Below, one piece after another: positions 1-48,653 of a DNA stretch of 48,653 nucleotides. The stretch covers positions 1 through 48,653 of the forward strand of contig PMDB01000076.1 of NCBI GenBank assembly GCA_003155495.1. The letters run 5' to 3'. The translations under genes were made by a program, and so were the position numbers. The stretch's first letter is position 1. Every line of letters starts with the position of its first letter. Source of the DNA: Ignavibacteriota bacterium (GTDB lineage: Bacteria > Bacteroidota > Ignavibacteria > UBA10030). A model generated the notes under the pieces. The model worked only from the letters and a program-made list of their open reading frames with translations. It ran no database searches and was not told the origin of the DNA.

Positions 1-1
1 A

Positions 2-1222
2 ATAGATACTGGTGATACGACATGGATGTTGGTGTCCACAGCGCTTGTTATGCTGATGACACCGGGATTAGCATTATTCTACGGCGGTATGGTGCGCCAA
101 AAGAATGTGCTGGGTACTATTATGCAGAGCTTTGTAGCATTAGGGCTGATCACAGTACAGTGGGTATTGATCGGCTATTCACTTGCCTTCGGTCCGGATA
201 TTCATGGAATCATCGGCAACTTGCAATGGGCTGGTTTACAGAGCGTAGGACTTGAGCCAAATCCGGATTATGCTGCAACAATACCCCATCAAGCATTTAT
301 GATGTTTCAAATGATGTTCGCGATCATCACACCCGCTTTGATTTCGGGAGCGTTTGCAGAACGATTTAAATTCAGCACATATTTGGTTTTCGTTCTTCTC
401 TGGTCAACTCTTGTGTATGCGCCGCTCGCGCATTGGGTGTGGGGTGTTGGCGGATGGCTTCGATCGTTAGGTGCATTGGATTTTGCAGGCGGACTTGTAG
501 TTCATATTAGTTCCGGCGTGTCTGCTCTTGCAGCAGCAATTATCATAGGTAAACGGAAAGGACATGGGCACGAACATATGCCGCCTCATAACTTAACCAT
601 GACATTACTTGGTGCTACGTTGTTATGGTTCGGTTGGTTTGGATTTAATGGAGGAAGTGCTCTCGCCTCCGGTGCGCTTGCAACGTCTGCATTCTTAACG
701 ACTCATATTGCAGCGGCAACAGCGACACTTTCGTGGCTTATCGTGGAATGGAAGCACCGCGGCAAACCGACGCTTCTTGGTGCAGCGTCAGGTGCGGTTG
801 CAGGTCTTGTAGCTATTACGCCGGCATCCGGTTTTGTCGGTCCGCTTGCCGCGCTTGCTATTGGTTTTGGCGCAGGTGCGGTATGCTACTTTGGCGTGAA
901 CATCAAGAACTTCTTTGGCTATGATGATTCGCTCGATGCGGTCGGCGTCCATGGCGTCGGCGGCACGTTTGGGGCACTTGCAACGGGTCTATTTGCATCG
1001 AAGGCAATCAATGCTGCAGGAGCCGACGGAGCATTCTTTGGCAATCCATCTCTCTTTCTTGTCCAACTCTTGAGCGTTGTAGTAGCAATTGCTTACGCGT
1101 TCTGTGTCACATGGATTATTCTCAAAGCACTTGATTGGACCATGGGATTACGCGTTCAACAGGAAGAAGAAGTGCAGGGACTGGATCTCAGTCAGCACGG
1201 TGAAAGCGGCTATATCTTCTAA
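2..1222 (+). CDS. amt: Ammonium transporter, Amt family (5' end just outside the window)
   Basis: Inner-membrane ammonium channel. The reading frame is open to the window edge, and residues before the first ATG (IDTGDTTW) align with residues 3-10 of the second transporter at 1842 (IDNNDLTW). The true start is therefore only about two codons upstream and the ATG at 26 is internal. Family hallmarks are visible: LDFAGG followed by the first pore histidine in VHISSG, the LWFGWFGFNGGSA helix, and the second pore histidine in VGVHGVGG. The cytoplasmic tail ends GLDLSQHGESGYIF, almost the same as the paralogue, so this is a recent-looking tandem duplication with a P-II gene between the copies. Length fits the family. 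Function is confident; paralogue specialisation is unknown. Confidence 0.96.
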   Translation: MDTGDTTWMLVSTALVMLMTPGLALFYGGMVRQKNVLGTIMQSFVALGLITVQWVLIGYSLAFGPDIHGIIGNLQWAGLQSVGLEPNPDYAATIPHQAFMMFQMMFAIITPALISGAFAERFKFSTYLVFVLLWSTLVYAPLAHWVWGVGGWLRSLGALDFAGGLVVHISSGVSALAAAIIIGKRKGHGHEHMPPHNLTMTLLGATLLWFGWFGFNGGSALASGALATSAFLTTHIAAATATLSWLIVEWKHRGKPTLLGAASGAVAGLVAITPASGFVGPLAALAIGFGAGAVCYFGVNIKNFFGYDDSLDAVGVHGVGGTFGALATGLFASKAINAAGADGAFFGNPSLFLVQLLSVVVAIAYAFCVTWIILKALDWTMGLRVQQEEEVQGLDLSQHGESGYIF

Positions 1223-1236
1223 TTCGAACTGCATAA

Positions 1237-1270
1237 GGGGCGCTTGGAAGCCATGTGTGTAAAGCGCCCC
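1237..1270 (+). terminator. Possible terminator hairpin after first amt
   Basis: GGGGCGCTT (1237-1245) pairs perfectly with AAGCGCCCC (1262-1270) across a 16-nt loop, 15 nt after the amt stop. No good T-run follows, so intrinsic termination is uncertain. It may instead be an mRNA-stabilising or attenuating hairpin. The rest of the 284-nt gap before glnK is AT-rich, with no gene or clear sigma-54 site found. Confidence 0.35.
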
Positions 1271-1479
1271 ATCTTCATCACAGTACTTTCCGCATAAGCA
1301 ACAATCCTCTTTCCTTCTTTTTAAATTTTGTCTCTCCATTAAACTTCCTCTACATAAAGGCATATTCGTTCCAACACCATAAAAAGCATACAATAGGCAT
1401 AACAACCTTGATTAATTAATAACAATTATTAAATTACTATAGTTAGTAATATGTTGCATGTCTTTTGCCTTACTCATGA

Positions 1480-3068
<1,589 letters not shown>

Positions 3069-3103
3069 TCTTCAAGCATAACAGTAAGTATGAATATATA
3101 ATA

Positions 3104-3155
3104 AATCTGCCGTACGATACATTGAGTATATGTGTATCTTCCGGCAGGTTTTATT
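3104..3155 (+). terminator. Rho-independent terminator of glnK-amt operon
   Basis: AATCTGCCG (3104-3112) pairs with CGGCAGGTT (3142-3150) with one G-U pair. The inner segment GATACA (3116-3121) pairs with TGTATC (3133-3138), giving a long hairpin with a small internal loop. It is followed at once by TTTTATTT. Position 36 nt after the amt stop fits operon termination. Confidence 0.85.
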
Positions 3156-3235
3156 TAAAGGTTTGCATTGTCTTCCCTTCTCACAGTTGGGTTTCCGGGC
3201 AGGATTTTACTTTTCCTTTTCATTTTGATTTTTTT

Positions 3236-3252
3236 CTGATTTAAGACAATTT
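3236..3252. repeat. Left 17-bp flanking direct repeat (candidate target-site duplication)
   Basis: CTGATTTAAGACAATTT directly abuts the left terminal inverted repeat. The same sequence with one change (C for G at the tenth base) directly abuts the right inverted repeat at 5454-5470. The arrangement is what a target-site duplication or a recombination core would give. Confidence 0.8.
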
Positions 3253-3271
3253 GGTAGTGACTCATTTTGAA
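3253..3271 (+). repeat. Left terminal inverted repeat
   Basis: GGTAGTGACTCATTTTGAA, the exact reverse complement of 5435-5453. Similarity between the two ends stops sharply after this 19-bp stretch. Confidence 0.85.
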
Positions 3272-3293
3272 TTATCCCCCATGTCGATTATGC

Positions 3294-3322
3294 TTGACCG
3301 GATAAGAAGGCTTTAGTATATT
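3294..3322 (+). promoter_or_regulatory. Sigma-70-type promoter, probably giving a leaderless mRNA
   Basis: TTGACC (3294-3299), a 17-nt spacer and TATATT (3317-3322). The expected transcription start, about seven bases after the -10 box, falls on or beside the ATG at 3329. No Shine-Dalgarno sequence can therefore be present in the transcript. Confidence 0.7.
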
Positions 3323-3328
3323 TGCTAT

Positions 3329-3562
3329 ATGAATAAGCCCAAAAGACCAAGAGATACAAACCAGCTTGCAAAGTCTATTGTTGACCTTGCCACAGGGAAA
3401 ACCAAAGAACCCATCATTGAAGATACTCGGAACCCCGCCGCTGTAGCTTTGGGGCGTTTAGGCGGATTGAAGGGCGGGAATGCAAGGGCAAAAGCCCTAT
3501 CTAAAACAAAGAGATCACAAATAGCACAAATAGCCGCAAAAGCACGCTGGAAAAAGAAATAG
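3329..3562 (+). CDS. Small conserved basic protein, unknown function
   Basis: A 77-residue Lys/Arg/Ala/Gly-rich protein. The C-terminal half (NPAAVALGRLGGLKGG, then a run ending AAKARWKKK) resembles a short family of unknown function found scattered in many bacterial phyla, recalled from general knowledge and not checked here. Composition suggests nucleic-acid binding, with a charged N-terminus (MNKPKRPRD), an Ala/Gly helix-forming core and a basic tail. It is the first gene of the TIR-bounded element and appears to be translated from a leaderless mRNA. The patchy spread of relatives would fit mobile cargo. A role in element maintenance or as a DNA-binding antitoxin or regulator is only a guess. 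Confidence 0.75.
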   Translation: MNKPKRPRDTNQLAKSIVDLATGKTKEPIIEDTRNPAAVALGRLGGLKGGNARAKALSKTKRSQIAQIAAKARWKKK

Positions 3563-3578
3563 ATAAGCTTCAAATGAA

Positions 3579-3686
3579 TCATACACCGCCTTAGATGTAT
3601 GAATTAAGAATTTAAAATCCTTCTCGTTCGCTACACAGATAGCGAGGATAGACTTCAGATCTATTCTAAGGCACGAGAGGGATTTT
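3579..3686 (+). ncRNA. Structured RNA / 5' leader with possible pseudoknot
   Basis: Four helices can be drawn. Hairpin A is 3579-3585 with 3596-3602. The long closing stem is 3614-3627 with 3673-3686 (14 bp, one G-U). Two inner hairpins are 3628-3632/3641-3645 and 3648-3652/3660-3664. The loop of hairpin A (GCCTTAGA, 3588-3595) is perfectly complementary to 3665-3672 (TCTAAGGC), the only unpaired stretch inside the closing stem, which suggests a pseudoknot. The 3' arm contains the AGAGGG that could serve as ribosome-binding site for the gene at 3696, so folding could control its translation. No match to a known riboswitch or ribozyme is claimed. Confidence 0.5.
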
Positions 3687-3695
3687 TAATTTTAT

Positions 3696-4169
3696 ATGAT
3701 TGAAAAGATCAAAAGCAAATTCCCAAAAGTTGAACTTCACGTCTTAGCCGCAGACGAAACCAAGTCTTTTATACGGATTATGCATTCAGAACGCCGAAAG
3801 CTCGCAAACGATGAGAAATATATTCAACTATTAGAGAGTTATCTTTCTAAGCATTACTTTGAAAATTACATACGTAGTCGTGAAGGATTATGGCCGTATA
3901 AAACAGAATCACAGTATGCCACTGAAGAAATTGTCAAAAATTATGACAAAATCATAAAAGAAATATCTAAATACAGAGGTAAAAAAGTATCAAAGAAAAA
4001 CATGCGATTCTACAATTATATTGATAAAGAACATAAACTTCTTGAGAAAAACGCGGGCGAAGCCTCTTGGTCAACTGCCGTTAGAATTGCTTGCCGTAAG
4101 AATCGGAGAGTATTTAAAACCGAATACCCCAATTTTATTAAATGGAAAAACAGTAAAAGTAAGAAATGA
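3696..4169 (+). CDS. Hypothetical protein, 157 residues
   Basis: Not recognised. It is a highly charged, Lys-rich cytoplasmic protein (tail WKNSKSKK) without signal peptide or membrane segment. Predicted mostly helical, with aromatic residues clustered in FENYIRSREGLWPYKTES and a C-terminal block SWSTAVRIACRKNRRVF. It is second in the element, 133 nt after the small basic protein, and follows the structured leader whose 3' arm covers the only Shine-Dalgarno-like sequence. A strong terminator begins at its stop codon. The Arg/Lys content would suit nucleic-acid binding, but no catalytic motif was found. Existence as a gene is supported by its length, its leader and its terminator. Confidence 0.7.
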   Translation: MIEKIKSKFPKVELHVLAADETKSFIRIMHSERRKLANDEKYIQLLESYLSKHYFENYIRSREGLWPYKTESQYATEEIVKNYDKIIKEISKYRGKKVSKKNMRFYNYIDKEHKLLEKNAGEASWSTAVRIACRKNRRVFKTEYPNFIKWKNSKSKK

Positions 4170-4197
4170 AATAGCTTTTACGTAAAAGCTATTTTTT
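4169..4197 (+). terminator. Strong intrinsic terminator
   Basis: AAATAGCTTTTA (4169-4180) and TAAAAGCTATTT (4183-4194) form a 12-bp stem closed by a minimal loop. The 3' arm runs into TTTTTT. It starts at the stop codon of the 157-residue gene. Because the stem is symmetric and A-rich on its left side, it could also act on the opposite strand. Confidence 0.85.
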
Positions 4198-4205
4198 GTG
4201 TACTA

Positions 4206-4433
4206 TACGCAAAGTCTATAATTAATAGACCTTGCGTAAATTATCTATTTTGTAGCCCTTCGCATAGCTTATCCCCTTTTCTGTAAATTTATTCAGCTTG
4301 AAAAAGCAAAGCCCTCACTAAGAGGGCTTAATTCCTAACCATTAAACGAAGTGTTTCAGCACTTCGAGACTGGAACGGTGTATGCGAGTAAAGATGCTTA
4401 AACTACTATAAGATCAGCCACTTTAACGTGGCT
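4206..4433. repeat. Run of four further hairpins between convergent genes
   Basis: Successive stems: 4206-4212 and 4214-4219 with 4225-4230 and 4232-4238 (13 bp with one A-C mismatch); 4309-4316 with 4322-4329 (AAGCCCTC/GAGGGCTT); 4347-4353 with 4360-4366 (CGAAGTG/CACTTCG, loop TTTCAG); 4416-4421 with 4428-4433 (AGCCAC/GTGGCT). The loops and stems do not repeat one another. Some probably end transcription of the convergent gene at 4459, but five hairpins in 290 nt is more than termination needs. Confidence 0.55.
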
Positions 4434-4458
4434 AACTCTATATGAAAAGAAGATTAAT

Positions 4459-5331
4459 CTATTCATCAAGATTGAATACGCGAGTATGTTTTAGAATACT
4501 AGTTGTTTTCTTCTTTTTGTCGGTTTTTATTTCTTTCGCTTGAAGTGGATGAGGAACAGTATCAAGAATATTGGTGATTTTGTACAGAGAGGGTATACCT
4601 TGAATAGTTTCAATCACTACGTCTACAATATAACCCTTTGCGTAAAGAGGGTCATTGAGAACTCGAATTTTATCACCATCATTTTGAAAAATAGTTTTTA
4701 CCGGTTTTGGATCAATGCTTTCAATGATAGCCCAATCTCTTGATTCTTTCTTTTGTGTATTTTTTGTTTTGTGCCAATACAATAATTTTTTTTCTTGAAA
4801 TCCTGTGTCTTCCTTTTTCAGATTCTTTATTTCTCTTCCCCACCTATTCTGCATGGCATTAGTAGCCTGAGAATCAGCATTGAAATTAACTACTACTTTT
4901 CCGCCTTGAGATGCAGAAACAATTAGTTGAGAAGCATTATCTTTCGCAACTGGAGCAACTATTTTAGTAAGTTGTTCATAATCAGTTTTTTCTAATTTAG
5001 GTTTATCAATATTAATTTTGCCAGAGAAATATTCAAATATAGTTTTTAAGTGTTTTGAAAACTCAATTATATTAACTGTTGTGACAGTAAAGGGAATTGC
5101 GAATTGCAAAAATTCAACTATTTCCGCCTCAATACTTCCCGTTCTTATAGATTTAACGTAAAGTTTTGGATCATCCGGTTTGGGTAGTTCTGGATTCGCT
5201 ATAAGAAATCTTTTGTACTGTTCAGCGAGTGCTGTGAATGATTCTGTTAAATCAATAAGTTCTACGGGTTGTTTGTTGTCTATTTTAAAGCTAAGAATTG
5301 CTTCGGTTGGTGATATGGCTGGCTCTGACAT
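4459..5331 (-). CDS. Hypothetical protein, 290 residues
   Basis: Not recognised. The start at 5331 (MSEPAISP) is preferred over the in-frame ATG 36 codons upstream because AAGGGG lies 5 nt before it. The protein is soluble, with no signal peptide. A moderately hydrophobic stretch (QFAIPFTVTTVNIIEF) lies near residues 85-110 and follows the block LYVKSIRTGSIEAEIV. A Lys-rich linker precedes a beta-rich C-terminal half containing RDWAIIESIDPKPV and a tail of lysines (KTDKKKKTTS). It is transcribed towards the other two genes of the element from a promoter with an embedded palindrome, as expected for a regulated gene. No nuclease, recombinase or helicase motif seen. Confidence 0.75.
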   Translation of the reverse strand: MSEPAISPTEAILSFKIDNKQPVELIDLTESFTALAEQYKRFLIANPELPKPDDPKLYVKSIRTGSIEAEIVEFLQFAIPFTVTTVNIIEFSKHLKTIFEYFSGKINIDKPKLEKTDYEQLTKIVAPVAKDNASQLIVSASQGGKVVVNFNADSQATNAMQNRWGREIKNLKKEDTGFQEKKLLYWHKTKNTQKKESRDWAIIESIDPKPVKTIFQNDGDKIRVLNDPLYAKGYIVDVVIETIQGIPSLYKITNILDTVPHPLQAKEIKTDKKKKTTSILKHTRVFNLDE

Positions 5332-5403
5332 GTTTTCCCCTTGTGTTTGTTTAAAAAAAGGTAAATATTTTTTAACCGACTTCAAAGCCATAATCTCCAA
5401 CAA

Positions 5404-5432
5404 TATATACGACATAAATGTCGTATTGTCAA
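5404..5432 (-). promoter_or_regulatory. Promoter with palindromic operator in its spacer
   Basis: Read on the minus strand: TTGACA (5432-5427), 17-nt spacer, TATATA (5409-5404), close to the sigma-70 consensus. The spacer is almost entirely the perfect inverted repeat TACGACAT/ATGTCGTA (5408-5415 and 5418-5425, 2-nt centre). A dimeric repressor bound here would block RNA polymerase. It drives the gene starting at 5331 and lies just inside the right inverted repeat. Confidence 0.72.
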
Positions 5433-5434
5433 AT

Positions 5435-5453
5435 TTCAAAATGAGTCACTACC
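5435..5453 (-). repeat. Right terminal inverted repeat
   Basis: TTCAAAATGAGTCACTACC, the exact reverse complement of 3253-3271. Confidence 0.85.
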
Positions 5454-5470
5454 CTGATTTAACACAATTT
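5454..5470. repeat. Right 17-bp flanking direct repeat
   Basis: CTGATTTAACACAATTT begins at the first base after the right inverted repeat and matches 3236-3252 at 16 of 17 positions. Confidence 0.8.
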
Positions 5471-5633
5471 GGCTCTCTCCTGAACTTTTCTTATCTTATA
5501 GAAGAATGATCATGCTTTCGAGTCACATAAAACTTTCACCACCGTAGCTTCTCCTCTATTCTTCGGGGCATCATGCATGCCTCGCTTTTCTTGTACTCAA
5601 TAAGAATCAGGTTTTTAATCAGATTATTTATTC

Positions 5634-7259
5634 ATGAAACATAACGAACTTACACGACGACGAACATTTGGCATTATCAGTCATCCTGACGCTGGAAAAA
5701 CAACGCTCACTGAAAAGCTGTTGCTCTTCGGCGGTGCGATTCACACGGCAGGCGCAGTGAAGAGCAACAAGATCACAAAAACCGCCACCTCCGATTTCAT
5801 GGAAATTGAAAAACAGCGCGGCATCTCCGTCGCAACTTCTGTGATGGGCTTTGAGTACAAGGGATACAAGGTCAACATCTTGGATACACCGGGTCACAAG
5901 GATTTTGCCGAAGATACTTACAGAACTCTTACAGCCGTAGATAGTGTTATCCTTGTGATTGATTGTGTAAAGGGCGTAGAAGAGCAGACACGAAAGCTCA
6001 TGAGCGTCTGCCGCATGCGAACCATACCGGTGATCGTGTTCATTAACAAACTGGATAGAGAAGGACGAGATCCATTTGCACTTTTAGACGAACTGGAAAG
6101 GGAGCTCGGCATTCATACGCGTCCGCTCACGTGGCCCATAGGCATCGGTGTGCGATTTCAGGGCGTGTACAATTTATTTGAGAAACAATTAGAGCTCTTC
6201 TCCCCCAATAAAACACGCATTTCGGAGGATATCGTTGGCATCGACAACATTGCAAGTCCGCTTCTTGATGAACATATCGGTGCTGATTCAGCCGATAAAC
6301 TTCGTGAGGATATTGGAATCGTTGAAGGGGTGTGTGAGCAGTTTAATGAAGAACATTACCGTGATGCATATCTTGCTCCGGTTTTTTTCGGCAGTGCTAT
6401 CAATAATTTCGGCGTAAAAGAACTTTTAGATACTTTTGTGAAGATTGCTCCTTTTCCACAACCAAGGGACACAAGTATCAGAAAGATCGATCCGGCTGAA
6501 AGTTCATTCAGCGGGTTCATTTTTAAAATTCATGCGAACCTCGATCCTAACCATCGGGACCGTATTGCATTTTGCCGTGTGTGTTCCGGCAAGTTTGAGC
6601 GGAACAAATATTATTATCATACGCGTTTAGAAAAAGAACTTCGCTTTGCCACTCCAACAAGCTTCATGGCAAATGAAAAAAGTATTATCGATGAAGCATG
6701 GCCCGGTGATGTGGTTGGACTGTATGACACAGGATATTTTAAGATCGGCGATACGCTTACAGACGGTGAACAATTTGTTTTTAAAGGGATACCGAGATTT
6801 TCACCGGAAATCTTCCGACAACTTATTAACAGAAATCCGTTCAAGGCAAAGCAATTAGATAAGGGAATTCGGCAGCTTTCCGATGAAGGTGTCGCTCAAC
6901 TCTTCCTTCGCCAGCAAGGCAATGTGAAGATCGTCGGTACTGTCGGTGAGATGCAATTTGAAGTTATTAAATTTAGATTGCTGCACGAATACGGTGCGGA
7001 GTGCGATTTACAATCGCTCAATATCTATAAGGCGTTTTGGTTCACATCGGTAAACAAAGAACAATTTGAACGCTTTCTCTCTTTTCAAAATCCCCATATT
7101 GCATATGACAAAGATGATCATCCGGTCTTTCTTGCCGAAGGAACGTGGTCATTCCATACAGCACAGGAGATGTTTCCCGACATCGAATTCCATCTGACAT
7201 CGGAGTTCAAGCACGATACAGATATTGTTCAAAGCATTGGACAATGGGGAACATCTTAA
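5634..7259 (+). CDS. prfC: Peptide chain release factor 3
   Basis: Translational GTPase that recycles RF1/RF2 from the ribosome after peptide release. The 541-residue length fits RF3. The P-loop is HPDAGKTT (17-24), G3 is DTPGH (84-88) and G4 is NKLD (138-141). Insertions and the domain III region with [21 protein letters not shown] agree with RF3 rather than EF-G. The gene stands alone after the mobile element and has its own AT-rich upstream region, so the element's insertion probably did not break it. A weak hairpin about 10 nt after the stop is the only candidate terminator. Identification is firm. Confidence 0.96.
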
Positions 7260-7367
7260 ATCCTATCTCATGTGTACTCATTATGATTGAGCACAAAATC
7301 CAAGATTAGTTTATAATTTATTTAAGTAGTTCTGAATGTTTTATGAACGTGAGTGGTTCGCCTGTTT

Positions 7368-8129
7368 TTATTTTCCCGATTCGTATGACGTTGGCGCTTT
7401 TTTCCCCAGTATAGCACGTTCAATGATTGTGCGTACTCGCTGGATCTCCTTCGGCACATTGTCACCCTGCAGTATCGGTCCATGTCCACACACCAACACC
7501 TCTGCCTCAAGTGCTACAATACGATCCAATGTTGAAAGCCATTGCTGCCAATCCCTGACACTGCCTCCCTCGAGGTTCGGCAAATATCGACTGACGACAC
7601 TATCACCACAAAAGAGGACCCGTTCCGCAGGCACAAACACACAGAGATTCGTCGGAGTATGTCCTGGAGTAAGTAAAACTTCAGCGTTGAGATTTCCCAG
7701 ATTGAACTTTATCTCTGATGTTATTTTATAAATTGGATTGATAATTCTCGTACCGGTAAAAACAATTGCTGCTTCTTCTCGCTTCCGCCGGACAGCATTT
7801 GGAGTACATGCTATATACTCATCAATATCACTTTTCAATTCAGAGTTTTGTCGTTGAATGCCAACATGACCATACACTTCAACACCATTATCAGCAAAAT
7901 GACTATTGCCACTTATATGATCAAGATGTCGTTCTGTATTGATTAAAAGCAACTGATTGGATGGTCGAACAGCATGGGCATAGCCCTCGATCGTTGCCGC
8001 GGCAAGTATGTGTGGACCGCTGTCTACTATAAGCGTTTTTTCATCGCCGACAATGAATCCAGCATTAACACTCCACGGAGGAGTATATGCAAACCCCATC
8101 AAAGCAAAACAATGTTGTGCTATTTGCAT
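7368..8129 (-). CDS. Metallo-beta-lactamase-fold hydrolase
   Basis: A 253-residue MBL-fold protein, substrate unknown. The fold's metal-site motifs are visible: NTERHLDH (64-71), His157 in TPGHTPTN, Asp176 in FCGDS and His216 in CGHGP. The usual HxHxDH motif reads ExHxDH, with Glu66 where the first zinc-binding His would be; such variants are known in some MBL branches and may change metal use. The start follows the DUF4412 gene by 23 nt on the same strand, so the two are probably cotranscribed. No signal peptide is convincing. Closest general resemblance is to glyoxalase-II-like or quinoprotein-relay-type hydrolases; I cannot choose between them. Confidence 0.85.
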   Translation of the reverse strand: MQIAQHCFALMGFAYTPPWSVNAGFIVGDEKTLIVDSGPHILAAATIEGYAHAVRPSNQLLLINTERHLDHISGNSHFADNGVEVYGHVGIQRQNSELKSDIDEYIACTPNAVRRKREEAAIVFTGTRIINPIYKITSEIKFNLGNLNAEVLLTPGHTPTNLCVFVPAERVLFCGDSVVSRYLPNLEGGSVRDWQQWLSTLDRIVALEAEVLVCGHGPILQGDNVPKEIQRVRTIIERAILGKKAPTSYESGK

Positions 8130-8152
8130 TGATGTTCTTGACTTTTTGTATT

Positions 8153-8911
8153 CTATTTATCCTTAAAGTTTTTGGGAGGTACTTTTTTATACCCTGCAGG
8201 AACTTCAAACTCACTCGCGGCGGCTACTTTATTCTCAATCTTTGTAACGGTCGTTGTGATACCTGCGATGGTTGTTTGAACAGGAAATCCCTCAACCTTT
8301 TTCATCGCTTCAACCATCTCTCCCGCCTTCGGCATCTGTGCTGCCATCCGCTGACCAAATTCTTTCATATCTTTTTGCATACTGCCGAAATCGGGGACGC
8401 CGGTCGTTGTCCACACGCTTCCAATTTCGGTAGTGTCCTCTTTCATTGCATACTTGATACAAATATACCCACTGATGTTTTTTTTCTCGGCAGTTTTTAT
8501 CACGTCGATTTTAGCATTTTGTCCTCCCATAGCCGCTTTCCCCATCATTTGTTCCATCATTTTTCTTTGTTCGGGAGGTAGGTTTTTTAATTTTTCATTC
8601 ATCTCTTCCAGTTTTTTGTTCGCTTTTTTTGTGTACGCTTCCATTTCTGCGAAGGTCATCTCGGAATATTCTTCCTTTTGTATGTCAATAAAGTACATCA
8701 TTTCCTTATCAAGACGGAAAATCGATGCATTATTTTCCGACGATTGCTTAAACATGTGCGGCCGGTAGGATGATGTAGAATGAATTATCTTTCCATTAGC
8801 CATCGGTACCGTTGTTGTGCTTTCCCAGGACAATCCCTGACCAACAATAATACCCATAGCTGCGATGGTCAGCACGAACAGTATTGTTCCCTTCAAAATA
8901 ATATTTTTCAT
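8153..8911 (-). CDS. Exported DUF4412-like protein
   Basis: A 252-residue protein with an N-terminal signal peptide (MKNIILKGTILFVLTIAAMG), so exported. The mature part has a beta-rich start (YRPHMFKQ, then a stretch with RLDKEMMYFIDIQKEEY), a Met/Lys/Glu-rich helical middle (LPPEQRKMMEQMMGKAAMGG) and a C-terminal segment ending EVPAGYKKVPPK. This pattern is typical of the DUF4412 family of Bacteroidota-type periplasmic proteins, function unknown. A well-placed AAGGAG lies before the ATG. It heads a two-gene unit with the MBL-fold hydrolase and has a clear promoter at 8946-8974. Confidence 0.8.
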   Translation of the reverse strand: MKNIILKGTILFVLTIAAMGIIVGQGLSWESTTTVPMANGKIIHSTSSYRPHMFKQSSENNASIFRLDKEMMYFIDIQKEEYSEMTFAEMEAYTKKANKKLEEMNEKLKNLPPEQRKMMEQMMGKAAMGGQNAKIDVIKTAEKKNISGYICIKYAMKEDTTEIGSVWTTTGVPDFGSMQKDMKEFGQRMAAQMPKAGEMVEAMKKVEGFPVQTTIAGITTTVTKIENKVAAASEFEVPAGYKKVPPKNFKDK

Positions 8912-8945
8912 GGTAACTCCTTATAGTTAATGAATGAGTCTATGT

Positions 8946-8974
8946 AATATAAAAAAATCGTTCATTACTCTCAA
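8946..8974 (-). promoter_or_regulatory. Sigma-70-type promoter of the DUF4412-MBL unit
   Basis: On the minus strand TTGAGA (8974-8969), exactly 17 nt, then TATATT (8951-8946), about 35 nt before the start codon. Same spacing and -10 box as the promoters at 3294 and 15012. Confidence 0.6.
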
Positions 8975-9004
8975 TAAACAATTTTATTCTATATCCTACA
9001 CTGT

Positions 9005-11782
9005 TCATCTTTGCACCCATTGCGTGCCGCATACCGGCTTCATCGGGCAACCCGGGCATGAGGCGTTTACATCTTTTGGGGCTTGGAAAGGAACGTTCGC
9101 ATCGAGTATTTCTTGGAAGAGCCTTGCAAGAAATTCTTCGATCTTGTGAAGTTCATTCATCTGCTGCATTTTATCTTCGTATAGCGGAACTTCGCTTTCC
9201 ATCGTTATCGTCTTCTCGCCAAGATACAGATATGCTGAAATGATTTGTTCCACCGGCAACCGCGATGCATTCCTGTAGAGTAACAGATACAGCGGTAATT
9301 GCAGAGAATGCACTGCATCGCTCCATGTTGTGCGATCATCGAAATTTAATTTATCAAATCGAATAGGTTTCTTTTTCGGATTGGCGCCGGTTTTATAATC
9401 CAAAATAACATGCGCATTGCCCCGTTCTTCAATGCGGTCTATACGTCCTTCACACTTGATACCGGCGATATCCATTGTTAATTCTTTCTCCAGTGCACGA
9501 ATCATAACCGATCCTTGTTTAAGCACTTGTGCTTGATACTCTGTCAGGTACTCCTTCAATCGACGCCGAATCTGTTGTTTCAAAAGAAACACCGCACCGC
9601 CCTGTTCTTTGCCAAATGTTTCCGCAAAAAGTTCTTCTGTGAGATTTTCCATACGCGCACCGTCAAGGTCAGAAGACTTCAACGGTAGGTCTACCAATCG
9701 TTCAAAATACTTTTTCAGTACAGCGTGCACAAACTTGCCGACATCCTTCGCCTCGAGATCATCCGACGCTTCATCTTTTTCTTCCAGCTTCAAGAGATAT
9801 CTATAATAGAACTTGATTGGACAGCGCAAATACGTATCCAGAGAGCTCGCGCTGAACGAGAATCCGCGCAGGAGCGACATAACCTGCTTGGATTTTTCCA
9901 TTGGAGCCACTAAATCATTCGCCAGCTTCAATGTATAATGAACTGTCTCGATCTGCTCTTCGGAGGAACAAGATCGTTTCTTTTTCTCCTCTTCCCACAA
10001 CAACTTTTCAACAAACCGGCTTTTCATCGCATCTCCTGCATCGGTATAGAAAAGATGCACACGCTTGGCACTGCGCACCAGCAAGTTGAAATAATATTCC
10101 ATCAGCGCATCCCGATCACGGCGCGTTTCCAATCCAAGACGCTCCCGCAATTGCTGGGGTAACAGCATATCGCTCGTTGGGCTGCCGGGAAGAATTTCAT
10201 CGTTCACGTTGAGGATGTAGACATCATCGAACTGTAGGCCGCGGGTCTCTAGCATTCCAAGCACCTGCAAACCGCGCAGCGGTGTTCCTGCAAACGGCAC
10301 TTCCTGCATCCCAACATACTGCCGGAGAAATGTGAGATACCCCTGCACATCCCGGAACGAAACATTTCCGATCAAAGAATGTTTTATATGCTGGAAGACT
10401 TCGATCATCGTTTCTGCATAGCGCCGGAACAATGGATGTAACCGCGCAGTGCTTTCTTCATACATATAGGTGAGCAGGGCAATAGACTTTTGTGCAAACT
10501 CGGTGAGTGAACCAAGTTGATCAAATGCTCGTATGGTCTGATTGTGGATCGTGCATAGATGCTGTTTGAGTTGTTCCGGGGTTATTTCCAGGTCTTGTTT
10601 GTTCAACACAAAAACCACACTGGAAAATACATCCTCTACCTGTTCGACATCGTTCAATGTTATGAGTTTCTTCGATGCATCGCTTGTCAATTTTGCTTCA
10701 ATCGCATGAAACAAAATTCGGGTTACGTCGGTGTGCTGGTTCCAGCGGATGTTCTTCGTGTACGGATGAAGAATGAACTTGATATACGATGATGCAGAGA
10801 ACGCATCGTTCTGTTTTGTGGCAAGAAGTTCAAGCAGATTGTTGAAGAACCCAAAGATAGGTGTCCGAACAACAGGATAACCGAGCGCAATGTTGTATTC
10901 TTCTTCGCCAAGCAAAGAAAGCGTTTGGTGATATACCGGAAAGAGAGAATCGGGCGCAGGAAGAACGATAACTGAATGTTCGTTTAAAGGCATTCCTTCC
11001 TTCATCTGCCGCCCAACGCATGCCGAAAGTGCAAACACCTGGCCATGTGTATCGGATGCTTTGGTATAATGTATCTCCAGCTCTGGCGCATTCTCATCTC
11101 TCTTATCGGACTGATACACCATCCAGACATTCTGGCGTTTCTCGATCTCATGAAAGATGACTTGTTCGGAATACGTCTGCTTGAAGAGTTCGACAATAAT
11201 GATCTTTGAATATTTCGTCAGATCAATTTCCTGAATACGGTCTGCAACTTCCACATACCGCATGGCGCGCGTTGCATACCCCGATTCCTTAACGAGCGCA
11301 TAGAACTGTTTATAGTATGCCTGCAGAGAAAAGAGCCGATTATGTGTCAGCATCCCTAATTCTTCTTCAATCCGTCGATCCGGCAGGTGAGCGAGACAAA
11401 GTTCTTCCAGTTCGCCGAGTAATTTAATTCCGAGTGGAAGGAATTCATCGAATGCAGTAAAGTGCTCACCACCCAATCGTTCACTCAATCCTGCATGAAC
11501 GCGATACAACAAAGCAATCGCATCCATCGGCTCCAGATCTTTACGCGGCTCTGCAGGAAGCTGTTGGTAGAGGGAAAGGACAAAATCATCGATAGAAAAT
11601 ATTTTTGGTGGGATAAAGCTGCTGCCAATACGCACTGCAAGTTCCTTGCGAATAAAATGCGCAGGTCGTTTCCCGGGAAACACAAGTGCAATGCGAGAAT
11701 AATCACGTATGTCATTGGGTAACTGGTCAACAACTGTCTTAACAAGAGAATCATGCGGGCATACGACAATGCGTTCGTTCAT
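9005..11782 (-). CDS. addB: AddB-like nuclease subunit with inactivated helicase fold
   Basis: Second subunit of an AddAB/RecBCD-type double-strand-break resection enzyme. The 925-residue protein has no Walker A motif in its N-terminal helicase-like part. The C-terminus has a RecB-type PD-(D/E)XK nuclease: GRIDRIEE followed by ILDYKTG near residue 794. Four cysteines expected to hold an Fe-S cluster are present: one in LRCPIKFYYRY (about 652) and three in CPGCPMKPVC at the extreme C-terminus. The start overlaps the upstream helicase gene by 4 bp, so the subunits are coupled. The gene order (helicase first) is the reverse of Bacillus addB-addA. Very divergent, so the symbol is by architecture. 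Confidence 0.85.
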   Translation of the reverse strand: MNERIVVCPHDSLVKTVVDQLPNDIRDYSRIALVFPGKRPAHFIRKELAVRIGSSFIPPKIFSIDDFVLSLYQQLPAEPRKDLEPMDAIALLYRVHAGLSERLGGEHFTAFDEFLPLGIKLLGELEELCLAHLPDRRIEEELGMLTHNRLFSLQAYYKQFYALVKESGYATRAMRYVEVADRIQEIDLTKYSKIIIVELFKQTYSEQVIFHEIEKRQNVWMVYQSDKRDENAPELEIHYTKASDTHGQVFALSACVGRQMKEGMPLNEHSVIVLPAPDSLFPVYHQTLSLLGEEEYNIALGYPVVRTPIFGFFNNLLELLATKQNDAFSASSYIKFILHPYTKNIRWNQHTDVTRILFHAIEAKLTSDASKKLITLNDVEQVEDVFSSVVFVLNKQDLEITPEQLKQHLCTIHNQTIRAFDQLGSLTEFAQKSIALLTYMYEESTARLHPLFRRYAETMIEVFQHIKHSLIGNVSFRDVQGYLTFLRQYVGMQEVPFAGTPLRGLQVLGMLETRGLQFDDVYILNVNDEILPGSPTSDMLLPQQLRERLGLETRRDRDALMEYYFNLLVRSAKRVHLFYTDAGDAMKSRFVEKLLWEEEKKKRSCSSEEQIETVHYTLKLANDLVAPMEKSKQVMSLLRGFSFSASSLDTYLRCPIKFYYRYLLKLEEKDEASDDLEAKDVGKFVHAVLKKYFERLVDLPLKSSDLDGARMENLTEELFAETFGKEQGGAVFLLKQQIRRRLKEYLTEYQAQVLKQGSVMIRALEKELTMDIAGIKCEGRIDRIEERGNAHVILDYKTGANPKKKPIRFDKLNFDDRTTWSDAVHSLQLPLYLLLYRNASRLPVEQIISAYLYLGEKTITMESEVPLYEDKMQQMNELHKIEEFLARLFQEILDANVPFQAPKDVNASCPGCPMKPVCGTQWVQR

Positions 11783-14700
11783 ACGACCGTCCGAATATTT
11801 TTCCTATCAACGAAAGCAAGGATGCCCTGTATGCTTCGTTCCGTATAATAGCTCTTGAGGATATTCATATACCTCTGCACCTGCTCGGTATATCCTTCTT
11901 TGTCATCTCCGGTCTTGAAATCGATCACTGTAATGGTGTTCGCATCCACCACGATGCGATCCATGCGAAATAGACCAGCATCGGCGGTGACAAATTCCTG
12001 CTCGTTGAGAATTGTTCTTCCTGTCTGCGGAGTAAACCATCTCAGTATCTCAGGTGAAGACAAAAAACCTAACAACGTATTTTGCAAAAGATGAATATCC
12101 ATTCCTGCCGTTGTTTCCGGCGCATGTTGTTCTATGAGTATGTGGAGTGAATCTTCGATATGCTCGCCAACAAATTCTATCTGCGATAAGATCGCATGAA
12201 TATGATCGCCGCGCTGTCGTTCATACACAGCCAACTTCACTGCATTCGTTGTATCCATCGGGACTGATCGTGTGGCAAACCGCTTTTCTGCTTGTGGCAT
12301 GAGAATCGAATCTTTCTTTTCAACAATGGGTTTTATCGTTGGCTCATATCCTTTCACTGGCAGAAATTTGGAAGGCTCATCGTACTTCTCACTCTTCACA
12401 CTGAGAACATACATCTCTTCCCGCGCACGCGTAAATGCAACATAGAGCTTATTCAAGTCGTCTACATCGTGCATCAACCGATTCTCGTCATACAATTGCC
12501 GGAATTCCTCCAGCGACTCCGCTTCTTTCTTCGTTATGTGAAGCAATCGTATGCCGTCCGCTTCTTCCTTGAGGATGCGCGATGAAGGATTCTTCTTCGT
12601 GTCATACAAGAGAACAAGCACCACACGATTGCCAAGACCTTTTGCTTTGTGAATCGTCATGACTTCCACAGCGCCGGCTCCGCGCGGAAGGATAATATTC
12701 CATGAACTGTCATCGCCCTCCTCTTCGGCAAACGTGAGGAAGTCTTTCAGGTTGTTTTGTCCGAGATCTTCAAAATTCTTGATTACTTCTAACAACTTTG
12801 CCAGCGTTCCTTCTTCTTCACTCATCAACGAGAAGAGCTGGAATCGTTTAAATATTTCCATTGCCAGATCATACAAAGGCAAATATCCGACAACCGTGAA
12901 AAGTTGTTCAAAATATTGCTGCCAGAGCGATGGGTATCTTTCGCGAAACATGATATACAACGGCATTGGCCGACTGTTTCGCCGCGCTTCCAGAACGAAT
13001 GCATGAAGATCTTTTTCGACTGGTAGATTTGACCATGCGCCTAATATGCGGATAAATGTTTTACTCAGAATAAACAAAGCGAATGCAAGATCGTCGATGG
13101 GCGAATCGAGGAAACGCATAAGTGCAAGAAGATCACCGGTAATTCTCCTGCTGCGGATATCGAGACTGCTGTGCGAGACGAATGGAATCTGCGCACTGTT
13201 AAGCCAGCCGCTCACTTCTACCACGTCGCTGTTTTTCGGTGTGAGAATAGTGATGTCGCCAAATTCATATCCGCGTGCACGGCATTCAGCAATAATGTCC
13301 AGAAGCTTAGTTCTCTCTGGCAGAAGCTCGCCGTTCGGTTCGAACGAAACAACTTCCACGTACCCTTTGCCGAGGTTGTTTTCCTGCACTTCCTGTTTGA
13401 ACGTGGAAAGCCCGCTTGCATTCGGTGCCTTAGTATTAAAGTGTGCCGGCACGATCTCATGAAACACTGTTGTGCTGAATTCAACGATCCGTTCGCCGCT
13501 TCGATAATTGATGGCAAGATCCTTTACCTGCGGTGGTGCGGAAGGAAACACCGTCGTCTCCATGATCTGCTTCATAATGTGCCAGTCGGCATAACGGAAA
13601 GTGTAGATGGACTGCTTCGTGTCACCCACGATAAAGAGACTGCCGCGTTTTGAGAGCGTTTCTTCCAGCAGCGGCTTCAATGCATCCCACTGAACGCGCG
13701 ACGTATCCTGAAACTCATCGATGAGGTAATGCGCAATCGCTTCGCCTAAATAGAAGTACACCTGCGGCACAATCTCCTGTGAAATATACGATGACAGTGC
13801 ACGGTTCACATCTGCAAGATAGATCTGGTTGGTGCGGCGCATGCTTTGCTCGATGTTCTTGCGGAACAATCGGTGTGCCTCAACAGCGGGACGATAATAC
13901 TGCTCGGCAGATGAACGGATGTACTCAATCTTCAATGCGCGAAACTTTTCTAAGTGCTGTTCGAACTGCATATTCCAATGTTCGACTTTTTCCTTCTCTG
14001 TTTTTGTTTTGCCTGCCTTAAGCGGCTTTTCTATGCTCTTGAGAGAAATCAATTTGTCGATGTCGCGCGAATCTGCGGCGACTACAACATTCTCGAACAA
14101 AGACGATGTTTCCAAACCTGATTGGCGGACAAGTTTCAACAATTGCTGAAACTCCGCAAGTAATTCTTTTTGAAGATCTCGCGCTCGAGCACCATCATCT
14201 TCCGGTAAAAGAACATCCTTCGACTGCGCACTCAATGTTCCATACAGTTCACGTACTTCCTGTGAAAGTTTTCGGAATGGATTCCAGATATAACGCGCCT
14301 GCGATTGTGAATCCACAAGGCGTGCGGTGAGTTCTTCCAGCAAACGTTTCTTTACCGGATCCGTGGAAAGTTCACGCACAAATTGTTCAAACGCAGCATC
14401 GAGCAAGGGGCGGCTATCGAGAAGAATTTCAATAGTGGGGGAGTATCCAAACTCCAGCGCAGATGCACGGAACACTCGAGCGATGAAACTATCGATGGTC
14501 TGGATTTGAAACGCCGAGTAGTCACAAAGAATGGCATCGATCAACTCGCCCGCCTTTGCGCTGAGGTCTTCCTTTTCCATCACAACAACATCTGCAATCT
14601 GCGAGAGGATTGTTTCATCACCAAAATATGCACGCTTGAGATATTCCAGCACCCGCTGGCGCATTTCCACAGCGGCGTTTTTGGTAAAGGTCATAGCGAG

Positions 14701-14856
14701 AATATTGGGAAGCCGATTGTTCGGCACTCGCTGAGAGAATAAAAGCTGCAACAGCTTCAAAGTGAGCGTATGCGTCTTACCCGATCCTGCCGAAGCAGAA
14801 ACGACTGTAAAATCAGGCAATTGAAGCTCGGTATCGTTTGGAAGAATGGAAGTCAC
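11779..14856 (-). CDS. addA: AddA-like UvrD/RecB-family helicase-nuclease
   Basis: ATP-driven 3'-5' helicase with a C-terminal nuclease, acting with the AddB-like partner in recombinational repair. Visible motifs: Walker A SASAGSGKT (20-28), Walker B IDEFQD (379-384), motif IV AINYRSGERI, motif V MTIHKAKGLG, motif VI VAFTRARE (about 805), and the nuclease core VIDFKTGDD near 975 followed by QVQRYM. The 1025-residue length is somewhat short for AddA (about 1200). It is first in a two-gene operon. The 248-nt region upstream (14857-15104) has no further gene on this strand but contains the oppositely directed small-RNA promoter. Confidence 0.9.
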   Translation of the reverse strand: MTSILPNDTELQLPDFTVVSASAGSGKTHTLTLKLLQLLFSQRVPNNRLPNILAMTFTKNAAVEMRQRVLEYLKRAYFGDETILSQIADVVVMEKEDLSAKAGELIDAILCDYSAFQIQTIDSFIARVFRASALEFGYSPTIEILLDSRPLLDAAFEQFVRELSTDPVKKRLLEELTARLVDSQSQARYIWNPFRKLSQEVRELYGTLSAQSKDVLLPEDDGARARDLQKELLAEFQQLLKLVRQSGLETSSLFENVVVAADSRDIDKLISLKSIEKPLKAGKTKTEKEKVEHWNMQFEQHLEKFRALKIEYIRSSAEQYYRPAVEAHRLFRKNIEQSMRRTNQIYLADVNRALSSYISQEIVPQVYFYLGEAIAHYLIDEFQDTSRVQWDALKPLLEETLSKRGSLFIVGDTKQSIYTFRYADWHIMKQIMETTVFPSAPPQVKDLAINYRSGERIVEFSTTVFHEIVPAHFNTKAPNASGLSTFKQEVQENNLGKGYVEVVSFEPNGELLPERTKLLDIIAECRARGYEFGDITILTPKNSDVVEVSGWLNSAQIPFVSHSSLDIRSRRITGDLLALMRFLDSPIDDLAFALFILSKTFIRILGAWSNLPVEKDLHAFVLEARRNSRPMPLYIMFRERYPSLWQQYFEQLFTVVGYLPLYDLAMEIFKRFQLFSLMSEEEGTLAKLLEVIKNFEDLGQNNLKDFLTFAEEEGDDSSWNIILPRGAGAVEVMTIHKAKGLGNRVVLVLLYDTKKNPSSRILKEEADGIRLLHITKKEAESLEEFRQLYDENRLMHDVDDLNKLYVAFTRAREEMYVLSVKSEKYDEPSKFLPVKGYEPTIKPIVEKKDSILMPQAEKRFATRSVPMDTTNAVKLAVYERQRGDHIHAILSQIEFVGEHIEDSLHILIEQHAPETTAGMDIHLLQNTLLGFLSSPEILRWFTPQTGRTILNEQEFVTADAGLFRMDRIVVDANTITVIDFKTGDDKEGYTEQVQRYMNILKSYYTERSIQGILAFVDRKNIRTVV

Positions 14857-15011
14857 AGCTTAAATTCTAATTTTCTCATTCCGTCGTTACATAAACACTA
14901 CAACGGCATTTGGTCAATGTTCATTAGAGTTGCATCAAGAATATTTCTGTTTTTAAGTGCATTTATAATGCAAATTCTCTGATAGGAATTCAATAAATTG
15001 ATGTCAAATTA

Positions 15012-15040
15012 TTGACACTGGCAATATCTTATAGTATATT
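15012..15040 (+). promoter_or_regulatory. Strong sigma-70-type promoter for a small RNA
   Basis: TTGACA (15012-15017), 17-nt spacer and TATATT (15035-15040). No open reading frame follows before a terminator-like structure about 80 nt downstream, so it should drive a short non-coding transcript beginning near 15047. Confidence 0.7.
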
Positions 15041-15046
15041 AAACAA

Positions 15047-15128
15047 GCCCAATCAAGTGAACGCCGGCCTCGTGCCGTGTGTTTAATCGGCTTGCCGATT
15101 GAACCTAGCTTGCATCGGGCATTATTTT
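15047..15128 (+). ncRNA. Candidate small RNA, three-way junction with terminal U-run
   Basis: The predicted transcript of about 80 nt folds into a closed three-helix form. The outer stem is GCCC..CAAG (15047-15057) with CTTG..GGGC (15109-15120). Arm 1 is CGGC (15065-15068) with GCCG (15074-15077), extendable. Arm 2 is 15081-15090 with 15095-15104 (10 bp, one G-U, loop CTTG). The outer stem is followed by ATTATTTTTT, an intrinsic terminator. It is not a tRNA: no T-arm or anticodon arrangement. Its 3' end is antisense to the last codons of the broken DUF3800 gene. No known RNA family recognised. Confidence 0.6.
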
Positions 15129-15931
15129 TTCTATACCCAGCAGATTTGAATCGCTGTACCACTCTCCGTATTCCTTATTCCTGGTATCATCAAGATCCAT
15201 GATAAGGCGATATTCTTTTGCAAGAAGATGAAAAAATCGATCTTCACCCTTTTCGTACATCCGCTGTAAAGCCCAGAGATAATAATCGATAACTTGTAAA
15301 CCGATATTCTGTGATGGATATAATGAGTGAATTTGTGTCGGCTGGTTTGATTTAATTCCCATTTTCCGCTCAAAATTTTCCTTTGCTTTCTTGATAGCAG
15401 CAGCAAGAGTCGCGTCACGGGTAGATTTCCCACGGCGTGAAAAATAAATTATGTTTTCATCGGCTTTGTGGAGTAAGTTTCTAAATAACCGCTTCACTAA
15501 GTCATCATAGAAATCGTTTGCTTTGAACTTTTGACCAGTAAGGTTGTATGATAATTGTGCAAGCCGCACAAGTTCTTGTTTCCTTCTAATTGCTACCCAG
15601 ACCTTAACACCGAATGCTGGGAGAAGAGCAAACATTTCCCTCCGTACCTTAGGAAGATTGTCTTTTGCGTGAAATGCCACCACAGTCTTTTTTGCATGTA
15701 TCTGCATTGATGGCACATTAGTAAAATATGGATCAGCCAGCAGTTTTTTTTCGAAGTTCTTCAAGTGTGCTATGTGCCATCATTGGATCCGGCAGGAGAG
15801 CAATGCCTACCATAAAATATTCCGAAATACCTTCTTGACCAACAATTATTTTTTCCGCGTTTATCAAAAAGTGTTAGATCTCCAACTTCATCAATATAAA
15901 AATTTCGCTTATTCGGTATTTGGATTGACAT
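15105..15931 (-). pseudogene. DUF3800 protein gene broken by two frameshifts in A-runs
   Basis: The longest intact stretch (15105-15764, 219 residues) lacks the family's N-terminus. The missing part is upstream in two other frames: from an ATG at 15931, RNFYIDEVGDLTLFDKRGK (the DUF3800 opening with its YIDE-GD acidic motif), then after one frame change VGQEGISEYFMVGIALL, and after a second change LLADPYF. Both changes sit in homopolymers on the coding strand, A6 near 15853 and A8 near 15755; removing one A from each gives a single continuous frame. The C-terminal part (QNIGLQVIDYYLWALQR and RLIMDLDD) is typical of DUF3800, a predicted RNase H-like fold. Real decay, phase variation and sequencing error are all possible. 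Confidence 0.8.
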
Positions 15932-16040
15932 CTTCTATTATCTGCAATAATTCTATTTTACTAATTCTGCCCAGACAAAATGAGCTATTTTTTCGCGTGT
16001 CTTACGGTCAAGGATGGAATTCAAATGCGATTCTCATAAA

Positions 16041-16610
16041 TTATTTTCTCTGATTTGGATTCTCGCTGTCATAAAACCATTTTATTGGATTGTCGATAAT
16101 ATAATCGCGGATGTTTCGTGAATCTCTTTCATCATTAATGATGTGCTCATAAAATCGTGGTTGCCAGTGAAATTCATACCAACCATTACGCCGGCACTTT
16201 GTAGTCACGGCAGCTTTGAAGGTTCGTATTACAACCGACAATGTTCCTCTTTTCGGCGAAATCCTTGTAGAGACGTTCAATTGAACGTCTCTACCATTTG
16301 GATTATTATCCATTTCACCCGATTGAACGTCTCTACGATTATCATTTATTATTATGATTCCGTGTATGTGATTTGGCATTATAACAAACTCATCCAATTC
16401 AATATTATGGAAATGCTTCGGTATTTCTTCCCAGCAGCTTTTTACGATCCGACCAATAGGTGATAACTCGACATCCTCCTCTATTACCGTGCCAAACAGA
16501 CATTTATGTTCATCTGTACAAATCGTTACGAAATATTCACCTGGCTGGGAATAATCGTATTCTTTTAATCGCGTTGATTCAATCCGAAATATGTTTTTAT
16601 ATAATGACAT
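16041..16610 (-). CDS. REP-associated tyrosine transposase (RAYT, IS200-like Y1 family)
   Basis: HUH single-strand endonuclease of the type that moves or maintains REP palindromes. The HUH motif is in MPNHIHGIIII and the catalytic Tyr is in WQPRFYEHI. The ending IRDYIIDNPIKWF is characteristic of the family. The 189-residue length is normal. Unusually, the linker between the HUH motif and the C-terminal part contains RRDVQSGE and GRDVQLNVST, encoded by the same GTAGAGACG palindromes seen just upstream of the gene. REP-like units have thus inserted in frame without stopping translation. It lies alone between the broken DUF3800 gene and the restriction-modification gene. Confidence 0.9.
   Translation of the reverse strand: MSLYKNIFRIESTRLKEYDYSQPGEYFVTICTDEHKCLFGTVIEEDVELSPIGRIVKSCWEEIPKHFHNIELDEFVIMPNHIHGIIIINDNRRDVQSGEMDNNPNGRDVQLNVSTRISPKRGTLSVVIRTFKAAVTTKCRRNGWYEFHWQPRFYEHIINDERDSRNIRDYIIDNPIKWFYDSENPNQRK
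16267..16294. repeat. REP-like perfect palindrome inside RAYT
   Basis: A 28-bp perfect palindrome whose left half is GTAGAGACGTTCAA. It lies inside the RAYT coding sequence and adds residues to the linker in frame. Confidence 0.85.
16322..16336. repeat. Half REP-like palindrome inside RAYT
   Basis: ATTGAACGTCTCTAC matches the right half of the palindrome at 16267-16294 and lies 27 bp further along, still in the RAYT coding sequence. Confidence 0.75.
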
Positions 16611-16618
16611 TTTTCTTT

Positions 16619-16646
16619 GTAGAGACGTAATATATTACGTCTCTAC
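16619..16646. repeat. REP-like perfect palindrome upstream of RAYT
   Basis: A 28-bp perfect palindrome with the same outer arm GTAGAGACG and a different centre (TAATATATTA). It lies between the RAYT start and the stop of the restriction-modification gene, and may also act as a bidirectional structure at that gene's 3' end. Confidence 0.85.
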
Positions 16647-16695
16647 CTTGTTTAATCTTTTAAAAAATATAATTGCCATGTCTTTACCAGATGCC

Positions 16696-19600
16696 TTACT
16701 TCCCCATCACCTTTTTCACAATCCCATCTATCTCTGCAAGTTCTTCTTTTAATCTCTCTCTCACTTCGTTACGTAAGCGGCCGATTTTGCCTGGCGTGAT
16801 GTCTTTGGTCTCTAATTCCGGCAGGAGTTTCTTAACTTTCTCCGCACAGTCGATGCCAAATTGCGCTAATTCTCGGTGCTCACGCTTTTCTTCTTTGTAT
16901 GTCGGGATTGGTAGCTCCCAGACTTTTTTATGGATGTCTCGTGGACCCCAAAGTCCGCGACTTTGCATTGGTTTTATCTTTTCATCTATAATTGGAGAAT
17001 TTAAAAAGGAAGAAAGAAAATGTGCTTCGTTCTCATTTTCTGTTTCATAATAATATAGTTTCGATTCAGCAACAAAATTTTGCAGGATTACTTTTTGTCC
17101 ACCAATCTTAATTGCAATTTTTTCATTTGTTATAACAGCACCACATAATGTTGTTGCAGAAGTGGGATAGACAACTTTGTATTTCGATTTGTAGTGTTGG
17201 TCGGTAAGTTTATGACGATAATCAAGCCAATTAAGGAGAGATTCATTTTTTGCTTTTTCTTTCCGTCTGCTATTCCATTCTTTTTCACAGTATTTTAACC
17301 ATCGAGCAAGTTGTATGTAGCCTTCCTTTGTTGCATCATCTGCCGTTAGCATAATAAAAGTATCTGCATTATGAGTCTTGCTTGGAACAATAGGAAGGAC
17401 AACAGTCCTGTAATCAAGAAACCCAAATGGCAATAAATCTGTAGAAAGAAGCGTGGCGTAAAGAAATTCCTTCTCAATATTTCCTTCGACAAATAAATCC
17501 GCGTATGCTTCCTTTGCCTGATCAATGGCGCGTTGATCAGTTTTTACAAATGGCGCGGAAGGATTAAATCCCAATTCACTATCAGCTTGTACCTGCACAA
17601 ACCAACAAGTGCGAGGGACAATAGTGGCACCTTGTGAAAAACTACTTGCGTACGGACTGCTTCCAGTATATTCTGCTTTTTGGTCTTCGCTCCAGAAGGA
17701 TCGCTCGCCTTGTCTCACTACGTACAATCCTGTATCGCGTTTCGTGATGTGTTTCTTCGCTTCATCCAAAGATACATTCCGTTTTTCCTTACTTAATTCT
17801 CCACTCAACACTTCTGTTTGAATAGGTTTCTGAGTAAAGTGCGGCCGTGTTCCAAAGACTACACAAGATGGGACATTAAATAACGGCGATACTTTTTCTA
17901 AATCCCACACTTCTGTTATACCTGTTTGATGAATTGTTTTGCCGAATGTCGTAGCCCGGAAGTTGTGATGCTGATCGGCTGTAAAAATACTCCGCGGCAG
18001 CACAAATCCAATACGTGATCCTTTTTTACCGTACTGATAAAGTGATGCACAAAATACAAGCGTCCCAAGTTCAAGCTGTGTTATCAGGTGTCCCTGCCCT
18101 TTTTCAAGAAGTCCGTAAGCATTAAGGATGGCATTGCGAAGATAATCCTGGTAATCTCCTTTCTCTACGTAACGGAAAGAAAGCCACGGCGGATTACCGA
18201 GAATCCAATCAAATTGATTTTTAAGAAATATTGGCTTGTAAACATTCTTGAGAATAAACGCCCAAATGGAATCACGTCCTTTGTCCATCAAATCGCGCAT
18301 CCGCTTGGCAACACCGAACAAAACATCAAGTGTGACATCATCAACATTCGCTTCAATGTGTCTTCGTGCATATTGCCGGAAATGTAAATTCGAAAGTTGT
18401 GTTTTATTGTGTTCCTTTGCATACTCATGACACGCATCCACAGCTTGATCGAATGCGGCAGGATGTTCAATAAAGACTTCAGGGAATGGTTCGAAAGTAT
18501 GGTCAAGCTCTACGCTGATACACGGAACTTTTTCCCATGCCGATATCTGCTGCCCCTGTCTCTCCGGAATCTTGAGCGAGTTTGCCATATACACGGGAAT
18601 TTGAAAATCTTTAAGTCGTTTCCGCAATAATTCACCAAGCCCAAGCAGATAGTTTGTTTTGGCTATGATTACTGCCAGTGGATGAATATCGATACCAACA
18701 ACTGAATCGCGTATGTGGTCGAGTGTTTCTTTTGAATCTCCCAAACGTTCACGTTTATAACGGATCGCGAAGTACAGAAAGCTTGCAGAACCACACATGG
18801 GGTCAAGCACGCTTGCGCGTGGATTATCTTTCAGAGCATGGCGTACAATACGGTCGGCAAGCCAATCCGGTGTATAAAATTCACCAAGATCGTGACGCGT
18901 CTCCGGGTCTACCAATTCTTGATACAAAGACTTAAGCACATCTTCCGAGAGTTCTTCAAGGTGATATTTTTCCAATAGCGTTGATATGCGTTGTGCTAAT
19001 TCCACAAGAGCTTTTTGGACTTTTTCTCGCACAACCCACGTAAAGAAATCATCTTCGAGAAAATTTATTATTCCAATCTTTTGAAAAAATGTGCCCGTGT
19101 AAATTGATTGTATTTCCGATGCAGTTGGTATGACAGTCTTGTTTGAAAGGCGCATGTAGGCAAGCAGCTTTGCAAAACACGCAAGATATGTGTGGCGAAG
19201 GAAAAGTGTTTGATCTGCAACTTTGGTACCATACGCAATGGAAAGATAGATTTCCCAATTTTCATAAATTACTTTGAATTCTTCTTCATCGCATACCTTT
19301 TGCCATTCTGCTTGTAGAAGTTTTACAGAGAAGTTATATGCGGGACTGTTTATACCGAAGTCACGAACAAATTCCTCTGTCGTGGGATGCATTTTTGTCT
19401 TACGGAAAAAGTAGCGGTCAAGCCAGAGATATGCAGCTTCAGAATTGATCTTTGCAAAATTCACATGTTCAATTTCTTTTAATTCTATTTCTTCCGGCGA
19501 GTCCGGCAAACTATCGGCATTTTTCCACCAGGGTGTGTATACATAGAACAGTATACCGTCTGATGCAATACAAAGAAAACTGGTCTTTGCATCTTTTTCT

Positions 19601-19968
19601 TGTTTGATCAATGCATAAACATACCCTTGCAATTGCTCTTTTGCTTCACGTAATTTTGCTTTTGGATTCAGATCGCTCTCAAATTCAATTACAGCATTGC
19701 CAAAGAGCGCGTCAATCTCCCCGCGCAAAATGCGTGACCCTTCTGTCGTCTTTACAGACTTTTCAACACCTTTGAGATAATCCGATAGAACAGCGGGTTC
19801 TTCACCAAACCACTTAATCAGCAAATGAGAGAATCGCAGCGCCTTCGCGGCTTCCTTATTTTGAAGGGCAATATCACTTCGATATTGTTCAAACTCCTCA
19901 TCCCTATTTTGTGCACGCACATTGGAAAAACGTGTGGCTTTTTCCGTTAATTTACTTTTTTTTGCCAT
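16696..19968 (-). CDS. Single-chain restriction-modification enzyme (type IIG-like DNA methyltransferase)
   Basis: A 1090-residue protein combining cleavage, methylation and recognition. The N-terminus has a PD-(D/E)XK-like nuclease segment, EIDALFGNAVIEFESDL (about 83-99). The gamma-class N6-adenine methyltransferase follows: motif I DPMCGSASFL (about 390), GIDIHPLAV, and catalytic motif IV NPPW (about 591). A helical region (DLGEFYTP) precedes it, and a long C-terminal part should be the target-recognition domain. Its start overlaps the RadC-like gene by 17 bp. Long relatives also include BREX PglX, but no other BREX gene is here, so a stand-alone type IIG system is more likely. Recognition sequence unknown. 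Confidence 0.88.
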   Translation of the reverse strand: MAKKSKLTEKATRFSNVRAQNRDEEFEQYRSDIALQNKEAAKALRFSHLLIKWFGEEPAVLSDYLKGVEKSVKTTEGSRILRGEIDALFGNAVIEFESDLNPKAKLREAKEQLQGYVYALIKQEKDAKTSFLCIASDGILFYVYTPWWKNADSLPDSPEEIELKEIEHVNFAKINSEAAYLWLDRYFFRKTKMHPTTEEFVRDFGINSPAYNFSVKLLQAEWQKVCDEEEFKVIYENWEIYLSIAYGTKVADQTLFLRHTYLACFAKLLAYMRLSNKTVIPTASEIQSIYTGTFFQKIGIINFLEDDFFTWVVREKVQKALVELAQRISTLLEKYHLEELSEDVLKSLYQELVDPETRHDLGEFYTPDWLADRIVRHALKDNPRASVLDPMCGSASFLYFAIRYKRERLGDSKETLDHIRDSVVGIDIHPLAVIIAKTNYLLGLGELLRKRLKDFQIPVYMANSLKIPERQGQQISAWEKVPCISVELDHTFEPFPEVFIEHPAAFDQAVDACHEYAKEHNKTQLSNLHFRQYARRHIEANVDDVTLDVLFGVAKRMRDLMDKGRDSIWAFILKNVYKPIFLKNQFDWILGNPPWLSFRYVEKGDYQDYLRNAILNAYGLLEKGQGHLITQLELGTLVFCASLYQYGKKGSRIGFVLPRSIFTADQHHNFRATTFGKTIHQTGITEVWDLEKVSPLFNVPSCVVFGTRPHFTQKPIQTEVLSGELSKEKRNVSLDEAKKHITKRDTGLYVVRQGERSFWSEDQKAEYTGSSPYASSFSQGATIVPRTCWFVQVQADSELGFNPSAPFVKTDQRAIDQAKEAYADLFVEGNIEKEFLYATLLSTDLLPFGFLDYRTVVLPIVPSKTHNADTFIMLTADDATKEGYIQLARWLKYCEKEWNSRRKEKAKNESLLNWLDYRHKLTDQHYKSKYKVVYPTSATTLCGAVITNEKIAIKIGGQKVILQNFVAESKLYYYETENENEAHFLSSFLNSPIIDEKIKPMQSRGLWGPRDIHKKVWELPIPTYKEEKREHRELAQFGIDCAEKVKKLLPELETKDITPGKIGRLRNEVRERLKEELAEIDGIVKKVMGK

Positions 19969-20308
19969 GATTTTTCAATATTTCTTCTGCTGTCCGCCTG
20001 CCAAGTTCCAATGCCGCAGCTATACGTATAATCTTTACATCACCCAAGCCCTTGACAGAAAGCAAGGCAGCCAACGGTTGATGTGAAAGCGAGTCGAGCG
20101 AGTTATGTTTAGCCAATATTTCTTTTGAAACTTCTAATGCCGTTTTTCCTTTATAACCAGTTGAAATAAGAATTGCCAACAATTCTTCTGTAGTCAAAGC
20201 TGTTGGACCAAGTTCGCGCAATTTTCCGCCGGGATGTTTCCATTTGGGATATTGCACAACATCCTCACCAACAGTTTTACTTTTCTTACGTTTCACCTGA
20301 TATTTCAT
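19952..20308 (-). CDS. RadC N-terminal-like helix-hairpin-helix protein
   Basis: A 118-residue protein matching only the N-terminal domain of RadC/UPF0758: KLRELGPTALTTEELLAILISTG and the helix-hairpin-helix LLSVKGLGDVKIIRIAAALELGRR. The C-terminal JAB/MPN metal-binding domain of full RadC (about 220 residues, with HxH...D) is missing and is not found downstream, where the restriction-modification gene begins in overlap. The N-terminal tail KYQVKRKKSKTVGEDVV is extra. It is probably a DNA-binding accessory to, or regulator of, the neighbouring enzyme; alternatively a truncated RadC kept by coupling. A 190-nt gap separates it from the DUF4175 gene upstream. Confidence 0.82.
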   Translation of the reverse strand: MKYQVKRKKSKTVGEDVVQYPKWKHPGGKLRELGPTALTTEELLAILISTGYKGKTALEVSKEILAKHNSLDSLSHQPLAALLSVKGLGDVKIIRIAAALELGRRTAEEILKNHGKKK

Positions 20309-20498
20309 ATGCCTCTATCGTTTATTCTTCTTGGGTTGAAGCTGATTACGCTTGGAATATTCCCTATCAGCATTCGCCCAAAATGTAGCCAATAAGTCGC
20401 TGGATTGCAACGCTGATGCAAGGGAAAAACGAGTTCCACGTGTTGTCTTCGGAGGGGAATTTACAACGTAAGAGAAAGTGTAATTCGAAACGAGTCTA

Positions 20499-23400
20499 CT
20501 ATTCCAGATTTTCTGTTTTTTCCAATTCCTCAAAATATTTTCGTATCAATTCCTGATAGTCTTTGGAATACCCTTGCTCCAGGGCTTTCAGCAATTCTTC
20601 CCGTAATTGACTTTTTCCTTCCAGCGAATTCCAATCCAAATCCTTTGGACTGCGGCGCGTCATTTGTGTACCGGTTTCTGCTTTGCGTTTCTTTTCGTAA
20701 TCACGTTCACGTGTAGATTTGGAGGCATCAAGAAGTCGGGAAAGAATACGTTCCTGTTTCTTGATCGTTTCGGGATTCACATTGTTCTGTTCGAGATTCT
20801 TGACAACTTCATTCATCTCATCGGCAATTTTTTGAAGATCACCTAGTAATTTTTTCTGATCGTCGCTTTGCTGTGCTTCACGGTTAAGCTCCTCCAGTGA
20901 TTTTTGGATTGCCCCCTGTTCTTTTGCTAGCCGTGCCGCTTCCGCCGCTTGCTGCGGAGATATCCCGCCCATTTGTTGTGTCTGCATGTTGAGAGACATT
21001 TGCTGGCCTGCCATCATCTGCAATTGCTGCATGAGACTTCCTGCACCGCCGCCTCCGCTTCCTCCCTGCATCATTGCCTGGAGCGCATTCTGTACTTGCA
21101 TTGCTGCGCTATTAAGCGCCGCCATAGCTTTTCCCTGTTCTTGAGATGCAGAACCACCATTTCGATAATCCAACATGCGCATTGCATTATTCATGTCTGC
21201 CAATGCCTCACCAATTGCTTTACCCATTTCCGGTGTTACAGCAAAGGATTTTTGCGATAACTCGCTTAGTCCATTGATGATATTGTTTAAGTCTTGAGCA
21301 GCACGCTGTTGATCCTGTGCATTTTGCCGAAGCTGCGGAGAATTCTGCGGTGCTTGTTGTGATTGTTGCTTGAGCGCTTCTTCATCTTTCGAAAGTTCCA
21401 AGATATTGTTGGTCGCTTTGCGCATTTCGTTCATCACATATTGCGATTGCTGCTGAAGCATCTGCTGCTGCATAGCATCCATTTGCTTGCTGAATTGCTG
21501 GAGTTGTTCTCCAATCTGAGCCTGCGTTTGTTGTGCCGGTTGCATCTTTCCCATTTGCATTTGCTGCGACGCTTGCTGCATCTTTTGATCCAATTGCTGC
21601 TGCTGCAATTGCTCCAGAGATTTCTGCATTTTATCTGCGGGCATTTCAGTAAAGAACTCTTCCATTCGGCGTTGAAGATCGGCAGCTTCGCGTTCCATAG
21701 CCTGTTCTTTCTTGGCAAGATCGGCTTGTTTTTTTGCCAGGTCTCGCTGTTTCTGAGAGTCGTTGGATGCCTTCGAACTTTCTTCCTGCAGCTCCTTCTC
21801 TGATTTCTCCAACTCCTGCGCACGTTTTTTCACTTCATCCATTTTCTGTTCAATCTGGAGGCGTTTGAGGAGGTTCATCGTTCGTTCTATGCTTTGACGA
21901 AAACGTTCTTCAGAGAAGGTCATGTTTTGCATTGCCTGCTGGAGCTGCTCTTTGCTGATGTTCGGCATCTGCTGCTGCAATTGCTTGAGCGTCTTTTGTA
22001 ACTCCGTGGCATCGAGCTGCTGGAAGAGCTGTTGAAGCTCCATGTATTTCTCCAATGTTTCTTTCGAAAGCACGTTTTGTTGCTGCATCTGCTGTGTCAT
22101 TTGTTCGACACGGGATTGCACGTTCTCCAGCTTCTTTTGTACTTCTTGGTACTGCTTTGCCATCTCTTCCATCTTTTTTTGTGTCTGCCAATCGGGTTCC
22201 TTGTTCGTCTTCAAGTCACGGTTGATAGACTCGATCTTTTCTTTCAATTTCTTTGCATCATCAAGTGACTGCTTCAGATCATCTATCGAATGCTCATGCT
22301 CTTTATCCACATCGGCAAATACTTCGTCTAACGAAGGAAGCCGGAGAAGATAAAGATTACTGCGTCCGCTTTTCGGACCTTTGACCGCATCGTTATCAAA
22401 AACTTCTGCAAAGTATTCAACGACATCTTCCGGTACAAGATTGAGACTGGTGAGATTCCAGATATAGGATAACTCAACCTGTCCCTCGGGAACGTCAGGG
22501 AGAGGAATCGAAACAAATGTATACTCGGCGTGCGCCTGTTCGTAACGCGATTTCACTAACCTGAAACCGAGTCGCATGCTGGAAAATCCGAAGTCATCTT
22601 TTGCTTTCAGAAAGAGTGGAATTGATTGATCACCGGCAATATCAATGTTACGGCCTGGATCGACGATCGTAATAGTGGGATATTCGTCCATCACCGCCTT
22701 AAGTTGATAGTGCACCGGTTCGCTGTTTGACAATCCTTCTTCATCAAGAAGAGAGATAAAGTATGAATTATCTGATGAGAGAGAAAACGATGCAGAGAAT
22801 TTTTCTTGACGTGTTGTGAACATCAGCTTCGTATTGTTCCCAAATTGTATAACTGCTTCTTTTAATGGCTTGCTTGCCGCTCCTGATATGGTAACACGCG
22901 TGCCTGTCAACGCCGTAACATCACCAACAAACTCATCCATCATCTTAAGAGGATTTTTGGTATATGCTGGATAATTGAGCTGTATGTGAAATGACCGTAT
23001 CAACGGACGATCCAACACGGTGAGTATATAGCGATCACTTTCAGCATCGGCATATTGAACAAAATATTTTGTCGTTGCGCGAACCGCCTGAAATGTCGTA
23101 GTGAACACGCCAATTGAATCCGGTTTCACTTTCAATTCGTCGAAATTTTCCTGTCCCTCTTGCTGCCGGACGATGGTAAGTTCTGTTAAACGTGAAGTGA
23201 ATGATGGAAGAAGCGATGTCACCTTCACTCGCACATCAACATTCTCGCCTTTGACTATTTCCTTGTTACCTGGCGAAAGCTCAATTTGATATTTCGGTGG
23301 CGGTGTAAATTCCTGTGTAAAATGGATCAATCGATATGCTGCATCGGAGATCGATACGGGAAACATAAGAAATATCAAAATCGTACTGCCGAGACTCATC

Positions 23401-23900
23401 ATCAGCCAGCGGTATTGTTTGGGAAGATGAGTTGTACTCACAGATTGCGTGAAATCGAGCGGTTGAATTTCTTTAGCAAAATCCTTGAATGTTTTATCAA
23501 TTAATTCCGTTGAGTAAAATTTGGAAGCTGAGTCGATCTCTTTCGCAAGCTGAAGAGCATTCAACAATCTATCCTTGATAGAAGAAAAAAACGCGCCAAC
23601 GTGTCTCGCGATCTCGTCCTCTGTGATCGATGACATTGCACCGACTAATCGCAGGAAAGGACGAACGATCATCCAACTGCCGGCATACAGTAGTGAGAGA
23701 GTAAAGAGAATAACGATTATCGTTCTTGCCATTTTGGAAAAATCAAACAATGTCTCTGCGAGAACAAGAATTGTCGTCATAATGATAACACCTACACAAA
23801 AAATGAGAGTATTCGAAAGGAGATCCACGCGGTTCTGTTTGTTTCGAACCAGATGTATTCGATGGGACAGCTCTGCTAATATAGAGGAAGATCCTTGCAT
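20499..23900 (-). CDS. DUF4175 family membrane protein with long Gln-rich coiled coil
   Basis: An 1133-residue envelope protein of unknown function, typical of Bacteroidota and Chlorobiota. The N-terminus has two close membrane segments (about 32-80) and a third near 165-185 (GSTILIFLMFPVSI). A large beta-rich extracytoplasmic part follows (to about 540), then a very long coiled coil rich in Q, M, K and E (about 540-1000; many QQMQQQ-type runs) broken by a Gly-rich patch GGSGGGGAG. It ends in a charged helical tail. The DUF4159 gene lies 66 nt upstream on the same strand; these families often occur together with BatA/MoxR-type genes, which are not in this window. Role in envelope integrity is only inferred. 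Confidence 0.85.
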   Translation of the reverse strand: MQGSSSILAELSHRIHLVRNKQNRVDLLSNTLIFCVGVIIMTTILVLAETLFDFSKMARTIIVILFTLSLLYAGSWMIVRPFLRLVGAMSSITEDEIARHVGAFFSSIKDRLLNALQLAKEIDSASKFYSTELIDKTFKDFAKEIQPLDFTQSVSTTHLPKQYRWLMMSLGSTILIFLMFPVSISDAAYRLIHFTQEFTPPPKYQIELSPGNKEIVKGENVDVRVKVTSLLPSFTSRLTELTIVRQQEGQENFDELKVKPDSIGVFTTTFQAVRATTKYFVQYADAESDRYILTVLDRPLIRSFHIQLNYPAYTKNPLKMMDEFVGDVTALTGTRVTISGAASKPLKEAVIQFGNNTKLMFTTRQEKFSASFSLSSDNSYFISLLDEEGLSNSEPVHYQLKAVMDEYPTITIVDPGRNIDIAGDQSIPLFLKAKDDFGFSSMRLGFRLVKSRYEQAHAEYTFVSIPLPDVPEGQVELSYIWNLTSLNLVPEDVVEYFAEVFDNDAVKGPKSGRSNLYLLRLPSLDEVFADVDKEHEHSIDDLKQSLDDAKKLKEKIESINRDLKTNKEPDWQTQKKMEEMAKQYQEVQKKLENVQSRVEQMTQQMQQQNVLSKETLEKYMELQQLFQQLDATELQKTLKQLQQQMPNISKEQLQQAMQNMTFSEERFRQSIERTMNLLKRLQIEQKMDEVKKRAQELEKSEKELQEESSKASNDSQKQRDLAKKQADLAKKEQAMEREAADLQRRMEEFFTEMPADKMQKSLEQLQQQQLDQKMQQASQQMQMGKMQPAQQTQAQIGEQLQQFSKQMDAMQQQMLQQQSQYVMNEMRKATNNILELSKDEEALKQQSQQAPQNSPQLRQNAQDQQRAAQDLNNIINGLSELSQKSFAVTPEMGKAIGEALADMNNAMRMLDYRNGGSASQEQGKAMAALNSAAMQVQNALQAMMQGGSGGGGAGSLMQQLQMMAGQQMSLNMQTQQMGGISPQQAAEAARLAKEQGAIQKSLEELNREAQQSDDQKKLLGDLQKIADEMNEVVKNLEQNNVNPETIKKQERILSRLLDASKSTRERDYEKKRKAETGTQMTRRSPKDLDWNSLEGKSQLREELLKALEQGYSKDYQELIRKYFEELEKTENLE

Positions 23901-23966
23901 AGTTTATTCAAATAATCACAACATTACTCAATCGCGAATCATGAAATTCTTATTCTTCAATCGCAT

Positions 23967-24635
23967 TTAATGTGTCAGCACCCATACAACAATGTTCGTT
24001 CCGAAGCGCAGAGCTTCCTGTCGGACAGGTTCCGGATCGCCATGCACTTCCGTATCGTTCCAGGCATCGCTCGGATTTGATTCATATGTATAATAGACGA
24101 CCAATCGGCCTTTTTGGAACAATCCAAACCCCTGTGGTGGTTTTCCATCGTGTTTATGCGTTTTCGGGACACCGTTCGGAAAACTGAAATGGCACTGATA
24201 GAGACCATAACTAAATGGTAATTCTACCAATTCTTGATCGGGAAATACTTTTTTTATTTCTCGCCTGAATGCCTTGTCCATCCCGTAATCATCATCGGCA
24301 TATAGGAAGCCGCCTTGCTGAAGATATGCACGGAGTCGCTGAACCTCATAATTCGAAAAAGAGATGTTGCCATGCCCTGTCATAAAAAGGAATGGATACG
24401 CGAAAAGCTTATCGCTGGAAAGATCGACAAATTCATACCGCGGATCGCAATCAATGTTGGTGTTTTGTTGAACGAACGTCAGCAGGTTGACTTCTTCCTG
24501 CGGGTCATTATACCAATCGCCGCCGCCGCTGTATTTCAAGCGTGCAATGCGGAATTGGGACTCTATGCGTGGTTGTGCGTTTACGCTGTGCAATCCACAC
24601 AAAACAACGAGTAACAAACAACTGATTATTTTCAT
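23967..24635 (-). CDS. Exported DUF4159 family protein
   Basis: Periplasmic protein of about 222 residues. The ATG at 24635 is chosen because it gives a clean signal peptide (MKIISCLLLVVLCGLHSVNA); a GTG seven codons upstream is also possible and neither has a strong Shine-Dalgarno site. The family opening RLKYSGGGDWYNDP is present, with FLFMTGHGNISFS and a GGFLYADDDYG block reminiscent of the ThuA/GATase-like fold of DUF4159. Function unknown. It precedes the DUF4175 gene by 66 nt and both are probably one operon. It is divergent from the AmmeMemoRadiSam operon. Confidence 0.85.
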   Translation of the reverse strand: MKIISCLLLVVLCGLHSVNAQPRIESQFRIARLKYSGGGDWYNDPQEEVNLLTFVQQNTNIDCDPRYEFVDLSSDKLFAYPFLFMTGHGNISFSNYEVQRLRAYLQQGGFLYADDDYGMDKAFRREIKKVFPDQELVELPFSYGLYQCHFSFPNGVPKTHKHDGKPPQGFGLFQKGRLVVYYTYESNPSDAWNDTEVHGDPEPVRQEALRFGTNIVVWVLTH

Positions 24636-24786
24636 TACTATACTGCCCGATCTCACAATCGCTCAATTCTCTATTATCATTACAATTAATGTAGAAAACG
24701 ATATTGCGAGAAGCAACGAATGACATCTTGCAACTCTGAGTTCTTCTTTCTAAGTTACTAACAATAAAACAACGATTGGTGCATCC

Positions 24787-26298
24787 ATGAACGTTGCCAA
24801 AATCTTTTTTCCTTTCGGTTTTTGTATTCTCATTTTCTTCAGCAACTGCCAAGCACAAAAGGAACGCATTGACCGACAACCTGCTGTTGCGGGGTCGTTT
24901 TATCCTGCTCAGCAAGAGGAACTCAATGCAACGCTGAAGCAACTCTTTTCCAAAGCAATACCTTCAAGAAATATCAAAAACGTTATTGCCATCATTTCAC
25001 CGCATGCGGGATATGTGTTCTCGGGAGAAGTGGCGGCATCCAGTTTCAATCAGATTGACCCGGAAAAAGAGTACGAGAATATCTTCGTCATCGGTTCAAG
25101 TCATCATATCGCTTTTGAAGGCGCATCGGTCTACTCGCACGGCAACTTCATCACCCCGATAGGAACTGTAAAAGTAAACACGGAGCTTGCCGATCAGCTT
25201 ATAAAAAAATACAGCTTTTTTTCTGATCGAACAGATGCACACGAGAGCGAGCATAGTCTGGAAGTGCAACTGCCATTTCTGCAATACCGGATGAAGAAAA
25301 ACTTTAAAATTGTTCCTATTATTCTTGGCACTCAATCAACATCCATCTGCCAGCGTATTGCCGAATCGTTGCGGCCATACCTGAATACAAAGAATCTCTT
25401 CATTATCAGCACCGACTTTTCCCACTACCCGGCGTATAGTGATGCACAGAATATCGATAAAGCGACTGCAGACGCAATTCTAACAAATGCGCCGAATAAT
25501 CTGATTCAGTCAATGGAAAAATACGAATCGAAAGGCTTTTCCAATCTTGCCACATGCCTCTGCGGCTGGACGAGTGTGTTGACGCTGATGTATATGACGG
25601 AAAATAATCCGGACATCACCTTCACGCACATTCAATACAAAAATTCCGGGGATACTGAATACGGCGAAAAAAATCGGGTGGTCGGTTACAATGCGATTGC
25701 TATTGCGTTGAAGGAAAAAAGGGAGCGCACAGAATTCAAGCTCAACGATAAAGATAAGAAGGAATTGCTGCTGATTGCACGCAATACGGTTATTGAATAT
25801 GTGAAGAATCGCAAGACGCTAGAGATAGACGAGAAGAATCTATCACCGACAATGAAAACAAATTGCGGCGCTTTTGTCACGCTGAAGAAGCATGACGATT
25901 TACGTGGTTGCATCGGACGTTTCGATGCAAGCGAGCCGTTGCACAAAGTAGTGCAGGACATGGCAATTGCATCATCAACACAGGATTATCGATTCCCACC
26001 GGTTGCGCCCGATGAAATTCCGGAATTAGAAATTGAGATCTCCGTGCTTACACCGATGCGGCGTATTAGTTCTATTGATGAAATTGAAATGGGCAAGCAT
26101 GGAATTTACATTCGAAAAGGAATCAACTCCGGAACATTTTTGCCGCAGGTGGCTACGGAAACCGGATGGACAAAGGAAGAATTCCTCGGCCACTGCGCGC
26201 AGGATAAGGCCGGCATTGGCTGGAATGGCTGGAAAGACGCCGAGCTGTATGTCTACGAGGCGGTAGTGTTCGGGGAAAAGGAATGGAAAGGCAAGTAA
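24787..26298 (+). CDS. amrB: AmmeMemoRadiSam proteins B and A fused (Memo + AMMECR1), exported
   Basis: A 503-residue fusion. After a signal sequence (MNVAKIFFPFGFCILIFFSNC, perhaps a lipoprotein with a poor lipobox) comes the Memo-like domain (about 30-300; RQPAVAGSFYP, ISPHAGYVFSGEVA and DFSHYP, the histidines of a dioxygenase-like metal site). The AMMECR1 domain follows (about 320-500), with its signature LRGCIGRF preceded by NCGAFVTLKK. In most genomes A and B are separate or fused like this next to the radical SAM enzyme, which follows here after 7 nt. The system's substrate is unknown; a role in producing or modifying a small molecule or protein is proposed in general. The export signal is noteworthy. 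Confidence 0.92.
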   Translation: MNVAKIFFPFGFCILIFFSNCQAQKERIDRQPAVAGSFYPAQQEELNATLKQLFSKAIPSRNIKNVIAIISPHAGYVFSGEVAASSFNQIDPEKEYENIFVIGSSHHIAFEGASVYSHGNFITPIGTVKVNTELADQLIKKYSFFSDRTDAHESEHSLEVQLPFLQYRMKKNFKIVPIILGTQSTSICQRIAESLRPYLNTKNLFIISTDFSHYPAYSDAQNIDKATADAILTNAPNNLIQSMEKYESKGFSNLATCLCGWTSVLTLMYMTENNPDITFTHIQYKNSGDTEYGEKNRVVGYNAIAIALKEKRERTEFKLNDKDKKELLLIARNTVIEYVKNRKTLEIDEKNLSPTMKTNCGAFVTLKKHDDLRGCIGRFDASEPLHKVVQDMAIASSTQDYRFPPVAPDEIPELEIEISVLTPMRRISSIDEIEMGKHGIYIRKGINSGTFLPQVATETGWTKEEFLGHCAQDKAGIGWNGWKDAELYVYEAVVFGEKEWKGK

Positions 26299-26305
26299 CT
26301 CTACA

Positions 26306-27448
26306 ATGCGAAAGAAAGAATCTCAAAGAATCTCCAAGCGTGAATTTCTTCGCCAGTGCGCATTCTGTGCAAGTGGACTTGCCCTTGGCGCGTACAGACC
26401 AAATGTATTTTCTATTTCATCGAACAATGATTTAGGAAAGTTTAGCAAGGAAGCGCTCTTCTATTCAAAAACCGCCGATGGATTGCAATGTGAAAAGTGT
26501 CCACACGGTTGTTTGTTACTGAATGACGGCGATGTTGGATTCTGTCGTAATCGTGTTGCAAGCAGTGGAAAAATCTATTCCATCGCGTACGGTAATCCTT
26601 GCGCAGTGCATATCGATCCTATCGAGAAGAAGCCATTCTTCCATTTTCATCCGACGACACACGCGTTCTCTATAGCTGTTGCTGGGTGCAACTTCCGGTG
26701 TCTTAATTGTCAAAATTGGCAAATCTCACAGGTTAGTCCGAAGGAATCTGACAATATCGACTTAATGCCTGAAGAGGTTATCAAAGCTTGTATAGCAGCC
26801 AAATGTGAATCAATTGCTTATACGTATTCCGAGCCAACAACCTTCTACGAGTACGCATATGAAACAGCAAAGCTTGCAAAAGAGCAAAAGATTCATAACC
26901 TGTGGAAGTCCAACGGTTACATCAACGAAAAACCGCTTCGACAATTGTGCAAAGTACTTGATGCGGCAAACATTGATTTGAAAATCTACGATGAGGAAAT
27001 TTATAAAAAACTTAGCTCTGGAAAACTTACACCGGTACTCAGGACACTGAAGGTACTACGCGAAGAAGGTGTCTGGCTGGAGATCACGAACCTTGTCATT
27101 CCAACATGGACCGACAACTTCGATACCATCAAACGTATGTGCGAATGGTTGTGTGCGAATGGATTATCTGATGCCCCGCTGCACTTCAGCAGGTTTACGC
27201 CGCTTTATAAACTCAGCCAGCTTCCTTCAACTCCGACTGAAACGCTAGAAAAGGCGCACACAATCGCAAAAGAATCAGGAATCAAGTTTGTCTATCTTGG
27301 AAACGTAGCCGGACACTGGGCAGAAAACACATACTGCCCAAAGTGCAAAAAAACCATCGTCGAACGGCGCGTGTTCACAATCCTGAGCAATCACATCGTG
27401 AAGGGTAAGTGTAAATTCTGTGGAGAAAGAATCTCCGGTGTGTGGTAA
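26306..27448 (+). CDS. amrS: AmmeMemoRadiSam system radical SAM enzyme
   Basis: A 380-residue radical SAM protein related to pyruvate-formate-lyase-activating enzyme. The [4Fe-4S] site is C128-x3-C132-x2-C135 in AGCNFRCLNCQNW. A family-specific Cys set lies near the N-terminus (C62, C65, C69, C80), and a zinc-ribbon-like CPKCKK...CKFCGE closes the protein. The N-terminus (ISKREFLRQCAF followed by a hydrophobic stretch) looks like a Tat signal with a KR in place of RR, so it may be exported folded with its cluster. It lies in an operon with the fused A/B protein upstream and the membrane protein 6 nt downstream. Confidence 0.92.
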   Translation: MRKKESQRISKREFLRQCAFCASGLALGAYRPNVFSISSNNDLGKFSKEALFYSKTADGLQCEKCPHGCLLLNDGDVGFCRNRVASSGKIYSIAYGNPCAVHIDPIEKKPFFHFHPTTHAFSIAVAGCNFRCLNCQNWQISQVSPKESDNIDLMPEEVIKACIAAKCESIAYTYSEPTTFYEYAYETAKLAKEQKIHNLWKSNGYINEKPLRQLCKVLDAANIDLKIYDEEIYKKLSSGKLTPVLRTLKVLREEGVWLEITNLVIPTWTDNFDTIKRMCEWLCANGLSDAPLHFSRFTPLYKLSQLPSTPTETLEKAHTIAKESGIKFVYLGNVAGHWAENTYCPKCKKTIVERRVFTILSNHIVKGKCKFCGERISGVW

Positions 27449-27454
27449 TACCTC

Positions 27455-29701
27455 ATGAATCGACCACAAACACTTAAACTGCACGTATCTCTCTTTTACA
27501 TCGGTTTCGGTTCTATACTTTCGCAAATTCTTCTTGTTCGTGAATTCCTCGTCAGTTTCTACGGCAACGAACTAAGCATCGGCATAATCTTTGCCTGCTG
27601 GTTGGTTTGGATCGGCATTGGGAGTGCGTTTGGAAACAAGGTCATTAAGAGAAGCCAAAGTATTTCAAGTCTTTTCATTGTTCTCATTGCCCTAACACCA
27701 CTCGTGACGTTGATGCAAATTCTTGCTGTGAAGTTTGTCCGCGGTTTCATACACACTCCAACCGGTGAATTCCTCTCTATGACGGAACTCCTTGGATATT
27801 CATTTTCGGTTCTCAGTGTGGGATGCTTTTTGTGGGGGATGCTGTTTACACTTGGTGCAAAGATGTTCTCATCAGAAAGAGAAGAACTCTGGCGAGGTGT
27901 GAACAAGGCGTATGTGCTGGAGTCTCTCGGAAGCGTCGTTGGTGGATTGCTTTTTTCATGTGTACTTGAATCATTACTCTCAACTCTGCAAACTGTATTT
28001 TTTTTGCTCTTCAGTACCTGGAGTATGACGCTTTGGCATGGTTTGAAGAGCGAGAAACGATTCAAGACAGTCGCCCTTCTTTGCCTCATCGTCTTGTATT
28101 ATATTCTTCTCCAGCCAATCCGTACGCTTGAACACCAGATGGATGCATACCAATGGTCACTCATCAATGATAAACTCACATTTGTACGATCGATTGATAC
28201 AAAATACCAGAATCTCTCGCTTCTCCGTCTGGAAAATCAATATACGATTTACACAGACGGGCGTCCAGCGTACAACATCCCCAACACCTACGAAGCCGAA
28301 GTCTTCGTACATTCCATTCTGGTTCACCGTTTTGATGCAAAGCGTATTCTTATTCTCGGCGGCGGATTCAACGGCATACTCAAAGAAATCTTGAAGTATC
28401 CTGTTCAAGAGATAGAGTACGTGGAGATCGATCCCGCACTTCTTCCCTTTGTCGAACCGGTGTTGGACAAAGGAAATCAGCAAGCGCTTCAAGATCCTCG
28501 CGTTAAGATTATGTCTGGAGATGGGCGTGAATTTCTATCTCGAAAGCAGCGTTCCTTCGACATTATCATCCTGAATATTGGAGAACCGTCGACGGCAAGC
28601 TTGAATCGCTTCTATACCTTGGAATTTTATCAGCAATGTTCAACCCGATTGACATCAGATGGTACTCTTGCATTTTCTGTCCCTTCCTCCGCCGAATATA
28701 TTACAGATGAAATGAAAAACCTCAATGCTTCCATTTATCATACATTCAAACAGGTATTCCAGAATGTATTAGTTATTCCCGGCGATCACGCCATTTTGAT
28801 AGGATCGCAAAATAGAAGACCGTTCATACAAGATTCTGATTCGCTTGCACATCTCTATGCGACTACTAAAATTTCAGCAGAGTACTTTTCAAAATACATG
28901 TTTGAAGAAAAGATGCCACCTGATAGAATCAGATATATCACAAACACGCTGGAATCTGTACAAGACTATCGAATCAACACCGATACAAATCCAGTAACAT
29001 ATTATTTCGACTTATTGCTTTGGAATCGATTTCTGCATGGAGACAACAGATTATTTTCTTCTATTACTCGTACGGGGATATTTGTTATTGGCGCTCTTGC
29101 TGTGGGGATCCTGATCATCATTATCCTTGTACATCGCAGACAAATAGAAAAACAGGAGCGGAATGCACTCGCTATTATCATCGCATGTGGAGGAATGATC
29201 GGCATGGCGCTCAATCTTCTCCTCTTATTGAATTTCCAAGAAACGTTCGGATCTATTTATGAAATGCTCGGTGCAATGTCGGCCGTGTCCATGCTTGGGT
29301 TGGCATTGGGGGCGATGGTTGTTATACGAATCACTCAGAAGCACAAGATAAAGTTCATCTTGCTTATTGTTCTCGTTGCGCTTGTGAGTGTTGTGCTTCT
29401 ATTGCCCCAATTGTTACATCTCTTGCTGCGCGTACATTCCATGCCATTCACACTTATCATCACTATGTTTTGCGGCGGACTCATCGGAATGTTGTTTGGG
29501 ATTGTCAATCGGCTTTATTCTCATCACACAACAGATCTTGGCAGTGTCTATGCCTATGATGTGCTTGGCTCTTCTGTCGGTGCGTTGATAGCGTGTTCTA
29601 TGCTCCTGCCGGTGCTGGGAATTCAAGAAATGACCATGTTCCTAACGCTCGTTCTTGTACCGGCAATTATTGCGGCAATATTTACTCAGAGAGGGTTTTA
29701 A
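27455..29701 (+). CDS. Membrane-fused spermidine-synthase-like protein
   Basis: A 748-residue protein: about seven N-terminal membrane segments (1-225), a soluble Rossmann methyltransferase-like domain (about 235-500), then about seven more membrane segments (535-745). The soluble part resembles spermidine synthase (RILILGGGFNG and VEIDPAL), but the aminopropyltransferase Asp pair is not kept: the active-site loop reads LNIGEPSTASLNRFYT, a PxPSTAxLNRFYT form usual in membrane-fused homologues. Genuine spermidine synthesis is therefore doubtful. Third gene of the AmmeMemoRadiSam operon (6-nt gap), suggesting work on a related substrate at the membrane. Confidence 0.85.
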   Translation: MNRPQTLKLHVSLFYIGFGSILSQILLVREFLVSFYGNELSIGIIFACWLVWIGIGSAFGNKVIKRSQSISSLFIVLIALTPLVTLMQILAVKFVRGFIHTPTGEFLSMTELLGYSFSVLSVGCFLWGMLFTLGAKMFSSEREELWRGVNKAYVLESLGSVVGGLLFSCVLESLLSTLQTVFFLLFSTWSMTLWHGLKSEKRFKTVALLCLIVLYYILLQPIRTLEHQMDAYQWSLINDKLTFVRSIDTKYQNLSLLRLENQYTIYTDGRPAYNIPNTYEAEVFVHSILVHRFDAKRILILGGGFNGILKEILKYPVQEIEYVEIDPALLPFVEPVLDKGNQQALQDPRVKIMSGDGREFLSRKQRSFDIIILNIGEPSTASLNRFYTLEFYQQCSTRLTSDGTLAFSVPSSAEYITDEMKNLNASIYHTFKQVFQNVLVIPGDHAILIGSQNRRPFIQDSDSLAHLYATTKISAEYFSKYMFEEKMPPDRIRYITNTLESVQDYRINTDTNPVTYYFDLLLWNRFLHGDNRLFSSITRTGIFVIGALAVGILIIIILVHRRQIEKQERNALAIIIACGGMIGMALNLLLLLNFQETFGSIYEMLGAMSAVSMLGLALGAMVVIRITQKHKIKFILLIVLVALVSVVLLLPQLLHLLLRVHSMPFTLIITMFCGGLIGMLFGIVNRLYSHHTTDLGSVYAYDVLGSSVGALIACSMLLPVLGIQEMTMFLTLVLVPAIIAAIFTQRGF

Positions 29702-29716
29702 CTTTTTTCTCTATTT

Positions 29717-30856
29717 CTATCGAGTACTTTGTCCTACGAATTGCAGAACCCGTTTATCGAGTTGGGGTAGACTACCATCCCGCAAACATGCTTGCTGGTA
29801 TGCTAAAACAAAAGAGCGGCCCCCCTTCATTAATGTTGCCGTAAGCGCCGGCCTGCCAAGGTGTGTGTCAATCTCGTATGCCATCCGTAGACCGGAAGTA
29901 GCTCCGTAATTTCCTTCAAACGAACCGGAAAGATTTGCATCCATCATAAGGTCCTGTGCGCGTGCACGTGTCAGATTCGGCGATAGCATTTCTCCAAGGA
30001 CGTGGTTGAGCATGTCCACTGCTTTTGAAGTCGCGTCAAACCACTTTCGGGCAGGAGTCTCTCCTCCAAGATGTGTTTGCAGAGAAAGGTAGTACGCAAC
30101 ACCTTCATTCTGTACCAATTCAAGTAGCTGATCAGCAATGTTTCTTGGCCTTATAGAGTCAGGGAGGGATTTCTGTAGCACGGAAAATGCTGCATGAAAA
30201 CATTCATGTGCTGTTGTGCTAAGCACTTCAATGAACTGAGCTTGTTCGTTTGGCGGCCCTTCAATCAGGCGAGCAAGATTGACAACAATAACAGGTTCCC
30301 CTTCCTCATCATTGACAAAGGTGGGAGTGTCAAAATTCCATACAACATGGCGCACAAACGCTGATGCTCGTTCGTTTCCAATCACAACAAGATACACTGA
30401 AAATCGAGTAGAAATTTTTGCTTGCTCCGGAAAAAACGAAGCAATCGTTGCAACAATACGACGATCAAGCTGTCGTTGTTTAATATTGTTGAGAAGTTTT
30501 CGAAGCTCAGGTATATGATTTTTTGCAGGGAAAAAGCCATAAACATCACTTTCGAATCTCGTAATATTTCGCGCCAGTTCAAGCTGGTCACGAAAGTCAT
30601 CATCCGATTTCGCCGTGCGTGCCAGCATCACGCTTGTTGCTGCTGCAAGTTGATTACCGCGAAGTTTCGCAACTTGATCTACATTGCCGATACGGTGATC
30701 AAAAAAATCAAGTGTCTGCTCGGCGGCACTGTAGTCTACTCCCAACGAGAACTCGAAGTTCGGATGTGTTTGTGCACGCAACACTTCAGTCGTCAGACCA
30801 AGGAACAGCATTATTGCTGCAATTGTGTTTACGATAGTATATGATGCAAAGTTCAT
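29717..30856 (-). CDS. Exported putative zinc metallopeptidase (HExxH, DUF5700-like)
   Basis: A 379-residue protein with a signal peptide ending near VLRAQ (residues 1-29). A zinc-peptidase motif HECFH is seen in STTAHECFHAAFS. About 50 residues later NEGVAYYLS offers a Glu as third metal ligand, the layout of gluzincins. It resembles the DUF5700 or DUF2268-type putative Zn-dependent proteases, assigned from motifs only. Convergent with the spermidine-synthase-like gene (15-nt gap) and divergent from the EamA transporter. Substrate unknown. Confidence 0.75.
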   Translation of the reverse strand: MNFASYTIVNTIAAIMLFLGLTTEVLRAQTHPNFEFSLGVDYSAAEQTLDFFDHRIGNVDQVAKLRGNQLAAATSVMLARTAKSDDDFRDQLELARNITRFESDVYGFFPAKNHIPELRKLLNNIKQRQLDRRIVATIASFFPEQAKISTRFSVYLVVIGNERASAFVRHVVWNFDTPTFVNDEEGEPVIVVNLARLIEGPPNEQAQFIEVLSTTAHECFHAAFSVLQKSLPDSIRPRNIADQLLELVQNEGVAYYLSLQTHLGGETPARKWFDATSKAVDMLNHVLGEMLSPNLTRARAQDLMMDANLSGSFEGNYGATSGLRMAYEIDTHLGRPALTATLMKGGRSFVLAYQQACLRDGSLPQLDKRVLQFVGQSTR

Positions 30857-31021
30857 ACTATTTCTCTACGCATATAAAAAAGGTAAGAGGAAAGTAGAAG
30901 GATGTCAAACCGCATTGGTTCTTTTTCTCGCTTCAATACAATTTTTCTTTCTTACAACATTTTCATACATTTCATGCAATAAGATAACGTTGATTTCTTG
31001 AATTAAATTCTTAAAAATTTT

Positions 31022-31912
31022 ATGCCTTATGCCGGCGAGCTGAGCGCTCTTATTACCGCAATAATGTGGACGGGAAGCGCGCTTGCATTCGCTGCTGCAA
31101 CTACTCGTGTTGGTTCGGTCTATGTGAATGTTGTGCGGCTTCTTGCTGCTGTTATACTCCTCTTTGTTACAATTGTTGTTGGGAACATGCGTGATGACAT
31201 TTCAATTATACAAGCTGGATATTTAGTCGTGAGCGGTTTGGTCGGGTTTGTTTTCGGCGATACCTTTCTTTTCAAATCATTTGAATATAACAGCGCACGG
31301 ATCGGCATGCTTATTATGTCGGTCGCACCGGCAGTGGCTGCGCTGCTTGCATTTATCTTTCTCGGCGAGACGCTCACGTTCACAGGCATGATTGGCATGG
31401 CCATCACGTTTACAGGTATTATGTTGGTTATACTTGAACGTAAAGAAGCGTCAACGCATCATTTACCTGTATCAATGGCAGGAGTATTCTACGCTTTTCT
31501 CGGTGCTCTGGGTCAAGCGGGCGGGTTGGTACTGGCAAAGTTCGCATTCGTCATAGGACCAATGAATGGATTTATTGCTACGTTCATCAGAGCATTTGCT
31601 GCCACCTTGGTGCTCATACCACTGAATTATTTTACAAGACGATTTACACGGCCGGCAGCCATATTTTCGAACAATCCGAAAGCATTGTCTTTTACGTTGC
31701 TCGGTGCATTTCTTGGTCCCTACCTCGGCGTGACATTCAGTCTTATTGCAATCTCAATGACCAACGTTGCTATCGCCGCAACGATCATGTCGATTGTTCC
31801 TATCCTCATGCTGCCAACCGTGTGGATTCTCTTTCGTGAACGGCTATCGTGGCGAGCTGTTGTCGGTGCTTGTGTGGCGGTGGCAGGAGTTGGAATCTTA
31901 TTCCTTCGGTAA
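31022..31912 (+). CDS. EamA/DMT-family transporter
   Basis: A 296-residue inner-membrane protein with ten hydrophobic segments in two homologous halves, as in the drug/metabolite transporter superfamily. Each half ends with a paired signature: VAPAVAALLAFIFLGETLTF in the first and SIVPILMLPTVWILFRERLS in the second. It is probably an efflux or uptake carrier for a small metabolite; the substrate cannot be told. The start has no strong Shine-Dalgarno site but the N-terminus (MPYAGELSALITAIMWTG) is standard. Apparently monocistronic and convergent with the Sel1-repeat gene. Confidence 0.9.
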   Translation: MPYAGELSALITAIMWTGSALAFAAATTRVGSVYVNVVRLLAAVILLFVTIVVGNMRDDISIIQAGYLVVSGLVGFVFGDTFLFKSFEYNSARIGMLIMSVAPAVAALLAFIFLGETLTFTGMIGMAITFTGIMLVILERKEASTHHLPVSMAGVFYAFLGALGQAGGLVLAKFAFVIGPMNGFIATFIRAFAATLVLIPLNYFTRRFTRPAAIFSNNPKALSFTLLGAFLGPYLGVTFSLIAISMTNVAIAATIMSIVPILMLPTVWILFRERLSWRAVVGACVAVAGVGILFLR

Positions 31913-31980
31913 ATCGGGCAAATAGAGAATAGTTAAATGTGTAACCGACTGTATGGTGTTTTAATACTTGCGGAAAAAAC

Positions 31981-33528
31981 TCAGTCCGGCATTTGAAATT
32001 CTTTATCCGGCGGGCGGATATCATCGTGCATGCTGCGAAGAGCGCGGTATGCGGTCTCGCTTCCCCGTTCCATACACTTGTGAAACTCTCGGTAGGCTTC
32101 TCCTATGTTAAGCGGCACACATATCCCTTGTTCAGCACAATAGGCAAGAGTCAAGCTTGAAAGCAACGATCCCTGTTTTGCCCATATGTGAAGGAATGCC
32201 AGCGCCGTGTCGGCAGCCTGTGTTTGTAATTGACCTATCACATTTGCAGCCGCTAGACGAACCTGCGCCTCCCGGCTTCCTAAAGCAGCTGCACGTGTCC
32301 ATAGTTCAGCGGTTTTCGCGCGATCCTGTTGCGTCCATCGTCCGACGAAATAGCATGAACCCAATTCCACGATCGATGGAATGTGTTCCATAGCAGCTGC
32401 ACGTAAAAGCAATTCAAACGCTTGCTTCTCATTTAACATTCTGCTGAAACCCAACGATGTTAATCCCGACCACACATATAGCGCGTCCGGATTTTTCTTC
32501 GATGACTGGAATTCGAGCTCCCGGCCGAATTCATCCGAATTCGTCAGTTTCCAGAGTAACGCCGGCGCTCGAAAGGAATCCAGATGAAGCGCGCGGAGGT
32601 AATACACTGCAGCAAGGAGAGGATCTTTCCGGACATTCAATCCATGTTCGTAACAGCGGCCGAGTAAACATAGGGCTTCAGGATTACCCGCTTCCGCCGA
32701 CGCAAGGAAGAATGAGTGTGCACTCGAATCTAATGCTGGTGATTGTTCGCTTTCAGCCGGTTGTCTCACCTCCGGAACGCCGACGGCTTTGTACGCTTCG
32801 CGAATCAGTGTAGTGTCTGCAACACTGGTTGCCGTGTCCGTGTGAAAATCGATGAACAGAAGCGAGGCACCTGTGTCTGCTGCAGTGCGATGTACAGTAG
32901 TGCTTTTTTCATCAGACGGGGCGGTTGTTTCTACCGTATCGAATCCGCGGCGCTGCATTTCTTTCATCGTTTGTTTTGCATCTTCAAATCCGAGTTCCGC
33001 CGCCTTCTTGAAATAGCGATAGGATCTTGGCCAATTGCGTGGAACGACAAAATCCTCCGTGTATTGCAGTCCGAGAACATACACTGCCTGCGGAACTTCC
33101 TGTGTAGCCGCTGCACGAAAATACTTAAACGCCTTGAATGGATTCCATTCAACGCCGTCGCCGTTGATCGACAGCAGTCCGAAATTGAATTCTGCAAGCG
33201 GAAGATTTTGATCGGCTGCCCGCTGAATCCAGTACGCAGCCTTCGAGGTATCGACAGGAAATCCCCTGCCGAGTAAATAGCGTAATCCTAGCTCATGCTG
33301 TGCAGATGCCTCTCCACTGTTCGCTTTTTGCATGAGGACGAATTCCTCGAGAAGCTGATACTCCAGCGTTGAGGGAAGAACGAATGGTACTGATACCGCA
33401 TCTGCACCTCGAAATGCTTGCGGTTTCTTTTTTTCTTGCGCCTGCAGGAAATGTGACGCAAGGGAAAACAGAATAACTGCTGATAACGCAAAGGAATAAA
33501 TTCGTCTTTGAATTTCCAACCTCATTTT
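31981..33528 (-). CDS. Exported Sel1-repeat (TPR-like) protein
   Basis: A 515-residue protein. The ATG at 33528 is preferred to one 11 codons upstream, because AAGGG lies about 7 nt before it and it gives a proper signal peptide (MRLEIQRRIYSFALSAVILF). At least six Sel1-like helical repeats are visible, with the A-xx-LG-xx-Y/F pattern: SAQHELGLRYLLGRGF, LAEFNFGLLSINGDGV, PQAVYVLGLQYTEDF, PEALCLLGRCYEHGL, PSIVELGSCYFVGRW and REAQVRLAAANVIG. A low-complexity linker separates the first and second repeat groups. It is likely a periplasmic scaffold for protein-protein contacts; partner unknown. Confidence 0.85.
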   Translation of the reverse strand, partial: KMRLEIQRRIYSFALSAVILFSLASHFLQAQEKKKPQAFRGADAVSVPFVLPSTLEYQLLEEFVLMQKANSGEASAQHELGLRYLLGRGFPVDTSKAAYWIQRAADQNLPLAEFNFGLLSINGDGVEWNPFKAFKYFRAAATQEVPQAVYVLGLQYTEDFVVPRNWPRSYRYFKKAAELGFEDAKQTMKEMQRRGFDTVETTAPSDEKSTTVHRTAADTGASLLFIDFHTDTATSVADTTLIREAYKAVGVPEVRQPAESEQSPALDSSAHSFFLASAEAGNPEALCLLGRCYEHGLNVRKDPLLAAVYYLRALHLDSFRAPALLWKLTNSDEFGRELEFQSSKKNPDALYVWSGLTSLGFSRMLNEKQAFELLLRAAAMEHIPSIVELGSCYFVGRWTQQDRAKTAELWTRAAALGSREAQVRLAAANVIGQLQTQAADTALAFLHIWAKQGSLLSSLTLAYCAEQGICVPLNIGEAYREFHKCMERGSETAYRALRSMHDDIRPPDKEFQMPD

Positions 33529-33607
33529 AATACCCTTGCATACAATTTCGTATATTATCATCGCAATTGCTATATCCTACTGTTCTCAATAGACGATTGG
33601 TCATAAT

Positions 33608-33643
33608 TAGACGGGCAGAGGAATACTTCGTTCCTCTCGTCTA
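33608..33643. repeat. Hairpin upstream of the ettA remnant
   Basis: TAGACG (33608-33613) with CGTCTA (33638-33643) and AGAGGAA (33617-33623) with TTCCTCT (33631-33637), with a 3-nt bulge and a 7-nt loop. It sits where no counterpart exists before intact ettA, so it looks inserted between the remnant's promoter region and its coding start. Confidence 0.55.
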
Positions 33644-33663
33644 GTGAGTGGAGGAGATTTATT

Positions 33664-33793
33664 GACTCCCTCTTGAAAGAAAACCTATGGGTGACAATAA
33701 AATTATCTTTTCCATGATCGGTGCTGGATAAGTTGTGAAACCGAACCTTCAAATTCTGAATGATATATATCTCTCTTTTTTCAAGCGCCATCG
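33664..33793 (+). pseudogene. Decayed duplicate of the ettA 5' end
   Basis: Starting at CTCCCTCTTGAAAGAAAACC, this stretch matches the leader and first ~38 codons of ettA (42205-42330) with about seven substitutions in 115-120 bp. The ATG is at 33687. One substitution (GGAAAA to GGATAA) makes a stop at codon 15 (33729-33731), and similarity ends near 33793, so no function as ettA is possible. Similarity also appears upstream: ACA-TT--GTATATTATCA occurs at 33542-33560 and 42168-42186. The fragment and ettA bracket the serpin island in direct orientation. The remaining ~150 nt to 33945 show nothing recognisable. Confidence 0.85.
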
Positions 33794-33945
33794 GCATATG
33801 CTTCGGCTATTGCCCTGCGCGGAAAGCTGCAACAATAAATCCGATTGAGGCATTAAGGTACGAATAGAATTATTGTTAATCGCAGAAAGTCCATGATCAT
33901 AGAGGTTAGATAAGAGGGAGTGAATGACAAGAAATTAATAAAATT

Positions 33946-34560
33946 CTATCTGTCAAGATTTTTTCGCAAGATTTTCAGCGCATAACTGATCTGGTGTTCC
34001 ACCGTTCTCACACTCAGGTGAAGGCTCTCGGCAATTTCCTGGTTTGTTTTCCCTTCGAACCTGCTTAATAAAATTATCTCCCGGCATCTTTGTGGGAGGT
34101 TATCGTTGATGATCGTTGTTATTTTTTCCTTCAATAAGGTAAACTGCAATGCCTCAGCTGGATCGTCTTGCTCGGATAATGCTAAAGAAGGAAGGAATTT
34201 CTTTGACCGTTCGCGCACTTTCTGATGTTTCATAGCATCGTAGATAAGATTTCTACTAATACGCAGGGCATATGCCAGAAAACTGAGGCGAGGTCGGAGT
34301 GAGCCGCGATGTTCCCAGATCCGGATGAATGTTTCCTGCACGATGTCGTGCGAAACATCCGTTTGCCCTGTTTGGAATAGCACCTGCCGAAACAAAACCG
34401 GTTGATACCGATCAAAGAGTATTCGAAAGGCTTCCATATCGGAGTCTTTTACTTGTTCAAGAAGTTGAATATCCGTCAGCTTTTGTTCCACTTTTCTATG
34501 AGAATGCAATATCAGAGAGATGATACTTATCAAGATAAGCCGAGCATACGAGAGTTTCAA
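33946..34560 (-). CDS. ECF-family RNA polymerase sigma factor
   Basis: A group 4 sigma factor of about 180-204 residues. Region 2 is seen in AFRILFDRYQPVLFRQVLF and DIVQETFIRIWEHRGSL. Region 4 has the helix-turn-helix LPQRCREIILLSRFEGKTNQEIAESLHLSVRTVEHQ, given here only by its ends. The form matches Bacteroidota sigma factors paired with FecR-type anti-sigma factors; a FecR gene lies 3.4 kb away in the same island. The start is uncertain: a TTG at 34560 has a good AGGAAA but gives an odd hydrophobic N-terminus, while a GTG at 34491 (VEQKLTDIQLL) would give a standard length. Divergent from the serpin gene. Confidence 0.92.
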   Translation of the reverse strand: MKLSYARLILISIISLILHSHRKVEQKLTDIQLLEQVKDSDMEAFRILFDRYQPVLFRQVLFQTGQTDVSHDIVQETFIRIWEHRGSLRPRLSFLAYALRISRNLIYDAMKHQKVRERSKKFLPSLALSEQDDPAEALQFTLLKEKITTIINDNLPQRCREIILLSRFEGKTNQEIAESLHLSVRTVEHQISYALKILRKNLDR

Positions 34561-34679
34561 TAGATTTCCTGCGAATTCAGTGAAATTTTTCAGTAAAAAA
34601 ATAGAAAAGGTATAGGTGATCGAGCATGGATAATCGTTGTAATTATGTAGGAAAGAAGAACGTTTCTCAGAAGCATAAT

Positions 34680-34694
34680 TTCAGCTTAGCTGAA
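34680..34694. promoter_or_regulatory. Palindrome in the serpin leader
   Basis: TTCAGCT T AGCTGAA, a perfect 7+1+7 palindrome ending 20 nt before the serpin ATG and just upstream of its TTGGAGG ribosome-binding site. It could be an operator or a leader hairpin. No copy was noticed before the other island genes. Confidence 0.4.
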
Positions 34695-34714
34695 TAAGCA
34701 ATTGGAGGTTCATT

Positions 34715-35944
34715 ATGAAAGTACAAGTCTTCGCTATTATTATTGCTACTATATTCATTAGCTGCAATCATCAGAGTACTGAACCGTCGCCATCGCCTGG
34801 GCAGCCAATTGTAAGAGATCTTACTGTATTGGAAAAATCCGTTGTCTCATCGGATAATTCGTTCGGATTGAAACTTTTTTCGCGCATGAATACAGTTGAG
34901 CAAAATAAGAACGTTTTTATTTCCCCCTTCAGTGTCTCAATGGCGTTAGGCATGGCGTTGAATGGTGCCGACGGTTCTACACTCGACTCTATGAAACAGG
35001 TTCTGGAACATTCCAACTGTACGATGCAGGAAATAAACGAATCATACAAGAATATCTCTACTATCCTTACGCATCTTGATTCGAAAGTTGTTTTTCAAAT
35101 TGCAAATTCAATTTGGTGCCGAAATGATTTTCAAGTTATTCCAGCGTTCCTCAATGATTGCCATGAATACTTCGATGCTGAGGCAGCATCGCTCGATTTT
35201 TCTTCTCCTAGCGCGGTTCAAACTATAAACAATTGGGTAAATTCTAAAACCAACGGAAAGATACCAACAATACTCGATCAGATTCCTCCTGAAGTAGTAA
35301 TGTATTTGATCAACGCTATATATTTTAAAGGTACCTGGACGTACCAGTTTGATCCTGCAAAGACAACAGATGCTGTATTTACTTTTTCTGCAGGAAATAC
35401 GGTCTCTTGTAGAATGATGAACCAGAAAACCACATATGCATATCATGCAACGGAACAAGCGCAAATCATAGATCTGCCATATAGTAATCGTTCATTTAGT
35501 ATGACAATTATATTACCGAAAGAAGGAATCAACATTGATCAGTTTGCTGCGGAATTAACTCGGCAACAATGGGATACATTCGTGAACAGCTTAGATTCTA
35601 CAGAGGTCGATTTATCTATGCCAAAATTCAAAGTGGAATATGAAAAGACGCTCAATGATGAACTGAGTGCCATGGGAATGGAGATTGCTTTTAGTGACTT
35701 CGCCAATTTTTCGCGTATTGCACATGCTTCCTTAGCTATTAGCGAAGTGAAACACAAGACATTTGTGGATGTGGACGAAGAGGGAACAGAAGCGGCAGCA
35801 GTAACTTCTGTCGGGATTACGCTTACCGCAATGCCTTTAATTCCAAGTATGCATGTCGATCGTCCATTTATCTTTGCCATTCGTGAACATCAATCGGGAA
35901 CAATTCTATTCATAGGAAAGATTGTTAATCCTGTTGCATTGTGA
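34715..35944 (+). CDS. Serpin (serine protease inhibitor) lipoprotein
   Basis: A 409-residue suicide protease inhibitor, probably anchored to the outer envelope: lipobox-like FISC with Cys17, followed by a Ser/Pro linker. Serpin signatures are clear: NWVNSKTNGKIP, LINAIYFKGTWTYQF and the C-terminal DRPFIFAIRE...GKIVNP. The reactive-centre hinge EEGTEAAAVTSVG (355-367) matches the inhibitory consensus EEGTEAAA, so it should be a working inhibitor. The loop that follows (ITLTAMPLIPSM) places the scissile bond near TLTAM, which points to elastase- or chymotrypsin-like targets. First gene of a run continuing to the TonB receptor and divergent from the ECF sigma factor. Confidence 0.95.
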   Translation: MKVQVFAIIIATIFISCNHQSTEPSPSPGQPIVRDLTVLEKSVVSSDNSFGLKLFSRMNTVEQNKNVFISPFSVSMALGMALNGADGSTLDSMKQVLEHSNCTMQEINESYKNISTILTHLDSKVVFQIANSIWCRNDFQVIPAFLNDCHEYFDAEAASLDFSSPSAVQTINNWVNSKTNGKIPTILDQIPPEVVMYLINAIYFKGTWTYQFDPAKTTDAVFTFSAGNTVSCRMMNQKTTYAYHATEQAQIIDLPYSNRSFSMTIILPKEGINIDQFAAELTRQQWDTFVNSLDSTEVDLSMPKFKVEYEKTLNDELSAMGMEIAFSDFANFSRIAHASLAISEVKHKTFVDVDEEGTEAAAVTSVGITLTAMPLIPSMHVDRPFIFAIREHQSGTILFIGKIVNPVAL

Positions 35945-36015
35945 GAGTGAATAAGAAGTTAGCGGCATTCTGTTAGGCGGCACAAAAAAGAATATTATCG
36001 AAAAAGGAGAAAAAA

Positions 36016-37419
36016 ATGAAAACATCTATCCTATGCATATTGATAACTTCCTTGCTCGTCGGATGCAAAGAGAAAGAGACTATCATTGAATATCGCGATT
36101 CCAATTCCCAATCTTTAGCAAAAGTTGCTGATTCATTTCATGGGCATATCGTTGGAAAAATCAAGCAGTTACAAAGTAACGCGGTGGTAATTGCAAGTCA
36201 AGTTGCCCCCGTGGAATCGACAAGTGTAAACTTGAATGATGGTTCTTTTGCCCTACAAAATCTCCAGATGGGGAATTATGATCTCACTATCCGGGCCGAT
36301 AACTTTCGTATTTACCAGCAGAGTAACGTGATGGTTCAGGGGGGCGGCATTAATTATATCGGAGAGATTGATTTATCCACTATTCCCGATCTCGTTACCT
36401 CTGTATACCCTGAGAACAAATCTGAAATTGTATATGATTGGCGTTATGGACGGATTTCAATATCGATTCTTTTCACACATCCCATGGATCGAGCCAGTGT
36501 CGAGAAAGCGTTCTCTACATACCCTCTAAGTACTGGAATATTCTATTGGGGAATGTATGCTCAGTCACCTCGGAATACTCTCTATGCAGCAACAAGTGAA
36601 AAGGCCGGTTATGACGCTGGTGCCGTCATAACAACGTTTAGTAAAATCACTTCTTTGACATATTCCATGTCCCAAAGTTCAACAATGGTCGATACTATGT
36701 ATACGATCACTTTGTCAACAGAGGCCAAAGATACATCCGGGAATAATTTACGATTCCCGTTGATATCCACATTCCGAACTGTGCAATCTTATATCACTTA
36801 TTCAGGTATTCAAACGGATCCCGTCAATAGAGACAATAATGTTGCACCAATGAACTATGGAGGTATCACTGTAACATTCCCTCGGCGTATGGATCCTGCT
36901 TCGACGGAAGCAGCTACGACCATTACTCCATCGATGAATCAAATATTTCTCTGGCCAAGCGAAAATGTTATGACTATTTATACCGGGGGCCCTTATCTCT
37001 CTGATACGACTATTACGGTCACTATTTCTGAGAGTGCAAAAGACAAAGATGGAACGCCTTTAAGTAAACCATTTAGTTTCTGGTTCCGGACTGCTCCTTT
37101 GCAAGTTGTCTCGACAACACCCGCCAATGCACAGTTGTATGTTGTGACAGATCAGTATATTACTGTGAATTTCAACAGTTATGTCAATAAAGCTTCTTTC
37201 CAGACGGCTTTTTCAATTACACCATCATTAAGCGGGTCATTTGTCTATGGATCGGGTTATTATTCTTCCACCAATCCTGATCAGATCACATTCATTCCAT
37301 CGTCAGCTTTTCAGCCCAATACAAAATATACTATATCGATCTTGTCATCGGTGGAGGATTTGTATGGCGTGTCGATGAAAAATCCGTTTACATTTTCATT
37401 TGTCACACGACCGAATTGA
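36016..37419 (+). CDS. Lipoprotein with regulatory-like and three Ig-like (SbsA-type) domains
   Basis: A 467-residue surface or periplasmic lipoprotein (lipobox LLVGC, Cys17). A carboxypeptidase-regulatory-like beta domain comes first (about 45-115: GHIVGKIKQL and LNDGSFALQNLQMGNYDLTI). Three Ig-like repeats follow with the SbsA/Big_5 pattern of a Pro-rich start, FxxxMD and a T-P-x end: SVYPENKSEI...FTHPMDRAS, DPVNRDNNVAPMN...FPRRMDPAS, and TTPANAQLYV...ITPSLSG. Such modules usually bind or space other proteins or polysaccharide. AAAAAGGAG precedes the ATG. Gap to the serpin is 71 nt and direction is the same, so coexpression is likely. Ligand unknown. Confidence 0.85.
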   Translation: MKTSILCILITSLLVGCKEKETIIEYRDSNSQSLAKVADSFHGHIVGKIKQLQSNAVVIASQVAPVESTSVNLNDGSFALQNLQMGNYDLTIRADNFRIYQQSNVMVQGGGINYIGEIDLSTIPDLVTSVYPENKSEIVYDWRYGRISISILFTHPMDRASVEKAFSTYPLSTGIFYWGMYAQSPRNTLYAATSEKAGYDAGAVITTFSKITSLTYSMSQSSTMVDTMYTITLSTEAKDTSGNNLRFPLISTFRTVQSYITYSGIQTDPVNRDNNVAPMNYGGITVTFPRRMDPASTEAATTITPSMNQIFLWPSENVMTIYTGGPYLSDTTITVTISESAKDKDGTPLSKPFSFWFRTAPLQVVSTTPANAQLYVVTDQYITVNFNSYVNKASFQTAFSITPSLSGSFVYGSGYYSSTNPDQITFIPSSAFQPNTKYTISILSSVEDLYGVSMKNPFTFSFVTRPN

Positions 37420-37507
37420 TATATATATACCATTTTACATGCCGTATCGGACACTATGCCGTCCGTTAACTGGCGGCAAATAATATTATTGTATTGAAGG
37501 AGGACTT

Positions 37508-37924
37508 ATGCGAACACTACTTACAATTGTTGCCTTCTTCTTTATTCTCATCGGTTGCAAGAAGGACAATTCAGTTCAGTCTGCTCTTTCGGGACCCTTC
37601 CAGTATATAGCATACGATACAATTGGAACTCTTGTCGTCAGCGGTTGGATGACAATTGATATTCAAGACTCAACTCACGTCACTGGAGAATGGCATTTTA
37701 ATAAAGTAAACAATCCACAGAACATTGGCCCACACACCGGCGAGGGTAACCTTGTCGGCGGATTTTATGATGGACAACTGCTGATTAACTTGAATCCAAA
37801 TTATGTTGACAATAATGTTTTCTTAAACGGAAAGATCCAAGCCAACACTTACAGCGGCACATGGATCTGGAGTGGTTTTCCCGGTCTTTTAAACCGAGGA
37901 AATTTTCAGGCGACAAGGGAATAA
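37508..37924 (+). CDS. Small lipoprotein, unknown function
   Basis: A 138-residue lipoprotein: MRTLLTIVAFFFILIGC gives a good lipobox (LIGC, Cys17) followed by KKDNS. The mature part is a small beta-rich domain with repeated short strands (TLVVSGWMTIDIQDSTHVTGEWHF, then GNLVGGFYDGQLLINL and GKIQANTYSGTWIWSG), the look of a lipocalin- or avidin-like beta-barrel. This is inferred from strand pattern, not matched to a family. AAGGAGG lies 5 nt before the ATG. It follows the Ig-like lipoprotein by 88 nt and precedes the FecR gene. Confidence 0.75.
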   Translation: MRTLLTIVAFFFILIGCKKDNSVQSALSGPFQYIAYDTIGTLVVSGWMTIDIQDSTHVTGEWHFNKVNNPQNIGPHTGEGNLVGGFYDGQLLINLNPNYVDNNVFLNGKIQANTYSGTWIWSGFPGLLNRGNFQATRE

Positions 37925-37981
37925 ATGAGGTCGTCAACCAACTACTGTATTAAAGATAAAAGAATGAATAATAACTAATGG

Positions 37982-38914
37982 ATGGTATGTATGTTAAAAA
38001 TATTCAATCGGTTTAGACGTCCTAATCGCATAGTTGATTCAGATGAAGCAACTCGCAGAATTGAGGGTGTCCTGGAATCCAGTGCCAGGCGTACTCAAAT
38101 GATTGATACGGAAACAGATAGACAATGGCGGCGCTTGAAAAGCACTCTGGAAAGCAGACAAAGCATAAACGACAACAGGTTTATTGCTACCCGGAGAGTT
38201 TTCTTTAAGCCGGCTTTTTCATTTGCTGTTGTGGGTACCATCCTCATTGTGATGAGTGTTATCTGGCTGCGTTCTTCTTCGTTGAAGATATATGAAACAG
38301 CTAAAGGTCAACACTCCACCATAACACTGCAGGATAGCACAGAAGTAATACTCAACTATATGTCGGAATTGAAAGTAAACCGTTCGCCCTTTGAAAAAGC
38401 CCGACATGTCACATTGAAAGGTGAAGCATTATTCCAAGTTCGCAGGAATGGAACACCGTTTATTATCACCACAGACATTGGCATTATACAAGTTCTGGGA
38501 ACACAGTTCAATGTTCGGGTGCGTGACGACAAGATGGAAGTGGCTGTTCTGAACGGCAGCGTACAGGTGAGTATGAACAAGAGCGGCAAGGACAGCAGTA
38601 TTATACTCACCAAAGGACAGATCGTTGTCTGTGATAAAAACCACTATCCGGAAGTGCCAGGATTGCTTCCTTTTTCTGATTATCCGGGTTGGACGCGCGG
38701 AAAATTCATGTTTTATCGGATGAATCTTCTTTCTGTGTGTAAAGAAATGGAATTACAGTTTGATGTCGTCATCAGAATTAAAACGCCGCAACTTAACAAT
38801 GTAACAATAACCGGAATTGTCAACGGCCAAAGTGTTGAGACCGCACTCACGACTCTTACGCAGCTTACCGGAAATACATATTGCTATGAAGACGGCAGCT
38901 ACATTATTTTTTAG
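37982..38914 (+). CDS. FecR-family anti-sigma factor
   Basis: A 310-residue single-pass protein (membrane segment about 76-96). The cytoplasmic part (1-75) should hold the ECF sigma factor. The periplasmic part has the FecR core: TLQDSTEVILNYMSELKV, VTLKGEALFQV, IIQVLGTQFNVRV and VAVLNGSVQV. It ends with a DUF4974-like domain (MELQFDVVIRI...ETALTTLTQLTGNTYCYEDG). Normally the periplasmic end contacts the signalling domain of the TonB receptor, which starts here in a 29-bp overlap. A start at the Met four codons in (37991) is possible. Cognate sigma factor is most likely the one at 33946-34560. Confidence 0.93.
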   Translation: MVCMLKIFNRFRRPNRIVDSDEATRRIEGVLESSARRTQMIDTETDRQWRRLKSTLESRQSINDNRFIATRRVFFKPAFSFAVVGTILIVMSVIWLRSSSLKIYETAKGQHSTITLQDSTEVILNYMSELKVNRSPFEKARHVTLKGEALFQVRRNGTPFIITTDIGIIQVLGTQFNVRVRDDKMEVAVLNGSVQVSMNKSGKDSSIILTKGQIVVCDKNHYPEVPGLLPFSDYPGWTRGKFMFYRMNLLSVCKEMELQFDVVIRIKTPQLNNVTITGIVNGQSVETALTTLTQLTGNTYCYEDGSYIIF

Positions 38915-41381
38915 TATCATCCTCGTTGTAGTACTGCCAAGAGAAGGGGCAGCTCAGAATACCGGCGAGCATTCTTCCTTTGAGTGGAAGAACATCCCTC
39001 TGAGAGCGTCGCTCGATTCACTTATGAAATGGTATACAGAATCCATTGTCTATCTCGACAAAGATGTTGAGGCGAAGGAAGTTATGGCTTTATGTGCAGA
39101 ATGCACCTTTGATCAGGCATTAAATGCAGTCTTGAGCGGCACATCACTAACCTGGATCAGACGGGGAAATCAGATCATTCTGAAAGAACAAAAAATTCAG
39201 GAGGCTCGACAATTCATTGCTATTTCCGGTACGGTCTCGGATTCAATAACGGGTGAATGGATTGTCGGTGCGAGCGTTCTGCTTCAGGATAGTGCAGATC
39301 AAACATATAGAACTGTCCGGCGTTGGTGTCCGACGAATGCGTTTGGATTTTTTTCCCTGCCGGATGTGCCGCTAGGACGTTATATACTGGTGATTCGTGC
39401 AATCGGGTACGAGGCCGTAAAACAGATTGTCGATTCAGTGGCCGAAGAATCTGTACGCTGCAATATTTCGATGGCTCAGAAAGATATTGTCGTGAAAGAA
39501 GTCACGATTGAAGGTCACCGGACTGCATTCGCTTCTGCTACTGGATTTGCTCGAAGTGCTTATCGCCGTTCTGTTCCGTCAGATCAGAATCAATATATGC
39601 TTGACGGTGGAAGGATCTACAATCCGGCTCATTTTGGAGGAGTGCTGAGCACCTTTAGCCCAGAAGTACTGACTGATGTGCAGGTTGTGATGGGTGGTCT
39701 CCCGCCGTACTACGGGGGACGTGTTGGAGGCATTGTTGATTTATCGATGCGTGATGGATCACGACAGCGATTTTCAGGGTCATTGGGATTAGGCTCTCTT
39801 GGTTCAAATCTATCGTTCGAAGGTCCTTTCGTCGACAATACCACGTTTCTCATGTCCGGCCGGAGAGGATATCCCGATATTGGAATGCAAATTTTTCCTC
39901 GAGATGGAGCAGTGCCGAGTCGGTTGGGTTCTTCCGAATTGATTACAAAGATCACTCATAGGTTCTCCGGTAGTGATCAGGTTTCGATGAGTGGATATCT
40001 GGGAGGTGATACTTATCAAAACAAGGTCATAGGGGATAAAGAGCAAGTGAACAATAACTTTTCATGGAGCAATCGCATGCTCGATCTTCGATGGATGAGC
40101 ATCGCGACGCCATCCGTGTTTGCGCATGCATCTATTATTTACAGCCGGTATGATTTCGATCTACAACATAGAATAATTGAAAATTCATTGTCCTCAAATA
40201 ACACTCTACTTTCTTCCGATTACGCTATTGAAGATTGGAGTTTCAATGCACACGCGGAAAATTATTATACGGAAGATCATACACTTCGGGCTGGTTTTGA
40301 ATTGATTCACCATGGAATACGCGCAACCATCAGCGAGTTTTCGAGTCAAGTTGCACCTTATGCTTTACAGAATTATTCCTCATGGGAAACTGCTGTGTAC
40401 TTGCAGGATCAATGGAAGATTTTGCCTCGCTTTCTTGCAGAACTTGGCGGACGTGTTACAAGCTTTACGAGTGATAAAGGTTCATTCTCGGCAATTGACC
40501 CGCGGTTTTCCTTGTTAGTAATACTTGATGAACAGACACACCTTTACAGCTCCCTTTCTGCTATCAATCAATTTCTGCATCCATATAGAAGCAGCGGTGT
40601 ATTTCTTCTGTATCCGACAATTTTTTGGTATCCTTCCACTGAAAAGATGCGCCCATCCACATCACTTCATGGTACACTTGGAATAGAACATAATTTTACG
40701 GATGATGCATACATCATTTCCGCCGAATCATATTATCGAATTATGAATAACCTTCATGAATTTGGAAATGATACGACAGCATTGCATTCGAATAATTTGG
40801 AACAATTGTCGCTTTCAGGAACAGGAAGAACTTATGGTCTTTCGTGTAGCTTGAGAAAGCGACTGGGAGATGTGACAGGATCGATTAGTTACAACCTCTC
40901 TTGGTCTTTTGAATCATTTATGGAAATTAACGGCGGTCGGGAATTTGCACCACCATTTGACCGTCGGCATGAATTACAAGTAACTTCATCATATGAGGTA
41001 ACAGAGAATTGGACGCTCGGTGCTCTATGTGTTGTCACATCGGGGCAATCTCTTCCCCTGGAGCCAATATCAATTCCTCAAAAGGCTAACGACGTGAGGT
41101 CAGATGCGTACGTAAATGTGTCTCCCAGGGAATTTACAGACATCAACGGCAGTCGACTGCCGGGTTTTCAACGGTTGGAACTGAATATTATGCATCGGTT
41201 CATGCTTCGAAATTTTCCTTGTCAATTTTCACTCCGCTTGTTGAATAGTTATGGTCTTCTTGATCCTTTCGTCTGGAAATTGCAGAGAAACGCTTCAAAT
41301 GAATTACGATGGAATGCCACATTACGGAATGTATCTCTCTTCCCGTTGTACCCGGCAATGGAAATCATGGTGAGGTTCTGA
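38886..41381 (+). CDS. TonB-dependent receptor with STN signalling domain
   Basis: An outer-membrane receptor-transducer of 831 residues. The ATG at 38886 gives a signal peptide ending REGAAQ; upstream in-frame Mets lie deep in fecR. Domains: STN (about 32-100, ending RRGNQIILKEQ), a carboxypeptidase-regulatory-like domain (110-185), a plug (about 212-320; MLDGGRIYNPAHFGG and GGLPPYYGGRVGGIVDLSMRDG) and a beta-barrel closing with MVRF. The stretch before MLDGG lacks the usual LPGV segment of the plug, making it about 35 residues shorter than normal. No SusD-like partner is present. It should signal through FecR to the ECF sigma factor. Ligand unknown. Confidence 0.9.
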   Translation: MKTAATLFFSIILVVVLPREGAAQNTGEHSSFEWKNIPLRASLDSLMKWYTESIVYLDKDVEAKEVMALCAECTFDQALNAVLSGTSLTWIRRGNQIILKEQKIQEARQFIAISGTVSDSITGEWIVGASVLLQDSADQTYRTVRRWCPTNAFGFFSLPDVPLGRYILVIRAIGYEAVKQIVDSVAEESVRCNISMAQKDIVVKEVTIEGHRTAFASATGFARSAYRRSVPSDQNQYMLDGGRIYNPAHFGGVLSTFSPEVLTDVQVVMGGLPPYYGGRVGGIVDLSMRDGSRQRFSGSLGLGSLGSNLSFEGPFVDNTTFLMSGRRGYPDIGMQIFPRDGAVPSRLGSSELITKITHRFSGSDQVSMSGYLGGDTYQNKVIGDKEQVNNNFSWSNRMLDLRWMSIATPSVFAHASIIYSRYDFDLQHRIIENSLSSNNTLLSSDYAIEDWSFNAHAENYYTEDHTLRAGFELIHHGIRATISEFSSQVAPYALQNYSSWETAVYLQDQWKILPRFLAELGGRVTSFTSDKGSFSAIDPRFSLLVILDEQTHLYSSLSAINQFLHPYRSSGVFLLYPTIFWYPSTEKMRPSTSLHGTLGIEHNFTDDAYIISAESYYRIMNNLHEFGNDTTALHSNNLEQLSLSGTGRTYGLSCSLRKRLGDVTGSISYNLSWSFESFMEINGGREFAPPFDRRHELQVTSSYEVTENWTLGALCVVTSGQSLPLEPISIPQKANDVRSDAYVNVSPREFTDINGSRLPGFQRLELNIMHRFMLRNFPCQFSLRLLNSYGLLDPFVWKLQRNASNELRWNATLRNVSLFPLYPAMEIMVRF

Positions 41382-41427
41382 TTATGGAGAGTAAATCTAT
41401 TATTTCAAGACTATCTTGGACAACAAA

Positions 41428-41886
41428 ATGAGACGTAAATATTTTTTTCTAGGATGCCTGATTGCTCTTTTCATGAGCTGTAAAGAAAACCCATCCCAAC
41501 CTGTTCAGCTTACACCCTACGAGCGATGGCATTCTTTTCATTTGCACAATTATACTATCGATCAGGTTCGAATGTGCTTTTGTCCGGGTGCCGGTGGTAC
41601 TGTAAGAGTAACAATTCGCTCTGATACTATAGCGTTGGTCATGAGACTCTTCGATACCACTTATGTGCCATCTCCAATACCTCAGTATTACCTAACAGTT
41701 GACTCGCTTTTTTCCATCATCCGTACGAGGCCTGGAGATTCGATTGTTGTGACGTATAATGAAACTTATGGATATCCGGAAAAACTCGATATCAATCCTC
41801 AACAACACCCAGTGGATGGTGGAGTATTGTTCGAGACCTCGAATCTACAAATTCTATTCAATTGGGACGGGAATGACAAATCATGA
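41428..41886 (+). CDS. DUF6174-like lipoprotein
   Basis: A 152-residue lipoprotein counted from the ATG at 41428 (MRRKYFFLGCLIALFMSC; the Cys follows FMS); an ATG four codons earlier also fits. The mature domain has the DUF6174 pattern: W...HNYTIDQVRMCFCPGAGG, a central VDSLFSIIRTR and VVTYNETYGYPEKLDINP. Family function is unknown. It is the last gene of the island, 46 nt after the receptor, so probably the end of the same transcript. The CFC pair near the start of the domain is conserved in the family as I know it. Confidence 0.75.
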   Translation: MRRKYFFLGCLIALFMSCKENPSQPVQLTPYERWHSFHLHNYTIDQVRMCFCPGAGGTVRVTIRSDTIALVMRLFDTTYVPSPIPQYYLTVDSLFSIIRTRPGDSIVVTYNETYGYPEKLDINPQQHPVDGGVLFETSNLQILFNWDGNDKS

Positions 41887-42225
41887 TGAGGGCGCAATAC
41901 ATCGTATTTTTTTATGCTGCTTTGTCCTGTCTCACCTTCAGCTCGCTAAAGTCATTGTAGTTCCAAGATGGAATACAAGTCTTCGGTACTTTCATCTTAT
42001 CTTATTTAGTCATCTCTTAAAAAGTCACAGTTCATCATTCACTTGAAATTTATCGCTGCAATTGTAAGTAAGAATAGCACAGAGCATCGTTTTTACAAAT
42101 TAGCATTATCAAAATGAATAAATTCTTTCTTCTTTTACTTTCCATTCTCATTTTAGTAACCTTCAGAACATTTTTGTATATTATCAGAAGAATAATCGTG
42201 TTATCTCCCTCTTGAAAGAAAACCT
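41887..42225. other. Intergenic region before ettA
   Basis: 339 nt with no supported gene. AT-rich, with short frames only. A promoter-like GTATATTATCA (42176-42186) shared with the remnant's upstream region lies about 40 nt before ettA. CTCCCTCTTGAAAG (42205-42218) is the conserved leader found before both copies. No terminator was recognised after the DUF6174-like gene. Confidence 0.5.
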
Positions 42226-43899
42226 ATGAGTGACAATAAAATTATCTTTTCCATGATTGGTGTTGGAAAAGTTGTGAAACCGAACCGTCAAATTCTGAAG
42301 GATATATATCTTTCTTTTTTCTACGGCGCGAAGATTGGAGTGCTTGGGTTGAACGGCGCAGGCAAGAGTACGCTTCTTCGAATTATTTCCGGTATTGACA
42401 AAGATTATATTGGCCAAATCACGGCGCAAAAAGGAATTACCTTTGGGTTTCTTTCGCAAGAACCGGAGCTTGATCCGACAAAAACCGTCAAGGACATTGT
42501 TGAAGAAGGCGTTCAGGAAATTGTAAATTTAGTGAAAGAATACGAAACTGTAAATTTTCAGCTTGCCGAACCGGATGCTGACTATGATACATTACTGGAA
42601 AAACAAAGCAAACTCCAGGAAAAGATCGATCACCTGAATGCATGGGATCTTGACAGTAAACTTGAGCAGGCGATGGATGCGCTGCGTTGTCCGCCGCCGG
42701 AAACATTCATCAAGGTACTCTCCGGCGGTGAGCGCCGTCGTGTCGCACTCTGCCGTCTCTTGTTACAGGAACCAGATGTGTTGCTGCTTGATGAGCCGAC
42801 CAATCATCTCGACGCCGAATCTGTTGCCTGGTTGGAACATCATTTAGGTCTCTACCAAGGTACCGTCATCGCTGTCACTCACGATAGATATTTTCTCGAC
42901 AATGTTGCCGGGTGGATACTTGAACTTGACCGCGGCGAAGGAATTCCTTTTGAAGGCAATTATTCCTCATGGCTCGATCAAAAGATACGTCGATTGGAAG
43001 TGGAAGAGAAACAGGAATCAAAACGTCAGCGTGTATTGCAGCGAGAACTTGAGTGGGTGCGTTTAAATCCAAAAGGTCGTCATGCGAAAAGTAAGGCACG
43101 CATCGCTTCGTACGAAAAAATGCTTACTGAACAAACAGATAGACGCGACGAAGAGATGGAAATCTATGTTCCACCCGGGCCACGGTTGGGGGATGTTGTC
43201 ATTGAGGCATCTGGAATATCAAAAGCATATGGCGACAGGATTCTTTTCGAAAATATGAACTTCGCACTCCCTCCCGGCGGTATTATTGGTGTCATCGGTC
43301 CCAACGGCGCTGGCAAAACCACTCTCTTCAAACTCATTACCGAACAGGAGGAGCCGGATGAGGGAACAATCAAAATTGGCGATACGGTGAAACTTGCCTA
43401 CGTCGATCAAATGCGACCTCTTGATCCTGACAAAACAATCTGGCAGGAAATCTCCGGTGGAGAAGATCTTATTATGCTTGGTAATCGCGAAGTAAACTCG
43501 CGCGGGTACGTAGCACGATTCAATTTCAGCGGAATCGATCAACAAAAACCGGTCGGGAAACTCTCCGGCGGTGAAAGGAACCGCGTTCATCTTGCAAAAG
43601 TCTTGAAGGACGGCGCCAACGTCCTGCTGCTTGATGAACCAACCAATGACCTTGACGTCAACACACTTCGAGCATTGGAAGAAGCACTTACTGATTTTGC
43701 AGGATGCGCTGTGATCATCTCGCATGATCGCTGGTTCCTCGATCGTGTGGCGACACATATTTTAGCATTTGAAGGCGACAGCAGTGTCGTATGGTTCGAT
43801 GGAAATTACTCTGAATACGAAGAGTACCGTAAGAAACAGCTTGGCATCAGTGCCGATCAGCCGCACCGCATGAAGTACAAGCGGCTAACCAGAAGTTAA
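42226..43899 (+). CDS. ettA: Energy-dependent translational throttle EttA (ABC-F ATPase)
   Basis: Ribosome-associated ABC-F protein that gates entry into the elongation cycle according to ATP/ADP. The 557-residue length matches EttA (555 in E. coli). Two ABC cassettes: Walker A GLNGAGKST (41-49) and GPNGAGKTT; signatures LSGGERRRVAL and LSGGERNRVHL; Walker B LLLDEPTNHLD and LLLDEPTNDLD. The arm lies inside cassette 1 and the linker (EEKQESKRQRVLQRELEWVR) between them. The C-terminus HRMKYKRLTR is the usual EttA ending. A decayed copy of its first 38 codons lies 8.5 kb upstream, marking the left edge of the serpin island. Confidence 0.96.
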   Translation: MSDNKIIFSMIGVGKVVKPNRQILKDIYLSFFYGAKIGVLGLNGAGKSTLLRIISGIDKDYIGQITAQKGITFGFLSQEPELDPTKTVKDIVEEGVQEIVNLVKEYETVNFQLAEPDADYDTLLEKQSKLQEKIDHLNAWDLDSKLEQAMDALRCPPPETFIKVLSGGERRRVALCRLLLQEPDVLLLDEPTNHLDAESVAWLEHHLGLYQGTVIAVTHDRYFLDNVAGWILELDRGEGIPFEGNYSSWLDQKIRRLEVEEKQESKRQRVLQRELEWVRLNPKGRHAKSKARIASYEKMLTEQTDRRDEEMEIYVPPGPRLGDVVIEASGISKAYGDRILFENMNFALPPGGIIGVIGPNGAGKTTLFKLITEQEEPDEGTIKIGDTVKLAYVDQMRPLDPDKTIWQEISGGEDLIMLGNREVNSRGYVARFNFSGIDQQKPVGKLSGGERNRVHLAKVLKDGANVLLLDEPTNDLDVNTLRALEEALTDFAGCAVIISHDRWFLDRVATHILAFEGDSSVVWFDGNYSEYEEYRKKQLGISADQPHRMKYKRLTRS

Positions 43900-44043
43900 T
43901 TTTTCAAATTGCACAGATTTTTCACGAATGCAGATTCCGTAAAAACTGTATCCAAGTCCCATCATTTATGGCTCTAAGCCAATGAAACATCTTGGTTAGT
44001 CCGTGGACAATGTGGCTATACGCATTCGTTCGATGCTGTCCCG

Positions 44044-44574
44044 TTATTGATCGTCATGAACTTTTGTTAGATATTCTTGGAATGTGTACTGAGTATAATA
44101 TTTTCCGCTAATGTATTTCAGATAACGAATAAATTTTTCTGGCTCTCTATATCCGCTAAATCGTGAGATGAGTTGAAATCGTTTATCATATACCATTATT
44201 GTCGGATACCCTTCCACGCGTAACATTTTTGCCCATTCTTGATCTGTGTACTGATTCGTGCCATTCGTTATCAAATTGGCTGATTCAGCATTGAGTTTGA
44301 CTAGTTCAAAACTCGCTGCAAGTAATTGTTGAACTTGCGGATGGCCATACACCTCTCGATCCATTTTCTTACACCACCCGCACCAGTCAGTATAGACATC
44401 AACCAGCATATACTTTCCTGAAGCATGTGTTGCAGCAACGCCTTCATTCCATTGATGCCATCGAAGCGATGCAAGTTCTTCATTCGTCTGTGCAAATATA
44501 ACTACTAAGGGAAGAAAGAAACACGCACACAAAATGTATGACCATTGATACATAATAATTTTTCGCCGCAGCAT
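44044..44574 (-). CDS. Exported thioredoxin-fold protein
   Basis: A 176-residue thioredoxin-like protein with an N-terminal signal peptide (MLRRKIIMYQWSYILCACFF). The start at 44574 is supported by AAGGTG four nt upstream. The active site is CGWC in YTDWCGWCKKMD and the cis-Pro is in VEGYPTIMVYD. It is the thioredoxin_7/DsbD-C-terminal type seen in periplasmic thiol proteins, so likely a disulfide reductase or oxidase outside the cytoplasm. Partner unknown. It lies 74 nt after the citrate synthase stop on the same strand; separate transcription is likely. Confidence 0.88.
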   Translation of the reverse strand: MLRRKIIMYQWSYILCACFFLPLVVIFAQTNEELASLRWHQWNEGVAATHASGKYMLVDVYTDWCGWCKKMDREVYGHPQVQQLLAASFELVKLNAESANLITNGTNQYTDQEWAKMLRVEGYPTIMVYDKRFQLISRFSGYREPEKFIRYLKYISGKYYTQYTFQEYLTKVHDDQ

Positions 44575-44648
44575 ATCACCTTTTTCTATAAGAAAGAACC
44601 TCTATTTCTAATTATTCTCTTAGACGAAATAAAAAGAAACTAACATTC

Positions 44649-45932
44649 TTAGACTCGTTCACGGAACGGCGTATAATGAGTCAATGTTCGCCCGGTATAC
44701 ACCTGACGCGGACGATAAATACGGCTGTCCTTTGCGTCATGGATCTCCTTAAAATTCGCTATCCATCCCGGCATACGCCCGATCGCAAACATCACTGTGT
44801 ACATACTGAGCGGTATTCCGATAGCCCGCATAATAATACCACTGTAAAAATCGACATTGGGATACAATTTTCGATCAATAAAATATGGATCGCTCAATGC
44901 ACCTTCTTCCAAACGTTTAGCAATATCAAGTAGCGGATCTTTCCTCTTCAACACAGCTAGCAACTCGTCGCATTTCTTCTTAATGATACGCGCTCGCGGA
45001 TCGTAATTCTTATAGATACGATGTCCGAATCCCATCAGCCGTTTTCCCGACGTTTTATCTTTTGCCGCTTCGATGAATCGTGATCCGTTGTCGCCTGACT
45101 TATGGATATCCTCAAGCATTTCAAGAACAGCCTGATTTGCGCCACCATGAAGAGGACCCCAGAGAGCACACACACCGGCCGCGGCACTAGCGAATAAATT
45201 TGCTTGACTTGATGCCACCATGCGGACTGTCGAAGTAGAACAATTCTGTTCGTGATCCGCATGTAACAGGAAAATGAGATCGAGCGCATTCACCACTTCG
45301 GGCTGTAATTCATAATCCTCATACGGTTCAGAGAACATCATATGGAGAAAGTTTGCTGTGTACTTGTATATAGGTTTGGGATAAATGATCGGAAGTCCAA
45401 GCGATTTCCGATAGGAGAAAGCCGCTATCGTGCGTACTTGAGAAAGAAGTCGCGCAGCTTGCGTTAGAAAAACTTCATCAGGGTTCAATACTTCAGGAAG
45501 GAAACATCCTGCAGCATTGATCATAGACGAAAGAATTGCCATTGGATGTGCATGTGTAGGAAATCCCTCGAAATGAAATTTCATGTCTTCGTGAAGCATC
45601 TCATTTTTTGTCAAAAGACTTGAAAAGTCTTTTATTTCCTGAGAATTCGGCAACTTGCCGTAGATAATAAGGTAAGCAGTCTCAACGAACGTCGATTTCT
45701 CTGCCAACTCTTCTATGGGTATGCCGCGGTAACGGAGGATTCCTTTTTCACCATCAATGAAGGTAATGTTGCTAAGGCAAGAACCGGTGTTTCCATATCC
45801 TTCATCCAGAGTAATATATCCTGTCTTGCTTCGAAGTGTCGAGATATCAAGCGAGTGTTCATCTTCTGAACCCACAACAATCGGAAATTCGTACACCTTG
45901 CTATCCAATTCGAGTTTGGCAACTTTGCTCAT
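44649..45932 (-). CDS. gltA: Citrate synthase
   Basis: Condenses oxaloacetate and acetyl-CoA at the entry to the TCA cycle. The second ATG (45932, [10 protein letters not shown]) is chosen because AAGGA lies 6 nt before it and touches the first ATG. The protein has about 427 residues, like the hexameric proteobacterial type. Catalytic residues are seen in [13 protein letters not shown] (His), [15 protein letters not shown] (His and substrate Arg) and [10 protein letters not shown] (Asp). An N-terminal beta domain is present ([13 protein letters not shown], then [13 protein letters not shown]). Monocistronic by spacing. Confidence 0.96.
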
Positions 45933-46035
45933 GTCCATTCCTTATCCAAATATTGGTCTTCATTCCACAACAATAAATACTTATTCTCATCGAGGAAAAA
46001 TGATATTCCAATTCTCTCAACGACTGATTCTTTTT

Positions 46036-46419
46036 CTATTTCTCCAATTTCACTAAAATATCTTCCAGGAATTCTTTCACTTCGATCATCTCTTTTTTGA
46101 TTTCTTCGTCCTGAATTTTTTTCTTCTGCGGAACGTTGATCAATTCGAGTTGTTCTCCGGTATCGGGTTCCGGGATAAATTCTTTCATCACCTGCTTGGC
46201 GCCTTCGATGGTGTACTTTTCATCTCGCAGCAATTGCTTGATGTGTATAATGAGCTTGATGTCTTTGTTTGTGTAGATACGGTTGCCGGCGCGGTTCTTT
46301 GCGGGCTTGAGTTCCGGAAATTCTGTCTCCCAGTAACGCAACACGTACTGCTCTAGTCCGGTGATCTTGCTGACTTCGCTGATAGAATAATAGAGCTTCT
46401 TGATGCTGGAATGTTTCAT
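46036..46419 (-). CDS. MerR-family transcriptional regulator
   Basis: A 127-residue DNA-binding protein. The start at 46419 is chosen for GAGGTG five nt before it. The winged helix of the MerR type opens the protein: YYSISEVSKITGLEQYVLRYWETEFPEL, then NRAGNRIYTNKDI. The dimer helix follows (IHIKQLLRDEKYTIEGAKQVM). The effector domain is absent: the C-terminus is only a charged coiled coil, the short form common in Bacteroidota/Chlorobiota. Target genes are unknown. An inverted repeat 44-75 nt upstream may be its own operator. Confidence 0.9.
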   Translation of the reverse strand: MKHSSIKKLYYSISEVSKITGLEQYVLRYWETEFPELKPAKNRAGNRIYTNKDIKLIIHIKQLLRDEKYTIEGAKQVMKEFIPEPDTGEQLELINVPQKKKIQDEEIKKEMIEVKEFLEDILVKLEK

Positions 46420-46462
46420 AGACACCTCATTCATAATTCAGTTACTCGAAGAAAAAGTAGTA

Positions 46463-46494
46463 AATGTTGCAGTGGTTTACAATCGGGCAACATT
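46463..46494. promoter_or_regulatory. Inverted repeat upstream of the merR-type gene
   Basis: AATGTTGC (46463-46470) and GCAACATT (46487-46494), 16-nt spacer, between the divergent-facing edges of the merR-type gene and hpnD's 3' end. Spacing is compatible with a MerR-type operator over a promoter, but no consensus -35/-10 pair was fitted with confidence. Confidence 0.35.
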
Positions 46495-46550
46495 GTAACT
46501 CTTGTGTCATACTGATATTGAGAGAACCATTGGAAGGTTTTCATTTCCAC

Positions 46551-47435
46551 CTACGCAGGGAGCTCTGTGTGAATGTAGCGGTGGAAATTCTTAGGAAAAT
46601 TCTTCCGCAGCTGCAGAGCCATCGCAACAAGAATTTTCAACGGTGAAGACAGCCGGATGCGTTTAGCGAAAACATCGTATTGAGCACGCTCGATACGAAG
46701 AAGAAGTAGGTAATAGATGTTTCCCATCGTACGGGCGGCGGTAAAAAGCGTTTTGTCTTCTTCGGAAAGACATGCTTTTGCGCGGCGAAAATATTCGTGA
46801 GCGCGTTCGCATTCGAATTTCATCAATTCAACAAAGCGATTGTTATATGTCAAGTTCAACAATTCTTCTTCAGAATAACTGAACTTCCTTAAATCTTCCA
46901 ACGGCAAATAAATGCGTCCGTTCTTGGCATCGGCTTTGATGTCGCGCAGAATGTTTGTCAGCTGCAATGCTTTTCCAAGGTTGATAGCGTACTGTTTCGT
47001 CTTCTCGTTTGTATAACCGAAGACTTCTGCACAAATCAATCCGACCGTAGACGCGGCACGGTAACAATACTGCTCCAATTCAATGAACGTGCCGTACCGA
47101 GTGTTCCTTAAATCCATTTCCATCCCCTTAATCAATTCATAGAAATGTTCTATAGGGATATGAAACCGATGAATAATGGCGGCGAGCCTGTTTAACAGAG
47201 AGTAACGCGAAACGCCGTAGAGCGATCTCTTGAGTTCCTCCGTCCACTGCAGCAGCAGTGCATGCTTTTCTTTTTCGTCTCCCGCTTCATCGACAATATC
47301 ATCGGTGAAGCGACAAAATGCGTAGATGGTTTCGATGGCGTCGCGTTTCGGACGCGGCAAAATGAGGAATGAGTAATAAAAACTGCTCTTTCGATTCTGC
47401 GAGAAATTCGGTATGACAGATGCTGCTGTTTGCAC
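46551..47435 (-). CDS. hpnD: Presqualene diphosphate synthase HpnD-like
   Basis: A 294-residue trans-isoprenyl diphosphate synthase of the squalene/phytoene synthase fold, expected to join two farnesyl diphosphates to presqualene diphosphate. The first Asp-rich motif is DDIVDE in FCRFTDDIVDEAGDE. The second region is LTNILRDIKADAKNGRIYLP. The order HpnC-HpnD (transcribed towards 46551) and 9-nt spacing match hopanoid-type squalene pathways. The start is GTG. CrtB-type phytoene synthase is an alternative, but adjacency to HpnC favours HpnD. The third enzyme, HpnE, is not in this window. Confidence 0.87.
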   Translation of the reverse strand: MQTAASVIPNFSQNRKSSFYYSFLILPRPKRDAIETIYAFCRFTDDIVDEAGDEKEKHALLLQWTEELKRSLYGVSRYSLLNRLAAIIHRFHIPIEHFYELIKGMEMDLRNTRYGTFIELEQYCYRAASTVGLICAEVFGYTNEKTKQYAINLGKALQLTNILRDIKADAKNGRIYLPLEDLRKFSYSEEELLNLTYNNRFVELMKFECERAHEYFRRAKACLSEEDKTLFTAARTMGNIYYLLLLRIERAQYDVFAKRIRLSSPLKILVAMALQLRKNFPKNFHRYIHTELPA

Positions 47436-47444
47436 GATTCTAAG

Positions 47445-48323
47445 TTACGATAAAAAAGAACGAAAGAGAAGTCCCAGTTTGTCTAACGTACTCAGTGCAG
47501 GACGTTGTATCAGCACATTATAATCCTGTTTGTGTATTTTCTGCAAAATTCGTGTGCCGCCATTCCACGTAAGCCTCAACTCCCGCGATAGGTCTTTTCC
47601 AATCCTCGATAATAACGGCTTTCCCTCTACAAAAAATTCTGCTGTTCGTTGAACTTGAAATACCATCAATTTGCGGAACCGGTTGTCAAATTTCCGTTCT
47701 AACAAATCCTGTTCGGAATAGGCAAATTCTTCCAGATCCTCCAACGGAAGGTAGATGCGGTCTTTTTGCAAATCCACAGATATATCCTGCCAGAAATTTG
47801 TTAATTGGAGCGCGGTGCAGATATGATCAGAAAGTTCCATCATCGTTTCGCTCCGGTAATTGAACAAGATCAGAACCAATCTCCCGATAGGATTTGCGGA
47901 GTGGCAACAGTATTCCAGCACTTCCTCAAATGTTTTGTACCGTTTCACCGTGACGTCTGATCGGAAAGCCGTAAGAAGATTTTGAAACAATTCGACAGGA
48001 ATTTGAAAACGCTCCACTGTTTCAGCTAAGGCGGCAAAGACACGATGCGTCGGATTACCGTTATAGCATTCATCAAGATACTGTCCCCACTGGTTGAGGT
48101 TGTCCATCCGTTCGGCGAGAGTGTAGCCCGGCTCATCGGCATAATCATCGGCGATACGGGCAAAAGCATAAATTGCCCAAATGTACTTTCGAATTTCTTT
48201 TGGAACGAACCAAGAGGCAATAGGAAAATTTTCGTAATGATTTCGTGCAATCTGTTCACAGTATCGAAACCCTTCTTCCGATGACCAGTGTTGTTTTTTA
48301 GTATAAAGTTTTGACTCGCGCAT
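47445..48323 (-). CDS. hpnC: Hydroxysqualene synthase HpnC-like
   Basis: A 292-residue squalene/phytoene synthase-fold enzyme. The HpnC-typical opening ARNHYENFPIASWFVP is present. Asp-rich motifs: ARIADDYADE and LTNFWQDISVDLQKDRIYLP. It should turn presqualene diphosphate into hydroxysqualene for HpnE. It lies upstream of hpnD by 9 nt in one operon. The sequence is clearly paralogous to hpnD through the region DRIYLPLEDLEEFAYSEQDL (GRIYLPLEDLRKFSYSEEEL in hpnD). Confidence 0.9.
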   Translation of the reverse strand: MRESKLYTKKQHWSSEEGFRYCEQIARNHYENFPIASWFVPKEIRKYIWAIYAFARIADDYADEPGYTLAERMDNLNQWGQYLDECYNGNPTHRVFAALAETVERFQIPVELFQNLLTAFRSDVTVKRYKTFEEVLEYCCHSANPIGRLVLILFNYRSETMMELSDHICTALQLTNFWQDISVDLQKDRIYLPLEDLEEFAYSEQDLLERKFDNRFRKLMVFQVQRTAEFFVEGKPLLSRIGKDLSRELRLTWNGGTRILQKIHKQDYNVLIQRPALSTLDKLGLLFRSFLS

Positions 48324-48580
48324 GCTTAAGAGGATAACAGGAATACATTTCTATAGAACCAATATGAGAAACGGCGGCGGGAAAAGCAAGCGACATGTAT
48401 TCCAATCAATCACAGCTTTAGAATATCTTACAGAGATGATTTTGATGGGTCAAATGTGCGTTTGAAGCTACGGAATGTTTTGGCTCACATTTTTAGTAAG
48501 TGCTATTTAACCTGCTCGATAAGATCCATCCGATTATGACTTTGAAAGCAAACTACAACACTCAGTGCTTTTTTAATAAA

Positions 48581-48653
48581 TTATCGCTGCTTCTTTTTCC
48601 ACCACCGATTGAGCCGCTCGCGTATGTCTTTTTCCCTGCCAAGATCGGTGGGC
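48581..48653 (-). CDS. 3' end of an unidentified gene (cut by the window edge)
   Basis: The minus strand is open from the window edge to a TAA at 48583-48581, giving a C-terminus PTDLGREKDIRERLNRWWKKKQR. The composition is protein-like (charged, amphipathic, basic end), but 23 residues are too few to identify. The 257 nt between it and hpnC hold no other gene that I can see. Confidence 0.5.
   Translation of the reverse strand, partial: PTDLGREKDIRERLNRWWKKKQR

What the first reader, a model, noticed from the sequence alone, without database searches (positions are those of the whole stretch)
33946..41886. A serpin wired into an ECF sigma / FecR / TonB-receptor signalling circuit
Seen: an ECF sigma factor divergent from a serpin lipoprotein with inhibitory hinge EEGTEAAA, then an Ig-like lipoprotein, a beta-rich lipoprotein, FecR, an STN-containing TonB-dependent receptor overlapping fecR, and a DUF6174-like lipoprotein. 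Known: STN receptor-FecR-ECF sets sense an outer-membrane ligand and switch on their own operon, usually for iron or glycan uptake. Here the probable output is a surface protease inhibitor plus adhesive lipoproteins, with no SusD or glycan enzyme. Inference: a protease-sensing and protease-neutralising surface defence, perhaps against predators, hosts or rival secreted proteases.
Basis: partly seen in the sequence, partly recalled or inferred. Interest (0 to 1): 0.8.

Follow-up and report, generated by a model that had tools for sequence, protein, structure and literature searches.

The report
Protease inhibitor wired to surface-sensing operon
A bacterium of the Ignavibacteria (Bacteroidota) carries, as one insertable block, a gene switch that senses something at its outer surface and very probably turns on a serpin, a suicide inhibitor of proteases, and related bacteria have repeatedly placed serpins under such switches, which offers a way to find out what bacterial serpins are for.

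Summary
At 33946-41886 lie a TIGR02985 ECF sigma factor, a divergent inhibitory-type serpin lipoprotein, three further predicted lipoproteins (one Big_5, one DUF6174), FecR and a TonB receptor with an N-terminal STN-like domain, in one operon with no SusD. It is more than chance. A sharply conserved promoter (ATAGGK-N17-CGTT) lies in the ECF/operon gap of 16 of 18 orthologous sets, against 1.0 expected; here it is at 34612-34638, directly before the serpin. The receptor family occurs in 22 of 98 genomes of the order. Serpins are linked to it in five, from two serpin lineages (one clade rejected, AU p=0.01). The block is an insertion between sel1 and abcF, flanked by a duplicated target and absent at that site in four same-genus genomes checked. 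More broadly, an ECF lies within 2.1 kb of a serpin in 19 of 121 non-redundant serpin groups (4.2 expected). So serpin control by cell-surface signalling is well supported in silico. That the receptor senses proteases is untested. The receptor's commonest partner is an uncharacterised ~605-aa protein, which also neighbours serpins in other phyla. I found no paper describing ECF-controlled serpins. Verdict: a new variant of a known kind.

The parts
33666..33782 (+). Left remnant copy of the abcF 5' end (117 nt, 94% identical to 42205-42321, in-frame stop): flank of the insertion
33946..34491 (-). ECF sigma factor, TIGR02985 (open frame runs to 34560; GTG 34491 preferred by orthologue alignment)
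34612..34638 (+). Conserved ECF-type promoter ATAGGT-N17-CGTT, directed at the serpin operon; 16 of 18 orthologous sets
   Evidence: the only exact match in the window
34715..35944 (+). Serpin lipoprotein, inhibitory hinge EEGTEAAAV, reactive loop VTSVGITLTAMPLIPS; P1 probably Thr (inference)
36016..37419 (+). Predicted lipoprotein with Big_5 domains and a CarboxypepD_reg-like stretch; homologue in the G014 set
37508..37924 (+). 138-aa predicted beta-rich lipoprotein of no known family; orthologues at four other receptor loci
37982..38914 (+). FecR-type sigma regulator: FecR and FecR_C domains, one predicted TM helix near residues 77-96
38886..41381 (+). TonB-dependent receptor: STN-like domain, CarboxypepD_reg, plug, barrel
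41428..41886 (+). DUF6174 lipoprotein (listed frame begins TTG 41416); a DUF6174 gene also sits in a serpin operon of another class (L319)
42127..42321 (+). Right copy of the target: sel1-proximal 60 nt (42127-42186) and abcF 5' end (42205-42321), in front of intact abcF

Best explanation
This is a self-contained, transferable cell-surface-signalling operon. The likely working is as follows. Without signal, FecR holds the ECF sigma factor at the inner membrane. An unknown ligand binds the TonB receptor; the receptor's STN domain then engages FecR's periplasmic C-terminus and the sigma factor is released. Sigma binds the ATAGGK-N17-CGTT promoter at 34612 and transcribes serpin, three lipoproteins, fecR and receptor, so the circuit amplifies itself. 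The serpin, lipid-anchored in the outer membrane (face undetermined), inhibits serine proteases by loop insertion. Best-supported purpose: inducible protection of the envelope against proteases. Shown in silico: gene set, promoter and its conservation, recurrence, insertion as a unit, inhibitory sequence features. Inferred from families: sigma/FecR/receptor signal flow. Guessed: ligand and protease target. Rough split: serpin under this sigma factor about 0.85; serpin is an active inhibitor about 0.85; ligand is protease-related about 0.3. The stated confidence is for the wiring plus the envelope-protection role, not for protease sensing.
For: Promoter in 16/18 divergent gaps, against a mean of 1.0 (max 4) in random windows of the same loci, and 1/18 on the opposite strand. 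Genes between the serpin and DUF6174 are 46-88 nt apart or overlap, and no terminator-like site falls in these gaps. Recurrence in G027, G030 (tandem serpins), G026 and G065. Serpin-linked receptors: one well-supported clade of four plus G065, whose serpin belongs to another lineage (AU p=0.01). Linkage in 5 of 6 genomes holding both genes. Hinge conserved (0.93) while P4-P4' is hypervariable (0.13, body 0.58), as expected of inhibitors with changing targets. Closest solved structure is the inhibitor miropin. Only strong FecR of the genome. Other Bacteroidota serpins also sit in ECF operons. Precedent: the B. breve serpin is induced by papain through a two-component system (PMC8012564).
Against: No expression or binding data. 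STN match is below Pfam's cut-off. Seventeen of 22 receptor sets lack a linked serpin, so the signal need not concern proteases. Lipoprotein face (surface or periplasm) is undetermined. The promoter motif was derived from and tested on related loci. Four of the five serpin linkages probably descend from one event.
Confidence: 0.68

Rival explanations
1. The system is a nutrient importer (peptide, siderophore or other ligand), and the serpin merely protects captured protein, peptide or the receptor from local proteases while it is taken up.
For: The STN receptor is a TonB barrel of a widespread class. Most orthologous sets have no linked serpin but carry other envelope proteins. STN/FecR/ECF sets classically control uptake (PMC9249621, PMC11637429).
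Against: No SusD, siderophore, hydrolase or peptidase gene in the operon. Serpins recruited twice into this set, and into ECF operons without any TonB receptor.
Confidence: 0.3
2. The serpin restrains the bacterium's own secreted or periplasmic proteases, or the proteolysis that activates the circuit (negative feedback).
For: Signalling of this type is driven by periplasmic proteolysis of the sigma regulator in Pseudomonas (PMC11637429). Serpins neighbour T9SS-type secreted propeller proteins.
Against: Known activating proteases (Prc, CtpA, RseP) are not the chymotrypsin/subtilisin types serpins usually trap (general knowledge). No protease gene is conserved in the module. The reactive loop diverges faster than expected for a fixed self target.
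Confidence: 0.12
3. Chance or hitch-hiking neighbourhood: the serpin landed beside the ECF set without being controlled by it.
For: Genome-level co-occurrence of serpin and receptor is not significant (6/22 vs 11/76, p=0.20).
Against: Promoter position, tight spacing, two recruitments, and survival of linkage down to about 50% receptor identity; linkage by chance about 3e-12 under a simple model.
Confidence: 0.04

Closest known systems
FecI-FecR-FecA / FoxI-FoxR-FoxA cell-surface signalling
   Same: ECF sigma, membrane sigma regulator and TonB receptor with N-terminal signalling domain; local output
   Different: Output is a serpin and lipoproteins, not iron uptake; sigma divergent from the operon; ligand unknown
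PUMA3 (VreA-VreI-VreR) of Pseudomonas aeruginosa (PMC2729926)
   Same: Cell-surface signalling with secreted-protein rather than uptake output
   Different: VreA is an unusual receptor component and the regulon is dispersed; here a full TonB receptor and one local promoter; no serpin there
Bacteroidetes SusCD-ECF-FecR glycan loci
   Same: ECF/FecR/STN receptor logic
   Different: No SusD and no glycan enzymes here
[quoted passage not shown]
   Same: Bacterial serpin under a dedicated adjacent sensor system
   Different: Two-component system in a Gram-positive, not ECF/FecR/TonB signalling
Miropin of Tannerella forsythia (PDB 5NCS)
   Same: Closest solved serpin by sequence; same hinge EEGTEAAAV
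   Different: Different reactive loop; I know of no ECF/FecR/TonB set beside it (not checked here)
SigV-RsiV of Bacillus subtilis (PMC4183432)
   Same: ECF system that senses an attacking enzyme (lysozyme); works-like analogy for the defence reading
   Different: The anti-sigma factor itself is the receptor; unrelated parts

Membership tests
Inhibitory serpin | Full serpin fold by profile | tested here: met
   PF00079 2-370/370, 391 bits
Inhibitory serpin | Hinge P17-P9 ExGTEAAAA-like (consensus in PMC8233489) | tested here: met
   EEGTEAAAV; P9 Val as in miropin
Inhibitory serpin | Covalent complex with a target protease | not testable with these tools
   needs bench assay
FecI/FecR/FecA-type cell-surface signalling | ECF sigma of the Bacteroidetes FecI-like subfamily | tested here: met
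   TIGR02985 135.2 bits, cut-off 126.4
FecI/FecR/FecA-type cell-surface signalling | FecR with one TM helix and periplasmic FecR domains | tested here: met
   PF04773, PF16344; hydrophobic peak at residues 77-96
FecI/FecR/FecA-type cell-surface signalling | TonB receptor with N-terminal STN domain | tested here: inconclusive
   Barrel above cut-off; STN 25.0 bits vs cut-off 28.4, region conserved in orthologues
FecI/FecR/FecA-type cell-surface signalling | Sigma-dependent promoter before the operon | tested here: met
   Conserved motif in 16/18 sets, in silico only
FecI/FecR/FecA-type cell-surface signalling | Ligand-dependent release of sigma from FecR | not testable with these tools
   needs bench assay
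SusCD polysaccharide utilisation locus | SusD-like partner and glycan-active enzymes | tested here: not met
   No such gene in 33946-41886
Mobile genetic element | Occupied and empty sites with flanking duplication | tested here: met
   Empty sel1/abcF site in G028, G030, G031, G029; 117-nt duplicate
Mobile genetic element | Own recombinase | tested here: not met
   None between 33666 and 42321; a tyrosine recombinase adjoins the G027 set only

The most novel reading that the evidence does not exclude
A closed protease-sensing loop: the STN receptor recognises a product of protease attack (a cleaved serpin, a serpin-protease complex or released peptides), and the circuit then makes more serpin. 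Ignavibacteria and other Bacteroidota would have evolved such ECF-wired serpin immunity several times, with the ~605-aa p610 protein as a common surface partner.
Probability: 0.15. Interest if true: 0.88.

Novelty: new variant of a known kind. Interest (0 to 1): 0.66.

Why it matters
The physiological role and regulation of bacterial serpins are described as enigmatic or little known (PMC8233489, PMC10090351). A dedicated surface-sensing circuit with a defined promoter gives a direct handle: find the inducing ligand and the serpin's purpose follows. The enrichment of ECF genes beside serpins across Bacteroidota suggests a general rule rather than a single curiosity, and the p610 family is a strong unknown to study next.

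Tried and rejected
(a) A generic serpin-FecR association: 0 of 178 serpin loci outside the order have FecR within 6 kb, so the FecR form is restricted. (b) A dispersed sigma regulon: the motif is not enriched genome-wide (36 matches vs 31 for the reversed control); of the two other exact matches, one lies within an open reading frame and one runs antisense to open frames. (c) Structure of the 138-aa lipoprotein: single-sequence model pLDDT 41, unusable, no fold search made. (d) Structure of p610: four sequences, pLDDT 30, unusable; only long beta strands are suggested. (e) p610 and the 138-aa family against the PDB by profile: no p610 hit; only weak chance-level hits (E 0.6-1.2) for the other. 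(f) The DUF5700 putative peptidase at 29717-30856 as a target or partner: it is also present in same-genus genomes without the module at this site, so it belongs to the backbone. (h) Serpin-receptor co-occurrence as evidence: not significant; linkage, not co-occurrence, carries the argument.
Full report
WHAT IS THERE. The window lies in a draft genome of 3.59 Mb (G000). Its class is Ignavibacteria in the Bacteroidota: genomes listed as 'same class' are 100% identical over 13 kb to records titled Ignavibacteria, Ignavibacteriales and Melioribacter. An ECF sigma factor of TIGR02985 is on the minus strand. Divergent from it run serpin, Big_5 lipoprotein, 138-aa lipoprotein, fecR, TonB receptor and DUF6174 lipoprotein, with gaps of 71, 88, 63 or fewer (depending on the fecR start), -29 and 46 nt and no terminator-like site in the gaps. 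The receptor's barrel and CarboxypepD_reg domains are above Pfam cut-offs; STN and Plug are recognisable but below them. FecR has one membrane helix and FecR/FecR_C domains. It is the only strong FecR in the genome; the other hit scores 35.6 bits. The serpin is the genome's only one.

THE PROMOTER. I aligned 330 nt upstream of the ECF in 18 orthologous sets, read towards the operon. An unbiased search for spaced words gave ATAGG-N18-CGTT in 9 of 16, where shuffles gave at most 4. As RTAGGK-N16-18-CGTT with at most one mismatch it is found in 16 of 18 sets, 11 of them perfect. Random windows of the same loci average 1.0 of 18, and the opposite strand gives 1 of 18. It stands before the serpin where the serpin is first (G000, G027, G026, G030) and before fecR where fecR leads (for example G065). 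In the window it is at 34612-34638 and is the only exact match. Genome-wide the motif is not enriched and the two other exact matches are not convincing promoters. The regulon therefore looks local. This is the main evidence that the serpin belongs to the sigma factor; it is in silico only.

RECURRENCE. Orthologues of the receptor (full length including the STN region, 39-63% identity) occur in 22 of 98 genomes of the order. In a 391-genome class sample, full-length matches stay within the order; matches elsewhere begin at residue ~232 and lack the STN region. Serpins are linked in five: G000, G027, G030 (two serpins in tandem), G026 and G065. On the receptor tree G000, G027, G030 and G026 form a clade (100/100), while G065 lies apart. 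Their serpins form a clade of five (100/98), but the G065 serpin groups with serpins unlinked to the receptor; holding all six together is rejected (AU p=0.01). In G065 the serpin also sits at a different place, 58 nt after the receptor. So serpins were recruited into this receptor system at least twice.

PARTNERS. Clustering of neighbours gives the core ECF, FecR and receptor plus variable envelope proteins: a ~605-aa protein I call p610 in 12 of 22 sets, serpin in 5, the 138-aa family in 5, Big_5 in 2. p610 and receptor co-occur across genomes (16/22 vs 9/76, p=8e-8). p610 has no Pfam, NCBIfam or PDB relative; its beta strands and terminal aromatic residue suggest an outer-membrane barrel (inference; the structure model failed). 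p610 also adjoins serpins without this receptor: G002 and G005 in the order, Melioribacter, Neomarinimicrobiota, KSB1 and others, 8 of 178 loci within 6 kb against about 0.15 expected under a rough model (some of these loci are near-duplicates or close relatives). In G531, outside the class, serpin, DUF6174, p610 and a TonB receptor with a CarboxypepD_reg domain lie in one row.

ECF-WIRED SERPINS IN GENERAL. I gathered 196 serpin loci, 121 groups at 70% identity. An ECF gene lies within 2.1 kb in 19 groups. With 5.8 sigma-region-4 genes per Mb, 4.2 are expected (P=4e-8; groups are not fully independent). Arrangements differ: ECF, a 400-540-aa protein of no known family, then serpin (families f7, f25); serpin, then ECF, then a protein with a weak outer-membrane-barrel match (f58, f60, f63, f41); ECF divergent or upstream (f56). 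FecR is near none of the 178 loci outside the order. The FecR/TonB version is thus a restricted form of a broader habit.

MOBILITY. In four same-genus genomes without the module at this site, sel1 and abcF face each other with nothing or little between (113 nt in G028). In the window the block sits between them. The left flank keeps the original sel1-abcF junction and the first part of abcF, now with a stop. The right flank repeats a sel1-proximal stretch and the whole of abcF (117 nt at 94%). The circuit therefore arrived, or was duplicated, as a unit. No recombinase lies within it.

THE SERPIN. Hinge EEGTEAAAV is conserved across the order (0.98 identity) while P4-P4' is among the most variable stretches (module serpins 0.13, body 0.58). 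Nearest solved relative is miropin, an inhibitory serpin. By loop register P1 is probably Thr, with Leu and Ala beside it, which would suit elastase- or subtilisin-like proteases better than trypsin (inference). A lipobox is present; surface or periplasmic face cannot be told.

HOW IT PROBABLY WORKS. By analogy with characterised FecR/FoxR systems (PMC11637429), a ligand on the receptor changes contacts between STN domains, FecR is processed, sigma is freed and the operon rises. The product is an envelope-anchored protease inhibitor with helper lipoproteins. Protection against proteases is the simplest purpose. Protease sensing is plausible, because the B. breve serpin is induced by papain through its own sensor (PMC8012564), but nothing here shows what the receptor binds, and most receptor orthologues have no serpin.

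LITERATURE. No held paper contains serpin, FecR and sigma factor together; a search pairing serpin with anti-sigma or ECF terms gave, at the top of its list, one paper with all three, on Bifidobacterium growth and with only a few occurrences of each term; it was not read. The library is open-access only, so absence is weak evidence of novelty.

VERDICT. Observation confirmed. Wiring well supported in silico. Protease-sensing defence plausible but unproven. New variant of cell-surface signalling, with a broader, testable pattern behind it.

Noticed in passing
L043:11224-13032, L115:3841-5658, L319:3444-5306 and others: p610, a ~605-aa protein family without Pfam, NCBIfam or PDB relatives, recurs beside serpins in several phyla and beside the receptor in 12 of 22 sets; absent from the window's genome.
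   Followed up: partly
L248:3847-7116, L271:3648-7150, L320:3867-7277, L335:6040-9818: Serpins in other ECF operons with no FecR or TonB receptor: ECF, 400-540-aa unknown protein, serpin; or serpin, ECF and a barrel-like protein.
   Followed up: partly
L119:8301-9368, L043:7479-9809: Sortilin/BNR propeller proteins, at least one with a T9SS-type tail, lie near serpins; the linked cluster touches 43 of 121 groups (single-linkage, so an upper bound).
   Followed up: no
L115:2107-3066: Tyrosine recombinase (PF00589) beside the G027 serpin/receptor set, a possible route of transfer.
   Followed up: no
window 33666-33782: Broken copy of the abcF start with an in-frame stop, a scar of the insertion.
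   Followed up: yes
window 29717-30856: DUF5700 putative zinc peptidase, conserved in same-genus genomes without the module at this site; backbone gene.
   Followed up: partly
A2 columns around C70 and C73 of the receptor (window 38886-41381): Two conserved cysteines (CxxC-like) within the STN region of the receptor family, unexplained.
   Followed up: no
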